A DNA stretch of 64,000 nt from Candidatus Kapaibacterium sp. (GTDB taxonomy: Bacteria > Bacteroidota > Ignavibacteria > Kapaibacteriales > HRBIN21): assembly GCA_938084565.1 (NCBI GenBank), contig CALKEU010000011.1:1-64000 (forward strand), given 5' to 3'. Below, piece by piece: positions 1 to 64,000 of this stretch; position 1 is the first letter of the stretch; each line of letters starts with the position of its first letter. Position numbers and translations under genes: made by a program. Under the pieces are notes generated by a model. That model was not told the DNA's origin. It searched no databases and saw only the letters and a program-made list of their open reading frames with translations.

Positions 1-178
1 TCCGCAACCTCGGATGACGTACCCCAGACTCCCACAAGCACCACGACACGAACGCCGCACAATAGGGCGACCCCAACGGCGACCCCACAAAACGATTCCA
101 CCGGTCTATCCAGGGACCCCGGTTGGCCCCCTCCTCCACCATCCCCAAAAACCCCAGCGCCAAAATCACGTGCTTCAT
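1..178 (-). CDS. CHAP-like cysteine peptidoglycan hydrolase, 5' part (runs off window)
   Basis: This gene reads leftward from an ATG at 178 and is still open at base 1, so only about 59 N-terminal residues are visible. They contain GANRGPWIDRW followed by GSPYCAAFVSWC, the pattern around the catalytic Cys of CHAP/NlpC-type amidases and peptidases that cut peptidoglycan. The catalytic His would lie outside the window. The start codon overlaps the stop of the upstream surface-protein gene as ATGA (175-178), so the two are probably translationally coupled. No signal peptide is visible, so export would need another route. The family call rests on the short motif only. Confidence 0.7.
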   Translation of the reverse strand, partial: MKHVILALGFLGMVEEGANRGPWIDRWNRFVGSPLGSPYCAAFVSWCLWESGVRHPRLR

Positions 179-2466
179 GACTTCCTCTTTGCCAACGCCG
201 CCTCGATCTTCTCCATCCGGTCCGATAACTTGTTGACCAGATCATAAAGTGCCTGAACCCCTGCCAACGCAACCGATGCTACGTCAATGGCCGCTAAATA
301 CTTCGTGGAGTCGTCCGCTACTTCCGCACCCTCTGCCGCGGGCTCCGCACTCTCCACCGCCGGCCGATTCGTCCCAAATACCTCGTGAAAATCCTCACTC
401 ACAGGTGCAATATGACGCTCCTGCGAATTGCGATACCGAAACTCCCAAACCTGCACCTGCGCTATCTTGTCGAGTATATCAAACCCCACCTCCCTCAACA
501 GCTCTTTGAAATCACGCGAGCAAGCATCCATCCACACTCCGCCCGCCGTCAAATGCGCCCCATTGCCGTTCGTATCATTAGTACCCACATGCAGAGGATG
601 TAAAGCCGAAAGCCGATTGATCGCCACTCGCCCCGAGGGACGTGCAGGACTCGTCGACCCATCCCCAAAGAGATACACCCGGTAGTCCTCCGTCACGCTG
701 GGCACCACATTCTGCCCAAAGACGAGGTTGTATGCGCCGTTTGCCGTGTTGCCCGAGCCCCCCACAACGATGCTGTAGTCGCCACTGGTGGTGTTGCCCT
801 CGCCCCCGCTGACGACGCTGTACACGCCACTGGCGGTGTTATTTGCACCACCGGCAATGACACTCCCATCCCCGCTGGCTACCTGTGTATTACTACTCCG
901 GCTGGCTTGCCAATCGATGGCATAGAGACCTCGCGGATTGCCCCCGTTGCGGTGGATACTCCAAGCCGGCGCTGCTATCCCCGGAGCGTTGAGTGTGAGG
1001 ACATCCCCAAGGGATACCCCCCCATCGGTGACCTCTATTCGGAGGCGCGACGCGGGGGTTACCGCCGTCATCTCATTGTACACGCTCCACTCGTAATCCG
1101 TGCCGGAGTACGAGCCTCGCAACCGCAATCGCGGCGAGGAAGCCACCCCCCCTGCCGCTACGTCGCTGCTGAGCAAAACCGCCCCATCGTTGTACACTGC
1201 AAACCGCTCCCGGCTAAGGTTGTTCTCCAACAGCCGTATTTGCGTCTGCCCGTCGAGAGCCCCCGTTAGCTTGCGGATCGTAAACGCATTCCCGGGTGCC
1301 TGGTCTGCATAGTACATCCCATAGGCAGGCACTGTCGCTTGTCCCCACAATGCATTGAAGTGTACAGTGTTCGGCTTGAGGATTGCGGGATTTTGTAATG
1401 TCGCCCGAAAGCCAGTGGTCCCATCGTTAAAGGAGGCAGCTTCAAAAGCCGCACCTCCGCTTATGAAGAGCGGCACATAGACGGCATCCCCCCGGCCAAA
1501 GTGGACAATCTTCATGAACGCCCCTTCCCCGTCGTCCTGCGCAGTGGTCACCTCTCCATAAATGCCCACCAGATGATTGTTTGAACCCTGGGGGTCAATC
1601 CGTGCGTAGAGTGCTGCACTCTCAGCCGCCGAACCGCTGAGACTCTGCGGATACACCCGGTTAGCGTACCGAATCGTGATACCTTCCAAGCTCACAGTGG
1701 TCTCATTCTGCACCCGCAGTAGGTCACTACCGGCATCAGCTACGTGCAGCAATGCTGTCGGCGCCGCTGTCCCAATGCCGACATTGCCACTCGTTCTGCT
1801 CACCACAATCGGAAGGTCAACAAAGGTTCCACTGTTGTCAAATCGTCCCACAGCCCAATAACTCCCATCTGCTGCGACAGCATTGATAAACCGTGCTACA
1901 GTGCCCTGGTAAAAGATGTACTGTGCAATGGAGCCCTGCGGTGCTTGCAAAACCAGTTGTACGTTCTGCGTGCCTTGTACTCTCAATCCCCCGTAATCGG
2001 TGCTCGTCTGCACATCGAGTGTATAAAACGGCGAACTTGTCCCTATGCCTACATTCCCGGTCGGGCTAATCCGCACCCGCTCGGCGTTGTTGGTCCGGAT
2101 GATCAGGGGCTGTGCTGTGCTCGTCCCCAGCCATTGGGTGTTGGGGTCGGTAATTGCATTGCCCCCAAGCGACCAGAAGAGGCCGCTTCCCGAGCTCGAG
2201 CTCAGGAGCGGAATCCAGCTGGTGCCACTGTAGTAGTAGAAGCCGGGGTTGTTGTCGGTCTGGTAAATGAGCAACCCCGTGGCTGGAGAGCTTATGGCAT
2301 CCCGCTGGGCCTGCGTCAGCCGGGGAATGAGCAACCCTTGACTAGTACTCTCCAGGTGCAGCAGTGCAGAAGCGTGCGGTGTCGTGGTGCCAATACCGAC
2401 ATTCTGCTGCGCTAAAGCCACTGTCACGAGAGCTATCGTTACAGCGAGGGTAAATCCACGCCGCAT
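175..2466 (-). CDS. Surface fibre-like protein with YadA-like head repeats and C-terminal S74 chaperone domain
   Basis: The 763-residue protein has a signal peptide (about 1-19). Three NVGIGT-type segments follow at about 22, 138 and 228, a signature of Bacteroidota tail-fibre-like surface proteins. Around 540-605 are short repeats such as GGANNTASG, GGEGNTTSG and GGSGNTANG, resembling the left-handed beta-roll head of YadA/Hep_Hag trimeric adhesins. From about 646 it carries a peptidase S74 (intramolecular chaperone) domain with a probable Ser-Lys dyad in CSRDFKE. The last 40 residues look coiled-coil. In the S74 family this domain drives trimerisation and then cleaves itself. A good SD (AAGGAGAG) and a TAnnTTTG element lie upstream. 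No T9SS tail is seen, so the export route is unclear. Confidence 0.8.
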   Translation of the reverse strand: MRRGFTLAVTIALVTVALAQQNVGIGTTTPHASALLHLESTSQGLLIPRLTQAQRDAISSPATGLLIYQTDNNPGFYYYSGTSWIPLLSSSSGSGLFWSLGGNAITDPNTQWLGTSTAQPLIIRTNNAERVRISPTGNVGIGTSSPFYTLDVQTSTDYGGLRVQGTQNVQLVLQAPQGSIAQYIFYQGTVARFINAVAADGSYWAVGRFDNSGTFVDLPIVVSRTSGNVGIGTAAPTALLHVADAGSDLLRVQNETTVSLEGITIRYANRVYPQSLSGSAAESAALYARIDPQGSNNHLVGIYGEVTTAQDDGEGAFMKIVHFGRGDAVYVPLFISGGAAFEAASFNDGTTGFRATLQNPAILKPNTVHFNALWGQATVPAYGMYYADQAPGNAFTIRKLTGALDGQTQIRLLENNLSRERFAVYNDGAVLLSSDVAAGGVASSPRLRLRGSYSGTDYEWSVYNEMTAVTPASRLRIEVTDGGVSLGDVLTLNAPGIAAPAWSIHRNGGNPRGLYAIDWQASRSSNTQVASGDGSVIAGGANNTASGVYSVVSGGEGNTTSGDYSIVVGGSGNTANGAYNLVFGQNVVPSVTEDYRVYLFGDGSTSPARPSGRVAINRLSALHPLHVGTNDTNGNGAHLTAGGVWMDACSRDFKELLREVGFDILDKIAQVQVWEFRYRNSQERHIAPVSEDFHEVFGTNRPAVESAEPAAEGAEVADDSTKYLAAIDVASVALAGVQALYDLVNKLSDRMEKIEAALAKRKS

Positions 2467-2506
2467 ATGCGCTCTCTCCTTGCGTGGGGGACATATGTTA
2501 TCGGTA

Positions 2507-2514
2507 CAAAGTTA
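2507..2514 (-). promoter_or_regulatory. TAnnTTTG -7 element for the S74 surface-protein operon
   Basis: Reads TAACTTTG on the minus strand, about 40 nt before the ATG at 2466. It matches the Bacteroidota -7 consensus; no clear TTTG -33 box is visible at the usual spacing. Confidence 0.55.
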
Positions 2515-2546
2515 GCCCAGGGGGCAAAGTCGTCGTCTCCGTAAAA

Positions 2547-3344
2547 CTACGGATGTACTGCTAGATGTACTGCTACAAGTTTCCCGGCCGCCTCCAGCCC
2601 TTTCCAGGTGGGAGCAAGGGGAGCATACTTGTGGAGGGCATGGAGCAGGGCACGGAAATCTTTCGGGAGTGGGGCTTCGAGATGCATTCGTACGTGTGTG
2701 GTAGGATGGTCAAACTCCAGGGCAACGGCGTGTAGGGAGAGGCGATCGAAGAGGGGGCGTTCCACATCACCGTGGGACAATTTGTAACGTCGCTTGATAC
2801 TCGAGAGGAAGAAGGCTTCCGCCCCGCCGTAGTCGGGATCGACCAGGAGGGGATGGCCGAGAGCGGCACAGTGGACGCGCACCTGATGGAGTCGGCCCGT
2901 TACGAGGCGGCACTCCACGTAGGTGGCTATCTGGAAGCGCTGGAGGACCCGCAGATGGGTTCGGGCTTCCTTACCACGGGCTGAGGGAATCATATGCCCC
3001 GGGCGCCGGGGGTCTGGCAAAAGGGGAAAATCGATGTCCAGCTCCTCGCGCTCGACAATCCCCGCAAGGACGGCGTGATAGACCTTCTCCACACGGTGGT
3101 ACTGGAATTGCAGGCTCAGCGCTCGATGAGCCTCCGCCGTGCGGGCAAAGAGCATAACGCCACTGGTGCCCTTGTCGAGTCGGTGGACAACGAACACCCT
3201 CCCAAAGCGCTCTTCCAGGAGCGTGCGCAGATTCGGTATGTCCTTCCGGAAGCGGTCTGGAATGCTCAGAACCCCCGGAGGTTTGTTGACGGCAATGATG
3301 CTCTCATCACAGTAGAGGATCGAGAGAGTCACTGGCCGTCCCAT
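2547..3344 (-). CDS. RluA-family pseudouridine synthase
   Basis: This enzyme isomerises uridine to pseudouridine in rRNA or tRNA. The catalytic motif HRLDKGTSGVMLFAR is present, with the catalytic Asp after HRL, followed by the usual RLHQVRVHCAALGHPL block. The ATG at 3344 (MGRPVTLSILY) is chosen because family proteins start about there; the longer frame from 3377 only extends into folD. It overlaps the end of folD by 16 bp and closes the uppP-ppi-ppi-folP-folD operon. No S4 domain is seen at the N-terminus, so it is a compact RluA-type protein. The specific target cannot be assigned. Its 3' end contains a 12-bp tandem duplication. Confidence 0.92.
   Translation of the reverse strand: MGRPVTLSILYCDESIIAVNKPPGVLSIPDRFRKDIPNLRTLLEERFGRVFVVHRLDKGTSGVMLFARTAEAHRALSLQFQYHRVEKVYHAVLAGIVEREELDIDFPLLPDPRRPGHMIPSARGKEARTHLRVLQRFQIATYVECRLVTGRLHQVRVHCAALGHPLLVDPDYGGAEAFFLSSIKRRYKLSHGDVERPLFDRLSLHAVALEFDHPTTHVRMHLEAPLPKDFRALLHALHKYAPLAPTWKGLEAAGKLVAVHLAVHP
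2552..2575. repeat. Tandem 12-bp duplication
   Basis: GATGTACTGCTA occurs twice head to tail at the 3' end of the pseudouridine synthase gene, duplicating four codons just before the stop. Confidence 0.9.
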
Positions 3345-4216
3345 ACTTGGCCGGTTGCGGCACGGTAGGTATTCCACAGCAACATTGCAATTGTCATCGG
3401 GCCGACCCCGCCGGGCACTGGGGTAATGGCAGAGGCTTTGGGCTCGACCTCTTCGAAGCGCACATCGCCGACCAGACGCTCCTTACCGGTGGCAGGATCC
3501 ACAATGCGGTTGATGCCCACGTCGATGACGACGGCTCCCTCCCGGACATGTTCAGCGCCAATAGCCCCAGGCACTCCCATGGCTGCCACCAGTACATCAG
3601 CCTGGCGGGTAAAGGAGGCTAAATCCGAGGCTCCCGTGTGGCAAACCGTTACGATGGCGTTGGCCTGCGGCGTCTTCTGCAGAAGCAAGTTCGCCAGAGG
3701 TTTGCCCACAATAGCGCTGCGCCCAACAATGACTACATGTTTGCCCGACAGCGATCCAACGTAGCGCCGCAGCAGCTCGAGAATACCCGCGGGGGTGCAT
3801 GGGACAAAGCCCGGCAAACCTAAGACCAGGCGCCCCACATTCTCCGGATGGAACCCATCGACATCCTTACGGGGATCAATCCGCAGCAGCACCTCTTGCT
3901 CGTCGATTTGGCGCGGCAGCGGTAGCTGGACGAGAATGCCGTGGATGTCCTCCCGCTCGTTCCAGCGCTCGATGTATTCGAGCACCCTCGCCTGCGACGT
4001 ATCAGCCGGCAAATGTTCCACCAGCGAGTAGAAGCCCACCTCCTGGCAGGCTTTGGCCTTAGAGCGGACGTAGACCTGCGAGGCAGGGTTGTCGCCCACA
4101 AGCAGCAGAGCCAATCCCGGGCGGATCCTCCGTTCATGCCAGAGGCGCTCGACGGCGCTGCGCAGCTGCGCCCGCAGTTCAGCAGCCACCGAACGGCCAT
4201 CAATGAGGAGTGCCAT
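3329..4216 (-). CDS. folD: Bifunctional methylenetetrahydrofolate dehydrogenase / cyclohydrolase
   Basis: FolD interconverts 5,10-methylene-, methenyl- and 10-formyl-tetrahydrofolate in the cytosol. The 295-residue protein shows VGDNPASQVYVRSKAKACQE, which holds the catalytic Lys, then VVIVGRSAIVGKPLANLL of the NADP-binding domain and the C-terminal PVPGGVGPMTIAMLL signature. The ATG at 4216 (MALLIDGRS) is chosen as the normal family start; the longer frame to 4387 overlaps folP with unrelated sequence. It overlaps the folP stop by 17 bp, so dihydropteroate synthesis and one-carbon transfer are co-expressed. It supplies formyl-THF for the Fmt encoded at 10.6 kb. Confidence 0.97.
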   Translation of the reverse strand: MALLIDGRSVAAELRAQLRSAVERLWHERRIRPGLALLLVGDNPASQVYVRSKAKACQEVGFYSLVEHLPADTSQARVLEYIERWNEREDIHGILVQLPLPRQIDEQEVLLRIDPRKDVDGFHPENVGRLVLGLPGFVPCTPAGILELLRRYVGSLSGKHVVIVGRSAIVGKPLANLLLQKTPQANAIVTVCHTGASDLASFTRQADVLVAAMGVPGAIGAEHVREGAVVIDVGINRIVDPATGKERLVGDVRFEEVEPKASAITPVPGGVGPMTIAMLLWNTYRAATGQVWDGQ

Positions 4217-5072
4217 CAGGCTGTGCCTCCACCGATTCCGAAAGACACTCCCAGAGACGACGCAGCTGTGCGAGCAGTGCGACGTTGTGCACCCGGATAA
4301 TACTGGCCCCGCTGTCGAGCAGCAGTGCATGGAGCAGAGCCGTTGCGCAATCACGCTGCCGCGGCTCTGCAATCCCGAGTGTCGCACCGAGGAAGGATTT
4401 CCGCGAAAGGCCTATAAGGAGCGGCACCCCAAGCTGGAGAAACTCCCGGTGACGGCGGAGGAGCTCCCAATTGTGCTCGACCCGCTTGCCGAATCCGATA
4501 CCGACATCGGCCACGACGTGCTGGATCCCGAGGCGGCGGGCATAGGCAATGCGCTCCTGCAAGAAGGCCTTCACGTCGGCTACAACGTCAGTGTAGTGCG
4601 GATTCTGCTGCATCGTCTTCGGTGTCCCCTGCATATGCATGAGCACCACGGGCAGCCCGTGTCTGGCAGCCAATTCGCCCAAGCGGGGATCGAAGCGCAG
4701 GGCACTGATATCATTGAGCATTGTCGCTCCAGCTGCCACAACTGCTTCTGCGACCTCAGCCTTGGTGGTGTCCACCGAAATGGGGATCTCCCGATTATGG
4801 CGCCGAATGCCTTCGATGACCGGCACGACGCGGCGCAGCTCCTCCTCCACCGGCACCGGTTCAGCGCCCGGACGACTACTTTCTCCACCAATGTCGAGCA
4901 GATCCGCCCCCTGCTCGATGAGCTCCAGTGCATGCTCCACGGCTGCCTGCGGCTCGGCATAGAGCCCACCATCGGAGAAGGAATCGGGCGTGACATTGAC
5001 AATGCCCATAATCAGCGGGAAAGGTGGCACCACTCCCGAGCTGAGCAGATGGTGGAGGGGCACTGCTCTCAT
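4200..5072 (-). CDS. folP: Dihydropteroate synthase
   Basis: FolP condenses 6-hydroxymethyl-dihydropterin pyrophosphate with p-aminobenzoate to give dihydropteroate. Family motifs appear in order over 290 residues: GIVNVTPDSFSDGG, DIGGESSRPGAE, SVDTTKAEV, MLNDISALR, VLMHMQGTP, GIGFGKRVEHN, GLSRKSFLG and IIRVHNV. All pterin and pyrophosphate binding blocks are intact. Its start overlaps the upstream cyclophilin stop as ATGA (5069-5072) and its end overlaps folD. The operon links folate synthesis to envelope functions (uppP, cyclophilins), with no obvious biochemical reason. Confidence 0.97.
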   Translation of the reverse strand: MRAVPLHHLLSSGVVPPFPLIMGIVNVTPDSFSDGGLYAEPQAAVEHALELIEQGADLLDIGGESSRPGAEPVPVEEELRRVVPVIEGIRRHNREIPISVDTTKAEVAEAVVAAGATMLNDISALRFDPRLGELAARHGLPVVLMHMQGTPKTMQQNPHYTDVVADVKAFLQERIAYARRLGIQHVVADVGIGFGKRVEHNWELLRRHREFLQLGVPLLIGLSRKSFLGATLGIAEPRQRDCATALLHALLLDSGASIIRVHNVALLAQLRRLWECLSESVEAQPDGTPH

Positions 5073-5656
5073 TGCACCCGGCGAATGCGCATTTCGACCT
5101 TCTGCAGCGGATTATCGCGGCTATCCCGCGGCAGGCGGGCAATCGTATCGACGACCTCCATCCCTTCGAGCACCTGCCCGAAGACGGTGTATTTGCCATC
5201 CAGCTGCGGGAGATCGACAAGGCAGATGAAGAATTGCGAGGTAGCGCTGTTCGGATCGGCTGCGCGTGCGGCCGAGACAATCCCCCGTTTGTGCGAGAGA
5301 TGGTTGAACTCGGCCGGGATGCGGCGCTGCGATGGATCGCCGTACCCCCACGTCTCGCGCGGCTTGTCCTTTGAGTTGGGATCGCCCCCCTGAATGACGA
5401 AGCCTGGGACAACCCGGTGGAAGGCTGTGCCGTCGTAGAAGCCAATCTGCACCAAGCTATCGAAGTTCGCGCAGTGCAGCGGCGCCACCTCGGGGAAGAG
5501 CTCAATGAGAATCGTGCCCAGCGAAGTCCCACCGTGGGTGACGGTGATGAGATAGCGCGGCCGCTCAGCCGAGGCAACCTTGGCCCGCGTTGGCCCCGAA
5601 GCACAGGCAATCTCCAGCAACACGAGAGCGCTCGCACATACGGCTATCCACCTCAT
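5069..5656 (-). CDS. Cyclophilin-type peptidyl-prolyl isomerase, lipoprotein
   Basis: A 195-residue protein with an N-terminal hydrophobic segment ending in a lipobox (LEIAC, Cys at 19), so it is probably anchored in the envelope. The cyclophilin core follows: FHRVVPGFVIQGGDP, a variable loop and SQFFICLVDLPQLDGKYTVFGQV. It would catalyse cis-trans isomerisation of prolyl bonds in exported proteins. ATGA overlaps join it to both folP downstream and a second cyclophilin lipoprotein upstream. The pair looks like an old tandem duplication that has diverged. Confidence 0.93.
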   Translation of the reverse strand: MRWIAVCASALVLLEIACASGPTRAKVASAERPRYLITVTHGGTSLGTILIELFPEVAPLHCANFDSLVQIGFYDGTAFHRVVPGFVIQGGDPNSKDKPRETWGYGDPSQRRIPAEFNHLSHKRGIVSAARAADPNSATSQFFICLVDLPQLDGKYTVFGQVLEGMEVVDTIARLPRDSRDNPLQKVEMRIRRVQ

Positions 5657-6336
5657 CGAGTTGATGCTCCTTGGGAGACTTCACGCACTTTGACCGAACG
5701 GAGCACAACCGGGGTGACCGGGGTCCCATCATCGGGCCCGAATGGCCCCGGCTCAATGGGCACGGCTGCTATGGCCCGCACAACGTCCATGCCATCGAGC
5801 ACGCGCCCGAAGATCGTATAGGCCTTAGGCAGATTCGAGGCCCGCTCCAGACAGATGAAAAACTGGCTCGTGTTCGTGTTGGGCCCTCGATTTGCCATAG
5901 CTACTGTCCCGAGCTGGTAACCGAGCTGGTAGCTCGGGGTTTTAGGGTTGAGCTCATCTTCGAACTCGCCTCCGTAGATACTCACCCCGCCCGTCCCCCA
6001 GAGAGCACGCTGCTTGGGATCTTTGGTGAGCGGGTCGCCCGTCTGGATGACGAAGTTGCGCGCCACGCGGTGAAACAGGACGCCGTTGTAGACCCCGCGT
6101 CGGGCCAGCTCGACGAAGTTACGCACGGTCTTCGGGGCATCGAGGCCGTAGAGCCCAAGCGTGATGCGCCCCATGGAGGTCTCCAGCACAGCAATGTGCG
6201 TGATTGCGGGGGTATCGGGTCGCTGGGGTGCCACCGCCGATACAAGTTCAGCTGCTGCTGTATCGAGAGCCTGCTGCTCCATAGCCGGACGCTGACAGGC
6301 CACGCTCAACAGTGCCGCAATCAGAACGATACCCAT
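5653..6336 (-). CDS. Cyclophilin-type peptidyl-prolyl isomerase, lipoprotein (second copy)
   Basis: A 227-residue protein with a lipobox (LLSVAC) near residue 14 and a cyclophilin domain carrying FHRVARNFVIQTGDP, GGEFEDEL and NTSQFFICLERA. It differs clearly from its neighbour, with a longer linker after the lipidated Cys. The expected role is folding assistance for periplasmic or outer-membrane proteins. Its stop overlaps the next cyclophilin start (ATGA), and uppP ends 12 bp upstream. Confidence 0.93.
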   Translation of the reverse strand: MGIVLIAALLSVACQRPAMEQQALDTAAAELVSAVAPQRPDTPAITHIAVLETSMGRITLGLYGLDAPKTVRNFVELARRGVYNGVLFHRVARNFVIQTGDPLTKDPKQRALWGTGGVSIYGGEFEDELNPKTPSYQLGYQLGTVAMANRGPNTNTSQFFICLERASNLPKAYTIFGRVLDGMDVVRAIAAVPIEPGPFGPDDGTPVTPVVLRSVKVREVSQGASTR

Positions 6337-6348
6337 CTGGACCTCATC

Positions 6349-7161
6349 TCAGTTGAACACACCAGTGCTGAGCAGCAACGCAGCGGCCAACACGAGCCTG
6401 TAGACGATGAAGCTCCAGAGTGTATGCCGGCGCAGGTAGCGCAGTAGGAAGGCGATTGCGGCATAACTACTGAGGCATGCCGCAGCAAAGCTCATCCCCA
6501 GAGCTTCCCACGAGCCCAGCTGGAGCGGCTGCCGCAGGAGCTCGAGGAGCTCTAAGCCTCCGCTGCCGGCAATGGCAGGAATGCCGAGCAGAAAGGCAAA
6601 CTGTGCGGCATCGCGACGCTTCAATCCGACGAGCATAGCGGCCGCAAGGGTAGAGCCCGACCGTGAGCTCCCCGGCAGCAAGGCAAGTATCTGCACAATA
6701 CCCACCACCAGCGCATCGCGCCAGCTCAGCTGAGCCAGCTCCCGCTGCCGCCGTCCCTGCAACTCTGCCCACGCCATGAGCCCTGAGACCGCCACTAAGG
6801 CGGAGGCTATCACGAGAGGATCCTTCGTCAGTGGTCCCTCCACGAGCGGCTTGAGTGCAATGCCGGCCACCGCAATCGGCAGGCTGCCCAGCAGCAGTGC
6901 ACCCCCCAGACGGCGCCCGATACCCCCCGAGCTGGTCAGCTCCTGCCCTATCTGCAACAGAGTCCCCCGAAAGTACCACACCAGCGCTGCCAAACTGCCT
7001 AGCTGGATGCTGGCCAGAAAGGCCGTCCACTGCTGCGCAACCGCCTGCGGCTCCAATCCAACCAGCATCCCCACAAGCGTGACGTGTGCTGTGCTGCTGA
7101 TAGGCAGAAACTCCGTTGCTCCCTGCACAAGGCCCAAAATCAGTGCCGTCCCTAGTTCCAT
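6349..7161 (-). CDS. uppP: Undecaprenyl-diphosphate phosphatase
   Basis: This integral membrane enzyme (BacA family) dephosphorylates undecaprenyl pyrophosphate to recycle the lipid carrier for peptidoglycan and other glycans. The 270-residue protein has the signature QGATEFLPISSTAHV near the N-terminus and LPGSSRSGSTLAAAM in the second conserved block, plus about eight hydrophobic segments. The ATG at 7161 (MELGTALILG) is preceded by a good SD (GGAGAGG); the longer frame to 7263 lacks support. It is the first gene of the leftward operon, diverging from leuS. Confidence 0.96.
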   Translation of the reverse strand: MELGTALILGLVQGATEFLPISSTAHVTLVGMLVGLEPQAVAQQWTAFLASIQLGSLAALVWYFRGTLLQIGQELTSSGGIGRRLGGALLLGSLPIAVAGIALKPLVEGPLTKDPLVIASALVAVSGLMAWAELQGRRQRELAQLSWRDALVVGIVQILALLPGSSRSGSTLAAAMLVGLKRRDAAQFAFLLGIPAIAGSGGLELLELLRQPLQLGSWEALGMSFAAACLSSYAAIAFLLRYLRRHTLWSFIVYRLVLAAALLLSTGVFN

Positions 7162-7185
7162 CACTGTGTACCTCTCCAGGAAGCG

Positions 7186-7193
7186 CAAAGATA
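7186..7193 (-). promoter_or_regulatory. TAnnTTTG -7 element for the uppP operon
   Basis: TATCTTTG on the minus strand, 24 nt before the uppP ATG. The implied leader is about 18-20 nt and includes the GGAGAGG ribosome site. Confidence 0.6.
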
Positions 7194-7268
7194 ACCACAT
7201 CACCTCTGCCCCGACCCCTTGTAAGGGTTGCCAGCTCCCACAGTCACAGTGCTGCGCTTCCATTTTTG

Positions 7269-7276
7269 TAAGTTTG
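7269..7276 (+). promoter_or_regulatory. TAnnTTTG -7 element for leuS, followed by a hairpin
   Basis: TAAGTTTG lies 40 nt before the leuS ATG. It runs directly into a 6-bp inverted repeat, GCTGCC (7276-7281) and GGCAGC (7286-7291), with a 4-nt loop. The hairpin would sit at the transcript 5' end or over the start site. Confidence 0.55.
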
Positions 7277-7316
7277 CTGCCTTGCGGCAGCTTGTAGCAC
7301 GACTCTCGTCCGGCGC

Positions 7317-9866
7317 ATGTATCCCTTTGCTCTCGTCGAGCCCAAGTGGCAGCAGTGGTGGGAAGAGCAGGGCCTCTACCGTGCTGAGGAGCGCCCCGGG
7401 GTGCCGAAATTCTACGTGTTAGACATGTTTCCCTATCCCAGCGCTGCAGGACTCCACATCGGCCATCCCGAAGGGTACACGGCTACCGACATCATAGCCC
7501 GCTACAAGCGCATGCGGGGGTACAACGTACTCCACCCTATTGGCTTCGACGCTTTCGGGCTCCCCACAGAACGCTACAGCATGCAGACAGGTATCCACCC
7601 ACGGCGCGCCACGGAAGAAAACGTGGCCAATTTCCGTCGGCAGCTCAAGATGCTCGGCTTCAGCTACGACTGGTCACGAGAGATCATCACCACCGATCCG
7701 GCCTACTACAAGTGGACGCAGTGGATGTTTACGCTCATGTACAACTCGTGGTATGATCCCGCCGAGCACCGTGCCCGCCCCATTGCCGAGCTCCCTCTTC
7801 CGGAGAAGCTTACCGATCCGCTCGAACGGCAAGCCTACGAGGATCAGTACCGGCTGGCCTATCCAGCCCTTATGCCCGTCAACTGGTGTCCAGAGCTTGG
7901 GACCGTCTTGGCAAACGAGGAGGTCGACGAATGGCGGGAGAAGGGCTACACGGTGGAGCAGCGTTGGATGCAGCAGTGGATGCTGCGCATTACTGCCTAT
8001 GCGGAACGTCTCCTGAACGATCTGGAGCTGCTCCAGTGGCCCGAATCGACCCTCGAGATGCAGCGCAATTGGATTGGCAAGACCTCCGGCGCTGAGATCC
8101 TCTTCCCTGTCGAGGGGCGGGAGGGGGTGAGCATCCGTGTCTTCACCACGCGTCCGGACACCCTCTTCGGGGCCACTTTCCTGGTCCTGGCGCCAGAACA
8201 TCCGCTCGTGGAGACCCTCACCAGCCCTGAGCAGCGGCCGGCCGTAGAGGCATACCGAACTGAGGTGGCTCATCGGCTCGAACGGGAACGCCTCGAGCAG
8301 GAACGTCCAAAGTCGGGCGTCTTCCTGGGGGCCTACGCCCTCCACCCTGCCACGGGAGAGCGCCTGCCCATCTGGATTGCTGACTATGTCCTGCTCCACT
8401 ACGGCACGGGAGCCATCATGGCTGTGCCCGCCCACGATGAGCGCGACCACGCTTTCGCTCGGCAGTTCGGCTTGCCACTCCGCCAGGTCGTTGCCCCCGC
8501 TGACGGGAGTCCGTGGGATGTCACGGAAGCAGCTCTGACAGCCGAAGGGATTGCCATCAATTCTGCTACCGATGGGCTCTGCCTCGATGGGCTACCCACT
8601 CGGCAGGCGACAGAACGCATTCTCGAGTGGCTGCAGGCCACCGGCCGGGGACGCCGCACGACGGTATACAAGCTCCGCGACTGGCTCTTCTCCCGGCAGC
8701 GCTACTGGGGTGAACCCATCCCAATTCTCTACTACGAGGACGGAACCCGCCGTGCACTGGAGCTGGACGAGCTCCCACTCTTGCTGCCCGAAACGGTCTC
8801 CTTCATGCCGACCGGTAAGCCAGAGTCCCCGCTGGCAGCCATCCCCGAGTGGGTCTATGTGGTCGATCCGAAAACGGGCAGGCCAGCCCGGCGCGAGACC
8901 AATACCATGCCCCAATGGGCTGGCTCGTGCTGGTACTATCTGCGCTACCTCGATCCGCACAACGATGCCTGGTTCTGCCACCCGGATAAGGAGCGCTACT
9001 GGATGCAACCGCACGGGGTGGATCTCTACATTGGCGGAGCCGAACACGCTGTCCTGCACCTCCTCTACGCCCGCTTCTGGCACAAGGTCCTCTACGATTA
9101 CGGCTACGTCTCCACCCCCGAACCTTTCCACCGCCTCGTCCACCAGGGGCTCATCTTGGGCGAAGATGGGCGGAAGATGTCCAAATCGCTCGGCAATGTC
9201 ATTAACCCCGATGACATCGTAGCCCGTTACGGGGCCGATGCCCTCCGCCTGTTCGAAATGTTCCTCGGCCCCTTGGAGGCTACCAAGCCGTGGTCGACGA
9301 AGGGCATCGAGGGGATTGCCCGCTTCCTGAACCGCCTCTGGCGGCTCGTCGTGGAGGAGGACGGCTCCCTCTCGCCGGCCATCACCGAGGAGCCGCTCAG
9401 CCCCGAGCAGGAGTTTCTGCTCCACAGCACCCTCAAGAAGATCACCGAGGACATCGAGGCGCTACGCTTCAACACCGCCATTGCCCAGATGATGGTCTTC
9501 GTCGGGGAGCTGCAGCGGATGGAGCGGCGTCCTCGAGCGTTGCTTGAGCCCTTCGTGCTCTGTCTGGCTCCCTTCGCACCACACATTGCCGAAGAGCTCT
9601 GGCACCAGCTCGGGCACACAGATTCCGTCCATACGCAGCGCTTTCCTGACTACGACCCACAGAAGGCCACACCCCCGGAGGTAGAGGTTGTCTTCCAGGT
9701 CAATGGTAAAGTCCGAGCCAAGGCACGCCTTCCGCGCGGGCTCCCGGAGGAGGAGCTGCGCCGTCGGGCTCTGGAACACCCGAGCATACAGCGCTTCATC
9801 GAAGGGCGCGTAGTGCGGCAGACCATTGTGGTGCCGAATCGTCTGGTGAACATCGTGGTAAGTTAG
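7317..9866 (+). CDS. leuS: Leucyl-tRNA synthetase
   Basis: Class Ia synthetase charging tRNA-Leu. The 849-residue protein is of normal bacterial length and has [19 protein letters not shown] (HIGH motif) near residue 45, a CP1 editing insertion, [12 protein letters not shown], and the KMSKSLGN signature near residue 620, then an anticodon-binding domain. The ATG at 7317 ([15 protein letters not shown]) is the normal start; no SD is visible just upstream. It heads a rightward run that continues with the TauE permease 6 bp downstream. Confidence 0.98.
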
Positions 9867-9872
9867 CCCCTC

Positions 9873-10619
9873 ATGGGCACGTTGCTCATCGGTGCTGTGG
9901 TAGGACTCTCTTCGGGGCTCTTCGGCATTGGAGGAGCGCTGCTGGCCACTCCACTGTTGCGCTTGGCTGGGGTTGAACCGCTCCTTGCGCTGGCCACCCC
10001 GCTGCCGGCGGTCATTCCGACGGCTCTCTTCGGTCTTGTGCCCTATTGGAGTCACGGCTTTCTGCGGTGGGATTTAGCCCGGTGGATCTTGCTGGGGGGC
10101 CTTCCGGGGACGGTAGCTGGAGCTTTGGCCACACGCCTCATCGGGGGGCAGCCTCTGATGGTAGCTAGCGGAGCTCTGCTGGCCGCCATCGGCATGCGCT
10201 TCCTGTGGGATGCTTGGCGAGAGCATGCGGAAGAGCCCGTATACGGGCCCGTGCCTGCCTCTGCGATCGTCCTTGCCGGCATCGGTCTCGGAGCCGGTCT
10301 GCTGAGCGGCGTATTGGCTATCGGCGGGGGTATTGTACTCGTCCCCGCTCTGGTCTACGGCTTCCGCCTGCCGCTGAAGCAAGCGCTGGCAACCTCGCTG
10401 CTGTGTGTAGCTGCTATGGCACTACCGGGTACGGTCGTCCACAGCCTGCTGGGGCACATCCGGGCCGAACTCCTGGTCCCCTTCCTGCTCGGGAGCCTTC
10501 CTATGGCCTATGTCGGGGGGAAAGTGGCTCTTGCTCTCTCGGCCCGCTCGCTGCGCCTCCTCTACGGTAGCGCCACGGTGGGTTTTGCTCTCTACTTTGT
10601 CTGGACCCAGCTGCACTGA
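9873..10619 (+). CDS. TauE/SafE-family membrane permease
   Basis: A 248-residue, strongly hydrophobic protein with about eight predicted membrane spans arranged as two similar halves, each beginning with a glycine-rich helix (GLSSGLFGIGGALLATP and GLLSGVLAIGGGIVLVP). This is the TauE/SafE (formerly DUF81) pattern, whose members export sulfite, sulfoacetate and related organic anions. The substrate here is unknown. The gene sits 6 bp after leuS, and its TGA is one base before the fmt ATG, so all three are probably co-transcribed. Confidence 0.88.
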   Translation: MGTLLIGAVVGLSSGLFGIGGALLATPLLRLAGVEPLLALATPLPAVIPTALFGLVPYWSHGFLRWDLARWILLGGLPGTVAGALATRLIGGQPLMVASGALLAAIGMRFLWDAWREHAEEPVYGPVPASAIVLAGIGLGAGLLSGVLAIGGGIVLVPALVYGFRLPLKQALATSLLCVAAMALPGTVVHSLLGHIRAELLVPFLLGSLPMAYVGGKVALALSARSLRLLYGSATVGFALYFVWTQLH

Positions 10620-10620
10620 G

Positions 10621-11538
10621 ATGCGCATCGTCTTCATGGGCACACCGCGCTTTGCGCTCCCCAGCCTGGAGGCACTCCATCGGGCCTTCGGGGTGGCGCT
10701 TGTCGTCACGGGCGCCCCGCAGCCCCAGGGTCGAGGGTTGCGTCTGCAGCCTTCCCCAGTCAGCCAAGCCGCTGCTCGGCTAGGAATACCGGTCTGGGAA
10801 GTGGGCTCCCTGCGCGATCCGGCCTTCGTGGAAAGCTTCTGTCAGCTCGAGCCCGATTTCCTGGTTGTGGTAGCCTTCCGCATTGTGCCGCCGGAAATCT
10901 ACCGCTGTGCCCGCCGTGCGGCCTTCTGCGTACATCCGAGCCTCCTACCGAAATTCCGTGGGGCGGCTCCAATACAGTGGACCATCCTCTGCGGGGAGTC
11001 GCTCACTGGGGTCACGAGCTTCCTGCTGGAGGAAACCGTCGACACGGGTGCCATTCTGCTCCAGCGCACCCTTCCCGTGCCGCCAGAGGTGACCTTTGGC
11101 GAGCTACACGACCTGCTCATGCCTTTGGCGGCAGAGGTGGCCGTGGAGACCCTGCAGGGGCTCTGCGCTGGGACCCTCCAGGCGCAGCCTCAGGATCACT
11201 CCCGCGCTACCCCGGCTCCCAAGATCCGCCCCGAGCAGACCCATCTGCGGTGGGATCGGCCAGCGGAGGAGGTACGGCGGTGGATTCACGCTCTCTCGCC
11301 CGAACCCGGTGCCTGGACCCTCTTCCAGGGGCGCCGCCTCCGCCTGTTGCGCGCCCGGACTCTGCCCGATCGCTTTGCCCCGCCAGGCAGCTTCCGTATA
11401 ACCGACTCCCGCTTCCTGGTCGCCTGTGCCGAAGGCGCCATCGAGGTGCTCGAACTCCAGCTTGAAGGCCGCCGCCCACTGCCCGTGGCGGATTTCCTCC
11501 GCGGCTGGCGCGGCGACCGCGAAGGAGTCCTCAGCTGA
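10621..11538 (+). CDS. fmt: Methionyl-tRNA formyltransferase (catalytic Asn replaced by Cys)
   Basis: Fmt formylates initiator Met-tRNA using 10-formyl-THF. The 305-residue protein has the start MRIVFMGTPRFALPSLEAL, the core HPSLLPKFRGAAPIQW, GVTSFLLEETVDTGAIL and an OB-like C-terminal domain. His105 and Asp141 align with the E. coli catalytic His108 and Asp144. The position matching Asn106, normally N-x-H, reads Cys-Val-His here (codon TGC at 10927). The ATG at 10621 fits the family start; the longer frame from 10510 is in the permease gene. If the Cys is genuine, the enzyme may be weak or use altered chemistry. Confidence 0.93.
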   Translation: MRIVFMGTPRFALPSLEALHRAFGVALVVTGAPQPQGRGLRLQPSPVSQAAARLGIPVWEVGSLRDPAFVESFCQLEPDFLVVVAFRIVPPEIYRCARRAAFCVHPSLLPKFRGAAPIQWTILCGESLTGVTSFLLEETVDTGAILLQRTLPVPPEVTFGELHDLLMPLAAEVAVETLQGLCAGTLQAQPQDHSRATPAPKIRPEQTHLRWDRPAEEVRRWIHALSPEPGAWTLFQGRRLRLLRARTLPDRFAPPGSFRITDSRFLVACAEGAIEVLELQLEGRRPLPVADFLRGWRGDREGVLS

Positions 11539-11584
11539 AAGCGCTAAATTGCCCGCGGGTCTGTACCACGTCTGCTGCAGCTCA

Positions 11585-12418
11585 ATGGCTTGGTTTCTCC
11601 GCAAGCGTCCCAATATTGAGGAGACGCAGCAGCGCGAGCTGCCCGAAGGCCTCTGGGCCAAATGTCCTCGCTGCGGAGCCATTCTGTACAAGAAGCAGCT
11701 CGAAGAGCACCTCTACACCTGCCCCCAGTGCCAGCACCACTTCCGCATCGGCAGCCGACAGTACATCGGCTTCTTGCTCGAAGAGTTTCAGGAAACGCAC
11801 ACACAGCTGCGCTCCTCTGACCCACTCCAGTTCGTCGACACCAAGCCCTACAGCCGTCGTCTGGAAGAGGCTTACCGTACCACCGGCCTCAATGAGGCCC
11901 TCACCACTGGCATGGCTCGCCTGCAGGGACATCGCATCGTGTTCGGCTGCATGAACTTCTCCTTCATCGGCGGGAGCATGGGATCGGTGGTAGGGGAGAA
12001 GTTCCGACGCGCCGTGGCCGACGCTCTGCAGTACCACCTGCCGCTTGTCGTCATCTGCGCCTCCGGCGGAGCTCGCATGCAGGAAGGAGCTCTCTCCCTC
12101 ATGCAGATGGCCAAAACGGCAGCGGCCCTCACCGAACTGGCTGAAGTCGGCCTACCGTACATCTCCGTCCTGACCGATCCGACCACCGGCGGTGTGACGG
12201 CCTCCTTTGCCATGCTTGGCGATATCATCATTGCGGAACCCGGTGCCCTCATCGGCTTTGCTGGCCCCCGGGTTATCGAACAGGCCACCAAGCGCAAGCT
12301 TCCCGAAGGCTTCCAGCGGGCAGAGTTCCTCCTCGAACACGGCTTCGTCGACTGCGTCGTCCATCGCAAGGAGCTCCGCTCCCGATTGGCTCAGCTGTTG
12401 GACCTCTTGCAGAAGTAG
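11585..12418 (+). CDS. accD: Acetyl-CoA carboxylase carboxyltransferase subunit beta
   Basis: AccD and AccA form the carboxyltransferase that makes malonyl-CoA for fatty-acid synthesis. The 277-residue protein begins MAWFLRKRPNIEE, has the N-terminal zinc ribbon (CPRC and CPQC) and the carboxyltransferase core with ASGGARMQEG, TDPTTGGVTASFA, EPGALIGFAGPRVIEQ and LPEGFQ. AccA is not in the window. The start at 11585 gives the normal length. The next gene begins 4 bp after its stop. Confidence 0.97.
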   Translation: MAWFLRKRPNIEETQQRELPEGLWAKCPRCGAILYKKQLEEHLYTCPQCQHHFRIGSRQYIGFLLEEFQETHTQLRSSDPLQFVDTKPYSRRLEEAYRTTGLNEALTTGMARLQGHRIVFGCMNFSFIGGSMGSVVGEKFRRAVADALQYHLPLVVICASGGARMQEGALSLMQMAKTAAALTELAEVGLPYISVLTDPTTGGVTASFAMLGDIIIAEPGALIGFAGPRVIEQATKRKLPEGFQRAEFLLEHGFVDCVVHRKELRSRLAQLLDLLQK

Positions 12419-12422
12419 GCCT

Positions 12423-13331
12423 ATGCGCGATGTTGTGCTCGTCGGGTTCCCCATGGACTTAGGGGCGGACCGGCGTGGCGTGAATATGGGGCCCTCAGCT
12501 CTGCGAATTGCCGGCATTGCCCAGCGCCTGCGTGAGCTGGGCTACCGCGTCCAGGATCGGGGCGATTTATCCATCAGCACACATGAGGTGGCAGAGCTCT
12601 ACAACCCGCAGATGAAGTATCTGCCCGAAATCGTCCGCGCTTGCCGTGAGCTTGCCGATACCGTGGCGAACATCCTCGCCGAAGGAGCCTTCCCACTCCT
12701 GCTGGGCGGGGATCACTCACTGAGCATTGGCTCGATTGCCGGCATTGCACGCTGGTGCCGCCAGCAAGGAAAACGGCTCGGGATCTTCTGGATCGATGCC
12801 CACGGGGATCTCAATACACCGGACAGCTCCCCATCGGGCAACATCCACGGGATGCCCCTCGCCATTGTGCTCGGCTTCGGACCAGCGGAGCTGACCCACA
12901 TGGCGGGTTTCAGCCCGATGGTGGAAACAGCCGATGTCGTCGTGCTCGGGGTTCGCTCCCTCGATCCGGGAGAACGGCAGCTTATTGCCCGCATCGGGCT
13001 GCGGGTCTATACGATGCAGACCATCGATCAGCGCGGGCTCTACTCGGTTGCCGTAGAAGCGGTGCAGTACCTGCGACAGCGAGTCGACCATCTGCATGTC
13101 AGTTTCGACGTCGATGTACTCGATCCCTCAATTGCCCGTGGGGTTGGTACTCCGGTGCCGGGCGGTTTGAGCTACCGGGAGCTGCATCTGCTCATGGAGA
13201 CCATCGCCGAACGAGGGGGCGCCCACTCGCTCGATGTGGTCGAAGTGAACCCTATTCTGGATGAGCGCAACGCAAGCGCAGTGGTGGCCGCAGAAATGGT
13301 GGCCTCCCTCATGGGGAAGCGCATTCTGTAG
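12423..13331 (+). CDS. rocF: Arginase
   Basis: This enzyme hydrolyses L-arginine to ornithine and urea with a binuclear Mn site. The 302-residue protein shows the three ureohydrolase signatures: GGDHSLSIGS, WIDAHGDLNTP and SFDVDVLDPSIARGVGTPV, so all metal-binding His and Asp residues are present. The N-terminus VLVGFPMDLGADRRGVNMGP favours arginase over agmatinase. The ATG at 12423 is chosen on family length. No other arginine or urea genes are nearby. A second ureohydrolase-fold gene lies at 42.3 kb. Confidence 0.93.
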   Translation: MRDVVLVGFPMDLGADRRGVNMGPSALRIAGIAQRLRELGYRVQDRGDLSISTHEVAELYNPQMKYLPEIVRACRELADTVANILAEGAFPLLLGGDHSLSIGSIAGIARWCRQQGKRLGIFWIDAHGDLNTPDSSPSGNIHGMPLAIVLGFGPAELTHMAGFSPMVETADVVVLGVRSLDPGERQLIARIGLRVYTMQTIDQRGLYSVAVEAVQYLRQRVDHLHVSFDVDVLDPSIARGVGTPVPGGLSYRELHLLMETIAERGGAHSLDVVEVNPILDERNASAVVAAEMVASLMGKRIL

Positions 13332-14100
13332 AGGCCTTCTCCGGCTGCTGCTGAGCCTCTGTGCCCTCCATAGCGCCTCGGCCCGTCAGCCTCTGCTCTG
13401 GCTCCTTCCCTCTGCGGAGTTCGGTCTCCTCTTCCCCTGGTCTGGAGAGGAGTTCTTTCGCACATATCGCCTCTTGGCGCAGGCTGAAGACTTCCCGAAC
13501 GGTTTTGCGCCGGCGCCCGTCCTTGGGGCGGGGCTCCGCATTCGGCTCAAAGGCGCCTGGTACCTACGGCTGAGCTTGGAGAGCTGCCGTCTGGAGGTAG
13601 ATCATACCTACCGGCAGAGCCTCCGCGAGGCTTACCATCACGGTGAGCGAATCATCCGAGCCCGGCTACTTGCACACGCCCTCCCGATCTGGCTCGGTAC
13701 CGAATGGGAACCCCTCCAACTGCAGTTTGCTACCTACCTCCACGCCGCCATGGGCCTTGTTCCGTACCACCTCGTCTGGGCCGAGACCATCCAAAGTTCC
13801 CTTCCGGCCGACACCCGCACCGGCGGGCTCTACTGGGACCGATGGCTCCTGCGCCCCGGCGTCCGCCTCCTCGTCGGGACCCTCCTCCGCTTCGACAGCG
13901 CCCCGAGTGGCTCCCTGCTGGAAAGCCTCCGCATCGAAGCTGCCTACAGCTTCATTCCTCTCCACGCCGATCTCTTTGCTCCCCTGCTTCCCCAGCTCCC
14001 CACCGCCCCGAGCACAATACCGACCACTGTCACCCTCAGCCAGAGCGCCCTCAGCCTCCGCTGTGCTCTGGTCCTCCAAGCCCCCCTCTTCCACCCGTGA
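13261..14100 (+). CDS. Exported protein of unknown function (start uncertain)
   Basis: The reading frame is clearly coding downstream of arginase. A signal-like stretch (GLLRLLLSLCALHSASARQ) precedes alternating hydrophobic and polar segments typical of small outer-membrane beta-barrels, such as GAWYLRLSLESCRLEV and LRIEAAYSFIPLHADLF. I recognise no family. The only upstream in-frame ATG (13261) lies 71 bp inside the arginase gene and adds an unlikely Trp-rich leader. The true start may be a CTG near 13345, just after the arginase stop. It ends 70 bp before the HPF gene. Confidence 0.6.
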   Translation: MSATQAQWWPQKWWPPSWGSAFCRGLLRLLLSLCALHSASARQPLLWLLPSAEFGLLFPWSGEEFFRTYRLLAQAEDFPNGFAPAPVLGAGLRIRLKGAWYLRLSLESCRLEVDHTYRQSLREAYHHGERIIRARLLAHALPIWLGTEWEPLQLQFATYLHAAMGLVPYHLVWAETIQSSLPADTRTGGLYWDRWLLRPGVRLLVGTLLRFDSAPSGSLLESLRIEAAYSFIPLHADLFAPLLPQLPTAPSTIPTTVTLSQSALSLRCALVLQAPLFHP

Positions 14101-14133
14101 GCTGACTAGCCTCATTGAGCTCGAGCCGTTGCG

Positions 14134-14141
14134 TAACTTTG
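14134..14141 (+). promoter_or_regulatory. TAnnTTTG -7 element for the HPF gene
   Basis: TAACTTTG, 29 nt before the ATG at 14171, in the only gap of this part of the operon. A TTG at 14115-14117 is 16 nt upstream, slightly short for a -33 box. Confidence 0.5.
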
Positions 14142-14170
14142 CATCGTGGATCAACCGAGAAAGCGCTTCC

Positions 14171-14461
14171 ATGCTGCAGATCACCCTCACGGCACGCCAC
14201 TTCAAAGCTCCGGATGAGCTCCACGCAACCCTGGAGCGAGAGCTGCAGAAATTGACCCGCTTCCACTCAGGACTCCTGCGGGCCCATGTGGTGCTGGAGG
14301 AGGAGCGTGGGCTCAAACACGTGGAAGTTCGCCTCAATGCCGATGGTACCGAGATCGTGGTCAAGGAAAAGGGCGACACCTACATTGCCGCCGTCAACCA
14401 AGCCGTCGATGTGCTAGTCCGGCAACTCCGCAAGCTGAAAACCCGCCGCAAAGCCCGATAG
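14171..14461 (+). CDS. Short ribosome hibernation-promoting factor (HPF/RaiA family)
   Basis: A 96-residue protein matching the short HPF fold: MLQITLTARHFKAPDEL, a central HVVLEEERGLKHVEV, IVVKEKGDTYIAAVNQAVD and a basic C-terminal KLKTRRKAR. Such proteins bind the 30S decoding channel in stationary phase and block translation. The C-terminal dimerisation domain of long HPF is absent. The long frame reaching back to 13643 is a shadow of the preceding gene, so the ATG at 14171 is used. Its own promoter-like motif suggests separate, growth-phase control. Confidence 0.9.
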   Translation: MLQITLTARHFKAPDELHATLERELQKLTRFHSGLLRAHVVLEEERGLKHVEVRLNADGTEIVVKEKGDTYIAAVNQAVDVLVRQLRKLKTRRKAR

Positions 14462-14492
14462 AGGCCATGTAGAGCGATCTCTGAGGTAGTGC

Positions 14493-16256
14493 ATGAGAGT
14501 TCCGCTCCCGTATGTGCTCCTCTGTGGCGTTCTCCTCCTGGGCTCCTGCAGTAGGCGCCCGCAGACCTTCTCGCTGGAAGGCATCGACACGACACAGCCC
14601 ACCCCCGGCGATTGGGTCATCATCCATATCCTGTCTGACCCCGAGAGCCTCAACCCGCTGACGGCCAATGACGCCACCAGCAGCGAAATCTTCACCCACA
14701 TCTTCGAGTCCCTCCTCTTCTACAACCCGCAGACGCTCCAGCTCGAGCCCAATCTAGCCGAAGCCCTCCCTGAAATCTCCCCTGACCACCTCACCTACCG
14801 TTTCCGGCTCCGGCCTAACATCCACTTCTCCGACGGTCACCCCCTCACCAGTGCCGACGTCCTCTTCACCTTCAAGGCGGTCAAGAATCCCTTCATCATC
14901 GAGGCAGCCGCCCTCCGCAACTACTACGACAACGTTGCCGACGTCCAGACTCCCGATCCCTCCACCGTCATCGTCCGGTTGCGGGAACCCTACTTCCTGG
15001 CCGACTACTTCCTTGGCACTCTCCCCATCCTGCCCAAGCACATTCTCGACCCCGAGGGGTTGACCGATCGCTATCAGATTCCCGAAACGAACGACTCTGC
15101 AGCAGCCACGCTCAACCCTGCACTCCAGGACTTTGCCACTTGGTTTCGGGCCCCTGAGCGCTCCCGCAGTCCACGCTATGTGATTGGTTCTGGCCCCTAT
15201 GTGCTGGAGGAGTGGCGTACAACACAGCTTATCCGCCTACGGCGGAACGACCGCTATTGGAATGGCGAGGCCAACCCCTGGGCTCGCCGCTTTCCGAGCC
15301 AAATCCTCTACCGCGTCATCACCGAGCGCACGAGCGCCCTGAGCGCCCTCAAGAACCAGGACATCGACTTCATGAGCTACATCCCGCCGAAGCTCTTCGA
15401 AGAGATGCTCGACACGACCGTCACCCCCTACCTGCGCAAGGTCACCTACGAGCAGACCAGCTACACATACATCGGCTGGAATCTGCGCCGTCCTCTCTTT
15501 GCGGACCGACGTGTCCGGCAAGCCCTCTCGCATTTGGTCAACCGCGAGGCCCTCATCCGCACCATCATGCTCGGCTATGCTCGCCCGGTAGAGAGCCCTA
15601 TCTACCCAGGGCGGCCCGAGTACGATAGTACCTTGAAGCCCTACGAGTACAACCCCCAGCGTGCTCGCCAGCTGCTGGCTGAGGCCGGCTGGCAGGATAC
15701 CGACGGCGATGGCATCCTCGATCGCGAAATCAATGGCCAGCGTGTTCGCTTCGAGTTTACCTTCCTCATCAACGCCGGCAACGAAATCCGGGAAAATATT
15801 GCCGTCCTGCTGGCGGATGAATTCCAGAAGGTGGGCATCCGCGCCCGCGTCCAGAAGCTCGAATGGACTACCTTCCTGCAGCAGATTCGCTCCCACCAGT
15901 TCGATGCCACCATCCTCGGATGGGTAGCCGATCCTATCCCGAGCGATCCGTATCAGATCTGGCACTCCTCACAGGCCTTCAATCGCGGCTCGAATTACGT
16001 CGGGTTCATCAACAAACGGGTCGACGAGCTGCTGGAGAAGAACCGTCGGGAGTTCGATCCGGCTCGGCGCCGCGCCTACATGCTCGAGTTCCAGCGTATC
16101 ATCCACCAGGAGCAGCCCTACACCTTCCTCTGGTCCCCGGATTATCCGGCCGCCTACCACCGACGCTTCCAGAACGTCCGCTTCTACCCCGTGCGGCCCG
16201 GCTACTGGGCTAATACGTGGTGGGTTCCACGTCCACTGCAGCGCTACCAAGACTGA
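14493..16256 (+). CDS. Peptide/oligopeptide-binding lipoprotein (SBP family 5)
   Basis: A 587-residue solute-binding lipoprotein with a lipobox (LLGSC) near residue 19. Family-5 hallmarks include ESLNPLTANDATSSEIFTHI, YRFRLRPNIHFSDGHPLT, a GSGPYVLEEW block, DRRVRQALSHLVNREALI and a C-terminal IWHSSQAFNRGSNYVGF. It would deliver peptides to a Dpp/Opp permease, but no permease genes are adjacent; the nearest are at 45-49 kb, next to their own binding protein. It may be an orphan receptor for a shared transporter. Confidence 0.92.
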   Translation: MRVPLPYVLLCGVLLLGSCSRRPQTFSLEGIDTTQPTPGDWVIIHILSDPESLNPLTANDATSSEIFTHIFESLLFYNPQTLQLEPNLAEALPEISPDHLTYRFRLRPNIHFSDGHPLTSADVLFTFKAVKNPFIIEAAALRNYYDNVADVQTPDPSTVIVRLREPYFLADYFLGTLPILPKHILDPEGLTDRYQIPETNDSAAATLNPALQDFATWFRAPERSRSPRYVIGSGPYVLEEWRTTQLIRLRRNDRYWNGEANPWARRFPSQILYRVITERTSALSALKNQDIDFMSYIPPKLFEEMLDTTVTPYLRKVTYEQTSYTYIGWNLRRPLFADRRVRQALSHLVNREALIRTIMLGYARPVESPIYPGRPEYDSTLKPYEYNPQRARQLLAEAGWQDTDGDGILDREINGQRVRFEFTFLINAGNEIRENIAVLLADEFQKVGIRARVQKLEWTTFLQQIRSHQFDATILGWVADPIPSDPYQIWHSSQAFNRGSNYVGFINKRVDELLEKNRREFDPARRRAYMLEFQRIIHQEQPYTFLWSPDYPAAYHRRFQNVRFYPVRPGYWANTWWVPRPLQRYQD

Positions 16257-16260
16257 CGCA

Positions 16261-16277
16261 CTGCCTCGGCGAGGCAG
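16261..16277 (+). promoter_or_regulatory. Hairpin between stop and next start, covering a possible ribosome site
   Basis: CTGCCTC (16261-16267) and GAGGCAG (16271-16277) form a perfect 7-bp stem with a 3-nt loop. It begins 4 nt after the binding-protein TGA and ends 2 nt before the next ATG (16280). The only SD-like bases (GAGG) are in its 3' arm. No T-tract follows, so it is not a terminator. Confidence 0.6.
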
Positions 16278-16279
16278 CC

Positions 16280-16948
16280 ATGACACGACAACGTCTCCAA
16301 GAACTCATCGCCGGCGGCGAATCGCAGACCGTGGAGTTCAAGCGGCGCTTTACCTCGCCGGAAAAGATCGCCAAAGAGCTGTGTGCTTTCGCCAATACGC
16401 AGGGCGGCTACCTCCTCCTGGGTGTCGATGACGACCGAACCATCGTCGGCATCGAGAGTGAAAAGCAGGATGTCGAGCTCATTACGCTCGTCTGCTCCTT
16501 CTATCTGGACCCACCCCTGGATGCCGAGCTCTGGATTGTCACGCTCGAGGGCAAGGATATCCTGGTTGTCTGGGTTCCGGCAAGTCCAAAGCGCCCCCAT
16601 CGGGTGGTGTTACCGGGGGAACGTCCCCGTCCGAATGGGGTATTCATCCGCTACCAGAATCAGTCCGTGCCTGCCACCCGCGAGATGGTGCGCCTCCTGG
16701 CAGCCCAACGACCCGATGCCCCACCGGTGACCGTTACCATCGGCCGGCGTGAACGGGCCCTCTTCGACTATCTCGAGCGCCACGGCCGTATTACCGTCTT
16801 CGAATTCGCCCGCCTGGTCAATATCTCCCGCCGTCGCGCCGGGCAAATCCTCGTCCGCCTGACCCGCCTGGGCCTCTTGCAGATCCACCTCGAAGGCACC
16901 CAGGACTACTTCACGCTGGCCCAATACCCTTCAGCCCAGAACCCGTAG
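16280..16948 (+). CDS. AlbA_2/Schlafen-like domain protein with C-terminal winged helix
   Basis: A 222-residue protein. The first 120 residues match the AlbA_2 (divergent AAA_4, Schlafen-like) domain, with QTVEFKRRF, AKELCAFANTQGGYLLLGVDD and a following VVWVPASPKRPHRVVL block. The C-terminal 60 residues (ERALFDYLERHGRITVFEF) look like a winged helix. Such proteins are usually predicted DNA- or RNA-binding regulators. The ATG at 16280 is chosen because homology begins there. It overlaps the end of the convergent TM2 gene by 18 bp, leaving no room for a separate terminator. Confidence 0.85.
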   Translation: MTRQRLQELIAGGESQTVEFKRRFTSPEKIAKELCAFANTQGGYLLLGVDDDRTIVGIESEKQDVELITLVCSFYLDPPLDAELWIVTLEGKDILVVWVPASPKRPHRVVLPGERPRPNGVFIRYQNQSVPATREMVRLLAAQRPDAPPVTVTIGRRERALFDYLERHGRITVFEFARLVNISRRRAGQILVRLTRLGLLQIHLEGTQDYFTLAQYPSAQNP

Positions 16949-17431
16949 TGTCCGAAGGAGATCAACCCCCACATCGGCATTGTAGTCGTGCACGAGCCTC
17001 GGCAGGCGAAAGCCATCGATGATCCACCACAATCCCATACCCCCCAAGGTCATCCAAAAGAACACCTGCATCCACCCTCGACGCAGGTACAGGTAGTGGC
17101 TGCCACCGGCTAGCCAGCAGAGGTACGCAAGGGGGAGCGATTTGAGCTTCCGCCTGTACTCGTAGACGAACTCGTCCTGCTGTTGGGCGGGAAGTCGAGC
17201 CAGTTCCGCACGTACCCACAGCGGTAGGTACCGGATGAGGGAAGGCGGAAGGAGTTCCGGCATCGCTTGACCTGCTGTTTGAGGCACATCCCTATTGCGT
17301 CGGATGGGCTGCCGCCCCCACCGACGGCCGGCCCACGGCGGTGGCACATGGCGCCAATATCGCCGAAGCCCCCGCCTGATAATGGCCCTGCGCACAGCCC
17401 TCCGCACCAGCGCAGCAATCAGGTACCTCAT
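16931..17431 (-). CDS. TM2-domain membrane protein
   Basis: A 166-residue protein. A basic, Arg-rich N-terminal region (many RR pairs) is followed by a C-terminal TM2 module: LAYLCWLAGGSHYLYLRRGW, then a second helix (FFWMTLGGMGLWWIIDGFRL) ending in VHDYN. TM2 proteins have two membrane helices and poorly known functions. Its start overlaps the upstream gene stop as ATGA (17428-17431). It is the last gene of a long leftward run. Confidence 0.85.
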   Translation of the reverse strand: MRYLIAALVRRAVRRAIIRRGLRRYWRHVPPPWAGRRWGRQPIRRNRDVPQTAGQAMPELLPPSLIRYLPLWVRAELARLPAQQQDEFVYEYRRKLKSLPLAYLCWLAGGSHYLYLRRGWMQVFFWMTLGGMGLWWIIDGFRLPRLVHDYNADVGVDLLRTLRVLG

Positions 17432-17925
17432 CCGAAGTACTCGTCCACTATTTCCACCCCCTCCTCGCAGAGTGCCTCTTGCGCCCTCCGGGGGTTGCTC
17501 TTCTTGATCCCTCGGAGGGCTTGCGCCACAACTACCGTCTCACCACCGCTCAGCAGCAGAAGGTGCGGGCATTGCCAGAAGGCGTCGACGATCTCGGGAA
17601 CAGGAGGCTCGTTCTCGGGGACGGCCAAACGCAGCAATACAGAGGGAGCAAGGCTCTCCAAGAGAGGCTCCTGCCGGCGCAGGGAATCTGCACCGCGTCT
17701 GAGCAGCGATTTCCGATCGCCCTTGATCGGCAGCCCCATGTCACACCACTCCACCCCCCGCTCCCCTGCCCCGGCAATGTCCCGGCACACCGGTAGCAAC
17801 CGGAGGGGGATCGTTCGCTCGAGATCCTGCAGCTCCTCCTGCCAACGGCGCCGATGTGCCTCCGAGCGCTGCTCCATGAGCTGCCTATCGAGCGGGAAGC
17901 CCACTTCGAGGAGGCGGCAGATCAT
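17428..17925 (-). CDS. Conserved-looking protein of unknown function (165 aa)
   Basis: No family recognised. It is a soluble, Leu/Arg/Glu-rich protein with no signal peptide or membrane span, containing RLLPVCRDIAGAGERGVEW and a C-terminal NPRRAQEALCEEGVEIVDEY. It is tied by ATGA overlaps to the TM2 gene downstream and the HicB-like gene upstream, which supports it being a real gene. Confidence 0.65.
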   Translation of the reverse strand: MICRLLEVGFPLDRQLMEQRSEAHRRRWQEELQDLERTIPLRLLPVCRDIAGAGERGVEWCDMGLPIKGDRKSLLRRGADSLRRQEPLLESLAPSVLLRLAVPENEPPVPEIVDAFWQCPHLLLLSGGETVVVAQALRGIKKSNPRRAQEALCEEGVEIVDEYFG

Positions 17926-18140
17926 GGGTGCGAGGGCTCGGAAGGATGGGACTCACGCTGGAGCTGCTCGATCCACTGCTGGATTACTGCGCGCATGCGC
18001 TCTTCTACTTCCTCGTGGCTAGAGCCCTTGACCATACAGGCCAGCTGGGGGCAGTAGGCAGCGTAGTCGTGTTCCCCGCGACGGCGGATGAGGATTTCGT
18101 AGTCGAGTGGGTTAAGGCTGCGCAGCTTCTCCATGGGCAT
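17922..18140 (-). CDS. HicB-like small protein, no partner toxin seen
   Basis: A 72-residue protein with the pattern of the HicB antitoxin N-terminal domain: YEILIRRRGEHDYAAYCPQL, then a GSSHEEVEERMRAVIQQWIE helix. HicB proteins normally neutralise an adjacent HicA RNase of about 60 residues with a C-terminal DNA-binding domain. Neither a HicA-like ORF nor a DNA-binding tail is visible. It overlaps surE by 29 bp and the next gene by 4 bp (ATGA). It may be a domesticated HicB-fold protein rather than a toxin-antitoxin component. Confidence 0.7.
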   Translation of the reverse strand: MPMEKLRSLNPLDYEILIRRRGEHDYAAYCPQLACMVKGSSHEEVEERMRAVIQQWIEQLQRESHPSEPSHP

Positions 18141-18930
18141 TCCCCAGGCTGTGGGACAGCGGCACGCTCAGCGTTGCCAGATGGTGGCGGAGCCGTTCGA
18201 AGGTCACCATATCGGTGAGAGCGTAGTGAATCGGGGTGATGGAGACGTAGCCATGCGTGAGCGCAATATCGTCGGCGTCGGGGTCGCCATCGGCGAGTAC
18301 ATATTCGCCAGCCAGCCAGAAGTACTCGCGGCCCCAGGGATCGTGGCGGCGTTCGTACCAATCGCGCCAGAGGGAGCGGCCCTGCCGGGTGATGCGGATA
18401 CCGCGGATGCGCTCGGGCGGCAAGGCCGGGATATTGACGTTCAGGAGGGTACCCGGTGGGAGCCCGAGGGTTGGCAGGAGTTCGACGAGCCCACGGGCTA
18501 TGGCAGCGGCCGCGGCCAGCTCAGCTGCCGGGTCGTAGGAATCCACCGAGAAGGCAATCGAGGGGATGCCCAGCAGGGTACCTTCGGTAGCGGCCGAGAC
18601 GGTGCCGGAGTAGAGGATGTTGACGGCCGTATTGCGGCCATGGTTGATGCCGGAGGCAACCACATCGGGGCGCCAGGGCAGGAGGGTAGTCACAGCCAGC
18701 TTGACACAATCGGCCGGGGTACCAGTGACGGCGTAGCCGAGGTGCTGTCCGTGGGCATAGACAGGCGTGACCCGCAGCGGCTCGCTGACCGTCAGGGCAT
18801 GGCCAACGGCACTCTGCTGCCGGTCGGGCGCCACGATGACCACCTCCCCCAAGGGGCGCAGCGCATCGGCCAGAGCGTGCAGCCCACGGGCTTCAATGCC
18901 ATCGTCATTCGTCACCAGAATTCGCATCAA
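18112..18930 (-). CDS. surE: 5'/3'-nucleotidase SurE
   Basis: SurE dephosphorylates nucleoside monophosphates and short polyphosphates. The 272-residue protein starts MMRILVTNDDGIEARGL, with the metal-binding Asp-Asp pair, and continues with VIVAPDRQQSAVGHALT, GTPADCVKLAV and SGINHGRNTA. The start overlaps the rseP stop as ATGA (18927-18930). It lies in a run with rseP, dxr and rng. Confidence 0.96.
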   Translation of the reverse strand: MMRILVTNDDGIEARGLHALADALRPLGEVVIVAPDRQQSAVGHALTVSEPLRVTPVYAHGQHLGYAVTGTPADCVKLAVTTLLPWRPDVVASGINHGRNTAVNILYSGTVSAATEGTLLGIPSIAFSVDSYDPAAELAAAAAIARGLVELLPTLGLPPGTLLNVNIPALPPERIRGIRITRQGRSLWRDWYERRHDPWGREYFWLAGEYVLADGDPDADDIALTHGYVSITPIHYALTDMVTFERLRHHLATLSVPLSHSLGNAHGEAAQP

Positions 18931-20285
18931 CGCCGCAAATCGTTCCAGAGGACCAACAGCATCAGCATGGCTAGCAAGGCAACCCCAATCTGCTGCAGGG
19001 TGAGCTTGATGCGGACCGGGATCTCCCGACGCAGCAGGGCTTCGATCGTCACCAAGAGCAGATGGCCACCATCGAGCGCCGGCAACGGGAGCATATTGAT
19101 CAGGGCGAGCATGACAGAGAGCTGTGCCACGAAGAGCACGAAGGCAATCACCCCGATACGGGCCTGTTCGGTAGCCATCTGTGCAATGCGGACAGGGCCG
19201 CCGACGGATTCGCGTAAGGAGAGCTTTCCGCCGACCAGAGCTACAGCCGCATGGGCAAAGCCAGCTATGAGGCGCCCCACGCTCTGCACCCCTATCCCGA
19301 GCGCCTGCGGGATAGCGTACGACACCGGACTCTGCGGACCGGTGTAGACCGTCGTAATCTGCACACCAATCTTCCCGTCCGGATCGGTGCGGAGGCGAGC
19401 CGTCAGCGTATCGGATCCGCGCTTCCAGGAGAGGGTGAATTCCTGCTGGCGATAGCGTTGCAGGAGGCCGATAAACTGCGTTGTGGCCACAATGGAGTCC
19501 TGCTCGATGCGCAGGAGCGTATCCCCGGCGCGCAGGCCGGCCCGGCCTGCTGGACGCAACTCATCGACAGCCATGAGCACAACGCGGCTCGGGGCTGGGA
19601 GCATCTCGAGGGTGCGTTGAGTGGTCAAGAGCTCTACCAGCTCTGCTCTCGGGATGGCCAGCCGTATGCGTTGGCCGCCAGCGGGGCGCTCTAGCTCAAG
19701 GAGGCGATACTCCCCCACCAGAGGGTTCAGAAGAGCTTCCACGAGTTGATTCCACGTCTGCACCGCTTTTCCGTCCACGCTGATGAAGCGATCTCCCGGA
19801 CGCAGCCCGAGCTTCTGCCCGAAAGAGTCTGGAGCCACGTAAGCCACCGTTGTGCTATGCCATTCCTGCCCCCCTTCGAAGAAGGCTACAGCCGCAAAGA
19901 GCAGGAGGGCTGTGAGCAGATTCATCAGCACCCCTGCTGAGAGTACGAGCGCCTTCTGCCAGGGCTTCTTTGCGCGGAACTCCCACGGCTGTGGCGGCCG
20001 GCCAGCGTTTTCGGGATCCTCCTCTACCATACCGGCAATGCGCACATACCCTCCAATGGGCAGGAGCGAGAGCCGATAGTCCGTCTGCCCCTGTCCGAGC
20101 CACTGCGGGGGCAGCGGTCCCAGACGCCAGCCCCGCCCCCGCATGTAGCCCACAAGACGTGGCCCCATCCCAATGGAGAAGACATCCACCCGGATGCCCA
20201 CCAAGCGGGCAGCCAGAAAGTGCCCCATCTCGTGTACCGTCACGATGATAGCAATCGTCACGAGCAAATACAGCAGTTCCTGCAC
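18927..20285 (-). CDS. rseP: Site-2 membrane metalloprotease RseP family
   Basis: An intramembrane zinc protease that cleaves transmembrane anti-sigma factors and signal peptide remnants. The 452-residue protein has the first helix with HEMGH at residues 19-23 (zinc ligands and catalytic Glu), two PDZ-like regions (GLRPGDRFISVDGKAV and GLRAGDTLLRIEQDS), and the C-terminal NMLPLPALDGGHLL motif with the third ligand Asp. It sits 3 bp after dxr, the usual order in bacteria. No anti-sigma factor gene is nearby. Confidence 0.96.
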   Translation of the reverse strand: MQELLYLLVTIAIIVTVHEMGHFLAARLVGIRVDVFSIGMGPRLVGYMRGRGWRLGPLPPQWLGQGQTDYRLSLLPIGGYVRIAGMVEEDPENAGRPPQPWEFRAKKPWQKALVLSAGVLMNLLTALLLFAAVAFFEGGQEWHSTTVAYVAPDSFGQKLGLRPGDRFISVDGKAVQTWNQLVEALLNPLVGEYRLLELERPAGGQRIRLAIPRAELVELLTTQRTLEMLPAPSRVVLMAVDELRPAGRAGLRAGDTLLRIEQDSIVATTQFIGLLQRYRQQEFTLSWKRGSDTLTARLRTDPDGKIGVQITTVYTGPQSPVSYAIPQALGIGVQSVGRLIAGFAHAAVALVGGKLSLRESVGGPVRIAQMATEQARIGVIAFVLFVAQLSVMLALINMLPLPALDGGHLLLVTIEALLRREIPVRIKLTLQQIGVALLAMLMLLVLWNDLRR

Positions 20286-20288
20286 GGC

Positions 20289-21461
20289 TCACCTCCGTTG
20301 TGAGACGGACGCACGCATTCGCACAGCTTGTTGGACAAAAAGCCGCGTCTGCCGATCCAGCTCGAGCACCTCCTCCAAGGTAGGCTCGGCCAGAGGCGGG
20401 AAGTGGCTCAGGGCACGTTCGATGAGCTCTGGAATATCGACGAAGCGGATCGCTCGGCTCAGGAAAGCCGCTACGGCTACCTCATTGGCAGCGTTAAGCA
20501 CAGTCGGCAGACTCCCTCCTTGGCGCAGCGCCTCCCAAGCCAGGCGCAGGCAGGGGAAGCGCTCCTCATCGGGCGGCTCGAAGTTGAGCTGCCCGAGAGC
20601 GGCCAGATCGAGGCGCTCAACCGCCAGAGAGAGGCGCCGGGGGTAGCTGAGAGCGTAGGCAATTGGGATGCGCATATCGGGCAGCGCCAGCTGGGCCTTG
20701 ACCGAGCCATCGCAGAAGGCCACCAGAGCGTGCACGATGCTCTGCGGGTGGATCAGGACGCGGAGCCGCTCCGGCGGCAGAGCGAAGAGCCAGTGTGCCT
20801 CGATGAGCTCGAGCCCTTTGTTCATGAGCGTTGCCGAATCAATCGTGATTTTAGCCCCCATACGCCACCGGGGGTGGCGCAGAGCCTCCTCGACGGTGAC
20901 CTGAGCCAGGCGCTCCCGCGGCGTGGTGCGAAATGGGCCACCGGAGGCCGTCAGGATGAGCTCTTCGATTGTCTCGGGATCCTCCCCCAGCAGACACTGC
21001 AGCGCTGCACTGTGTTCGCTATCGATGGGTAGCACGGGCACGCCGGCATGACGGGCCTGCCTCATGAGAATGTGCCCGGCACTGACGAGCGCCTCCTTGC
21101 TGGCTAGCGCCACTGGAATGCCTGCCTGCAAAGCCGCAAGTGTGGGGAAGATGCTGATAGCACCCACAAGGCTGACCACCACGATGCTATTGCGCGCATC
21201 GGCCGCAGCCTCTTGCAACCCCTCTACCCCGCAGAGAACGGGCCCGTCAAAGGAGGAGCGGCGCCGGAATTCCATCCAGGCCCGCTCCTCGACTACTACA
21301 ACCCCGAGCGGCCGCAAGCGCTCAACCTGCTGCGCTAAGAGCTCAATGTTGGTGTGCGTGGCCAGATACCCAATCCGATAAGGCTCCTGCCATTGCTGCA
21401 GGACATCAATGGTCTGCTGCCCGATGGAGCCTGTGGAACCCAGGATGGTGATCGTACGCAT
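20289..21461 (-). CDS. dxr: 1-deoxy-D-xylulose-5-phosphate reductoisomerase
   Basis: The second enzyme of the MEP isoprenoid pathway, converting DXP to MEP with NADPH. The 390-residue protein has ILGSTGSIGQQTIDVL (NADP site), LASKEALVSAGHIL, PIDSEHSAALQCL, TASGGPFR and HPRWRMGAKITIDSATLMNK, so the metal and substrate residues are intact. The ATG at 21461 is 2 bp after the rng stop. It provides precursors for the undecaprenyl and quinone pathways (uppP at 6.3 kb, MenA at 57.4 kb). Confidence 0.97.
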   Translation of the reverse strand: MRTITILGSTGSIGQQTIDVLQQWQEPYRIGYLATHTNIELLAQQVERLRPLGVVVVEERAWMEFRRRSSFDGPVLCGVEGLQEAAADARNSIVVVSLVGAISIFPTLAALQAGIPVALASKEALVSAGHILMRQARHAGVPVLPIDSEHSAALQCLLGEDPETIEELILTASGGPFRTTPRERLAQVTVEEALRHPRWRMGAKITIDSATLMNKGLELIEAHWLFALPPERLRVLIHPQSIVHALVAFCDGSVKAQLALPDMRIPIAYALSYPRRLSLAVERLDLAALGQLNFEPPDEERFPCLRLAWEALRQGGSLPTVLNAANEVAVAAFLSRAIRFVDIPELIERALSHFPPLAEPTLEEVLELDRQTRLFVQQAVRMRASVSQRR

Positions 21462-21463
21462 GG

Positions 21464-23068
21464 TCACGAGCGGTATTCCTCCGTGATATCCCGTCCGCGG
21501 CGCAGCGAGAAGCAGCGGAATTGATCCATCGGCATCCGCACATCCGGCCGAATCCGTAGCCACAGGCGATAGCGGAGCATAAAGCGGAGCCGACGGGAGA
21601 AGAGGCCACGGGTGAGCTCTTCGGCAATACGGGGATGGACCACCAGCAGCACACGCCACTCACGGGCATGGGTACGGAAGTTCCGGAGCCAGCGCTCGAT
21701 AGAGTTGACAATGACGGCGCCCACGTAGACACGGCCGTTCCCCTGGCACGTTGGACAAGGCTCGGTGAGCTTCTCCAGCATACTACGCCCAATGCGCTGC
21801 CGTGTGAAGGGGAGCATGCCTAAATGCGTCATCGGATAGACGACCGTCTTGGCATGATCCCGAGCCAATTCCCGCTTGAGCTCCTCGTAGACCATCTGGC
21901 GATGCTTCTCCTGCTGCAGGTCGATGAAGTCTACCAGGATGATACCGCCGATATCCCGCAGGCGCACCTGGCGGGCGATCTCACGGGCTGCCTCCAGATT
22001 CGTACGCAGAGCATTGATCTCCTGCTGTGGGTCGGCGATTCCTCGGCCAGTATTGACATCAATGACCGTCATAGCCTCGGTGTGGTCAATGACGAGCGAG
22101 CCACCGCCTGGCAGTTCGATGCGGCGTTGGTAGAGCTTGGCCACTTCGGCTTCGATACCGAAGCGGTCGAAGAGCGGCTCTTTATCGGTGTAGAGCTCCA
22201 ATCGTGGGAGCATCTCCGGGGCGATGCGCTGCAGGTACTGGCGGATCTCCCGATAGAGGGGGCGCGAATCGACCAGAATGCGCTCCAGCTCGGGCGAGAG
22301 GAATTCTCGGAGAGCTTCGATGTGGAGCGGATCCTCCGGGCGCACCTGCTGTGGGCGGCGCGCCGCCCGAGCCTGGCGCTCCAGACGCCGCCACTGCTCC
22401 ACAAGCCAGCGCAGCTCCCGCTGCAGTACTTCCACCGGCTGATGCTGCGCAGCCGTACGCACAATGCAGCCGTATTCGGCCGGTAAGACTGAGCGCACAG
22501 TTCGGCGCAGCCGCTGCCGCTCCTCCTCCTCAGTGATCTTCTGCGAGATCCCTACCCCACTCTCGAAGGGAGCCAGCACGAAGTAGTGCCCCGGGATGAT
22601 CACCCGCGTGGTGACCCGAACCCCTTTCTGCCCATAAGCATCGCGGACAACCTGGACGAGCAGCCTCTGGCCCACTTCCAGTGGGATGACCACCTTGCCG
22701 GAGCGACGAGTTCGAAAGACCGGATAGGCCTTGGACTTGCCGTTCGCCTTCGTGGCCCGCGTCTGCTGTCGCACAGGCGCGGCCGAGCTTTCAGCAGAGG
22801 CCTCCTCCTCGCTCTCCTCCCACCGGATCTGCTCACCGGTTGTTTCGGCCACATCGGAAAAGTGGAGGAAGGCATCCTGCCCAAGCCCAATGTCCAGGAA
22901 CGCTGCATTGATACCCTGGACAATGCGCTTGACGGTGCCCACGTAGATAGCCCCGACGCGCCGTTCCCGGTTCGGAACGTCGATCCACAGTTCGGTGAGC
23001 TTCCCATCCTCGAGGAGGGCAATGCGTATTTCGCTGAGTAATTCGGCAATCAGGAGGTCGCGTCGCAT
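21464..23068 (-). CDS. rng: Ribonuclease G / E family endoribonuclease
   Basis: A single-strand-specific endonuclease for rRNA maturation and mRNA decay. The 534-residue protein has an N-terminal S1 domain (GAIYVGTVKRIVQGINAAFL) interrupted by an acidic and Ala-rich insertion, the catalytic region with AMTVIDVNTGR and GGIILVDFIDL, and the zinc-link CPTCQGNGRV. The ATG at 23068 (MRRDLLIAE) matches the family start; the longer frame to 23182 does not. No RNase E scaffold tail is present, which favours RNase G. Confidence 0.95.
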   Translation of the reverse strand: MRRDLLIAELLSEIRIALLEDGKLTELWIDVPNRERRVGAIYVGTVKRIVQGINAAFLDIGLGQDAFLHFSDVAETTGEQIRWEESEEEASAESSAAPVRQQTRATKANGKSKAYPVFRTRRSGKVVIPLEVGQRLLVQVVRDAYGQKGVRVTTRVIIPGHYFVLAPFESGVGISQKITEEEERQRLRRTVRSVLPAEYGCIVRTAAQHQPVEVLQRELRWLVEQWRRLERQARAARRPQQVRPEDPLHIEALREFLSPELERILVDSRPLYREIRQYLQRIAPEMLPRLELYTDKEPLFDRFGIEAEVAKLYQRRIELPGGGSLVIDHTEAMTVIDVNTGRGIADPQQEINALRTNLEAAREIARQVRLRDIGGIILVDFIDLQQEKHRQMVYEELKRELARDHAKTVVYPMTHLGMLPFTRQRIGRSMLEKLTEPCPTCQGNGRVYVGAVIVNSIERWLRNFRTHAREWRVLLVVHPRIAEELTRGLFSRRLRFMLRYRLWLRIRPDVRMPMDQFRCFSLRRGRDITEEYRS

Positions 23069-23121
23069 TGGTCCGACTACATGTTTGCCGCACAGACGAA
23101 AGCCCGTGGCTGGTCGTGGAG

Positions 23122-23778
23122 TTACTGCGGGAAATGGCCATTGCTCCGCACGCGTTGGATATACGCCTCCAGCTGATGCCATCGGGAGAGGAACAAGCGC
23201 AGGAACTCAGCAATCCAGTGGAGCCGCTGCTGTTCCGAGCGCATCTGCAACAACTCTTGCCGCTGCAGCGGCTCTAAGCCGAGCTGCCAGCCCAGATAGA
23301 AGGAGAGCAGCCGCGCCTGCCGTGCCTCTGAGAGACGCTCGTCGAGCGCAGGGTCGGAACCCCGGAGGAGGCGGAGCACTTCGGCGTAGAGCTGTTGGCA
23401 CTGCTGCCGCAGCGCTGGGTCGGGCTCCTCAGGCCTATCGAGCCACCACTCGACTTCGGCAATCCAGTAGGGAGAGCTATGCTGGTCGAGTTGGCGTACC
23501 CGATAGCGCTGCCCTCCGACGACAGCAACATCGAGACGCCCATCCCGATAGCGCCGGAGAATCTCATACGGCTGCGCTAGGCACCCGATCTCGTGCATAC
23601 GCCCCTCCAGGAGCAGGTTGATCCCCATGCGCTCCTGCCGCTGGAACACGCGCTGGAGCAGCAGCTGGTAGCGCGGCTCGACAATGTGCAACGGGAGAAC
23701 CTCCTCAGGCAAGAGCACGTGCTCGACGGGGAAGAGGGCGATGCGCTCAAGCACGCTCAGCTCCGTACTGTGGGACAT
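23122..23778 (-). CDS. LON substrate-binding (LAN) domain protein
   Basis: A protein of about 218 residues with the N-terminal Lon fold only: LFPVEHVLLPEEVLPLHIVE, YEILRRYRDGRLDVAVVGGQ and a C-terminal helical half. There is no ATPase or protease domain. Such stand-alone LAN proteins are widespread and poorly understood. The start is uncertain; 23778 (MSHSTELSV) overlaps panC by 32 bp, and 23790 is also possible. rng follows 53 bp later. Confidence 0.87.
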   Translation of the reverse strand: MSHSTELSVLERIALFPVEHVLLPEEVLPLHIVEPRYQLLLQRVFQRQERMGINLLLEGRMHEIGCLAQPYEILRRYRDGRLDVAVVGGQRYRVRQLDQHSSPYWIAEVEWWLDRPEEPDPALRQQCQQLYAEVLRLLRGSDPALDERLSEARQARLLSFYLGWQLGLEPLQRQELLQMRSEQQRLHWIAEFLRLFLSRWHQLEAYIQRVRSNGHFPQ

Positions 23779-24622
23779 CGACGAGCTCATTATCGATGAG
23801 CCGTGTGCCACCCAGTCGAGCCGCTACCAGGAGCACAACTTGTTCCCCGGGAGCAAATTCCTCGGGCTCTTCCAACGTCTGGGCACGGGCGGCAGCAGCG
23901 TAATCGAGCTGGAGCTCGGGCACGCGAGCAAGTTCCTCAAGCAGCGCCTGGACAATCACACTGCGGCGCCGTTCGCCCTGCAGGACCAGCGCCCGCGCCC
24001 GCTGCAGAGCACGATAGAGCGCGGTTGCTTTCTGCCGCTGCTCGGGCTCCAGATAGACATTCCGCGAGCTCATTGCCAGCCCATCGGGCTCCCGCACGGT
24101 CGGGACCACGTGAATGTCCACCTCGAAATTGAGGTCCCGCACCAGCTGCCGCACCACGAGCGTCTGCTGCCAATCCTTCTGCCCGAAGAGGGCAATGTGG
24201 GGCCGAGTAATCACGAAGAGCTTCGTCACCACCGTGGCTACCCCGTCGAAGTGTCCCGGACGGTAGACCCCTTCGAAGGGCTCGGAAACCCCGAGAACGG
24301 AGACCCGCGTCGTGTAGCCGGCCGGGTACATTTCCTGAACCAGTGGGGCAAAGAGCACATCACTGCCGGCTGCCTCGGCCAGACGTCGGTCGCGATCGAT
24401 GTCCCGTGGGTAGCGCTCGTAGTCCTCTCCCGGCAGAAATTGCGTCGGATTGACAAAGACGCTCGTGATGACCACATCGGCCAGCTGACGTGCCCGCCGA
24501 ATGAGCTGCAGATGTCCTTCGTGGAGATAGCCCATCGTGGGCACAAGTGCGAGACGGCGCCCCGCACAGCGCTGCTGCTCGGCGTACTGGCGCATCAGCT
24601 GTAGACTTACGATGAACTCCAT
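23747..24622 (-). CDS. panC: Pantoate-beta-alanine ligase
   Basis: PanC makes pantothenate from pantoate, beta-alanine and ATP. The 291-residue protein contains LVPTMGYLHEGHLQLI (nucleotide-binding HIGH-like motif), SVFVNPTQF, ALFGQKDWQQTLVVRQLV and SSRNVYLEPEQRQ. The ATG at 24622 is the family start; the frame from 24949 only covers the neighbour. It overlaps the pepF end by 16 bp. No other coenzyme A genes are in the window. Confidence 0.97.
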   Translation of the reverse strand: MEFIVSLQLMRQYAEQQRCAGRRLALVPTMGYLHEGHLQLIRRARQLADVVITSVFVNPTQFLPGEDYERYPRDIDRDRRLAEAAGSDVLFAPLVQEMYPAGYTTRVSVLGVSEPFEGVYRPGHFDGVATVVTKLFVITRPHIALFGQKDWQQTLVVRQLVRDLNFEVDIHVVPTVREPDGLAMSSRNVYLEPEQRQKATALYRALQRARALVLQGERRRSVIVQALLEELARVPELQLDYAAAARAQTLEEPEEFAPGEQVVLLVAARLGGTRLIDNELVDVPQYGAERA

Positions 24623-26436
24623 TCCTCCGCCTGGGCTAACAAGCTCTCCAGCACCGAGAGGCCCTGCTGCCAGACTGCCTCCTGCTGTACATCGATGCCA
24701 AACTCCCGCAGGAGGTGCTCCGGCTCCTGCGACCCTCCAGCAGCGAGCAGCTCGCGATAACGCGGCAGGAACGAAGCCCCTTCGAGCTGGTACTGCTGGT
24801 AGAGCGCCAAGACGAGCAGCTCCCCAAAGGCATAGGCATAGACATAGCCAGGCGTGTGGAGGAAGTGCGGGATGTAGCTCCACCAGAGAGCGTAGTTGTC
24901 GGTCAATGTGAGGCTGTCGCCAAACATCGCCTGCTGCGTCTGCATCCAATATGCGGAGAACTGCTCTGTGCTCAACTCGCCCTGCTCTGCCCGATGGCGA
25001 TGGATGGCATCCTCGAAGCGATTCATAGCCACCTGCCGGAAGATGGTGGCCAGCAGATCGTCAAGCTTCCCCATTAACAAGGCCAATCGGGCCTGCGGAT
25101 CATCGCACTGCTGCAGGAGGCGTTGGAAGGTAAGCATCTCACCGAAGGTGGAGGCCATCTCGGCGAGTGTCAGCGGCGCATGAGCCTGCAAGATACTGTG
25201 CTGCCGCGAGAGATACTGGTGCACCCCGTGCCCGAGCTCGTGGGCGAGTGTGAGAACATCGCGCAGCGTACCGGTGAAGTTCAGAAACACATACGGGTGA
25301 ACCGAAGGCACTGTGGAGGCAGCATAGGCTCCTCCCTGCTTGCCCGGCTTGACGGCTGCATGGATCCAACGCCGTTGGAAGAAGGTGGCCACAATCTCTC
25401 CAAATTCGGGCGAGAAATCCCGATAGGCCTGCCAGACAATCCTCTGCGCCTCATCCCAACTCCACGTACGCCCAACGGCTGGCAGCGGGGCATAGCGATC
25501 CCACTCGTAGAGGCGCTCCAGCCCGAGTAAGCGCTGTTTGAGTCGGTAGTACCGCTCCACAATCCCGTACTGGCGAACTACGGTGTCGATGAGCGTTGCG
25601 ACAGCGGCATCGCTGATCTCGTTCTCCACATTTCGCGGCGCCAACCAGTGCGGATAGCCGCGCAGCTGGACCATCGTCACGTGCCAGTCTGCAAGCACCG
25701 TATTGAAGATGAAAGTCAGCACTGGAGCCCGCTGGTGCAATCCCGCTGTAAAGACTTCCGAAGCCCGGCGTCGCAGGTCCCGACTGGGATGGTGCAAGAG
25801 TGCCAGGAGCTCCTGCTGTCGATAGGGCTTCCCATCGAGCGTATAGACGGCCGAGCTCATCAGCTCATCGAAGAGCCGTACCCAGGCAAAGCGTGTCGTG
25901 GTATCCTTGAGGACAAGGACTTCTTCGGCGGCTTCTTCGAGCGTATAGGGGCGGAAGCGCAGCGTATGGTGTAGCCAGTGGCGCCAACGCCGCATGCGCG
26001 GCGCAGCTATGATGCGCTCGTGTAGCTCCGCTGGTGCCTTCATCCACTCCAACGGTACGAAGAGCACTGTACGCTCGGCCATGGCTATGCGCTCGCGTAC
26101 CCGTTGCAGCAGTGACCCCCAGCTTGCCGTATCGGTCGACCAGAGGAGGTAGACATAACTCTGCAGACGGGTGCTCGTCTCGACCAGCTGCTCATACTCC
26201 CGGAGGAGCTGCTCCATCTGCTCTTCCGAAAGTTCTGCCAGGCGGCCCCGCCAGCGCTGAGCGAACGCTTCCGCCCGCCGAGGAAGCTCAGCCATATCGG
26301 CCTGGAACTGCGCTGAATCAACCCCGGGATACAGGTCGCTCAAATCCCAGACAACCTCTTCGCTCCCGCGATCAGCCAGCTGTAAGCCTGCGTCCCGATA
26401 AGCATGACGATCCCGCATGAGACCCTTCGGCTTCAT
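24607..26436 (-). CDS. pepF: M3-family oligoendopeptidase (PepF-like)
   Basis: A cytosolic zinc metallopeptidase that degrades short peptides. The protein of about 609 residues has the M3 active site LAHELGHGVHQYLS (HExxH) and downstream Glu-containing LAEMASTFGEML, with the helical M3B N-terminal domain before it. The ATG at 26436 overlaps the asnS stop as ATGA, which decides this start over 26505. It may process peptides brought in by the transporters at 14.5 and 43-50 kb. Confidence 0.94.
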   Translation of the reverse strand: MKPKGLMRDRHAYRDAGLQLADRGSEEVVWDLSDLYPGVDSAQFQADMAELPRRAEAFAQRWRGRLAELSEEQMEQLLREYEQLVETSTRLQSYVYLLWSTDTASWGSLLQRVRERIAMAERTVLFVPLEWMKAPAELHERIIAAPRMRRWRHWLHHTLRFRPYTLEEAAEEVLVLKDTTTRFAWVRLFDELMSSAVYTLDGKPYRQQELLALLHHPSRDLRRRASEVFTAGLHQRAPVLTFIFNTVLADWHVTMVQLRGYPHWLAPRNVENEISDAAVATLIDTVVRQYGIVERYYRLKQRLLGLERLYEWDRYAPLPAVGRTWSWDEAQRIVWQAYRDFSPEFGEIVATFFQRRWIHAAVKPGKQGGAYAASTVPSVHPYVFLNFTGTLRDVLTLAHELGHGVHQYLSRQHSILQAHAPLTLAEMASTFGEMLTFQRLLQQCDDPQARLALLMGKLDDLLATIFRQVAMNRFEDAIHRHRAEQGELSTEQFSAYWMQTQQAMFGDSLTLTDNYALWWSYIPHFLHTPGYVYAYAFGELLVLALYQQYQLEGASFLPRYRELLAAGGSQEPEHLLREFGIDVQQEAVWQQGLSVLESLLAQAEEWSSS

Positions 26437-27788
26437 GGAACAAGTCGGTAGAGCATGCGTGGGAAGGGAATAGTTTCGCGGATGTGTTGCACACCGGTAA
26501 TCCACTTGACTGTGCGCTCAATGCCGAGCCCAAAGCCGCTGTGAGGCACCGAGCCATAGAGGCGCAAATCCAAGTACCAGCGAAAAGCCTCCTCAGGCAG
26601 CCCATGCTCTCGAATGCGCTGCAGGAGGGCTTCATAATCGTCCTCCCGCTGACTTCCTCCGATAATCTCGCCGCCACCCTCGGGGGCTAGCATGTCCATG
26701 GCTAGGACGAGCTCAGGATTGTCCGGATCACGCTTCATATAGAAGGCCTTCACGGCGGCCGGATAGCGGTGGATGATACACGGCTTATCGAACTCCTCCA
26801 TAATGGCCTCTTCCTGCGGAGCGCCAAAGTCCTCCCCCCAGGGGAAGTCGACCATTTCCTCCCGCCCATCGGGCAACTTGCGGTGGAGCTTGACCCCTTT
26901 GCGCTGGATGAGCTCCACTGCTTCGGTGTAGGTCATCCGATAGAAAGGACGGCGTATCCGCTCGAGCCGAGAAAGGTCACGCCCGAGTGTGCGGAGCTCC
27001 CGCTCACAGTGGCGCAAAACGTACTGGACAATGTACTCGACGAGGTCTTCGGCCAAGTCCATGTCATCCTCCAGATCGAAGAAGGCTGCCTCGGGCTCGA
27101 CCATCCAGAATTCTGTCAAATGACGCCGCGTCTTGGAACGCTCAGCACGGAAGGTAGGGCCCAACGTGTAGACCCGCCCATGCGCCATGGCAGCCGCTTC
27201 GGCATAGAGCTGCCCAGATTGCGACAGATATGCCTTGCCCAAGTCGAAGTAGTCCAGTTCGAAGAGCGTCGTCGTGCCTTCGCAAGCGGCCGCCGTCAAA
27301 ATCGGAGCATCAATGCGGATGAATCCATTGGAGTCCAGGAATTCGCAAATGGCTCGAATCACCGCTGCCCGAACGCGCATGATGGCATGCTGCCGGGGAG
27401 AGCGTAACCAGAGGTGGCGATGCTCGAGCAGGAACTCTACCCCATGTTCTTTGGGCGTAATGGGGTAGCCCTGGGCCAACTGCATAATCTGCAACTCCCG
27501 CACTTGCAGCTCGTATCCGCCTGGGGCCCGCTCGTCCTGCCGGACGATCCCTCCGACGATAACGGAGGACTCCTGCGTCACGCTGCGCGCAGCCTCGAAG
27601 ACCTCCGCCGGTACCTCCGGCTGGAAGACTACTAACTGACAGAAGCCCGATCCATCTCGGAAGCGCAGGAACTGCAGACGGCCTTTATCCGTCCGATCGG
27701 CAATCCAGCCACGGAGCTGCACGTACTGGCCTACGAGCTGCGGCAGATCCGCAATCTGCCGATATGTCCGATAGCGTGAAATCCCCAT
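26433..27788 (-). CDS. asnS: Asparaginyl-tRNA synthetase
   Basis: Class IIb synthetase charging tRNA-Asn. The 451-residue protein has an OB-fold anticodon domain (QYVQLRGWIADRTDKGRLQF), motif 2 with FRAERSKTRRHLTEFWMVE and motif 3 HSGFGLGIERTVKWITG. EGTTTLFELDYF and the C-terminal ETIPFPRM favour AsnRS over AspRS. The ATG at 27788 has a GAGGAG ribosome site and a TAATTTTG promoter element upstream. It is first in the leftward run through pepF, panC and rng. Confidence 0.95.
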   Translation of the reverse strand: MGISRYRTYRQIADLPQLVGQYVQLRGWIADRTDKGRLQFLRFRDGSGFCQLVVFQPEVPAEVFEAARSVTQESSVIVGGIVRQDERAPGGYELQVRELQIMQLAQGYPITPKEHGVEFLLEHRHLWLRSPRQHAIMRVRAAVIRAICEFLDSNGFIRIDAPILTAAACEGTTTLFELDYFDLGKAYLSQSGQLYAEAAAMAHGRVYTLGPTFRAERSKTRRHLTEFWMVEPEAAFFDLEDDMDLAEDLVEYIVQYVLRHCERELRTLGRDLSRLERIRRPFYRMTYTEAVELIQRKGVKLHRKLPDGREEMVDFPWGEDFGAPQEEAIMEEFDKPCIIHRYPAAVKAFYMKRDPDNPELVLAMDMLAPEGGGEIIGGSQREDDYEALLQRIREHGLPEEAFRWYLDLRLYGSVPHSGFGLGIERTVKWITGVQHIRETIPFPRMLYRLVP

Positions 27789-27810
27789 GGAGAAACGCTC
27801 CTCAAACGTG

Positions 27811-27818
27811 CAAAATTA
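27811..27818 (-). promoter_or_regulatory. TAnnTTTG -7 element for asnS
   Basis: TAATTTTG on the minus strand, 22 nt before the asnS ATG. It is part of a divergent pair with the element at 27870. Confidence 0.6.
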
Positions 27819-27869
27819 CACAACTGTCCCGGAGGGCCCCGGCATTCTCGCCGTCTTGGAGTAAAGCCG

Positions 27870-27877
27870 TAATTTTG
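27870..27877 (+). promoter_or_regulatory. TAnnTTTG -7 element for the bL31/bS18 gene group
   Basis: TAATTTTG, 43 nt before the ATG at 27921, facing away from the asnS element; the two promoters are about 52 bp apart. Confidence 0.6.
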
Positions 27878-27920
27878 TGTTTGCCTCCGTAGTGCTGTGC
27901 CCCAGTATGACAGCGCACCG

Positions 27921-28109
27921 ATGGCCAAAGCGCAAAGCTTCGTCGACAAAGTCCGCAAAGCAGAACAGCGGGGAAAGGGGCCCTTTATGGTGCAGGTTAT
28001 TAAGGGTTACCGCTCCGAGCGGGGGACTATCCGATTCCTGAAGCGCTTCGTCCGCGTCAACGATGTGAGCGAGCTAGATACGTTGGACATCACCAAAGAC
28101 GGGCAATGA
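27921..28109 (+). CDS. Small basic protein encoded with ribosomal proteins
   Basis: A 62-residue Lys/Arg-rich protein starting [20 protein letters not shown], with an alternating hydrophobic/basic middle ([20 protein letters not shown]). I do not recognise a named family. Its stop overlaps the bL31 start as ATGA (28106-28109) and bS18 follows, so a ribosome-associated role is plausible, perhaps like the small extra proteins in Bacteroidota ribosomal operons. The ATG at 27921 is preferred to a GTG at 27897 because the basic region starts there. Confidence 0.75.
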
Positions 28110-28366
28110 AGAAGGGCATCCATCCGTACTACCGCCCTGTCGAGGTGGTCATGACTGACGGGACGGTATTCGTGACGCGCTCGTGCGCCAAGCGTGACCG
28201 GCTAGTACTCGAGATCGACTCCAAGAGCCATCCTTTCTTTACTGGCAAGCAAGTTCTGGTAGACACAACCGGTCGCGTCGAGCGCTTCCAGCGCCGGCTA
28301 CAGAAGACGGAGCAAATTCGGCAACAGAAGCACGCTGCCTCAGAGATCCACTCGTCGGAAGGATAA
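28106..28366 (+). CDS. rpmE: Large ribosomal subunit protein bL31
   Basis: An 86-residue ribosomal protein with the typical start [19 protein letters not shown] and the conserved [20 protein letters not shown]. Three of the four zinc-binding Cys residues of classic bL31 are missing; one Cys remains (RSCAKRD), so this is a zinc-independent form. The C-terminus is extended by about 15 residues. It overlaps the preceding small gene by ATGA and is followed by bS18 after 3 bp. Confidence 0.95.
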
Positions 28367-28369
28367 GCT

Positions 28370-28606
28370 ATGGCTGTCACTATTCGTAAGCAGAGGGGAC
28401 GCAAGCGCCCCAATCCGCTGGGAAAGAGCCGATACGTGGATTACTTAAACCTTCCGCTGCTGCAGCACTTCATCAACGAGGAGGGCAAAATTCTGCCGCG
28501 GCGCCTCACCGGTGTCAGTGCCGTGCAGCAACGCCGTATTGCAAAGGCTATCAAGTACGCCCGCCATCTTGCCCTCCTACCCTTCGTAGGCTACGACCTC
28601 AAGTAG
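28370..28606 (+). CDS. rpsR: Small ribosomal subunit protein bS18
   Basis: A 78-residue protein of normal length. It carries the family blocks [40 protein letters not shown] and [11 protein letters not shown]. It binds 16S rRNA with bS6 in the 30S platform. No bS6 or bL9 gene accompanies it here; it follows bL31 instead. Confidence 0.97.
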
Positions 28607-28611
28607 TCCCC

Positions 28612-28662
28612 GAAACTAAAAACCCTCCGCCCCTCTCCCCAGAGGAGATCAGGAGCGGAGGG
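28612..28662 (-). terminator. Rho-independent terminator for the leftward T9SS gene
   Basis: CCCTCCGC (28623-28630) and GCGGAGGG (28655-28662) pair, and the stem extends by three more pairs after a C-A mismatch. Read leftward the stem is followed by a U-rich tract (complement of the A-run at 28613-28622). It lies in the 73-bp gap between convergent genes and may also slow rightward transcription past bS18. Confidence 0.8.
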
Positions 28663-28679
28663 AGTCGGAGGCCTTTGCG

Positions 28680-31600
28680 TTACTCAGCCAGTAGCAGCTG
28701 GCGTGTCTCCATGTACGGGCCCGACCGCAGGCGGTAGAAGTACATTCCTGCCGCCAGCTGACCCACTGGGAGGCTTACCCGATAGGTGCCCGCCTCCAGA
28801 ACCCCGTCAACCAGTGTGAGTATGCGCTCACCCATCGGCGTGTAGAGGGCCAGCTCCGTAAACCCTGTCAGGCCAATGGAGAACTCCACCTCCACTGTGG
28901 CATGACCACGGGGCAGGGGCTGTGGGTGTACTTGTTGGAGGCTGTAGCCTTGAGGGCTGAGCGTCACCTTCCGCAGGTTGAAGGCGCACACTGGCAGCAG
29001 CTGGAAGGCGCTACCAGTGGTGAGCATCTGCACGCAGGCGTTGCCGGGGGTCTCCACGTTCAGGGCAATAGATGTCTGCGTAGCGAAGGGAGACAGGTAT
29101 GCTGTGAAGAGTATTCGCACGAGCTCCCCTGCCTGCCCTTGGAAGCGCTGGCCAGGCTGGGCAACGAGCGCAAAGCGGAGTTCGCCCGCACGGAGCTCTG
29201 GATTGACCAGCTGCATCCCTGCCGCCGCCGGCCCTAACTGGATGGCCCCCAGATCGGGTCCAAGGAGCGTGGGGTCAAAGGTCATGCGAACCAGCAGCGT
29301 CGTGATATTGGCCTGGCTGAGATCTTCCCCCGGTTCTAGCCGTACAGGCACCCAGAACTGCGTCCCAGCGACAGCACTCCAGGGGCCGCCGACAATCTGC
29401 AGCTGCCGCTGGAAGAAGAGAGCCTCCACTGAGAGCCGGGTCCGAACCTCCGGGCGATCGGAACTGGAGTTGCGAACGACGAGCTCAACACTGTATACCC
29501 CTGCCTGCCGAACGCTGTAGATGACAGGGATATCCTGGCTCTCACCCGGCAAGAGCGTAAAGGGTGGCTGCGGCGCTGTAGCGCCCAGCTGGAAGGTGGC
29601 TCCCGCTGTGGGATTCTCCAGACGGATCTCCTGCACCTGGATGGGTGCTGTCCCGGTGTTGCGCAGACGAGCCACGAGCGTTCCCTCAGTCCCTGCACAG
29701 ACGGTAGTTTGCGCGCCCGTGAGCTCTAACCCCTGCGTTATCCCGTTCCCTAACCACTGGCAGACCGCCTCGTCATTGTTCTCTGCATCGCTCACCAGGC
29801 GCAGCGTGGCCTGCACCGGCCCGGCTTGCTGGGCGATGAATTCAGCCGAAAAGACAAGGCTCTCTCCAGGTTGGAGCACTCGCGGCAACCCAAGCGCTGC
29901 CTTATCATAGCGGAACCCTAACGTTCCAAAACGCGCCATTGTCTCGCTGACCGCCCCCGGCGGTACAGCCACAATATCGGAGATCGTCAGCGCATCCTGG
30001 AACTCCCACTCCACGCACTCGATCCGGACTTGGCCCGTATTCGGCGTTGGGGCATTGACCAGGGTAGTCCCAAAGTCAACCACCGGTGTCATGGCAACAC
30101 GCGGGACGATTCCTATCCCGCTCAACCCAACGGTCACCGGCACGCCTGTTGAATTCTGCAATGTCAGCTGCACTTGGTATACCCCGGTCTGCTGAGGATC
30201 GAAGCGGACAGGAATCAATCGCTCCTCACCCGGCTGGAGGGTGAGTCCGACAAAGTCCCCGCGATTGTACACAAAGCCCACCGTTGGGCCTGACGGGATA
30301 GCATCGGTAACAGTCAAAGGTTGGGTGCCGACGTTGCGGACGCGCACCCCACTTCTGCCCCCATCGTCGTACGGTCCACGCCCGATGCGGCGTCGACCCC
30401 AATCATACCCCTCTGCCCGAATCTCGGCCCGGATCCCCGTACCAGCCAAGAGTGAAACGCTATCGACCCGCTGAGCATCACTCGTGAAGACAATGGCATC
30501 GGTATAGCGCTGTGCATCCGGTGGGGCAAAGTTCACCTGCAGCGTCCGCACTTCGCCGGGCCTCAATACTAACGGATTCGCCGGCGATATGGTGGGCCAT
30601 CCAACAGGGCGGAAGACCGCTGGAGCACTCGGTCCACGGTAGCCTGTGATAACCAAGTCCGCTTGCCCCGTATTGCGGATCTGAATCCACCCAGAGGCTT
30701 CTGTACCGACAGGGACGTTGCCGTAGTCGTAGTCGCTTGCTTGAATTTCCGGCTCAGCCACCCGAGCCCGGAGCTCAGTAATGTAGTGGAAGTTGCACTC
30801 ATCGCCAATGCCCACCGAGTCCACAAATGTGCCGATAGCAGTGGCTGTGAAGCGCACTTGGTACTCGACTGTCTGCCCAGGTTCGAGCACAAAGGGAGCT
30901 ACGGGCGGCACGAGGAAGGCAAAGCCCTGCCCTCCATCTTTCAGACGGAACCGCGTGATCCGCATCGGTTGGTAGCCTGGCACGTCGGGGACGCTGACTT
31001 GCAGGGTCATGGTGCGGCTCTGCCCTACTTTTAGCTGCCCGTAGTCGAGCAAGCCTGGTTGCATCTGCACCACGAACGGCGAGTACTCCACCGTCACGCA
31101 CGTATCGTTCCCGCGCCGGTCAGCAAACACGACAACAGCACGTGCTGGCTGCAGAGGATTGTCTACTGTCAAACGCCAGCGTACCTGTGCTGTTGTTCCC
31201 GGCACGAGCTCATCGAGCAGGGTCAGCGTGTAGTTGGAACTCCGCTCTGGATCCAGCCGGACTTCAGCCAGATTGCTCCGTATGGCTGCATCGGCCGGTC
31301 GGTCTGTCGCAATACCTTCGGCTGTTCCATCACATTCTTGGGACCACACCACCAGCGGTGGTATCGTATCAGCCGGATCGAGCATCTTGCCGAAGGCCAT
31401 CGTCGTCACAAAACCGTACGAGTCGTAGTCCGAACCTCCGTACGAGTAGGCCAGGAAGGGATTCTTGCCGCTGCGCGAGCGAATTTGGAAGACACCGTTG
31501 TAGGCCAATTTCAGCAACTTGAAGGCCCACTGACGTCCGTTGACGCGTACGGCAAAAGGAAGGCGTGTCGGATCAAACTTGGCACGAATCGGCGTCCAAA

Positions 31601-32909
31601 CCAGCTGCCCACCGACGAACTCCCCAAATTCTAGGTCAACGGGCACGGTGCCATCCTCCTCGAGCGGGAAGACCAGATTGATAAAGTTTCGCGGGAAGGG
31701 TTGGACGGCTCCCCCACGAGCCCCGGGTGTAGAGAAGATCACGTGCGTCTGCGCCTGCTCCAGAGGTGGCAGAGCCATCTGGAAGGGGTCAGTCGGCTGT
31801 GGCATATCGGTTTCCTGGCCCTTGTTGTATTGCACAACGTAGATGGGCTTGTCGGCCGAGATCACAATGGGTCGTGGTCCCGATGGGTCAGGATCCTCAA
31901 GATCGAGCCAGCCCTCATTGCGAAGACCCCCTGGTCCCCTCGGTATGACGCCGAACTCCCGTCCGTCCAAATAGACCTTCGTGTTGGGCTCTCGGGCGAA
32001 GATGCGGATGACGGAGTTCTGGTTCCGCATCCGGTTGGCCCCGTAAATCGGCGTGACAAAGTATGTCTTGCCCCACGCGTAGGTGGGCAACTCCATCTCG
32101 ACGATAAAGTCACACCAGCGCATGTCGGTCGGGACATTTGCGCATTGGTTGCCCGATACCACTGCCACTGGCTTGGTTGCCACGATACGACTTCCACTCA
32201 AATCTGCCTCCGGCCCGTAACTGCTAATGGCCACTACATCTCCTTTGTGCAAGGTCCACCGCTTCGTCTGCCCAGGACGCATGCCACCGCGGGTGCGCGT
32301 GTATTGGTTGCCATACAGCGTGAAGTAGACTTCTGTGTTGTCGTAGGCTGCAACAATCACTGTCTCCGAGGGCAGGTAGTACCCCGGATACATTGCAGAC
32401 ATGTCGGGATAAGAAGAAACCACGTATTCGGTCCCGAGCATTGCCACTGGAATGGCCATAAAGGCATCGGTCGTGTACACAAAGCGCGTTACCCCATAGA
32501 CTGCAATAGGGACCTCGGAGATGACATGCACACCAGCTTTGGTATAGATCTGGTCTTCTGAAGGGGCATCCCCCGTCGGAGACTTCGTGTACGGCTGTCC
32601 AATGGCCGGCGTGAGCACCACTTCTACCACGTCGTTCGGAATGGTGTATAGCTCCCGGTAGAATCCCTTACCGGGGATCTGCACAGTGACTTTGCCTCGC
32701 ACCCACGAGGCGATGTAGATGACGACATTATTCTGCGCCCCGAACACCTCCTCATAACACGGTGGGAAGGAGAAGAAAAACTCCGTCCCTACGTTGCTAT
32801 TCTTGAAGCGTTGGAAGCATACTTGGTCACCTTGTGCACTCACTGGTGCTGTCCCCAACAGCACTATCCCGCAAGTAGTCCCCACCAGTAGCCGCTGGCA
32901 CCACCTCAT
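28680..32909 (-). CDS. Giant secreted protein: IgGFc-binding-like N-terminus, ASH-type domains, T9SS sorting tail
   Basis: The protein has about 1409 residues with a signal peptide ending in APVSAQ. The first 450 residues (GTEFFFSFPPCYEE, VVIYIASWVRGKVTVQIPG) resemble the IgGFc-binding-protein N-terminal domain. Several Ig-like ASH/choice-of-anchor D modules follow, marked by repeats such as DYGQLKVGQSRTMTLQV and DYGNVPVGTEASGWIQIRNT. A cohesin-like segment lies near 1190-1330. The end (TLVDGVLEAGTYRVSLPV to MYFYRLRSG) is a type-A T9SS sorting domain, predicting outer-membrane translocation and surface attachment. The ATG at 32909 precedes the signal peptide. A degenerate promoter (TAACTTCG, 32960-32967) lies upstream. 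Confidence 0.85.
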   Translation of the reverse strand: MRWCQRLLVGTTCGIVLLGTAPVSAQGDQVCFQRFKNSNVGTEFFFSFPPCYEEVFGAQNNVVIYIASWVRGKVTVQIPGKGFYRELYTIPNDVVEVVLTPAIGQPYTKSPTGDAPSEDQIYTKAGVHVISEVPIAVYGVTRFVYTTDAFMAIPVAMLGTEYVVSSYPDMSAMYPGYYLPSETVIVAAYDNTEVYFTLYGNQYTRTRGGMRPGQTKRWTLHKGDVVAISSYGPEADLSGSRIVATKPVAVVSGNQCANVPTDMRWCDFIVEMELPTYAWGKTYFVTPIYGANRMRNQNSVIRIFAREPNTKVYLDGREFGVIPRGPGGLRNEGWLDLEDPDPSGPRPIVISADKPIYVVQYNKGQETDMPQPTDPFQMALPPLEQAQTHVIFSTPGARGGAVQPFPRNFINLVFPLEEDGTVPVDLEFGEFVGGQLVWTPIRAKFDPTRLPFAVRVNGRQWAFKLLKLAYNGVFQIRSRSGKNPFLAYSYGGSDYDSYGFVTTMAFGKMLDPADTIPPLVVWSQECDGTAEGIATDRPADAAIRSNLAEVRLDPERSSNYTLTLLDELVPGTTAQVRWRLTVDNPLQPARAVVVFADRRGNDTCVTVEYSPFVVQMQPGLLDYGQLKVGQSRTMTLQVSVPDVPGYQPMRITRFRLKDGGQGFAFLVPPVAPFVLEPGQTVEYQVRFTATAIGTFVDSVGIGDECNFHYITELRARVAEPEIQASDYDYGNVPVGTEASGWIQIRNTGQADLVITGYRGPSAPAVFRPVGWPTISPANPLVLRPGEVRTLQVNFAPPDAQRYTDAIVFTSDAQRVDSVSLLAGTGIRAEIRAEGYDWGRRRIGRGPYDDGGRSGVRVRNVGTQPLTVTDAIPSGPTVGFVYNRGDFVGLTLQPGEERLIPVRFDPQQTGVYQVQLTLQNSTGVPVTVGLSGIGIVPRVAMTPVVDFGTTLVNAPTPNTGQVRIECVEWEFQDALTISDIVAVPPGAVSETMARFGTLGFRYDKAALGLPRVLQPGESLVFSAEFIAQQAGPVQATLRLVSDAENNDEAVCQWLGNGITQGLELTGAQTTVCAGTEGTLVARLRNTGTAPIQVQEIRLENPTAGATFQLGATAPQPPFTLLPGESQDIPVIYSVRQAGVYSVELVVRNSSSDRPEVRTRLSVEALFFQRQLQIVGGPWSAVAGTQFWVPVRLEPGEDLSQANITTLLVRMTFDPTLLGPDLGAIQLGPAAAGMQLVNPELRAGELRFALVAQPGQRFQGQAGELVRILFTAYLSPFATQTSIALNVETPGNACVQMLTTGSAFQLLPVCAFNLRKVTLSPQGYSLQQVHPQPLPRGHATVEVEFSIGLTGFTELALYTPMGERILTLVDGVLEAGTYRVSLPVGQLAAGMYFYRLRSGPYMETRQLLLAE

Positions 32910-33021
32910 AGCACCCTCGTCTCTTGGCTGTATGACATGTATCACGACAAGAGTTGCTCCGAAGTTAACAAAATCATATCTGATGGCCAACTCTTCTCCC
33001 TTCTCCAGGGCAGCCGATATC

Positions 33022-35235
33022 CTAAGGGCGGAGCACCAGTACTTTTGTCTGCGCTGTTTCCCCACTGGCTAGCGAGAGAGCAGAGATGACATAGACCCCT
33101 GCAGGGACTATTTCCCCGCGCTCATTCCGCCCGTCCCAGTAAGCGGTCCGACTCTGCGTCTGGAGGCGAGCCACCAGCAGTCCCTCGAGTGTTAGCACCT
33201 GTACGATACTCTGCTCTGCGAGTCCATCGATGGTCAGGACAGCATCGCGCTCGGGCACAAATGGCTGCGGCTGACACTGTAGCGTATAACGCGCCTGTGG
33301 TAGCCGTGCCGAGGTTGTCAGTACAGCTAGCCCTGCTCGAGTAGCAACCACAACCCGCCCTGTCTGATGTTCGATGGCCACAGAACGCACTTGATTGCTC
33401 GGCAACGGACTATTCTCCGCCGTTATGCGTATTAACACTGCTGTTGCTTCTGGGTTAACAACCCAGAGTCCGGCATCCGTGGCCAACCACTTGTTGTTGG
33501 AGACATCGACGGCAATCCCGTACACGGCCTGATCCCGTAAGAGGCTGACTGGACGCACCACCGGGGCTGCACCCATCAACACAGCGCTCGGGTTTAGAAC
33601 AACGGCAAGCCCACTGGGAGTTCCAACCCAGATCATGCCGTTGCGATCCACAGCGAGTGCGGAGACAACCGTGTTCGGCAGGCCATGGGAGCTCGTCAGC
33701 CGCCCCCATAGTTCAGAGGTTGTCCCGAGAGCTTCACGGAAAAAGAAGAGACCCTCGCCGACAAGGGAGCCAAACCACTTTGTACCCCATGGATCGATGA
33801 CCAGCGGGTAGTTCTGACGCTGGTTAGGCGGGAGGGCTGTCAAGAGAGAGCGGATCGCTCCATCGGAGGCGTTTCGCTGCACCAGAGCTCCCGTCACACA
33901 CCAGTGGCAGACCCCCCAGAGGGTACCTCCGCCATCGAAAGCCAGCTCTCCTATGGGCAGGAAGAGCGTATCGCTTGGTATGCCACGCAGCGGCGTCGTA
34001 CTCACATCGTAGCGTTCCAGTACGAATCCCGTATCGGCTGGCATAACTCGGAGAAAGCCCCGTCCCCAGCTGGCCAACCATGCTCCCGAGCCCGAGGGCG
34101 GAACAGCAACCCGATGGTACTCCGCAACCCCTAACTGCGGATACTGATCAATCGTGAAGGCATACCAGCGCCCGCGATAGAGGCAGGCAAATCCCTCCCC
34201 TGCGGTGCGATCGGTTGCACACCAGAGTATGCCAGCAGAATCAATCGCGCAGGAGAGCAGAAGGTTCGTATGAGGGGAGTTAGGACGCACATGGCTCCAC
34301 TGGCCACTGCGTTCATCCCAGTACCAGAGCCCATCCCGTGGGGCAGCCAGAGTAAGGCAGAGCGTACCGGCAACCACACCGCCCCAGAGCCCTGTAAGTG
34401 TCCTTACTGGCGTAGAAAGCTGCCGCTCGACAGGCAATAACTGCCAGAGTTCACCACTGGTGGCGACAAACAACCTCTCCCCAATGCAGGCAAGCCCGAT
34501 GACAGGCTGTTCGTACTGCCGCAGCAGTACAGCTATACCATCGGCATAGCGCCACACCTGATTTGCCGTCGCAATCACAAGACCTCCCCCGCTGACGCAG
34601 AGGGCACTGATGGGCGCATTCAGCACAGAGCGCCACAGTGACGGATCGCGTATGGCAGCCCTCTGGACCACTGCAAGCCCTACAGCGGTCCCGACCCAGA
34701 GGCTATCGTCCCAGAGTGCCAGTGCCGTGACCGCTGTTGCAGGAGGGAAAGCGCCGAGGCGATCCGTCCAGCTCTCAAGCGTCTGCGTGCGCAGATTGAC
34801 AACCACAATCCCGAAAGCCGTCCCCACATACGCCCGCTCCCCGGCCAGGGCTATGGCAGTGATGCGCTTGTCTGGAATCCCCGGTTGGTTCCGGATATCG
34901 AGCACATGCTCCCAGCGGGCAACCGTGCGCTGCTCCAGCGTCCCATCGAAGGCACCCGCCAGGACAAGGCCACTGCTGCTATCGGCAGCCACGGCAGTAA
35001 AGTCGTGCACGAGCAAACCCTCCGTCCGCCGGATCGTGTTGAGCTGTCCTGTGGTGGGTTCATAGGTGAAGAGCCCACCTCCTGTAGCCACCCAGAGCCG
35101 TTGGCCATCACTGGCGACGGCACGCACATCCACAAGTGAGCTATGGAGCTCCCACCGCTCGATACGGGGGACATCCTCAGCCACACCGAGAGCATACGCC
35201 CACAGCAGAGCCAGCACCCTGGCCGCCGATCTCAT
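33022..35235 (-). CDS. Secreted beta-propeller protein with T9SS/FlgD-like tail
   Basis: The 737-residue protein has a signal peptide ([20 protein letters not shown]). Repeated units of the two-component-regulator propeller type follow, for example RLWVATGGGLFTYEP, SLWVGTAVGLAVV, MIWVGTPSGLAVV and KWLATDAGLWVV, suggesting one or two seven-bladed propellers. The C-terminus (GRNERGEIVPAGVYVISALS) is a FlgD-like/T9SS sorting domain. There is no kinase domain, so it is a stand-alone secreted propeller. Its ATG overlaps the ribH stop by one base (TAATG). Confidence 0.82.
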   Translation of the reverse strand: MRSAARVLALLWAYALGVAEDVPRIERWELHSSLVDVRAVASDGQRLWVATGGGLFTYEPTTGQLNTIRRTEGLLVHDFTAVAADSSSGLVLAGAFDGTLEQRTVARWEHVLDIRNQPGIPDKRITAIALAGERAYVGTAFGIVVVNLRTQTLESWTDRLGAFPPATAVTALALWDDSLWVGTAVGLAVVQRAAIRDPSLWRSVLNAPISALCVSGGGLVIATANQVWRYADGIAVLLRQYEQPVIGLACIGERLFVATSGELWQLLPVERQLSTPVRTLTGLWGGVVAGTLCLTLAAPRDGLWYWDERSGQWSHVRPNSPHTNLLLSCAIDSAGILWCATDRTAGEGFACLYRGRWYAFTIDQYPQLGVAEYHRVAVPPSGSGAWLASWGRGFLRVMPADTGFVLERYDVSTTPLRGIPSDTLFLPIGELAFDGGGTLWGVCHWCVTGALVQRNASDGAIRSLLTALPPNQRQNYPLVIDPWGTKWFGSLVGEGLFFFREALGTTSELWGRLTSSHGLPNTVVSALAVDRNGMIWVGTPSGLAVVLNPSAVLMGAAPVVRPVSLLRDQAVYGIAVDVSNNKWLATDAGLWVVNPEATAVLIRITAENSPLPSNQVRSVAIEHQTGRVVVATRAGLAVLTTSARLPQARYTLQCQPQPFVPERDAVLTIDGLAEQSIVQVLTLEGLLVARLQTQSRTAYWDGRNERGEIVPAGVYVISALSLASGETAQTKVLVLRP

Positions 35236-35702
35236 TACCGTAACCGTCTGAGGGCATCCACCATCTCGAGTGCTGCCAGCGCTGCCTCTGCCCCCTTGTT
35301 GCCATATTTGCCCCCAGCTCGCTCCAGCGCCTGCTCGAGCGTCTCGGTTGTCAATACCCCGAAGATGCAGGGGAGGCCTGTCTGGAGTGCTACCTGTCCC
35401 AGACCCGCAGCCACTTGCCCGGCTATGTACTCGAAGTGCGGCGTCTCCCCTCGGATGAGCGCCCCAAGGGCAACAATGGCATCGTAGCTGCCGCTGCGAG
35501 CCAACTTCTGCGCCACGAGGGGAAGTTCGAAGCTGCCTGGACACCAGACCACCGTGATGCCCTCCTCAGCCACCCCGTGACGCCGCAATGCATCGAGTGC
35601 CCCTGCAAGAAGGGATTCCGTCACAAGCCGATTCCACCGGGCTACCACCAGCGCCACCCGTACATCCCGTCCGCTGAGCTGCCCTTCGACGACCTGCACC
35701 AT
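35235..35702 (-). CDS. ribH: 6,7-dimethyl-8-ribityllumazine synthase
   Basis: RibH makes the lumazine precursor of riboflavin. The 155-residue protein has [20 protein letters not shown] and [20 protein letters not shown] with the catalytic His, then [20 protein letters not shown]. The ATG at 35702 fits the family; 35726 adds eight extra residues. It lies 14 bp after guaA and overlaps the following propeller gene by one base. No FMN riboswitch is visible. Confidence 0.97.
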
Positions 35703-35716
35703 TGCCGATGCCTCCC

Positions 35717-37258
35717 CTACTCCCACTCAATCGTTGCCGGCGGCTTACTCGAGATATCGTACACGACGCGGTTAATCCCCCGGACTTCGCGGATGATACG
35801 GTCGGCAATACGGCCCAGCACCTCATGCGGCAGTCGTGCCCAATCGGCCGTCATTCCATCGACACTGGTAACCACGCGCAGCGCGCAGACATGCTCATAC
35901 GTCCGCTCATCTCCCATGACACCCACACTCCGGACCGGCAACAGCACAGCGAAGGCTTGCCAGACCGTATCAGAGAGCTGGGCCCGATCGAGCTCCTCTT
36001 GCACAATAGCATCAGCACGCCGGAGCAAGGCCAGGCGCTCCGGTGTGACCTCGCCCAGAATCCGAATCGCTAGCCCTGGACCCGGAAAGGGATGCCGCTG
36101 CAGGAACCATTCCGGTATCCCGAGCAGACGGCCGACGGACCGTACCTCATCCTTGAAGAGCTCCCGCAACGGCTCCAAAAGGCGCAGCTGCATCCGCTCG
36201 GGTAATCCCCCGACGTTGTGGTGCGACTTGATAGTGGCCGATGGGCCGCGAACAGAGACCGACTCAATCACGTCCGGATACAGCGTCCCCTGCGCAAGCC
36301 ACCGGGCGTCGGGGAAGCGACGCGCCTCCCGCTCGAAGAGCTCGATGAAGGTGTGTCCGATAATACGCCGCTTCTGCTCCGGATCGGTCACCCCGCGGAG
36401 CCGGCTCAAGAAGAGCTCAGAGCCATCCACTACGGTCAAAGGGATAGCAAAGTGCTGCTGGAAGAGGCGCACGATGGTCTGGCTCTCCCCCTCGCGCATG
36501 AGGCCGGTGTCGACATGGATACAATGCAGCTGCTCCCCGATGGCGCGATGGACCAAGACAGCCGTGACGGTCGAATCGACCCCGCCACTGAGGGCACACA
36601 AGACCCCATCACTGCCAACCTGCCGGCGGATATCGGCGACCGTAGCCTCGATGAAGGCCTCGGGTGTCCATTCTGTATGGCAACCGCAAATGCGGCGGGC
36701 GAAGTTGCTCAGTATCTGTCGCCCATGCACTGTATGTTCAACCTCGGGATGAAACTGCACCCCCCAGAGCCGGCGCTCGCAATGGCGCACAGCCGCAATG
36801 GGGCAATCAGGCGTTGAGGCGATGCACTCAAATCCCTCCGGGAGCCGATGTACGGCATCGCCATGACTCATCCATACCGTCGTCGGGCTCGGAACCCCAG
36901 CGAAAAGATCCGTATGGTCCGCAATTGTCAATTCGGCTCGCCCATACTCCCGCCGCTGCGCCGAGACCACCTCACCCCCGAAATGGACGCTCAACAGCTG
37001 GAGCCCATAGCAGATGCCCAAGATTGGAATGCCCAGCTCGAAGAGGCCCGGATCGGGCCAAGGAGCGCCCGGCTCGCTGACACTGGCCGGCCCCCCGGAG
37101 AGCACAATACCCTGCGGCGCCAACTCCCGCACCCGTGCAGCCGAGAGCCAGTAAGGGTGAATCTCAGCGTAGACACCACTTTCGCGCAGCCGGCGTGCAA
37201 TCAGCTGCGTGTACTGGGAACCAAAATCCAGCACGAGGATGCGCTCCCGATGCTCCAT
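35717..37258 (-). CDS. guaA: GMP synthase (glutamine-hydrolysing)
   Basis: GuaA converts XMP to GMP. The 513-residue protein has the class I amidotransferase domain ([11 protein letters not shown] with the nucleophile Cys; QFHPEVEHT with the His), the ATP-pyrophosphatase loop [14 protein letters not shown] and the C-terminal dimerisation domain ([17 protein letters not shown]). The ATG at 37258 ([18 protein letters not shown]) is the family start. A TAACTTTG element lies 29 nt upstream, inside the end of the helicase gene. Confidence 0.98.
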
Positions 37259-37287
37259 GGCTACCTGTGTCCGTCGGCCGGAGGACA

Positions 37288-37295
37288 CAAAGTTA
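37288..37295 (-). promoter_or_regulatory. TAnnTTTG -7 element for guaA
   Basis: TAACTTTG on the minus strand overlapping the stop of the upstream nuclease-helicase gene, 29 nt before the guaA ATG. It would allow guaA-ribH expression independent of the helicase. Confidence 0.55.
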
Positions 37296-40200
37296 CGGCG
37301 ATAGCATGCTCCCCACCGGTAAGAGCGGGCCGAGAGCATCGACCGAGAGGAGCTCACCGCGGTCGACCACAAAAGCAAGCAGCCGCCGGTAGAGCGGACT
37401 ATGGTGCACAATAGCCGCACTCCCCACCAACACTAACTGCTGCCGAGCGCGAGTGAGCATGACATTGAGCCGGCGGTCCACCACCGTCCCATCGGGCAGC
37501 TGCTGCAGTGAATGTAGCAGAGCAAGCTCCCACGGATGGTTGACCGCCAGTGAGATCACAATGCTTTCCCGCTCGCTGCCTTGAAAACGCTCAACCGTAT
37601 CGACGGTCACAGACCGACGCAGCTCCTCCGGCAGCTGCTGCCGAATAACGGAAGCCTGCCGCCGGTAGAAGACAATTGCTCCAACACCCTGCGCCATCTG
37701 CTCTGGCCCCCAAAGACGCGCAAGCGCAGCTATCAGCTGTGCAACGAGCCAGGCCTCGCCTCGGTTATACTGATATGCACCCTGCTCGGCCGGGCAATCG
37801 ATGAAGAGGAGACGACGCTTGCTCAGTAGCTCCTCCAGCGGTGTCGAAGGCTGCCTCGGAAACTCTATCCTCTCCCGTCGCTGATGGGCGCTGCCAGCAC
37901 TCTGGAGCTTCCCCCTGTAAAAGGCATGGCTGGGAAAGAGTTGCAGCAGCTCGTGCATGCGTGCCTGACGCTGGAGCATGCCATAAGCATGGTCCCAGCC
38001 GTTCTGGATACATTGGCGCAGGAGACGCTCGAAGAGCGAGTCAGCAAAGCTGACGAAGCCAATCCGCCGCAACTCCTCCTGCTGTACCCGGGCCTGCTCC
38101 GACGGCTGAATAACGACGGCAGGTAACTGGCGCTCATCTCCAATGAGGATTGCCCGTTCTGCCCAACAGAGAAGCCCCACCAATTGGGCCTCCAGGACCT
38201 GAGAGGCTTCATCGACGATAAGCGTTGTGAAACGCTTGAGCAGCTTCAGCTCCGGATTGAGCAATGCAGAAGCTACCGTGCCCACAACGATCCGACAGGC
38301 TGCAAATGACGATCGCACAGCAGGCCACGGCATGCGTTCGGCAGCGTAAGCAAGTCCCGCTTCAGGATAAGCGGTGCTCTCCCTTGGACCCAAACGGAGA
38401 AACGGCAGAGCAGCTGTACGGAGGATGCGACAGATCTCATCCACGGCTCGATTAGTCGGGGCAACAAGCAGCACCTGCTCCTCTGGCTGGCGCATGAGAA
38501 GCTCAACGAGGGTGCGCAGCACTATACTGGTCTTGCCCGTACCGGGTGGCCCTTGTACGAGCAGGTAATCAGCCGCCGCAAGCGCCTTCGCAATCACCTC
38601 GCGCTGCTCGGGTGCTAAGTCTGCCGGTATTTCTGCCCCATGCCATGGCTGCTGTCGTGGTGGTAGCAGCCCCAAGAGGCGCCGACGTCGCTCCGGTGGA
38701 GCGTGCAAGAAATCCCACAGGGCAGTCCACTGGGCTTCGAGGAGACGATCGCTCATATCAGGTTGCAGCGCCCACCGGTCCCACCGCTCACACCATCGGG
38801 CTTCAACATACTTGTTGCGAAGGCTTACCCAGAGCTCCCTCTCCTCGAGCGAGCGGAGCACTCCCTTCAGCACCGGTGCAGCACCGCGCCTGACTGATGT
38901 CCTCTCGGGGAAGAGAAGCACGGGGTCACCCGGGCGGAGCGCCGTCAGCAGAGCTGTCTGCGCCCTTCGGCGGAAGCATAGGTGCAGCCGCTGCCAATCG
39001 CTGGCCTCCGTATCGAGCTCGAGCTCATTCAGCCCCTGACTATCCTCCTCAGCAAGGGAAGGGGTTTCTGCTCTGCCCCACTGCCGCCACTGAGCCCACT
39101 GCTCGCGCAGCACGAACCGGAGGAGCTCCTCAACGTAGGCTCGCTCCTCTTCGCCGCAGCTCTCGTACGCTGCAGCCAATTCCTGCCCACCGGGGACAGA
39201 GGCCGATGCGGCTAGAATTTCGGCCAGCGACACGGCTCCCGTCATCAGCTGCCATTCCGCCCGCACACGGCGGTTCCGAAGCTGGAGAACCGCCTGCAGC
39301 TCCTCTTCTGTGGGGTGCAGCTCGCGGAGCGGGTAGTGCTGATCACGGCAGTAAAAGAGCCAACACCGACGCGCCCGCCGTCCCAGCGTTGCTCGCAGCA
39401 GCAGATCATAACAGACCACCTGCATCCGATGCTCCGTCCAGGCAGCCTGTTGGGGAACTGCCCCAGCCTTAAGCTCCACGATGCTCTCCGGTTCCCCTAC
39501 ATGGTCGAGCACGAGCACATCCAAACGCCCCTGCAGACCGTAGCGCGGGGCAACAAAAGCCGGCTCCACCAGGAAGGGACTTCGACGGATACGGGCGGCA
39601 ATGCGCCGCAAGAGCGGCAGATGAGTAGAGCACAGCTCCTCGAGCGCCTCTAGCCCACCTGTGAGCCTCTCGAAGGCAAGCGCACTCATTGGGCGCTCAA
39701 CTAGTGCACGGCGGAAGCAGTCGTCCGGGCGGATCTGCTGTTGGAGCAGCACCTGGTCAAAGCAGAAATTGAGCAGCCATCCGGCAAAGGCCTCGGGAGT
39801 GAAGGCCTTCCGAGTTAGCCAGCGCACTACCCACGCCCATTCAGGCTCCCGACACAGAGCGGCAACTTCGGTGACATCCATGAGGCGATCCGGTTCAACA
39901 ATGACGAGCGCCCTCTCCCCTGCTGCCCAGTAACCCGTGCGGCGCAGAGCTCGTGCACCGAGCACGCCGACGGTTGCTCCAGGCCAGAGGTGCTGGGCCA
40001 GTTCAGTCCAGGGTGGGAAGAGCAGCACGGTCACCCGTTCCCCCGAAGGTGCCCATCCGATCAGCCGCGGCACTCGCTGAGAGGGCTCCTCGCACTGGTG
40101 CACCGTGAGCCGCAGCTCCTTCCCTGCATCGAAGGCGCACACAGGGAAGAGCTCTCCCTGGAGGCACTCCGGGGGAATTTCCCCCGTAAGAGCGGCTATC

Positions 40201-40505
40201 CAAGCTGCCAGCGTTGAGCGAACTCGAGAGAGCAGCTCTTCCCCGGGGGCCTCCGAGCTGCCGGACGCAGCATGCATCCAACGCACTGCAGCGGAGAGAG
40301 CTTCTGCAATATGCGGCGGCACCCCTGCCCGTGCCCCTACCAAGTGGAGCTGAGCAGCCGGAGATAGCTCCGCCCTCACCCCATGGTGCGCCCCCTCTAC
40401 CCGCACAACTTCCCAGAGCAGCTCCCAGAAGAGCTCCAACTGCCCCAACGGAGTCAGCCGCACACTCTCACAGAGTCGCTCGTACCAGCCCCTCACGGCA
40501 GACAC
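37293..40505 (-). CDS. Dna2-like nuclease/superfamily 1 helicase
   Basis: A 1070-residue protein. Near residues 320-370 is a PD-(D/E)XK nuclease core (GRLDVLVLD, then IVELKAG and MQVVCYDLLL). From about 640 follows an SF1B (Upf1/Dna2-like) helicase: LVQGPPGTGKTSIVL (Walker A), TLIVDEASQVLEAQ (motif II), VDTVERFQGSERESIVISLA and LNVMLTRARQQLVLVG. The clustered Cys of the Dna2 iron-sulfur site are not evident. The likely role is end processing or resolution of flapped DNA. The GTG at 40505 overlaps recJ; a GTG at 40496 (GTGA with the recJ stop) is equally possible. Confidence 0.88.
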   Translation of the reverse strand: MSAVRGWYERLCESVRLTPLGQLELFWELLWEVVRVEGAHHGVRAELSPAAQLHLVGARAGVPPHIAEALSAAVRWMHAASGSSEAPGEELLSRVRSTLAAWIAALTGEIPPECLQGELFPVCAFDAGKELRLTVHQCEEPSQRVPRLIGWAPSGERVTVLLFPPWTELAQHLWPGATVGVLGARALRRTGYWAAGERALVIVEPDRLMDVTEVAALCREPEWAWVVRWLTRKAFTPEAFAGWLLNFCFDQVLLQQQIRPDDCFRRALVERPMSALAFERLTGGLEALEELCSTHLPLLRRIAARIRRSPFLVEPAFVAPRYGLQGRLDVLVLDHVGEPESIVELKAGAVPQQAAWTEHRMQVVCYDLLLRATLGRRARRCWLFYCRDQHYPLRELHPTEEELQAVLQLRNRRVRAEWQLMTGAVSLAEILAASASVPGGQELAAAYESCGEEERAYVEELLRFVLREQWAQWRQWGRAETPSLAEEDSQGLNELELDTEASDWQRLHLCFRRRAQTALLTALRPGDPVLLFPERTSVRRGAAPVLKGVLRSLEERELWVSLRNKYVEARWCERWDRWALQPDMSDRLLEAQWTALWDFLHAPPERRRRLLGLLPPRQQPWHGAEIPADLAPEQREVIAKALAAADYLLVQGPPGTGKTSIVLRTLVELLMRQPEEQVLLVAPTNRAVDEICRILRTAALPFLRLGPRESTAYPEAGLAYAAERMPWPAVRSSFAACRIVVGTVASALLNPELKLLKRFTTLIVDEASQVLEAQLVGLLCWAERAILIGDERQLPAVVIQPSEQARVQQEELRRIGFVSFADSLFERLLRQCIQNGWDHAYGMLQRQARMHELLQLFPSHAFYRGKLQSAGSAHQRRERIEFPRQPSTPLEELLSKRRLLFIDCPAEQGAYQYNRGEAWLVAQLIAALARLWGPEQMAQGVGAIVFYRRQASVIRQQLPEELRRSVTVDTVERFQGSERESIVISLAVNHPWELALLHSLQQLPDGTVVDRRLNVMLTRARQQLVLVGSAAIVHHSPLYRRLLAFVVDRGELLSVDALGPLLPVGSMLSP

Positions 40506-42202
40506 GCTTGCTCGCCCTCCCAGCAGAAATCCTGAACCCGTACCAACGGCATCCCAGCAGCCTGCTCGGAGCCTCCCTGCTCCTCGAGCGTATAGAGGAT
40601 GCTGAGCCCACGGCGCTCGGGCAGCAGCTCCAGGAGCCGCGGTTCAACTACCCCGTGGAGCCACACTCCATGCTGCTCCAGACGGCACTGCCCATTGGAT
40701 CCCGCACGAAGACGGTGAACCCGCACATGGTGCGCCAGAAACACAGGACGGAAATTGTCGTACCCAAACGGCGCCAACCGACGGAGAGCAAGCAGAAAGC
40801 GCGGCGTAATCTCGCTAAAATTCACCACCGCGTCCACCCGCAGTTCTGGTTTCTCCGCCGGATGGAGCTCTCGATGGCGTGCAAACTGCTCGACAGCCTG
40901 ACGAAATTCTTCGAGCTGCTCCGGACGCAGCGCAACCCCGGCAGCGAACGGATGTCCCCCGTACTCGTATACATACGGAGCACATGCGCTCAAAAGCTGC
41001 AGGAGGTCGACTGCACCCCCACTACGGGCCGAGCCTTTCAAGATACCCCCAATGCGCGTCAAGAGTATGACCGGCACCTGGAAGCGCTCCCCCAGGCGCG
41101 TTGCCACTACCCCCAAGACCCCAGGATGCCACAGTGGGTTGAAGAGCACCACCGAGCGGTACCCACGCCGGCTAAGTAGTTCCTCGGCCTGCTCGAGAGC
41201 CTCGCTGTAGACCTGCTCGGCAATTGTGCGTCGGCGAAAGTTCTCACACTCGAGCTCCTGCGCAATCCGAAAAGCAATTCCCTCCTCGGTCTGCAACAGC
41301 ATCTCCACAGCGCGCCGAGCATCCCCGAGCCGCCCTGCAGCATTGATGCGAGGCGCCAATGTGAAGATAATGCTGGCTGCCGACACCTGCTCGGCCGCCA
41401 TGCCAACACACTGGAGTAAACCCCGAATGCCCGCCCGTGGATGCTTCTGCAAACGGCGCAATCCAAGCGCCGTCAAGACCCGATTTTCTCCCACGAGCGG
41501 AACCAGATCAGCTACCGTCGCCAGGGCCACCAAGTCCAGGTACTCCAAGGCCTGCTCTGGCTTCCCCCAGCGCTCAGCCAACGCTGCAATCAGTTTGAAG
41601 ACAACTCCGCAGGCAGCCAGGAAGGGGAAGGGATAGCCACTCTGAGGCAGCCGAGGATTTAAAAGCGCCGGTGTTGGTGGGGGGAGATCCATGAGCTCGT
41701 GGTGGTCGCAGACAATAACCTCAATCCCGTACGAGCGCGCCCGAGCTATAGCATCGGCCGAATTCGTGCCACAATCAACCGTCACAAGTACCCGAGCTCC
41801 GGCCTCCCGCGCTCGCTCAACGCTTGCTAGCGTCAACCCATATCCTTCCTGAAATCGATCCGGCACAGCATACCCAACCGGCACCCCCCATTGGCGGAGG
41901 AAGTCCACCAGTGCCGCCGTGCTGGTTGTGCCGTCGACATCGTAGTCGCCATGTACCCAGACCACCTCTTGCTGCTTTCGGGCGTGCTCGAGCAGGGCCA
42001 CAGCAGCTTCCATACCAGCAAAATGCCACGGCGCATATAACTGCTCGGCACTAGGCTGCAGAAAGCGTTCCGCCGTCTCCGGTGTCCGAATCCCTCGGAC
42101 AGCAAGCACTGTGGCAATGCCTCGGGGGAGGCCGCAGCACTGCACGAGCTGGAGTATCTCTTGCTCCGAAGCACTTCCACGCCACCTCCAACGGTACCTC
42201 AC
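40493..42202 (-). CDS. recJ: Single-stranded-DNA 5'-3' exonuclease RecJ
   Basis: A 569-residue DHH-family nuclease. It has VWVHGDYDVDGTTSTAALV (motif I), VTVDCGTNSADAI, VIVCDHHELMD (DHH), then GAGISQ-like DHHA1 features (APRINAAGRLGDARRAVEML, GGHPFAAGVALRPEQ) and a C-terminal OB region. It degrades single-stranded DNA 5'-3' in recombination and mismatch repair. The start is a GTG at 42202, about 31 nt after a TAGCTTTG element. It is co-transcribed with the Dna2-like gene, giving two end-processing nucleases in one operon. Confidence 0.96.
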   Translation of the reverse strand: MRYRWRWRGSASEQEILQLVQCCGLPRGIATVLAVRGIRTPETAERFLQPSAEQLYAPWHFAGMEAAVALLEHARKQQEVVWVHGDYDVDGTTSTAALVDFLRQWGVPVGYAVPDRFQEGYGLTLASVERAREAGARVLVTVDCGTNSADAIARARSYGIEVIVCDHHELMDLPPPTPALLNPRLPQSGYPFPFLAACGVVFKLIAALAERWGKPEQALEYLDLVALATVADLVPLVGENRVLTALGLRRLQKHPRAGIRGLLQCVGMAAEQVSAASIIFTLAPRINAAGRLGDARRAVEMLLQTEEGIAFRIAQELECENFRRRTIAEQVYSEALEQAEELLSRRGYRSVVLFNPLWHPGVLGVVATRLGERFQVPVILLTRIGGILKGSARSGGAVDLLQLLSACAPYVYEYGGHPFAAGVALRPEQLEEFRQAVEQFARHRELHPAEKPELRVDAVVNFSEITPRFLLALRRLAPFGYDNFRPVFLAHHVRVHRLRAGSNGQCRLEQHGVWLHGVVEPRLLELLPERRGLSILYTLEEQGGSEQAAGMPLVRVQDFCWEGEQACLP

Positions 42203-42233
42203 CGCTTGCCTCTCTGCGCGTACGACAGGCCCT

Positions 42234-42241
42234 CAAAGCTA
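42234..42241 (-). promoter_or_regulatory. TAnnTTTG -7 element for recJ
   Basis: TAGCTTTG on the minus strand, 31 nt before the GTG start, divergent from the element at 42288. Confidence 0.5.
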
Positions 42242-42287
42242 GAAAGCATCGCCTGAGCCGTTGCTGAACGGAGAAGAGCAAAGTCTC

Positions 42288-42295
42288 TATCTTTG
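42288..42295 (+). promoter_or_regulatory. TAnnTTTG -7 element for the HutG-like gene
   Basis: TATCTTTG, 37 nt before the ATG at 42333. A TTG at 42261-42263 is 24 nt upstream, a loose match to a -33 box. Confidence 0.55.
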
Positions 42296-42332
42296 CAGCA
42301 GGCAGCATCCTTACGACGCATAGCAGCAACCT

Positions 42333-43322
42333 ATGGTGTTTCTCCCGCCCGATCTCCGACTCCGTCCCCCTGATCCTGCCCTTCTCTTCCGCCGAGGCGA
42401 ACCCGACGACCCACGGCTGGGGGAGAGCTTCTCTCTTGGCCACATACCCGAAGGGCGCATCCCGGATGTTGTCATCGTAGGGGTCCCGCAAGACCTGGGA
42501 GTTCGGCACAACAACGGACGCCCCGGAGCTGCAGAAGCCCCGACAGCCATACGTGCTGCGCTCTACCGTCTGACGCCCGAGACCTGGACCCGACATAGCC
42601 TCGAGCAGCTCTGTATCGTTGACCTTGGCGATCTTATCGTCGACGGAGTGGACATACAGGCTATGCACGCCCTCCAGGAGCGCTGTGTTGCAGCGCTCCT
42701 TGAGGCTGGCACCTGCGCCATCGTGCTCGGCGGTGGGCATGATATTGCCTATCCTAACGCCGCAGCCCTCTTTCAGCAGGGCGAGTGTGGGATTCTCGTC
42801 TTCGACGCCCATCCCGACGTCCGTCCCCGCCGGAACAATCTCCCACACTCGGGCTCGGCCTTCCGGCAGCTCCTCGAGGAACGGAACTTCCCCGCCCACC
42901 GGCTTGCTTACATCGGCTTGCAGCCCTTCGTGGTCGCCCGTGTCCATCGCGAGTACCTGCAGTCCCGCGGTGTCCAGAGTTGCACCCTCGAGGAGGTACG
43001 CAAACGAGGTATCGACACAGTGCTGCCAGAGCTCTTTGCAGCCATCTCCGATAGGGGGCGTCTGCCCGTATACGTCTCCATTGATCTCGATGCGGTGCCT
43101 TCGGCCTTCGCCCCCGGGGTTAGTGCTCCAGCCACGGTCGGGCTCCTCCCGGAAGAGCTGCTCTGGGCGGCTAGCTTCTTAGGCGCCCGCCCGAACGTCC
43201 GTCTGCTCGACATTGCCGAACTCAATCCACGCTACGACCTCGACAACCGCACCGCCCGGCTGGCGGCATGGATCATCGCAACTTTCTTGGCTGGGATGAG
43301 CGAACGCCCTCTTCCCCAGTAG
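42333..43322 (+). CDS. Ureohydrolase, formimidoylglutamase (HutG)-like
   Basis: A 329-residue arginase-superfamily enzyme with intact metal motifs GGGHDIAYPN, FDAHPDVRPR and SIDLDAVPSAFAPGVSAP. The block NNLPHSGSAFRQLLEE and the N-terminal layout are nearer to formimidoylglutamase than to agmatinase or arginase. HutG would release formamide and glutamate at the end of histidine degradation. No other hut genes are in the window, so the substrate remains an inference. It has its own promoter motif and ends 55 bp before the peptide transporter cluster. Confidence 0.8.
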   Translation: MVFLPPDLRLRPPDPALLFRRGEPDDPRLGESFSLGHIPEGRIPDVVIVGVPQDLGVRHNNGRPGAAEAPTAIRAALYRLTPETWTRHSLEQLCIVDLGDLIVDGVDIQAMHALQERCVAALLEAGTCAIVLGGGHDIAYPNAAALFQQGECGILVFDAHPDVRPRRNNLPHSGSAFRQLLEERNFPAHRLAYIGLQPFVVARVHREYLQSRGVQSCTLEEVRKRGIDTVLPELFAAISDRGRLPVYVSIDLDAVPSAFAPGVSAPATVGLLPEELLWAASFLGARPNVRLLDIAELNPRYDLDNRTARLAAWIIATFLAGMSERPLPQ

Positions 43323-43377
43323 AAAGGCGCAGAAATCCTAATTTGCTATCCGTGCTCGAAGTGCCACCGCAAGCTGC

Positions 43378-45372
43378 ATGACCATGGAGAAGACGCGGCG
43401 TGGGTTCCCAACTGCTCTGCTCGGCTGCGCGATCCTCCTTGCATGCCAAAGCGACAGACGAGGAGACGAAGAGCTCGACCGCTTAGCAGCCAAAACCCGT
43501 CAGGTGTCCCTCTGGCGGCAGTACGACCTTTCAGCAGGTGCTGACTCAAGTGTCCCAGCGGAGTTGGGCGGCCCAGGCTTTGAACGCATTGCCGATTCGC
43601 TAGGCTTCCAGACCTACACCCCTTCCCCGGAAGAGCTCCCCTTCTTTGGGGACCCTCGCGCTCGAACAGGTGGCAAGATCCGCCTCGTTGTCACGCGCTT
43701 TCCGCTCACCTTCCGCCCTTACGGCCAGCACTCCAACTACGTTGAGAATTCCATCATTGCCAGCCTGGTCTACGAAACCCTCCTGGGGGTTCACCCTATC
43801 ACGCGGGAATTCGTCCCCGCCGTGGCCTCCCACTGGAAGATTCTGCCCGACCGGATGACCTTCCTCTACCGCATCGATCCTAACGCCCGCTTCTCGGATG
43901 GGAAGCCCGTCACAGCAGAAGACGTCGTGGCCACATGGCGTTTGGTCATGGACGAAACCATCCTGGAGCCTTCACTCCAGCTAGTATTTGGCAAGTTCGA
44001 CGAACCCAAAGCCTTAAGCAAGTATCTCCTGCAGGTCCGCAGCCGGACGCTCAACTGGCGCAATTTCCTCTACTTCTCGGTCTCCCTGCCAATTCTACCT
44101 GCCCACGTCATCGGGAATCTAACGGGCAAAGAGTTTCTCGAGCGCTTCCAATACGAGCTCCCACCCGGCTCGGGCGAATACATCCTCCTCCCACAGGACG
44201 TGAAAAAAGGGACTTCCTACGCCCTCACACGGCGCGATGACTACTGGGCTCGGGATTATCCTATGAATCGGTTCGTGGGCAACTTCGATCGCATTGAATT
44301 CGTCGTGGTCAAGGACAACCCGCTGCTGGCCTATGAGATGTTCAAGAAGGGCGATGCCGATTTCTTCATCTTCGGGACCCTGACCACAGAGCACTGGGTC
44401 AAGGACACCGCTTACGAGGCGCTGCAGAAGGGCTGGATCCAGAAGCGGCGGGTCTATACGGACGGACCTGTCGGGACAATGGGCTTTGCCTTCAATATGC
44501 GCAAGGCTCCTTTCGACGACATTCGCGTCCGCAAGGCGTTTGCCCATCTCTTAAACCGCGAGGCACTCATCCAGGAGCTGCTCTACAACGAGTACGAGCC
44601 GATGGATTCCTACCACGCCAACACGGTGTATGAAAACCCCAACAATCCGAAAGTGCGCTACAATCCTGAACTGGCCCAGCAGCTCCTAGCTGAAGCTGGC
44701 TGGCGCACCCGTAACGCCCAGGGCATTCTGGTCAAAGAGGGCAAGCCCTTTGTCGTCGAAATGGGTATTCCGAAAGCCATCGAGCGCTTCGTTACGCCCT
44801 ATCAGCAAGAGCTCCGCAAGGCCGGCATCGATTTGCAGCTGAAATTCCAAGATCCCAATACGCTCTGGCGCAATGCTATGGAGCGCAATTTCACCCTCTT
44901 TTTCGTGAACTGGACAGGGCTCCAGACACCGAATCCCGAAACCTCGTTGCGCTCAGAGCTGGCGGACAAGAATGACAACAACAACATCGAGGGCTTCAAG
45001 AGCGCACGCGTTGACCAACTCTGCGACATGTACGATACGGCCTTCTCCCGTGAGGCACAGATCCGCATCATCCGTGAAATCGACAGCATCGTGATGGCTT
45101 CGTACAAAAATGTGCTCCTGTGGTATCCTCGCGGGCTGCGCATTGCGTACTGGAACAAGTTCGGCATGCCCGAGTATGTGCTCCCCCGCTTTACACAGGC
45201 TGGATTTGTGGACCTGGCCATCCTGAGCACATGGTGGTACGATCCTGAACGAGCCCGCCAGCTAGCGGAAGCTCGCCGCACAGGGAAGGCGCTTCCGCGA
45301 GAGCCCGTGGAGGTCCGCTACTGGAAACAGTTCGATGAAGCAGCCTTCCTGGCACAGATCCGACACCGGTGA
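43378..45372 (+). CDS. Peptide-binding lipoprotein, YejA/DppA type
   Basis: A 664-residue SBP family-5 protein with a lipobox (AILLAC) near residue 23. Blocks such as NSIIASLVYETLLGVHP, NARFSDGKPVTAEDVV, YWARDYPMNRFVGNFDRI and DDIRVRKAFAHLLNREALI match YejA-like receptors for peptides. It is the first gene of a five-gene ABC transporter cluster running to 49834, with the permease 9 bp downstream. The N-terminal 60 residues after the lipobox look like a flexible tether. Confidence 0.92.
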   Translation: MTMEKTRRGFPTALLGCAILLACQSDRRGDEELDRLAAKTRQVSLWRQYDLSAGADSSVPAELGGPGFERIADSLGFQTYTPSPEELPFFGDPRARTGGKIRLVVTRFPLTFRPYGQHSNYVENSIIASLVYETLLGVHPITREFVPAVASHWKILPDRMTFLYRIDPNARFSDGKPVTAEDVVATWRLVMDETILEPSLQLVFGKFDEPKALSKYLLQVRSRTLNWRNFLYFSVSLPILPAHVIGNLTGKEFLERFQYELPPGSGEYILLPQDVKKGTSYALTRRDDYWARDYPMNRFVGNFDRIEFVVVKDNPLLAYEMFKKGDADFFIFGTLTTEHWVKDTAYEALQKGWIQKRRVYTDGPVGTMGFAFNMRKAPFDDIRVRKAFAHLLNREALIQELLYNEYEPMDSYHANTVYENPNNPKVRYNPELAQQLLAEAGWRTRNAQGILVKEGKPFVVEMGIPKAIERFVTPYQQELRKAGIDLQLKFQDPNTLWRNAMERNFTLFFVNWTGLQTPNPETSLRSELADKNDNNNIEGFKSARVDQLCDMYDTAFSREAQIRIIREIDSIVMASYKNVLLWYPRGLRIAYWNKFGMPEYVLPRFTQAGFVDLAILSTWWYDPERARQLAEARRTGKALPREPVEVRYWKQFDEAAFLAQIRHR

Positions 45373-45381
45373 GAGAGAGCC

Positions 45382-46623
45382 ATGTGGGAATACTTCCTCC
45401 GCCGCCTCCTGCTGACCATTCCCACCTTTTTAGGGGCCACCCTCGTTGTCTTCACCATTATTCAGCTCGCTCCCGGGGGGCCGCTGGAACAACAGATTAT
45501 GGCCCTCCGCATGGCCATGGGCGGAGAAGTTGCCGGCGGCGGGCTTGCCGGACAGACAGGGGCAATGATTCCGGAGAGTGCCCTCGAGGAGCTGCGCCGC
45601 TATTACGGCTTTGACAAACCCCTCCTGCTCCGTTACCTGAGCTGGTTGGGCCTGTGGCCACGAGAGCTGGAAAGCTACATTGCTACCCCGGGACGCATCC
45701 GCAATATCGGCCAAGGGCGCCAAGCCCTCGTGGAAAAGACCGCCGATGGATACCGCATCCTTGACCCCCAGACAGGCCAAGAGCTTAAAGGCTGGCACGC
45801 CGAACCCCAGCCGAGCGAACACGGCCAAGAACGCGTCCGACTCTATCGCCTGGGCTTCAGCGGAGTCCTGACCGGCAACTTCGGAACCTCCTATACCTAC
45901 AACGAACCCGTCATGCAGCTGATCCTGCAACGCCTCCCGGTCTCGCTACAGTTTGGCCTCATCGGCTTCATCCTGAGCTACTCCATCTGCATCTATCTGG
46001 GCATTCAGAAGGCGCTGTCCCACGGCTCGCCCTTCGATCTGGTGTCGAGCACACTCGTCTTCATTGGCTACTCTATTCCCGGATGGGCACTGGGAGCCTT
46101 CCTACTGATGCTTTTCGGGACGCAGAGCTTCATTGAGCTCTTCCCGCTCGGCGGCTTCCAATCGGACTATTACGCTGAGCTTTCTCTGCTGGAGAAAATT
46201 GCTGACCGCGCATGGCACTTCGTGCTGCCAACGATTGCCTACACCGTGGGGAGCTTTGCCTCACTCACGGTGCTGATGAAGAACGCCCTGCTGGAAAACC
46301 TCAGCCAAGACTACATCCGCACGGCGTTCGCCAAGGGGCTGTCTGAAAAACGCGTCATTTGGTTGCATGCTCTGCGGAACTCCATCATCCCGATTACGGC
46401 CAATATCGGCTACATCATCGGGCTGTTCCTGGCCGGCTCCTACCTGATTGAGCTGGTCTTCAACATCGACGGGGTAGGCAAGCTATCGATCGAGGCGGTC
46501 TTTGCCCGCGATTACCCAATTGTCTTCGGCTTTACGGTGCTGGCCGTCTTAGTCCGCCTCTTCGGAGCCATCCTCTCTGATCTGGCCCTTGCACTTGTCG
46601 ATCCACGCATCCGCTTTAAGTGA
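45382..46623 (+). CDS. Peptide ABC transporter permease, YejB type
   Basis: A 413-residue inner-membrane permease beginning MWEYFLRRLLLTIPTFLGAT with QLAPGGPLEQQIMALR, then a long polar insertion (about 50-170) between the first and second helices. The BPD transport core ends with the EAA loop YIRTAFAKGLSEKRVIW. The APGGP motif and the insertion are typical of YejB rather than DppB, and explain the extra length over about 310-330 residues. Its TGA overlaps the next ATG by one base. Confidence 0.92.
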   Translation: MWEYFLRRLLLTIPTFLGATLVVFTIIQLAPGGPLEQQIMALRMAMGGEVAGGGLAGQTGAMIPESALEELRRYYGFDKPLLLRYLSWLGLWPRELESYIATPGRIRNIGQGRQALVEKTADGYRILDPQTGQELKGWHAEPQPSEHGQERVRLYRLGFSGVLTGNFGTSYTYNEPVMQLILQRLPVSLQFGLIGFILSYSICIYLGIQKALSHGSPFDLVSSTLVFIGYSIPGWALGAFLLMLFGTQSFIELFPLGGFQSDYYAELSLLEKIADRAWHFVLPTIAYTVGSFASLTVLMKNALLENLSQDYIRTAFAKGLSEKRVIWLHALRNSIIPITANIGYIIGLFLAGSYLIELVFNIDGVGKLSIEAVFARDYPIVFGFTVLAVLVRLFGAILSDLALALVDPRIRFK

Positions 46624-47798
46624 TGGGGGATAGAGTGCTGGATCGGGATACCCAGCAGGTTGCAGTGCAGCGCGTCACAGAAGAGCCGGTCGTCTCGCTG
46701 AGCATTTTCCAACGGCGGTGGCGAAAGTTTAAGAGTCTGCGGCGCGGCTATTACTCGCTGCTACTCCTCCTGGGGGCCTACGTTCTCTCCTTCTTCCTCC
46801 CCCTTTTGGTTACCAACAAAGCACTTGCAGTGCGCTACGAGGGGCGCTGGTACTTCCCGGCAGTTCAGTCTTGGCTTGTTTCGCTGCCTCTCATCGGGAA
46901 GCTATTCGGCTCGGACTTCTACAGTGGCGAATTCTTTGGGCAACGCGGTAATGCGGGTGAGTGCAACTATCGCCTCCTTCAGCAGCAGTACGAGGCCGAG
47001 GGAGGCCGGAACATCGTGATTTTGGCGCCCTATCCCTATAGCCCCCTCGAAGACGTCACGGTCCAGGGCAATGTCGCCTTTCTGCCTCCGCTCGAGCGCG
47101 ATCCCAACGGCTTTGTGCGCCTGCTGGGGACGGACGATCGTGGACGCGATGTCTTTGCCCGTATGGCCTACGGGTTCCAGATTTCCCTTTCCTTTGCCCT
47201 CATCCTGGCCCTGCTCGAGTATCTCATTGGTGTGCCCATTGGAGCTGCTCTGGGATTCTTCGGTGGGCGGTTTGATATCCTGGTGCAGCGTCTCATCGAA
47301 ATCTGGGCCACAGTGCCCTTTCTCTTCCTCGTCATCATTGTGGCCTCGATTGTACGCCCGAACTTTATTCTGCTGCTGTTGCTCCTGGCGCTCTTTACGT
47401 GGGTAGGCATCACGGTGCTCATCCGTGCTGAATTCTACCGGGAGAAGGCCAAGGATTACGTTGCAGCAGCGCTCGCCATCGGTGTGCCACGGTGGAAGAT
47501 CATGTTCAAGCACATCCTGCCCAATGCGCTAGTGCCCATCATCACGTACTTCCCCTTCTCGGTAGTCTCTGGCATTGGAGCTCTTGTCAGTCTGGACTTT
47601 CTCGGCTTCGGGCTGCCTCCGCCGACCCCGAGCTGGGGAGAGATGATGAGTGTCGGGCTGCAACATCTGGCCACAGGGAAGTGGTGGCTGATGCTCTCCC
47701 CTATGGTGGCACTCTTCCTGACGCTGACTCTCATCGTCTTCATCGGCGAATCCGTGCGAGAGGCTTTCGATCCTCGGACGTTTTCACGACTCCGGTAG
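46623..47798 (+). CDS. Peptide ABC transporter permease, YejE type
   Basis: A 391-residue permease. The N-terminal helix is followed by a large periplasmic insertion (about 60-165) and the LLGTDDRGRDVFARMAYGFQ motif of the YejE/DppC family, then five helices with an EAA loop (DYVAAALAIGVPRWKIMF) and a C-terminal GESVREAFDPR. The ATG at 46623 shares a base with the yejB stop (TGATG). It pairs with the preceding permease to form the channel. Confidence 0.92.
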   Translation: MGDRVLDRDTQQVAVQRVTEEPVVSLSIFQRRWRKFKSLRRGYYSLLLLLGAYVLSFFLPLLVTNKALAVRYEGRWYFPAVQSWLVSLPLIGKLFGSDFYSGEFFGQRGNAGECNYRLLQQQYEAEGGRNIVILAPYPYSPLEDVTVQGNVAFLPPLERDPNGFVRLLGTDDRGRDVFARMAYGFQISLSFALILALLEYLIGVPIGAALGFFGGRFDILVQRLIEIWATVPFLFLVIIVASIVRPNFILLLLLLALFTWVGITVLIRAEFYREKAKDYVAAALAIGVPRWKIMFKHILPNALVPIITYFPFSVVSGIGALVSLDFLGFGLPPPTPSWGEMMSVGLQHLATGKWWLMLSPMVALFLTLTLIVFIGESVREAFDPRTFSRLR

Positions 47799-47805
47799 CG
47801 GCACC

Positions 47806-48816
47806 ATGGAGAGCTCTCCACTTGTGCGAATCCGCAACCTGCGCACCTACTTCCTCATCGAGGGGCAGTGGGCCAAGGCCGTCGATTGCGTCTCGCTGGA
47901 CATCTTTCCTGGGGAGGTTGTCGGTTTGGTTGGAGAATCGGGCTCGGGCAAATCGGTAACGGCGCTGTCGATTTTGCGGCTGATTCCGGATCCGCCGGGA
48001 CGCATCGTCGGCGGCGAAATCTGGCTCGACGGGGTCAACCTCCTGGAGCTCCCGCTCGAGCAGATGTATCGGATTCGCGGAGGCAAGATCGCTATGATCT
48101 TCCAAGAGCCGATGACCTCGCTGAATCCTGTCTTCACCATTGGCATGCAGCTTACAGAGACCATTTTGGCCCACGAGAAGGTCAGCGAAGCGGAGGCTCG
48201 GGAACGGGCCATAGAGCTCCTGCGCCAGGTCGGTATCCCTGATGCAGACAAGCGCTTCCGGGACTACCCCCACCAATTCTCCGGCGGCATGCGCCAGCGC
48301 GTCATGATCGCTATGGCGCTGGCCTGCAATCCGCAGCTTTTAATTGCTGATGAGCCAACAACGGCACTCGATGTAACCATTCAGGCCCAAATCCTGGAGC
48401 TCATGCTCCAGCTGAAGGCCCAGCGCCGCAATGCGGCTATTTTGCTCATCACACACGATTTGGCCGTCGTAGCGCAGACATGCCAGCGCGTCATCGTCAT
48501 GTATGGGGGCAAAATTCAAGAGATGGCTCCGACAGTGGAGCTCTTCGATGCTCCGTACCACCCTTACACGCGCGGCCTTCTGGAGTGCATTCCGCGGCCG
48601 ACGGCCCCAGGCCAGAAACGCCGTCGACTCTATGCCATCCCCGGCAATGTGCCGAGCATCCTCCGGCTCCCGGCAGGCTGTAAATTCTCAACACGGTGCA
48701 CCGTCAAACGGGAAATCTGCGACCGGATCGAACCGCCGTTGGTAGAGGTCACACCGGGCCACTTCGTCCGCTGCCATTTGGTTGAGCCACTGCCTGGAGG
48801 AGTCCAGTATGAGTGA
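47806..48816 (+). CDS. Peptide ABC transporter ATP-binding protein, DppD type
   Basis: A 336-residue ATPase with Walker [17 protein letters not shown]-loop [17 protein letters not shown] signature [14 protein letters not shown], Walker [14 protein letters not shown] and a switch His (THDLAVV). The C-terminal oligopeptide extension has Cys residues ([16 protein letters not shown]) that may bind a metal cluster. In Yej systems both ATPases are one fused protein (YejF); here they are two genes, as in Dpp/Opp. It overlaps the next gene by 8 bp. Confidence 0.94.
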
Positions 48817-49834
48817 GCCCTTGCTGCAGCTTGAGGATTTGCGGGTCTACTTCCCTGTCTATAGCGGCGTTTTGCAACGCATCACCGGGCGTCTCCATGC
48901 AGTCGAGGGCGTCTGCTTCACACTCCACCGCCGTGAAACCCTCGGGCTGGTGGGGGAATCCGGCTCCGGGAAGACAACTCTGGGCCGAGCACTCGTGGGC
49001 ATCCTCCCGCATATGGTTCCCGATGTTCTCATAAGCGGCCGGGCCCTCTTCCGAGTGCCGGAAGAGGGTGAGTTTGTGGATCTGCTGCAGATCTTCAGCC
49101 GCCGCAGCCGCCTCTCGCACAAGCAGCGCCTACGCTACCGGCGACACCTCCAGATGGTCTTCCAGGATCCCTTCTCCTCGCTCAATCCGCGGCTTTCGGT
49201 CGAACAAATCGTCGGGGAACCGCTCCAAATCCACTTCCCGGAGCTCTCCCGGGCAGAGATCCGCGACCGCGTCATCTGGTTACTGGAAAAGGTGGGGCTG
49301 CAGCCGGAAGACCGCATGCGCTACCCACACGAATTCTCCGGCGGGCAGCGCCAACGCATTGGCCTTGCGCGAGCGCTGGCTACCCATCCGGAGCTGGTCA
49401 TCTGCGATGAGCCAGTTTCGGCACTCGATGTCTCCATTCAAGCACAGGTCATCAACCTGATGGAGGACCTGCAGGAGGAATTCGGGATGGCCTATCTCTT
49501 CATTGCCCACGATCTCTCGGTAGTGCATCACATCAGCGACCGCATTGCAGTCATGTATCTTGGGCATGTGGTCGAGCTGGGGCCGGCCGATGCTGTCTAC
49601 TTTGCTCCCAAACACCCTTACACCCAAGCCCTCATTTCCGCTGTCCCCGTGGCCGATCCGCGCTATCGGCGGGAGCGCATCCCATTGCGGGGGGAAATCC
49701 CCTCGCTGCTCCGCAAGCCTTCCGGATGTCCCTTCCATCCACGCTGCCCCCAAGCCCGTCCTGACTGCGCAGAGCTGACTCCCACGCTGCGCGAGCTCGA
49801 CCCCGGCCACTGGGTAGCCTGTCCCTATGCTTAA
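48809..49834 (+). CDS. Peptide ABC transporter ATP-binding protein, DppF type
   Basis: A 341-residue ATPase partner of the preceding gene: Walker A GESGSGKTTLGRALV, MVFQDPFSSLNPRLSVEQIV, signature FSGGQRQRIGLARAL, Walker B VICDEPVSALDV and IAHDLSVVHHI, with the oligopeptide C-terminal extension (CPFHPRCPQARPDC). The ATG at 48809 is the family start; the frame from 48782 is in the upstream gene. Its 3' end overlaps the convergent pgsA by 4 bp. Confidence 0.95.
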   Translation: MSEPLLQLEDLRVYFPVYSGVLQRITGRLHAVEGVCFTLHRRETLGLVGESGSGKTTLGRALVGILPHMVPDVLISGRALFRVPEEGEFVDLLQIFSRRSRLSHKQRLRYRRHLQMVFQDPFSSLNPRLSVEQIVGEPLQIHFPELSRAEIRDRVIWLLEKVGLQPEDRMRYPHEFSGGQRQRIGLARALATHPELVICDEPVSALDVSIQAQVINLMEDLQEEFGMAYLFIAHDLSVVHHISDRIAVMYLGHVVELGPADAVYFAPKHPYTQALISAVPVADPRYRRERIPLRGEIPSLLRKPSGCPFHPRCPQARPDCAELTPTLRELDPGHWVACPYA

Positions 49835-50430
49835 CGCAGAAGACGTTCCCAGGAGCCGAGCACGACGCATCGATACCGCCACGCATATACGCTCAATGTC
49901 CAGACCGCCAGGAGGGTGACCACTAAGAAGAACCCCCAGACCCACGGACCGTGCAGTACAGCCTCAGCCCAGGCTGCATGCGGCTGCCCTCCATCACGCC
50001 AGAGAGCAAGCACAACGACGATCATGGCAAGTCCGCTCATCTGCACGAAGGTCTTCACCCGCGCCGCGGCCAACGTGTGTACGGGCTTGCCCTGCTGCAG
50101 GGAGTACCACCGCAGCAACGTCGTTGAAACATCCCGGAACACTAGGATCACGACCATCCACACGGGAGCAATCCCGAGCCAGGTCAATGGCAGCACAACC
50201 GCCATAGCGAGCACTTTATCGGCCAGGGGATCCAGAAAAGCGCCTTCGGGTGTCCCCTGTGCATAACGCCGGGCAATCCATCCGTCGAGCCCATCGGTGA
50301 TGGCCGCACAGGCAAATAGGACTGCCCCCATCCATACCATCCACGCCTCCTCTCGCCCCAAGCAGACCGCTACGAAGGGAGCCAAAACCAGACGCACAAG
50401 GGTTAGCAGATTCGGAAGTGTCAGGAGCAT
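49831..50430 (-). CDS. pgsA: CDP-diacylglycerol-glycerol-3-phosphate 3-phosphatidyltransferase
   Basis: This membrane enzyme makes phosphatidylglycerol-phosphate. The 199-residue protein starts MLLTLPNLLTLVRLVLAP and has the CDP-alcohol phosphotransferase motif spread over DGLDGWIAR, then G, then FLDPLADK, with all catalytic Asp residues. Five to six hydrophobic segments follow. It overlaps the tpiA end by 10 bp and belongs to the kdsA-lptC-tpiA-pgsA run, linking envelope lipid genes. Confidence 0.94.
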   Translation of the reverse strand: MLLTLPNLLTLVRLVLAPFVAVCLGREEAWMVWMGAVLFACAAITDGLDGWIARRYAQGTPEGAFLDPLADKVLAMAVVLPLTWLGIAPVWMVVILVFRDVSTTLLRWYSLQQGKPVHTLAAARVKTFVQMSGLAMIVVVLALWRDGGQPHAAWAEAVLHGPWVWGFFLVVTLLAVWTLSVYAWRYRCVVLGSWERLLR

Positions 50431-51191
50431 CGGTGTGCAGCAACGGTTCGCACAATAGCATTGAACTCCCCCGACCTGAGCGAGGCCCCGCCAACGAGCA
50501 CTCCGTGCACTTCAGGCTGGGTAATGATGTTCGAGACGGCCGCAGCGCTAACACTTCCGCCATAGAGGATGGGAACACTCTCGGGCGCCCCCAAGCGGTG
50601 CAGAATCTGCCGGATCTGGGTATGGGCTTCGGCAATCTGTTCCGGCAAGGCCGTTACACCCGTTCCAATAGCCCAGACAGGCTCATAGGCAATGAGCACC
50701 TGCGGCCAGAGCGCCTGCGTCACTGCTGCCAGACCGCGTTCGAGCTGCTGCTCCAGTACGGTTACTGTCTGCCCACGCTCACGCTCGTGCCAGGTCTCGC
50801 CAACGCAGAGGACAGCATGCATGCCGAATTCCACAACCCGGAACAGCTTCTGGGCTATGCGTTCATCGGTCTCTGCCGCATAGCGGCGCCGCTCCGAGTG
50901 CCCTACCAGTACGAGCGTACAGCCCAACTCGCTGAGCATTCGGGCAGAGATCTCACCCGTGTAAGCACCCTGCACCTCTTCGTGGCACGTCTGTGCCCCC
51001 CATTCGAGCCGGGTCCGTGCAAGGACGCGCCGAACAGCTTCCAAGCTCGTAAACGGTGGGCAGACAACAACCCGAAGGCCCACCTCCGGCCCGATACAGG
51101 CCGATTTCAGAAGCCGCCACAGCTGCCGCGCCAACTGCTTGGCCTCCGACGGTGTGGTGTGCATCTTCCAATTGCCCACCACCCACCTCAT
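50421..51191 (-). CDS. tpiA: Triosephosphate isomerase
   Basis: TpiA interconverts dihydroxyacetone phosphate and glyceraldehyde-3-phosphate. The 256-residue protein has MRWVVGNWKMH (Asn and Lys), LVLVGHSERR (His), IAYEPVWAIGTG (catalytic Glu) and ILYGGSVSAAAVSNI. Its start overlaps the lptC stop as ATGA (51188-51191). It may supply glycerol-3-phosphate precursors to the adjacent pgsA. Confidence 0.98.
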   Translation of the reverse strand: MRWVVGNWKMHTTPSEAKQLARQLWRLLKSACIGPEVGLRVVVCPPFTSLEAVRRVLARTRLEWGAQTCHEEVQGAYTGEISARMLSELGCTLVLVGHSERRRYAAETDERIAQKLFRVVEFGMHAVLCVGETWHERERGQTVTVLEQQLERGLAAVTQALWPQVLIAYEPVWAIGTGVTALPEQIAEAHTQIRQILHRLGAPESVPILYGGSVSAAAVSNIITQPEVHGVLVGGASLRSGEFNAIVRTVAAHRCS

Positions 51192-51724
51192 CGCTGCCGC
51201 CCCCGAACGTGGAAGATGCGATAGGTACGCAAATCCTGGCTAGCTTCGAAGCCTTGCCCTTCGACAATCTCCGATGCCGTCATGATGCGAACGAAAGCAG
51301 GCGAGAAGAACTGCTGCCGGCCACGTTCCCAGTACAGCTCCGTCGTCTCTAACTGGCGCTCCTCGGTATAGGAGCGAGCAACCACGCGTCCGAAGGCAGC
51401 CATCAGCCCCGTGCGCTCCTCAATGCGAGCACTATCGGCAGTGAGCTCCCCGATAGGTTGCCCGGCCCGGAAGAAGCGCACCTGCACCCCATGCCGGAAG
51501 AGCACAAGCCCTGTCTCAGGCATGCTATGAGCGGTGTCAGCCTTCAACTCAGCGCGCACCACACCGAGCGAATCCAAAAGCGTGAGGCTGACCCCCACGG
51601 CCTGCTGTGGTGAGAGCCCCTGCAGAGAATCCTCGGGAAAGAGCTCTCCCTCAGGCCGCACTCCACCCCCACCACAGGCAACCATACCGACGAACACCCC
51701 AACTACGGCACAGAGCTGCCACAC
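51188..51724 (-). CDS. lptC: LptC-like LPS export lipoprotein
   Basis: A 178-residue protein with an N-terminal lipobox-like segment (FVGMVACGG) and the LptC/OstA-type beta-jellyroll pattern: RAELKADTAHSMPETGLVLF, VRFFRAGQPIGELTADSARI and TTELYWERGRQQFFSPAFVR. It would form part of the periplasmic LPS bridge. Its placement next to kdsA supports the call. The start is GTG at 51724, overlapping kdsA by 22 bp. Other lpt genes are not in the window. Confidence 0.85.
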   Translation of the reverse strand: MWQLCAVVGVFVGMVACGGGGVRPEGELFPEDSLQGLSPQQAVGVSLTLLDSLGVVRAELKADTAHSMPETGLVLFRHGVQVRFFRAGQPIGELTADSARIEERTGLMAAFGRVVARSYTEERQLETTELYWERGRQQFFSPAFVRIMTASEIVEGQGFEASQDLRTYRIFHVRGRQR

Positions 51725-52500
51725 CGCTGCACCGCCTGCCAGAGTGCAACCAGCTCCTGGAGAAATCCTTCAACCTCAGCCAGTGGGAGTTGTGTGTCGG
51801 GATCACTCAAGGCTTCCATCGGATTGGGATGGGTCTCAAAGAAGATCCCGTCTACCCCGACGGCAATGGCTGCTCGAGCCAGCGCCCGGACAAACTCCCG
51901 ACGCCCCCCGGAACGCTCCCCCACGTTGGGCTGCTGCACAGCATGTGTGGCATCGTAGAGCACAGGACAGCCCGTCTGCCGCAGAGTGACAAGCGAGCGG
52001 AAATCGACCACTAGGTCCCGGTATCCAAACATAGTCCCCCGCTCGGTCAGCCAGACCTCGCTCCCACCGCCTAGATGGACTTTTTCGACTGCATACGCCA
52101 TGCTCTCCGGCGCCATGAATTGGCCCTTCTTGATGTTGACCACCTTCCCCGTGGCCCCAGCGGCCATGAGCAAATCTGTCTGGCGGCAGAGAAAGGCGGG
52201 TATTTGGAGAACGTCAACGTATGCAGCCGCTTTCGATGCCTCCGATGGCGTGTGGATGTCCGTCAGCACTGGTACCCCATACGTACGCCGAATCTCTGCC
52301 AGTAATTCCAGCGCTCGTTCGTCCCCTATGCCGGCGAAGGCCCGCGCACTGGTCCGATTAGCCTTGCGATAAGAGGACTTAAAGACCAAGCGAACGGGTA
52401 ACTCCGAACACACTCGGCAGAGGTGCTCTGCCACAGTGTGAAGCAGCTCTGCAGACTCGACCACACAGGGTCCAGCAACAATGAGTAATGGGCGTTCCAT
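51703..52500 (-). CDS. kdsA: 3-deoxy-8-phosphooctulonate synthase
   Basis: KdsA makes KDO-8-phosphate from arabinose-5-phosphate and PEP for LPS. The 265-residue protein starts MERPLLIVAGPCVVESAEL and has FKSSYRKANRTS, PVLTDIHTPSEAS, NIKKGQFMAPESM and DATHAVQQPN. No Shine-Dalgarno is present, and a TAATTTTG element ends only 6 nt before the ATG, so the mRNA is probably leaderless. The long frame to 52581 is therefore rejected. The start overlaps the divergent envelope gene by 20 bp. Confidence 0.96.
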   Translation of the reverse strand: MERPLLIVAGPCVVESAELLHTVAEHLCRVCSELPVRLVFKSSYRKANRTSARAFAGIGDERALELLAEIRRTYGVPVLTDIHTPSEASKAAAYVDVLQIPAFLCRQTDLLMAAGATGKVVNIKKGQFMAPESMAYAVEKVHLGGGSEVWLTERGTMFGYRDLVVDFRSLVTLRQTGCPVLYDATHAVQQPNVGERSGGRREFVRALARAAIAVGVDGIFFETHPNPMEALSDPDTQLPLAEVEGFLQELVALWQAVQRCGSSVP

Positions 52501-53116
52501 CGGCAGCAAAATTAGGGAAGCCCTGCTACTCCTTGCTCTGGCAAGCTGTCCGCTGTGGGGGAGAGTGCCGGCCGATTCCACCGTCCAGCTTCCCGACTCA
52601 GCTCGCTGGATTGGGGCAGAGGAGATCGCGCTAGCGCTCTTTGCCTACACGCTCGTGCCGGTATGGCTAGCTATCGGCGCAGCTTCGCTTGTCTCGCCAA
52701 CCGTCAGCCTGGAAAGCAGCCAACAGCGCTGGCGGTGGGGCTACTCTCTCGGGGCCGGCATTGGCTGGAGCGGGAACCCGGGTCCGCTGCGCTTTTCGCG
52801 GCTTCGGCTCCAAGGAGAAGCAGGGGGCGGCCGCATGAGCACTACACTACTTGCCGATTGGAATGCCCTGCCCATTGGCACCGGCGAGCTCTTCTGCCTT
52901 GGGGCCAGCGGCGGCATTGGATGGCAATACTCGAGCGGAAGCGAGCGCCCTTTCGCCCATGTCGAGCTCTGGCTCCGTAACGCCATGGGCATTTGGTATC
53001 TGGGGCTCTTCCCCCAGCATTCCCTCGGGCTACGCTGCCGTTACTTCCCCGCCCATCGGGGCCAGCCATCCAAGTGGCAACTCGGCTTCGGGTGGTGGGC
53101 AACCTTCGTTTGGTAG
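52481..53116 (+). CDS. Probable exported envelope protein, unknown family
   Basis: The 211-residue frame has a signal-like N-terminus (KIREALLLLALASCPLWGR) and a second hydrophobic stretch (ALALFAYTLVPVWLAIGAAS). Glycine-rich alternating strands follow, such as WGYSLGAGIGWSG and ELFCLGASGGIGWQY, as in small beta-barrel proteins. No family recognised. The only in-frame ATG lies 20 bp inside the divergent kdsA coding region, so the true start may be a non-ATG codon. A small membrane or outer-membrane protein is the most that can be said. Confidence 0.6.
   Translation: MSNGRSIGSKIREALLLLALASCPLWGRVPADSTVQLPDSARWIGAEEIALALFAYTLVPVWLAIGAASLVSPTVSLESSQQRWRWGYSLGAGIGWSGNPGPLRFSRLRLQGEAGGGRMSTTLLADWNALPIGTGELFCLGASGGIGWQYSSGSERPFAHVELWLRNAMGIWYLGLFPQHSLGLRCRYFPAHRGQPSKWQLGFGWWATFVW
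52507..52514 (-). promoter_or_regulatory. TAnnTTTG -7 element directly abutting the kdsA start
   Basis: TAATTTTG on the minus strand is separated from the kdsA ATG by 6 nt, which places the predicted transcription start at or next to the start codon. It lies inside the 5' end of the divergent gene at 52481. Confidence 0.6.
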
Positions 53117-53158
53117 AGGCGAGCCATACTGTCGGATAGCCGTACAGTGCCGGCACGG

Positions 53159-53166
53159 TATTTTTG
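53159..53166 (+). promoter_or_regulatory. TAnnTTTG -7 element for the HAF-repeat gene
   Basis: TATTTTTG, 25 nt before the ATG at 53192. The predicted transcript would start downstream of an alternative ATG at 53147, which supports the 53192 start. Confidence 0.6.
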
Positions 53167-53191
53167 TTTCTCAGCCTCCGAGAGCGCCGCA

Positions 53192-54505
53192 ATGCGGTGG
53201 GCAGGATGGTTTGGGATACTACTCCAGAGCTGCTGCGGTATTCTCCTCGGGCAGCAGCTTCTCTGGCTTGGCCGCCTTCCCGGCGGTGGCAGTAGTGAAG
53301 CTGTAGCCGTCTCTGACAGCGGGACTGTCGTCGTTGGCAGGGCCGAAAATGCGCTCTACGTCTGGCGCGCTGTGCGTTGGACAGCTGCAGGCACCATTGA
53401 CGCTCTGAGCCCCCTCAGCGGGGGTGCCAGCAAGGCAATGGCTCTCTCCCCCGATGGGTCAGTCATTGTCGGTGCAGCGCAGGATAGTATCGGCCGCTGG
53501 CGCGCCGTCCGATGGGACCGTGACGGCCGTATCGAGGAAATTGGGACACTGGGAGGACCAGCCAGCGAAGCCACAGGAATTGCGCCTTCCGGGAGCATCA
53601 TCGGGTGGGCAGCGACGGCGAGCCTGACCAGGCATGCCTTCCTTTGGAATCCGAGCACGGGAATGCGTGACTTGGGCACCCTCGGCGGGGCCGAAAGTAC
53701 GGCTCTGGCTATTGCCCGTGATAGCCTCGTCGTGGTTGGCTGGGCAGAGAATGCAGACCGCCAAGCGCGCGCTTTCCGATGGTCTCCATCAGCGGGAATG
53801 CAGGATCTGGGTACCCTTGGCGGTGCCCGCAGCGAAGCTTACGCCGTCTCAGCGGACGGCTCGGTTGTGGTCGGCCGGGCAGAAAATTCTGACCGCCTCT
53901 GGCGCGCTTTCCGCTGGAGTGCACACACGGGGATGCAGGAGCTGGGCACCCTCGGGGGGAGAGAAAGTGGAGCGCTGGCCCTTTCAGCCGATGGTTCCAT
54001 CGTCGTCGGCTGGGCAATGACACCAAGCGGGGATTGGCGTGCCTTCCGCTGGCATGCACAGACGGGAATGCAAGATCTCAACCTCCTCTACGCCCGAGCC
54101 GTTGGACGCTCCCTCCTCTATGTGGCCCGGGGTATATCGCCGGACGGCCGGTATATTGTCGGCTACGGTATCAACGCCGCCACAGGACGCCAGGAAGCCT
54201 ATCTGCTGGATACCCACGCCGAGGGCACTGATCTGGCCTTTGACACCCCCTTGCCGTTGAGCCTCTCGGTTGAGCCACACCCTGTGTTCGACCAGGCCTT
54301 TGTGCGGTACACGCTCCCAGCACCGGCGCTGGTGCGCCTGTTCATCACCGATCTGCTCGGACGTACCACAGTTGCCTTGCCCGATTGCTGGCATGCAGAG
54401 GGGACCTATAGGCAGCCGCTCCCCCAGCTGCCTTCGGGGTTGTACACACTCGTTCTCCACACCGAGGCTTCTACAGCCACCGTCCGGTTCGTCGTCCTGC
54501 GATAA
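53192..54505 (+). CDS. Secreted HAF-repeat protein with T9SS sorting tail
   Basis: A 437-residue protein with a signal peptide (MRWAGWFGILLQSCCGILLG). At least five repeats of about 46-48 residues follow, each with a DLGTLGG-type motif, a SADGSVVVGRAEN turn and an AFRW strand, matching the HAF extracellular repeat family and suggesting a beta-propeller. The last 80 residues (LFITDLLGRTTVALPD, LPSGLYTLVLHTE) form a T9SS type-A sorting domain. The ATG at 53192 follows a promoter motif. It ends 13 bp from the convergent TonB receptor. Confidence 0.85.
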   Translation: MRWAGWFGILLQSCCGILLGQQLLWLGRLPGGGSSEAVAVSDSGTVVVGRAENALYVWRAVRWTAAGTIDALSPLSGGASKAMALSPDGSVIVGAAQDSIGRWRAVRWDRDGRIEEIGTLGGPASEATGIAPSGSIIGWAATASLTRHAFLWNPSTGMRDLGTLGGAESTALAIARDSLVVVGWAENADRQARAFRWSPSAGMQDLGTLGGARSEAYAVSADGSVVVGRAENSDRLWRAFRWSAHTGMQELGTLGGRESGALALSADGSIVVGWAMTPSGDWRAFRWHAQTGMQDLNLLYARAVGRSLLYVARGISPDGRYIVGYGINAATGRQEAYLLDTHAEGTDLAFDTPLPLSLSVEPHPVFDQAFVRYTLPAPALVRLFITDLLGRTTVALPDCWHAEGTYRQPLPQLPSGLYTLVLHTEASTATVRFVVLR

Positions 54506-54518
54506 AACGACACCCCGG

Positions 54519-56723
54519 CTACGGCGCTAGCGCCTCCCCGACGCGCCAGCGGAGCCCGAGGTAGAATAGGCGTGCCTCGAGCGGTCCCCATATAAGCGAG
54601 GCATCGAAATAGGGCCCGCGCGGATTGCGCGCATCGAGAATGGCGGCTCGCTGCAGCGCGTTGGTGGCATTCTCCACCCCAACGTAGAGTTCCCATGTAC
54701 CGAAGCGACGGGTCAACTGTCCATTGAGCCGAAACACGGCCGGGAATCGCTCACCCCAGCGTAGGCTATCGGGATTGTCCGCTGTCGAGGGCAGTCGGCC
54801 CCCACTGTTCCAGACAAGCGTGGCATCCAGCTGCCACTGCCGCTGGGCCGTCGCATAGCTGAGTGTAGCCAGAAGCCGGTGTGGGGAAATCAGTGGACGT
54901 CGCTGCCAACGACCCCCTGTCGGCGCCCACGTATCCCACCAACGGTAAGCGAGACGGAGCTCAACGTCGGCCAGCTTCCCCTCAGCTTGTACCAGGACAG
55001 AGTTTGCGTAAGCTCGTCCGACATCGCGCAGCAGCAAAAGCCGTGCACTGGCATCGAGGTCGGGCACCACTTGATGGCGGAATTCTGTCCGAAAGGCCTC
55101 AAGGTCTAGCGTCCAGAGCCCTGCTACCGGCACCAACAGCGTCAGCGAGCCGCCATAGTTCCATCCCCATTCGGGTCCAATGGGTCCGAAGAGGACACGG
55201 CGCGCACTCAGGAAGAAGGGCAAGTTGTCGGCCACGACGTTGGGCACTCGCATGCCGCGCCCAGCCGAGAGGCGGAGGGTCAACAGCGGAACGGGCTGCC
55301 ACTTCAGATACGCCCGTGGGGTCAGGAAAGCCCCATAGAGGTTGTGCCAATCTCCGCGCAGCCCCGTCACAAGCGTCACCGCCGAGAGCGGCTGGAGTGT
55401 GAGCTCGACGAACGCTCCTGGCACAATCTCGCGCCGCCTCCAGGCCGTATCGGCCAGGTGCTCATCGGCCAGGTGCTCATCGTAGAAATCCGTAAGGAGA
55501 TCGACGCCGTAGCGCACCTGTGCTCGCGCCCACTCGCTCATCCCGAACATCTTGAGCGCCCCGAACGCCTCATCCCCCCTGTACTGCCGCAGGCCCAGCT
55601 CTGCGCCGAGCTGTTGCAGGACGAGCGTGCCCCGGAGACCGATTTGCGTGACGTCGCTGAGCCTCTGTGTTCCCTTTGCAATGAGCTCGCCGCGGTGTTC
55701 GCGGATCTCTATCCTATAAGCACGCTCGGGCTCAATGCTCGACAGGGTCCCGCCGTGTCGTTCCTGCACCACCCCCTTGGCTAGTATGTGCAGCTCGAAA
55801 GTTTCAGGACCCCCGAGATGGGTCACCCAGGCCATAGCATTGAGTTGCCGCCGGAGTGGCATATCGATGAACCCATCCCCGTTGGCATCTCGCTCCAGCC
55901 CCGTCCAACTCCCATGCAGAAAGCCCATACCATACCAATGCGGGCCCAGCAGACGAGCAGAGGTCAGATTGAGCTCAAACCGACCAGCCGTACTGGCATA
56001 CGAGTTTGCAAAGAAGGGGACATCACTGTATGGCTTGCGATAGCTGACAGCGATTGTTCCGGTCAGCCCCTCATAGCCATCGACCACTGAGGCGGCTCCT
56101 TTCGAGATTGCGATGGACTCTAGAAACGGGCCCGGGATGTACTCCCACTGGACTGGCAGTGCCAGTCCCCGCATGGTCGGTACAGCTTCCACGAGGGTCT
56201 GCACATACACACCACTGAGGCCGAGCATCTGAATCTGCCGCGTCCCCACTAAGGGATCCGAAAAGCTTGCCTCAACCGTCGGGCTCTTCTCGAAGGATTC
56301 CGCTAAGGAGCAGCAGGCCGACTGTTCGAGCTGGCGTGCCGAGATAGCTTCCGTCTTGACTGGAGCAGCAGTGATGGTAGGTGCTGCAGCCTCCACCCGC
56401 ACTTCAGACAGCGCATAGACAGAGACAAGCACGAAGGTGAGCGTATCGACCCCTTGTGCTGGCAGTACAGTATCGAGACTTCGGTAGCCTACCGCACTCA
56501 CACGGAGGGTATCGACATTCGGCGGGCGCACTAGTCTGAACTGCCCATCGGCTGCTGTCACCGTCCCCACAGAACTCCCCAACCACTGCAGCCGTGCCCC
56601 GGGCAGGGGACGTTGTGTGCCATCGGGGTCTTCTCCGTAGACGACTCCATGCAGGAGCGGCTGTCCCCGCACAAGCACGGCAGCACACAGGAACACACAG
56701 CTATACAGCATGCGGACGAACAT
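54519..56723 (-). CDS. TonB-dependent outer-membrane receptor with Cys-Cys plug motif
   Basis: The 734-residue protein has a signal peptide (to about 21), a carboxypeptidase-regulatory-like domain (about 22-100; GVVYGEDPDGTQRPLPGARL), a plug and a 22-strand-type barrel. The plug contains LEQSACCSLAESFEKSPTVE with adjacent Cys at 137-138, followed by TRQIQMLGLSGVYVQTLVE, a pattern I associate with Bacteroidota receptors paired with small Cys-rich proteins. Metal, perhaps copper, uptake is an inference. The ATG at 56723 has a strong SD (GGAGG). That SD lies in the 3' arm of a long hairpin starting in the end of the Cys-rich gene. Confidence 0.9.
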   Translation of the reverse strand: MFVRMLYSCVFLCAAVLVRGQPLLHGVVYGEDPDGTQRPLPGARLQWLGSSVGTVTAADGQFRLVRPPNVDTLRVSAVGYRSLDTVLPAQGVDTLTFVLVSVYALSEVRVEAAAPTITAAPVKTEAISARQLEQSACCSLAESFEKSPTVEASFSDPLVGTRQIQMLGLSGVYVQTLVEAVPTMRGLALPVQWEYIPGPFLESIAISKGAASVVDGYEGLTGTIAVSYRKPYSDVPFFANSYASTAGRFELNLTSARLLGPHWYGMGFLHGSWTGLERDANGDGFIDMPLRRQLNAMAWVTHLGGPETFELHILAKGVVQERHGGTLSSIEPERAYRIEIREHRGELIAKGTQRLSDVTQIGLRGTLVLQQLGAELGLRQYRGDEAFGALKMFGMSEWARAQVRYGVDLLTDFYDEHLADEHLADTAWRRREIVPGAFVELTLQPLSAVTLVTGLRGDWHNLYGAFLTPRAYLKWQPVPLLTLRLSAGRGMRVPNVVADNLPFFLSARRVLFGPIGPEWGWNYGGSLTLLVPVAGLWTLDLEAFRTEFRHQVVPDLDASARLLLLRDVGRAYANSVLVQAEGKLADVELRLAYRWWDTWAPTGGRWQRRPLISPHRLLATLSYATAQRQWQLDATLVWNSGGRLPSTADNPDSLRWGERFPAVFRLNGQLTRRFGTWELYVGVENATNALQRAAILDARNPRGPYFDASLIWGPLEARLFYLGLRWRVGEALAP
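55451..55480. repeat. Tandem 15-bp duplication within the TonB receptor gene
   Basis: CGGCCAGGTGCTCAT occurs twice in direct tandem, duplicating the pentapeptide DEHLA in a predicted loop. The reading frame is kept. Confidence 0.9.
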
Positions 56724-56724
56724 G

Positions 56725-56815
56725 GTTGACTTCCTCCGACAGTGGCACATACGCACAGAGCACGCACAAGCCTCCCTAGCCTCCACCCTGTGCCGAGAAT
56801 GTCGGAGGAATCAAC
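56725..56815 (-). promoter_or_regulatory. Long hairpin coupling the Cys-rich ORF stop to the receptor ribosome site
   Basis: On the minus strand GTTGA-TTCCTCCGACA (56815-56800) pairs with TGTCGGAGGAA-g-TCAAC (56741-56725): 16 base pairs with one bulged G. An inner stem GGCACA (56794-56789) with TGTGCC (56749-56744) can extend it. The 5' arm contains the TGA stop of the Cys-rich ORF. The 3' arm contains the receptor SD, one base before ATG. No U-tract follows, so it is not a simple terminator. A ribosome finishing the leader ORF would cover the 5' arm and expose the SD. Confidence 0.8.
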
Positions 56816-57239
56816 AGCGTAAGCAACACAGCTCAGGCAAGATCAGCGCACCGGCCTTCCTCCCCCTCCCTTCACGAGCATGCAGAGGAGGGATCGGAAG
56901 CAGCCTCCACATGGTCATCCCCTCTACTCGCCCGATCAGCAAAACACCGGGCAGCTGCACGAGAGAGAGAATCCCTTGGAAAGGCTGGTGGGAACATTCC
57001 TCGAGGCACTGGCCCTGCACGCCACATGCTTGCTTGCCTCCTTCCATCTCCTGGCATACCTCCGCCCCTTCCACTTCCATCGGGCAGCAGCTTGCCTCAG
57101 ACGCTGCACCCTGCAGGACCTGGGGCGAAAGGGAAGGAGGACAACACAGACACAGCGCTACGGGCGCTGCCTCGACAGAGGCAGTGTAGAGCATGCCTAT
57201 GAACAGGACAAGAATCCGCCGCTGCCGGATGTAGCGCAT
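56811..57239 (-). CDS. Cysteine-rich small exported protein, possible sensor/leader for the receptor
   Basis: A 142-residue protein with a signal-like start (RRILVLFIGMLYTASVEAA) and 12 Cys at 30, 32, 33, 51, 52, 62, 72, 78, 82, 138, 139 and 142, including three CC pairs and a terminal CCLRC. A PPL motif lies at 117-119. The layout resembles small HYC_CC_PP or DUF2946-like proteins found before TonB receptors. The function is unknown; it could bind or sense soft metals such as Cu(I). Its stop codon is built into the hairpin controlling the receptor start. Confidence 0.72.
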   Translation of the reverse strand: MRYIRQRRILVLFIGMLYTASVEAAPVALCLCCPPSLSPQVLQGAASEASCCPMEVEGAEVCQEMEGGKQACGVQGQCLEECSHQPFQGILSLVQLPGVLLIGRVEGMTMWRLLPIPPLHAREGRGRKAGALILPELCCLRC

Positions 57240-57312
57240 GGCAGCATAGAAGACGGCTGTCCCTGCATAATCATGTCGACTGTGCCGCGCGCTGTGGCAG
57301 TGGGAGATTCTG

Positions 57313-57336
57313 TAATTTTGCTGACCGGCTGGTCAG
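57313..57336 (+). promoter_or_regulatory. TAnnTTTG promoter with palindromic operator
   Basis: TAATTTTG (57313-57320) is followed at once by CTGACC-ggct-GGTCAG (57321-57336), a perfect 6-bp-arm dyad, and then a further GTCAG. The dyad covers the predicted transcription start of the PNPOx-MenA gene, a classic repressor position; the half-sites resemble TetR-family operators. No regulator gene is adjacent. Confidence 0.6.
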
Positions 57337-57357
57337 TCAGATATCTCCTATCCCCCT

Positions 57358-58707
57358 ATGGACACGCATGCTCTACGCGCTGCACAGCAGATTTTCAGCG
57401 AGAACAAGACTCTGACCCTCGTCACCCATGGCTCGCAGGGTGTGTGGGCAGGAAAGGTGTACTTTGGAGAGCAGGACGGGTATCTCTACATAGCCCTTGA
57501 GCAAGGCCGGAACTACCGCAACGTGCTGGAGAATCCGCATGTCTTCTTCGTCATCGAGCGGGGTGTGCCGGATCGCTTCGTGCAGGGGGAAGGCATTGCC
57601 GAACGTATTGGCCCCATTGAGGAGTGCCCGGAGCGGAGCATCATTTTTCGGAAGGCGCTCGAACTGGTGCTGTTTGCGAAGCTCATTCCGGGAGTGACGC
57701 TCTTCCGGATCCGACCCACGCGGCTTTTCATCTCGGATTTTACCCATGAGTGGAAGCCACGGGCAGAAGTCGAGGTCACCGAAGAGGTCTTGGAGTACTT
57801 CCGTACCCATCGCCCCAGCTCGTCGCGGCTTTCAGTCTTCTGGAAGGCAATTCGTCCATTTGCCTTCCCTGCTACGCTAGCTCCGGTACTGATTGGCTCT
57901 CTCACTGCCCCGATAGTCGATTGGGGGCGGCTGTTACTAGTGCTGTTGGGCACGCTCCTGGCTCACAGCGGAGTCAATGTTATCAGCGATTGGATGGATT
58001 GGCGCCGTGGTGCCGATACCTGGAAGGTACTTGGCTCAAGCCGCGTCCTCGTCGATGGGTTGCTCGATCCCCGAACCCATCTCCGCTTTGGAATTACGTT
58101 GATGGGACTTGCAGCGCTCATTGGTGTGTGGCTCATTCAGTTGAGCGGACCCGCAGTCTGGTACTTCATGGCAGCTGGGGCTGCCGTAGGGATTTTCTAC
58201 ACCGTTCCCCCGGTTGGACTTAAATACCGAGCCCTGGGCGATCTTGCAGTCTTCTTGGCTTTCGGCCCCTTGATGGCGGCAGGGGCCTACTACGTTCAGA
58301 CCTCGCAGCTGGCATGGCTCCCCGTGTGGCTCTCCATCCCCATTGGGCTGCTGACGATTGCTATCTTGCACGGAAACAACTATCGTGACATTGCCGAGGA
58401 CCGAGCCGCCGGGTACCACACGGTGGCAAGCCTCCTGGGGCCCAGAGGCTCGGCGATCTACTACACTGCGCTGTTAGCGGGAGCTTACGTATCGACGGTT
58501 CTCTTCGTCATCCTCCAATGGCTGCCTCTATGGTCGCTCGGGGTTGTGCTGACGCTCCCTCTGGCATGGCGGAATGTAAGCGTGGCGTTCAACCACGCTC
58601 GGGTTGCCTTTAGCTTCTTGGATTTGCTCACGGCCCAGCTCCACTTGGCTTTCTCGCTGCTCATTGTGGCAGGACTTCTCCTTGAGCGCTTTGTTCCACT
58701 CCCGTAG
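57358..58707 (+). CDS. Fusion: PNPOx-like flavin split barrel + MenA-type UbiA prenyltransferase
   Basis: A 449-residue protein. Residues 1-135 match the pyridoxamine-phosphate-oxidase-like split barrel (LTLVTHGSQGVWAGKVYF, GYLYIALEQGRNYRNVLENP, FRIRPTRLFISDF). Residues 160-449 form a UbiA prenyltransferase with about nine helices and both Asp motifs: NVISDWMDWRRGAD (N207, D211, D214, D220) and NNYRDIAEDRAAG (D344, D348). The second motif is close to MenA, which prenylates dihydroxynaphthoate for menaquinone. No stop, frameshift or start signal separates the halves. The barrel could bind FMN, F420 or heme; its role is unknown. Confidence 0.88.
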   Translation: MDTHALRAAQQIFSENKTLTLVTHGSQGVWAGKVYFGEQDGYLYIALEQGRNYRNVLENPHVFFVIERGVPDRFVQGEGIAERIGPIEECPERSIIFRKALELVLFAKLIPGVTLFRIRPTRLFISDFTHEWKPRAEVEVTEEVLEYFRTHRPSSSRLSVFWKAIRPFAFPATLAPVLIGSLTAPIVDWGRLLLVLLGTLLAHSGVNVISDWMDWRRGADTWKVLGSSRVLVDGLLDPRTHLRFGITLMGLAALIGVWLIQLSGPAVWYFMAAGAAVGIFYTVPPVGLKYRALGDLAVFLAFGPLMAAGAYYVQTSQLAWLPVWLSIPIGLLTIAILHGNNYRDIAEDRAAGYHTVASLLGPRGSAIYYTALLAGAYVSTVLFVILQWLPLWSLGVVLTLPLAWRNVSVAFNHARVAFSFLDLLTAQLHLAFSLLIVAGLLLERFVPLP

Positions 58708-58714
58708 GCAGGGC

Positions 58715-59350
58715 ATGCTAAGCTTCTCGGTAGCAGGGTTTCCGTTCGGTGGCCTAGTATTGGCGGCTACATGGTGGTTTGTTCTGTTTTCGCCCTGGAC
58801 TGCTCCGCAGCAGGGATTCTGGTGGAGCATGGCCATTGCCCAGGCAACATTGCTGGGCTATAGCCTATGGTTTCTCCGAGGGCAATGGCGCCCCCTCTTG
58901 AGGAACAACCCTCGTTTAGTTCTGCTGGGAATTGCCTCGGCACTCCTGCTCTATGGGCTTTTCTGGGTTGGACACGCTGTGCTGGTGGCCTGGATACCGG
59001 AAGCAGTGCAGATGGTCGGGTCCGTGTATGCTCGGCGTGAGCACGCCCCTGCATGGGCTCTAGCAATGCTGCTCGGGTTGTGGATTGGCCCCATTGAGGA
59101 AGTATTCTGGCGCGGGGTCGTCCAGAGCTACTTGCAGCAGAAGCTCTCATCCGGCGCAGCACTTCTCGGCACAACGCTGCTATACAGCCTTATCCACATC
59201 TGGTCAGGCAATCCACTATTGATGCTAGCTGCCTTCATTGCTGGACTGGGCTGGGGAGCGCTGCTGCTCTGGACGGGGTCGCTCGTGCCCAGCATTGTCT
59301 CCCATGCTCTATGGGATGTGCTCATGTTTGTTCTCCTCCCACTGCAGTGA
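58715..59350 (+). CDS. CPBP-family intramembrane metalloprotease
   Basis: A 211-residue membrane protein with the CPBP/Abi motifs: IGPIEEVFWRGVVQ (EExxxR), SLIHIWSGN with a conserved His, and VPSIVSHALWD with a further His. About six hydrophobic segments. Family members include Rce1-type CAAX proteases and bacteriocin-immunity proteins. The ATG at 58715 is chosen because the frame before it lies in the prenyltransferase gene. It starts 7 bp after the MenA fusion and ends 7 bp before the dehydrogenase. Confidence 0.88.
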   Translation: MLSFSVAGFPFGGLVLAATWWFVLFSPWTAPQQGFWWSMAIAQATLLGYSLWFLRGQWRPLLRNNPRLVLLGIASALLLYGLFWVGHAVLVAWIPEAVQMVGSVYARREHAPAWALAMLLGLWIGPIEEVFWRGVVQSYLQQKLSSGAALLGTTLLYSLIHIWSGNPLLMLAAFIAGLGWGALLLWTGSLVPSIVSHALWDVLMFVLLPLQ

Positions 59351-59357
59351 GGTCCCC

Positions 59358-60392
59358 ATGCGTGCCGTTGTGTTACAGGCTCACGGAGAGCCTGAGAGCG
59401 CGCTCGTCGAGCGAGTAGATGTGCCAGAACCTGAACTGGCAGCCGGGGAGGTACTTGTACGCGTGCGTGCAACATCGGTCAATCGCGTCGACTGTCTGCT
59501 CCGCCGGGGCTATCCTGGGCTCACCCTCCAGCTACCGCATATCTTGGGAGGGGATATCGTCGGGGAAGTTGTAGCACTCGGTAGGGGGATCACCTCCCTG
59601 AAGGAAGGTGATCGCGTGGTGGTCTATCCCCTCCTCTCCTGCGGCACTTGTTCCCTGTGCCGGCGTGGACTGGAGCATCTCTGCACGCATTGGCAGTTTA
59701 TCGGCATGCATCGAGCTGGTGGCTACGCCGAGTATGTAGCTATCCCTGAACGGTGCTGCATTCCCCTCCCTGCTTCAATAGCCGATACTGATGCAGCATG
59801 CCTCGGTGTGGCTGGACTGACGGCTTACCACGCTCTGGAAGTAGCCGGTATTGGAGCTGACGACAGAGTGCTCGTGTGGGGAGCTACCGGGGGTATGGGA
59901 AGTTTCCTCATCAAATTGGCTCGCTACCGTGGAGCACGGGTCATTGCGACAACGCGCACCCCGGCCCACCACGCCGAGCTCCTCTCCTCGTGGGGAGCCG
60001 AATGGGTCCTGCCGACCATTCCTCCAGAGGCAACCGCGCAGGCCCTGCGGGAGCGCTTCCCCGAGGGTATTGATGCGGTTATCGACTCTATTGGCTCGGC
60101 AACCTTCCCCGCCAGCCTCTCTGTACTGCGCAAAGGTGGCCGCCTTGTCTTCTGCGGGATTCTCACCGGCCGAGAGGTGCCGTTCAACCTCCACCAGGCA
60201 TACCTCCGGCATCTGAGTCTCCATGGCATCTATCTGGGGACCAAAGCAGAGTTGCACCAGCTCGTGCAGCTGACTGCTCGTGGAGAGCTCCACCCAGCCA
60301 TCGCTGGAGTATACCCTCTGTCGGAAGCAGCCGTTGCGCACCGCATGTTGGAACACAGCGGTGTCGGAGGAAAACTCGTCCTCATCCCCTGA
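59358..60392 (+). CDS. Zinc-type medium-chain dehydrogenase / quinone oxidoreductase-like
   Basis: A 344-residue MDR protein. The N-terminal GroES-like half has TSVNRVDCLLRRGYPG, ILGGDIVGEVVALG and the structural zinc site CGTCSLCRRGLEHLC. The Rossmann half has VLVWGATGGMGSFLIKLARY and GRLVFCGILTG. The usual catalytic-zinc Cys/His set is not evident, so it is nearer to quinone oxidoreductases than to classical alcohol dehydrogenases. It is co-oriented with the menaquinone-type prenyltransferase, but a link is only suggestive. Confidence 0.9.
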   Translation: MRAVVLQAHGEPESALVERVDVPEPELAAGEVLVRVRATSVNRVDCLLRRGYPGLTLQLPHILGGDIVGEVVALGRGITSLKEGDRVVVYPLLSCGTCSLCRRGLEHLCTHWQFIGMHRAGGYAEYVAIPERCCIPLPASIADTDAACLGVAGLTAYHALEVAGIGADDRVLVWGATGGMGSFLIKLARYRGARVIATTRTPAHHAELLSSWGAEWVLPTIPPEATAQALRERFPEGIDAVIDSIGSATFPASLSVLRKGGRLVFCGILTGREVPFNLHQAYLRHLSLHGIYLGTKAELHQLVQLTARGELHPAIAGVYPLSEAAVAHRMLEHSGVGGKLVLIP

Positions 60393-60458
60393 CTCTGCCC
60401 TAGACTCCTTGCCCGGTGTCCTGCGGGACGGGCGGCGCATCCTTCCCCCTTCGCAGAA

Positions 60459-60527
60459 AGGTTCTGGGCGCAACCGCAACAGAGAAAAACCTAAGTTTGT
60501 GGGGCCCGGTTGCGACCCTCGGAACCT
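60459..60527. repeat. Imperfect inverted repeat flanking a promoter-like motif
   Basis: Left arm 60459-60476 (AGGTTC, GGG, CGCAACCG) pairs with right arm 60507-60527 (CGGTTGCG, CCC, GAACCT): 17 pairs with a bulge and a small internal loop, separated by 30 bp. TAAGTTTG lies at 60492-60499 inside the spacer. Confidence 0.7.
60492..60499 (+). promoter_or_regulatory. TAnnTTTG -7 element far upstream of the DUF11 gene
   Basis: TAAGTTTG, 427 nt before the ATG at 60927. If active it would give a leader of about 420 nt or an independent RNA starting with the structured 60503-60554 region. Confidence 0.45.
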
Positions 60528-60554
60528 ATTTCGAGGGCCCTCGGTACAACGGGC
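60503..60554 (+). other. Potential structured RNA with alternative pairings
   Basis: Outer stem GCCC/GTTG (60504-60512, one bulged G) with CAACGGGC (60547-60554); inner stem CCCTCG (60516-60521) with CGAGGG (60532-60537). CGAGGGCCCTCG (60532-60543) is also a perfect palindrome, so the same bases have competing partners. Confidence 0.45.
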
Positions 60555-60926
60555 TGTCTTTGCGCGCTGGAAAAGCAGAATACTGCTCTCCCGGCCGCGA
60601 GGAATCCCATGTCTAACAGGCGGCTTTCGAGGAGAGCAGGAATGAGAAGACAGCACAGGGAGGGCAGACCAAGCGGGGAATCTTTCGGAGTTTCTTCTCA
60701 AATCACTGCTGAGGCTGCCCAGTATTTTCCTCCTTCACCGACACGGTACCACAACACTTCCAGCTGCTTGAGCCGCTCTCTACCTGGACGGCACCCCGGT
60801 AGCCCAGTGTGCAGCCTCCAGAAGCCATGGGCTAACGGCATTCCTACTGCCCTCAGCCATAGCGCTGCAATCCTGGCAGGGCAGGTGATAAGGAGAGTAT
60901 GTTCCACCCTACTGCACGGTTTTGCC

Positions 60927-63900
60927 ATGGTACGACTGCATCTCTGGATCTTTACCGCTGTACTGCTCAGCTCCATCGCTTCAGCTCAGCAGAACCCCAA
61001 CATCGCCGAAGCCACACATCCGCTCGGCTTCACGCTGAAAAAGGTCGTCAGCAATACCACCATCCCCACCGGAGCGCCGTTCTCCTACACCATCTACTTC
61101 AGCTTCCCTGCGGGAACGCAGAACGTCACTATCACCGATGTACTTCCACCCCCGCTGCTTTTCCACAGCCTCTCTGTCACGAATGCATGCGGCTCCTTTA
61201 CCCCGTCGACACCATCGCCGGGTACCAATGGTACGGTCAGCGTGACCTGGAATTCCCTCCCACCGAGCGGCTGCTCGGGATCGCTCACCATTGTGGTCTC
61301 TTTCCCCAATGGAACAACGTGCAACGGCACAAGCGTTCGGAACCGTGTCTGCCTGGTGGGGACCGTCCTCCTCCCGCAGGGGCAGCAGCAGACAGCCGAG
61401 TTTTGCACCCCCTTCGTCAGCACAACGGCACAAGCGAGCAACCCATGGACAATTGACAAGCAAGTGCTCAACTCCACCTATATCGGCGGGGGTTGCCAGC
61501 GCGCACTCAACAGCGACACCGTAGCCTATGCCATCTGCGTTTCCAAAACGCCCGGTACGCAGGGCCAATTGAACTTGGTCAATGGTATTGTCACCGACGT
61601 ACTGCCGGCAGGAGCCCAATTCATCTCGGCCAGCTGCCCAGGGGTCAGCGTCAGCGGCAACACCATCACTTGGAATGTCGGTAATCTCTCGGCTACGCCG
61701 ATGTACAACTCGGTATGCTGCACCGTCACGGTCTATTACCCACCCTCGCAGTTCCCCACAGGCTCTCAAATCACCAATACCGCTACGCTGACCGGGCTGC
61801 TGGGCTCTGCGCAGCAGCCGTGTGATCAGTTCACCAAGCCTGCCACCATCTGTTGGCAAAAGATTCTCCCTCCACCACAACCTCCGACGACGCAAGCGAC
61901 GCTCTACAAATGGGTCTCCACCAACGGACAACCCGGATGTAGCGGCCAGTACACCGTAGGACTGTGCAACACGGGCAACACTCCCATCACCTCAGCAACG
62001 ATTACTGACACTGTGCCATCCGGTCTGACGATTACTTCCACTTCCAGCTCGGGTGGGCTCAGCATCAGCACTGTCGGGAACACTGTCACCGCAACGCTCA
62101 GCACACCTCTTGCAGCGGGTCAATGTCGCTGGTTGTATATCAACTTCGCCATCCTCTCGACAGCTACGCCGAACACTACCGTGACCAACTGCGCATGGGC
62201 CCAAATCCCTGGGCTTTCCCCATTGCATTCCTGTGCCTCATTTGTCGTTCAGGCGCCAGCACCGAGTGCCTGCATCTTCAAGGAAATCTGCGCACCGCAG
62301 CCCTCGTACTCGCTGGGGCAGACTCTCCGTATACGGCTCCGCCTACAGAACATCGGCGGGCAGAATATTACCGGCGCAACGATTACCGACAATCTCAACC
62401 CGAACTTCGAGTACGTGGGCAATCCCGCATTCTACACCACCACGGTCTGGAATACGCCGTGCAATCCCCCCAATGCAACACCGTGGTTACCCGCTCCGAG
62501 TTTGAGTGTCAGCGGCCAAACCCTCACCATCAGCAACGTCAACATTCCGGCAACGTGCCAGAACCTCTTCTGGAATGGCTGCGGGTTCTACGGCAACACG
62601 GGTGTACCTTACTACTGGGTGGAGTTCGACGTCAAAATCCGCGACACCGCCGGGCTCGGCAACATTCCGAACAGCTTCACCCTCTCTGGCGGCGGTCTGC
62701 CACAGCCGGTGCAGTCGAACACGGTCTACGTACTCGTGACCGGCAACACGGGCTTCACGCTCAATAAGCACGTGGCCTCCGACACGACGAACTGGCAAAG
62801 CTCGCTTGTTACTTCGGCGGGTTCGGTTGCACACTACCGTTTGCAGCTGAATATCCCAACGGGCTCGGTCCCGCTGCGGCACGTTACGTTTGTGGACCTG
62901 CTGCCAATGGATAACGGGAGCGCTGACGACAAGATTCTGCAAGCCTGTGTCAGTCGCGGCAGTCAGTTCCCGCTTGCCTACAACGGCAGCTTTACAGCAA
63001 CACCCGCAGCGAATGGCTTCAATAATCCCGCAACAGCTCTGGCCGATGCCAATGCCATCTCAGCTGCAACGGGTGCCCCCAACCTCTTCCCGAACAAATG
63101 CGGAACAGCGGGGACATGGAGTACAGGACTCCCTGCGGGTGCGAAGAACATAGGTTTCTACTTCCCAACCGCTATCGGTGCTAGCACCGGTGCAACGGTT
63201 GTGCTCCCTGTCAAAGTTGATGCGAATGCGCAGCCGGGGCAGCTTGCCTGCAATACCTTTGCCGCAGGCGGTGCGGTACGGCATTACTTGAACAGTACTA
63301 CCTCCACTGACGTCCCAGTAGGGCCGCTCGAGTCAGCGCTGGCGTGCATGAGGATAGACACAGCCACACGGTGCTACCGCATGCAATTGCACGGTGCACC
63401 GCAGCCGGTCGGGATTGTGCCCACTCCTGCAGGCAACGCCTGCAAGTATACAGTCACCGTAACGGTGAACAATCCCGGCCCCGCCGTACAGGGCTGTGCC
63501 AGCTCGGCTCACGGTACGGTATCGCCGAGCACCTTCACGGTGCCGACGGGCACAACGACAATGAGCTTCACCTTCATCGATGTTCCGCCACCGAATAGCG
63601 TTGCGTGTATTCGCTACGGCATTCTGGATGCGGCAGGTCAGTGCACCCCGTGCGATTCGGTGTGCTTTGACTTACGTCCTTGCCCGCAGCCGGACACCTG
63701 CTGCCCACGCTTTGAGAAGGTAGAGATCAAGTGCCTCGGCAGAGACTCGGTGGGCAATGCGCTCTACTCGCTTGTTGCAAGCGGAGTGATTCCGTGCAAA
63801 GCCACGCTGCTTCTCTCGTCCCCCGAGGGTTCCTTTACGCCATCGGCCTTTGGTATCGGGCCGGGGGCATTCACCATCGGCACGACCTTTACCGACGTTG

Positions 63901-64000
63901 CTCCGCCGGCGCCGGGCGCGATCGTGGTATACTACGCTGTCATCGGCCAGGGTGTTGTACTCTGCCGGGACTCGGCCAGACTCCGACTGCCGCCATGCCC
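60927..64000 (+). CDS. Giant cysteine-rich DUF11-type surface protein, 5' part (runs off window)
   Basis: The frame from the ATG at 60927 is open to the window end (over 1,020 residues). A signal peptide (HLWIFTAVLLSSIASAQQ) is followed by repeated DUF11-type beta-sandwich units of about 130-150 residues. These have markers such as NVTITDVLPPPLLFHS, GIVTDVLPAGAQFISASCP, ATITDTVPSGLTITS and ATITDNLNPNFEYV. Cys residues are frequent and often sit around the repeat boundaries (for example RPCPQPDTCCPRFEK), suggesting disulfide or isopeptide-like stabilisation. The likely location is the cell surface; a T9SS tail would lie beyond the window. No SD is seen in frame. Confidence 0.87.
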   Translation, partial: MVRLHLWIFTAVLLSSIASAQQNPNIAEATHPLGFTLKKVVSNTTIPTGAPFSYTIYFSFPAGTQNVTITDVLPPPLLFHSLSVTNACGSFTPSTPSPGTNGTVSVTWNSLPPSGCSGSLTIVVSFPNGTTCNGTSVRNRVCLVGTVLLPQGQQQTAEFCTPFVSTTAQASNPWTIDKQVLNSTYIGGGCQRALNSDTVAYAICVSKTPGTQGQLNLVNGIVTDVLPAGAQFISASCPGVSVSGNTITWNVGNLSATPMYNSVCCTVTVYYPPSQFPTGSQITNTATLTGLLGSAQQPCDQFTKPATICWQKILPPPQPPTTQATLYKWVSTNGQPGCSGQYTVGLCNTGNTPITSATITDTVPSGLTITSTSSSGGLSISTVGNTVTATLSTPLAAGQCRWLYINFAILSTATPNTTVTNCAWAQIPGLSPLHSCASFVVQAPAPSACIFKEICAPQPSYSLGQTLRIRLRLQNIGGQNITGATITDNLNPNFEYVGNPAFYTTTVWNTPCNPPNATPWLPAPSLSVSGQTLTISNVNIPATCQNLFWNGCGFYGNTGVPYYWVEFDVKIRDTAGLGNIPNSFTLSGGGLPQPVQSNTVYVLVTGNTGFTLNKHVASDTTNWQSSLVTSAGSVAHYRLQLNIPTGSVPLRHVTFVDLLPMDNGSADDKILQACVSRGSQFPLAYNGSFTATPAANGFNNPATALADANAISAATGAPNLFPNKCGTAGTWSTGLPAGAKNIGFYFPTAIGASTGATVVLPVKVDANAQPGQLACNTFAAGGAVRHYLNSTTSTDVPVGPLESALACMRIDTATRCYRMQLHGAPQPVGIVPTPAGNACKYTVTVTVNNPGPAVQGCASSAHGTVSPSTFTVPTGTTTMSFTFIDVPPPNSVACIRYGILDAAGQCTPCDSVCFDLRPCPQPDTCCPRFEKVEIKCLGRDSVGNALYSLVASGVIPCKATLLLSSPEGSFTPSAFGIGPGAFTIGTTFTDVAPPAPGAIVVYYAVIGQGVVLCRDSARLRLPPC

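Follow-up and report, generated by a model that had tools for sequence, protein, structure and literature searches.

We consider it probable that a short Cys-rich open reading frame (ORF) upstream of a TonB-dependent receptor gene in a Candidatus Kapaibacteria genome is a regulatory leader, whose stop codon forms part of a hairpin that closes the receptor start, whose termination would open that hairpin, and whose nascent chain would sense a metal, with copper as the likeliest one. The locus lies in a 64,000-nucleotide stretch of DNA, hereafter the window, from a genome of 1.87 Mb belonging to the order Candidatus Kapaibacteria (class Ignavibacteria, Bacteroidota). The leader and the receptor genes are separated by a gap of 87 nt, and a MenA-type prenyltransferase gene (57358, plus strand) is located divergently upstream of the leader, so that the leader and the receptor resemble a two-gene unit. 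The features of the locus are given below.

57239-56811, minus strand: leader ORF, 142 amino acids with 12 Cys, a signal-peptide-like N-terminus and the C-terminus LILPELCCLRC-stop
56994-57089, minus strand: cluster of distal leader Cys (C51-C82), lying some 60-91 residues from the stop and corresponding to the CC region of the family
56814-56831, minus strand: last six leader codons (LCCLRC), carrying the order-wide C-terminal motif
56813-56811, minus strand: leader stop codon TGA, three of three bases within the stem
56815-56800, minus strand: hairpin 5' arm GTTGATTCCTCCGACA, covering the final leader codon and the stop
56794-56789, minus strand: GGCACA, 5' half of an optional inner stem, from duplex prediction
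56749-56744, minus strand: TGTGCC, 3' half of the optional inner stem, from duplex prediction
56741-56725, minus strand: hairpin 3' arm TGTCGGAGGAAGTCAAC with the bulged G56730, comprising the receptor Shine-Dalgarno (SD) sequence and the spacer to -2
56737-56733, minus strand: receptor SD GGAGG, all bases paired in the stem
54519-56723, minus strand: TonB-dependent receptor with ATG at 56723-56721, a CarboxypepD_reg-like N-terminus and the plug motif SACCSLAESFE

The prenyltransferase (57358-58707, plus strand) is MenA-like and carries a weakly PNPOx-like N-terminal extension (21.4 bits, cut-off 28.1), which makes it an unusual fusion, and a 449-residue homologue also adjoins the locus in the sister genome L031. 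The convergent gene at 53147-54505 (plus strand), which contains HAF-like repeats and a C-terminal sorting-like tail, also has a homologue at the same place, downstream of the receptor, in L031.

Direct reading of the minus strand revealed that the 5' arm GTTGATTCCTCCGACA pairs with TGTCGGAGGAA(G)TCAAC over 16 bp with G56730 bulged, which agrees base for base with the hairpin described in the first-pass annotation, and the stem indeed holds the TGA and the receptor SD and stops one base before the ATG. As for the 6-bp inner stem proposed at the same time, the complementary GGCACA and TGTGCC are present, but the minimum free energy (MFE) structure favours a different inner fold. When the 101-nt stretch (56720-56820) was folded with RNAfold, as that annotation had recommended, the stem was recovered at -42.3 kcal/mol with a z score of -2.39, and five of 200 shuffles were equally good. 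When a 171-nt stretch was folded instead, it was no more stable than its shuffles (z -0.08), with the stem still present in both the MFE and the centroid structures. A scan of the window using the same geometry detected an equal or stronger duplex at 86 of 15,946 positions (p ~0.005, or ~0.5%). Thus, the evidence for the hairpin from this GC-rich sequence alone is modest; the single-sequence fold was dropped as proof because ~0.5% of random window positions are as strong and the 171-nt fold is ordinary, and the signal becomes decisive solely once homologues are compared. Rfam gave chance-level matches only within 56400-57500, and a known riboswitch or leader element of that collection was therefore rejected. 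We also observed that a G-rich segment inside the leader (56855-56875, minus strand; GGGAGGGGGAGGAAGG) duplicates the GGAGGAA of the receptor and can pair with the hairpin 5' arm; for the stretch GGGGGAGGAAGG, this pairing reaches -21.3 kcal/mol compared with -25.4 kcal/mol for the native arms, so a competing structure is possible.

We compared homologous loci, most of them from draft or metagenome assemblies and with start codons picked by a signal-peptide heuristic. Within the order, 100 of 123 genomes carry the receptor at E<=1e-80, so the family is close to fixed, and most loci with sufficient upstream sequence have a short secreted-type ORF rich in Cys before the orthologous receptor. Pairing between the stop region and the start region exceeded that of dinucleotide shuffles at p<0.05 in 44 of 90 loci and at p<=0.01 in 28 of 90, where about 4.5 and 1 were expected, and these counts refer to mutually related loci and not to independent events. 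The mean pairing energy of the 90 leader-receptor loci was -11.44 kcal/mol with native arms and -6.19 kcal/mol with swapped arms (permutation z -19.6). Good pairing is lost when arms are swapped between loci. The arm sequences change between genera yet stay complementary, as seen in the matched pairs of L002 (CTCCTCCAACCAT/ATGGTTGGAGGAG), L005 (TTCATCTGTAA/TTACAGATGAA) and L017 (GCTGCAATGGCTCGATA/TATCGAACCATTGTAGC).

The position of the pairing is also well defined. When a window was slid along the leader side, the signal peaked at the stop codon (mean z -1.93, 46% of loci below -2) against a background of about -0.1, and it was at background before the stop region and again at +24 past the stop. 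On the receptor side, the signal of 107 loci was strongest 12 nt before the start codon, with a mean z of -2.53 and 59% of loci below -2, and pairing was absent at +8 or further. Leader-receptor junctions picked by a crude rule showed a mean z of -1.43 with 38% below -2, whereas 114 ordinary co-directional junctions picked by that rule from the window and 80 loci showed a mean z of -0.38 with 12% below -2; the slight stop-to-start pairing of these controls counts against our reading. No significant hairpin was found at about half of the tested loci, including L014 of the window genus (genome G002). Both leader and receptor are present at L014, and a shifted pairing, CTCTTGCTTG/CAAGGCAGAG, is possible there by eye.

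The first-pass annotation had named beforehand the lack of compensatory base changes among homologues as an outcome that would speak against the hairpin, and compensatory pairs were found in two clades. In one Kapabacterial genus, represented by six sequences, double changes were seen at 6 of 14 pairs, and three of 500 shuffles reached the covariation score. Among 19 Flavobacterium-type sequences, 5 of 13 pairs were double-changed, and none of 500 shuffles reached the score. Because we placed the register manually on the basis of predicted duplexes, a slid-register control is less informative than the shuffles. At the sequence level, the hairpin, its position and its covariation are real.

The arrangement extends well beyond this order, so it is not the independent version in a single FCB bacterium that had been imagined, but one that occurs across Bacteroidota. 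The NCBIfam profile NF047658 (HYC_CC_PP) matched leaders in 117 of 395 sampled Bacteroidota genomes, and a stop-to-start hairpin was found at p<0.05 in 34 of 50 tested HYC_CC_PP loci. Downstream of the hairpin-positive loci, most genes encode either a receptor of this type or an RND pump of the CusA/CzcA type. In the Flavobacterium type, the stem starts right with the stop codon (TGATTTTAATGTT/AACATTAAAATCA); this stop is TGA in 22 of 30 loci compared with 3 of 19 nearby other ORFs, a small background. A HYC_CC_PP leader precedes a CusA/CzcA-type RND pump at L129, L133, L136, L139, L140 and L211-L215, which are mostly hairpin-positive, with arms such as TGATTTTTAAACAAT/ATTGTTTAATTATCA. In L034 (2787-6196), the receptor follows a HYC_CC_PP gene and an HMA gene in tandem, and the target of the leader could accordingly be a two-gene unit or, in the first place, the HMA gene.

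The receptor scored above the Pfam cut-offs for the TonB_dep_Rec barrel (PF00593, 68.1 bits) and the plug (PF07715, 28.8 bits), in line with its original assignment as a TonB receptor. Its plug contains ACC-x-L-x-ES-F-E (56318-56289, minus strand); all 14 aligned receptors keep its A, both C, L, E, S, F and E, and this motif is a candidate metal site. Naming the metal from solved structures was abandoned, as the closest sequence relatives are weak or partial matches and none is a copper receptor. The evidence for copper comes from gene neighbours: in the relatives, HMA proteins occur before the receptor, the leader is followed by CusA/CzcA-type pumps and in one case by an HMA-MauE gene, and L078 shows the order HMA-receptor-CopA, with a copper-translocating ATPase of 593.7 bits (cut-off 397). 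Because of these copper-type neighbours, we suggest that the metal of the receptor is probably copper. The metal assignment of the first-pass annotation thus gains a copper-type context by synteny, while the identity of the metal, its sensing by the leader and the direction of the response are, as before, what we infer. The literature yielded no expression, stalling or metal-response data for any member. At L063, L078, L084, L096, L097 and L108, there is no HYC leader immediately ahead of the receptor; instead, an HMA-domain-like protein is encoded 2-12 nt upstream. In addition, L231 (1429-1863; genome G011 of the same order) encodes a true DUF2946 leader, ending in DRAPPAFPALA, directly before a different TonB receptor, so that both leader types are present in the order.

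Here, we need to consider that the leader might respond to something other than copper, namely zinc or another metal, the redox state, or export stress as SecM does. A Cys-rich secreted-type leader with near-constant spacing, as described below, would be well suited to sense redox state or translocation, and no copper receptor is found among the solved structures closest in sequence to the receptor. However, the HMA proteins, the CopA-type ATPase and the CusA/CzcA-type pumps stand beside the receptor or the leader in the relatives, and CutF-like Cys leaders are mostly found at copper loci (PMC9973294), so we regard a non-copper signal as somewhat unlikely but worth serious attention.

Comparison of the leader proteins suggested that most relatives resemble the HYC_CC_PP family; the copy in the window genus has diverged past the model. 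With a membership cut-off of 28 bits for NF047658, the same-order leaders L004 and L027 scored 33.9 and 44.4 bits, and that of the relative G017 scored 43.1 bits; three further same-order leaders fell slightly under the cut-off (22.8-27.3 bits). The window leader gave no match at E<=1, and neither did the leader of L003 from the window genus match the profile. Leaders of this genus matched no family. The leader is therefore not the unrelated protein that it had first been taken for, since relatives of the same order match HYC_CC_PP. In its position before the receptor gene, its secreted-type Cys-rich nature and its conserved C-terminus, the window leader agrees with this family. Profile comparison of the window-genus leaders with the others by hhalign aligned the C-terminus alone (probability 89.8), and full-length homology by this route was not accepted. 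Membership in DUF2946 (PF11162) was also rejected: the profile had no match at E<=1 in the window leader and six relatives, nor any match anywhere in the genome of the window.

Two features of these leaders point to sensing by the nascent chain. First, the distance from the distal CC to the C-terminus is nearly constant in the family (median 72 residues, 10-90% range 70-82, SD 7.2), while the distance of the CC from the N-terminus varies about twice as much (SD 15.0). Taking ~30 residues in the ribosome and ~17 across the membrane, the figures used in PMC9973294, a spacing of ~72 would place the CC just outside the membrane once the ribosome reaches the stop. Second, conservation extends right up to the stop and is higher in the last 16 residues than in mid-leader, with values of 0.85 and 0.57 in the Flavobacterium types and 0.56 and 0.43 in the RND types. 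An order-wide C-terminal motif consists of Phe/Leu at -3, Arg at -2 and Leu/Ile/Cys at -1. Base pairing does not account for the C-terminal conservation, because the Arg codon of the window leader sits outside the stem. The conservation continues past the PP to the final codon. Many relatives carry PP at about -13, and the window leader has neither RAPP nor PP in its last 15 residues, its sole C-proximal PP being 25 residues from the end. It also lacks a CXXC or CxxxC about 45 residues before the C-terminal motif, the distal Cys lying 60-112 residues from the end. Based on the CC-to-stop spacing and the conservation up to the stop, we suggest that the leader is a nascent-chain sensor.

We modelled thermodynamically the accessibility of the start region (-22 to +3) with the ribosome at different positions on the leader. 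In hairpin-positive loci, the predicted unpaired fraction was 0.35 in free RNA and 0.52 with the ribosome at the leader stop, and it was 0.45 with the ribosome three codons before the stop and 0.35 at 5-6 codons or more. The initiation region of the window rose from 0.25 in free RNA to about 0.52-0.54 with the ribosome at the stop. The model thus supports the ribosome-position logic of the first-pass annotation, in which a terminating ribosome frees the receptor SD and an early stall leaves it paired: the start is predicted to be open at the stop and closed at five or more codons upstream. The GGAGGAA of the window was 0.10 unpaired in free RNA, and with the ribosome at the stop the SD core was 0.16 unpaired, mostly paired to other bases. 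As this core is predicted to stay paired, the switch in the window may be partial or may require the helicase activity of the ribosome. Judging from the whole profile, the start would be opened solely by a ribosome at the stop or close beside it, and not by a PP stall, which makes opening coupled to termination the best-supported model.

In the mechanism that we propose, the leader ORF would be a cis-acting regulatory uORF like CutF or SecM. With no ribosome near the leader end, the receptor start would be paired and the receptor poorly translated. A ribosome that terminates, or is held, at the leader stop or up to about three codons before it would cover the 5' arm and free the receptor start. 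The leader would be exported during its synthesis, with the distal Cys pair probably just outside the membrane at termination, and the conserved last residues would probably form an arrest or slow-termination signal whose strength is set by metal on the Cys region, so that a hold-up at the final codons is the likely regulated step. At loci with an import receptor, metal should lower expression, and at CusA-type efflux loci it should raise expression; since import and efflux genes share the hairpin, different members should have opposite response signs. As a wider proposal, which we rate slightly short of an even chance, HYC_CC_PP proteins and their diverged relatives would be Bacteroidota-wide metal-sensing nascent chains that act at termination, with the stop codon at the base of a hairpin whose other arm holds the start of a metal importer or exporter gene, with a ~72-residue ruler that lets the Cys site sample the periplasm during termination, and with opposite signs at TonB and CusA loci.

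A simpler possibility is plain translational coupling, in which the leader functions as a metal-binding protein of the periplasm, and the hairpin does no more than tie synthesis of the receptor to recent translation of the leader, without arrest or metal sensing. Normal termination would suffice for the hairpin geometry and the accessibility model, an own function is conceivable for a conserved secreted-type Cys-rich protein, and in some genomes a gap of just 2-18 nt couples the receptor tightly to an HMA metal-binding protein instead. On the contrary, final residues more conserved than the middle of the leader would be odd in a free protein and are expected of a nascent-chain sensor, a CC-to-stop distance kept near 72 beside a variable N-terminal part would be equally odd, and the window-genus leaders share little with the rest beyond the Cys and the C-terminus. 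We therefore consider plain coupling unlikely.

Another alternative is that the hairpin stays closed as long as the ribosome is arrested at the PP of the relatives, ~13 codons ahead of the stop, and opens when the released ribosome reaches the stop, so that arrest would mean receptor OFF. Many HYC_CC_PP leaders do carry PP at about -13, where a ribosome leaves the stem free, and CruR arrests at its PP (PMC12992588). It counts against our own reading that the window-genus leaders lack a C-terminal PP arrest motif. Nevertheless, the absence of PP near the end of the window leader speaks equally against a PP arrest there, the conserved residues run on beyond the PP to the last codon, and an unarrested ribosome spends little time at a stop, which leads us to doubt this alternative quite strongly. 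Lastly, it is very improbable that the inverted repeat is a DNA operator, a transcription terminator or a GC-rich repeat that arose by chance rather than an RNA switch: equally strong duplexes do occur in the window (86/15,946) and the 171-nt fold is unremarkable, but differing arms keep the pairing in many genera, its position is locked to the stop and start codons, the window shows no U-tract and the ATG comes after the 3' arm, the leader-to-receptor spacing ranges from ~45 to 170 nt among loci, which is unlike an operator, and Rfam offered no match.

The preferred reading, a stop-codon hairpin opened by termination of a metal-sensing leader, has close parallels in known systems. CutF is the nearest in mechanism, and CruR is the nearest in downstream gene. 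In CutF-cutO of Rhodobacter capsulatus, a stem-loop hides the downstream SD and its opening needs leader translation (PMC9973294). Both systems have a short secreted Cys leader before a metal gene, and a stem-loop masking the SD between leader and metal gene was found at the window locus as well. However, CutF is a DUF2946 protein, whereas the window leader and the tested relatives lie outside that model at E<=1; CutF has a CxxxC ~45 residues before its C-terminal motif, whereas ~72 residues separate the distal CC from the stop here; and here the stop codon is inside the stem, covariation is present, and the window genus lacks the PP. CutF-like proteins of Bacteroidota with a C-terminal PP have been counted earlier, with TonB-like genes as frequent neighbours (PMC9973294). 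Thus, many HYC_CC_PP members are probably already within the CutF-like list, and the existence of such leaders in Bacteroidota is not new.

CruR-bfrG/crtA of Bordetella pertussis, the parallel that the first-pass annotation had drawn, likewise has a Cys-containing secreted-type uORF before a copper-responsive TonB receptor (PMC9426467, PMC12914433), and the parallel stands for the downstream gene and gives way to CutF and SecM for the mechanism. CruR works by Rho-dependent termination, and its 162-bp intergenic region was judged incompatible with translational coupling (PMC9426467); arrest at its C-terminal RAPP was shown in vitro (PMC12992588), whereas the CXXC and RAPP motifs are missing here. 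Opposite response signs have already been seen between CutF and CruR. In SecM-secA, VemP and MifM, the stem-loop that hides the next start site opens when a ribosome is held up close to the end of a secreted leader (PMC9973294). These leaders, however, sense protein export and not metal, and the downstream genes encode export machinery. As modelled here, the residues conserved up to the stop, which is often TGA in the Flavobacterium types, suggest a hold-up at termination as in TnaC of E. coli. TnaC senses tryptophan and acts on Rho termination and not on a start-site hairpin. Finally, most of the compared leaders belong to HYC_CC_PP, which are small secreted-type proteins with HYC, CC and PP motifs, although the window leader itself falls outside the model.

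NF047658 is described as an uncharacterised protein family only, with no regulatory role or hairpin attached, and the papers searched in full text held none on this family, nor any on a Bacteroidota TonB receptor of this kind that is regulated by copper. As far as we found, the covarying stop-codon hairpin, its tie to HYC_CC_PP and the ~72-residue ruler are unreported. The same holds for the pair of RND and TonB targets with one hairpin type and for PP-less members like that of the window.

If our reading is true, a protein family that is widespread in a whole phylum and still uncharacterised would gain a function and an RNA element open to testing. Many Bacteroidota lack Shine-Dalgarno sequences. 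The reading would explain translation-level control of both metal uptake and metal efflux in Bacteroidota. Since the hairpin is predicted to open only with the ribosome within about three codons of the stop, PP arrest and stop-codon hold-up, which are usually merged, would become separable. Nascent-chain copper sensing, which so far comprises a few Proteobacteria, would then become a comparative system in which arms, spacing and C-terminal motifs can be followed.
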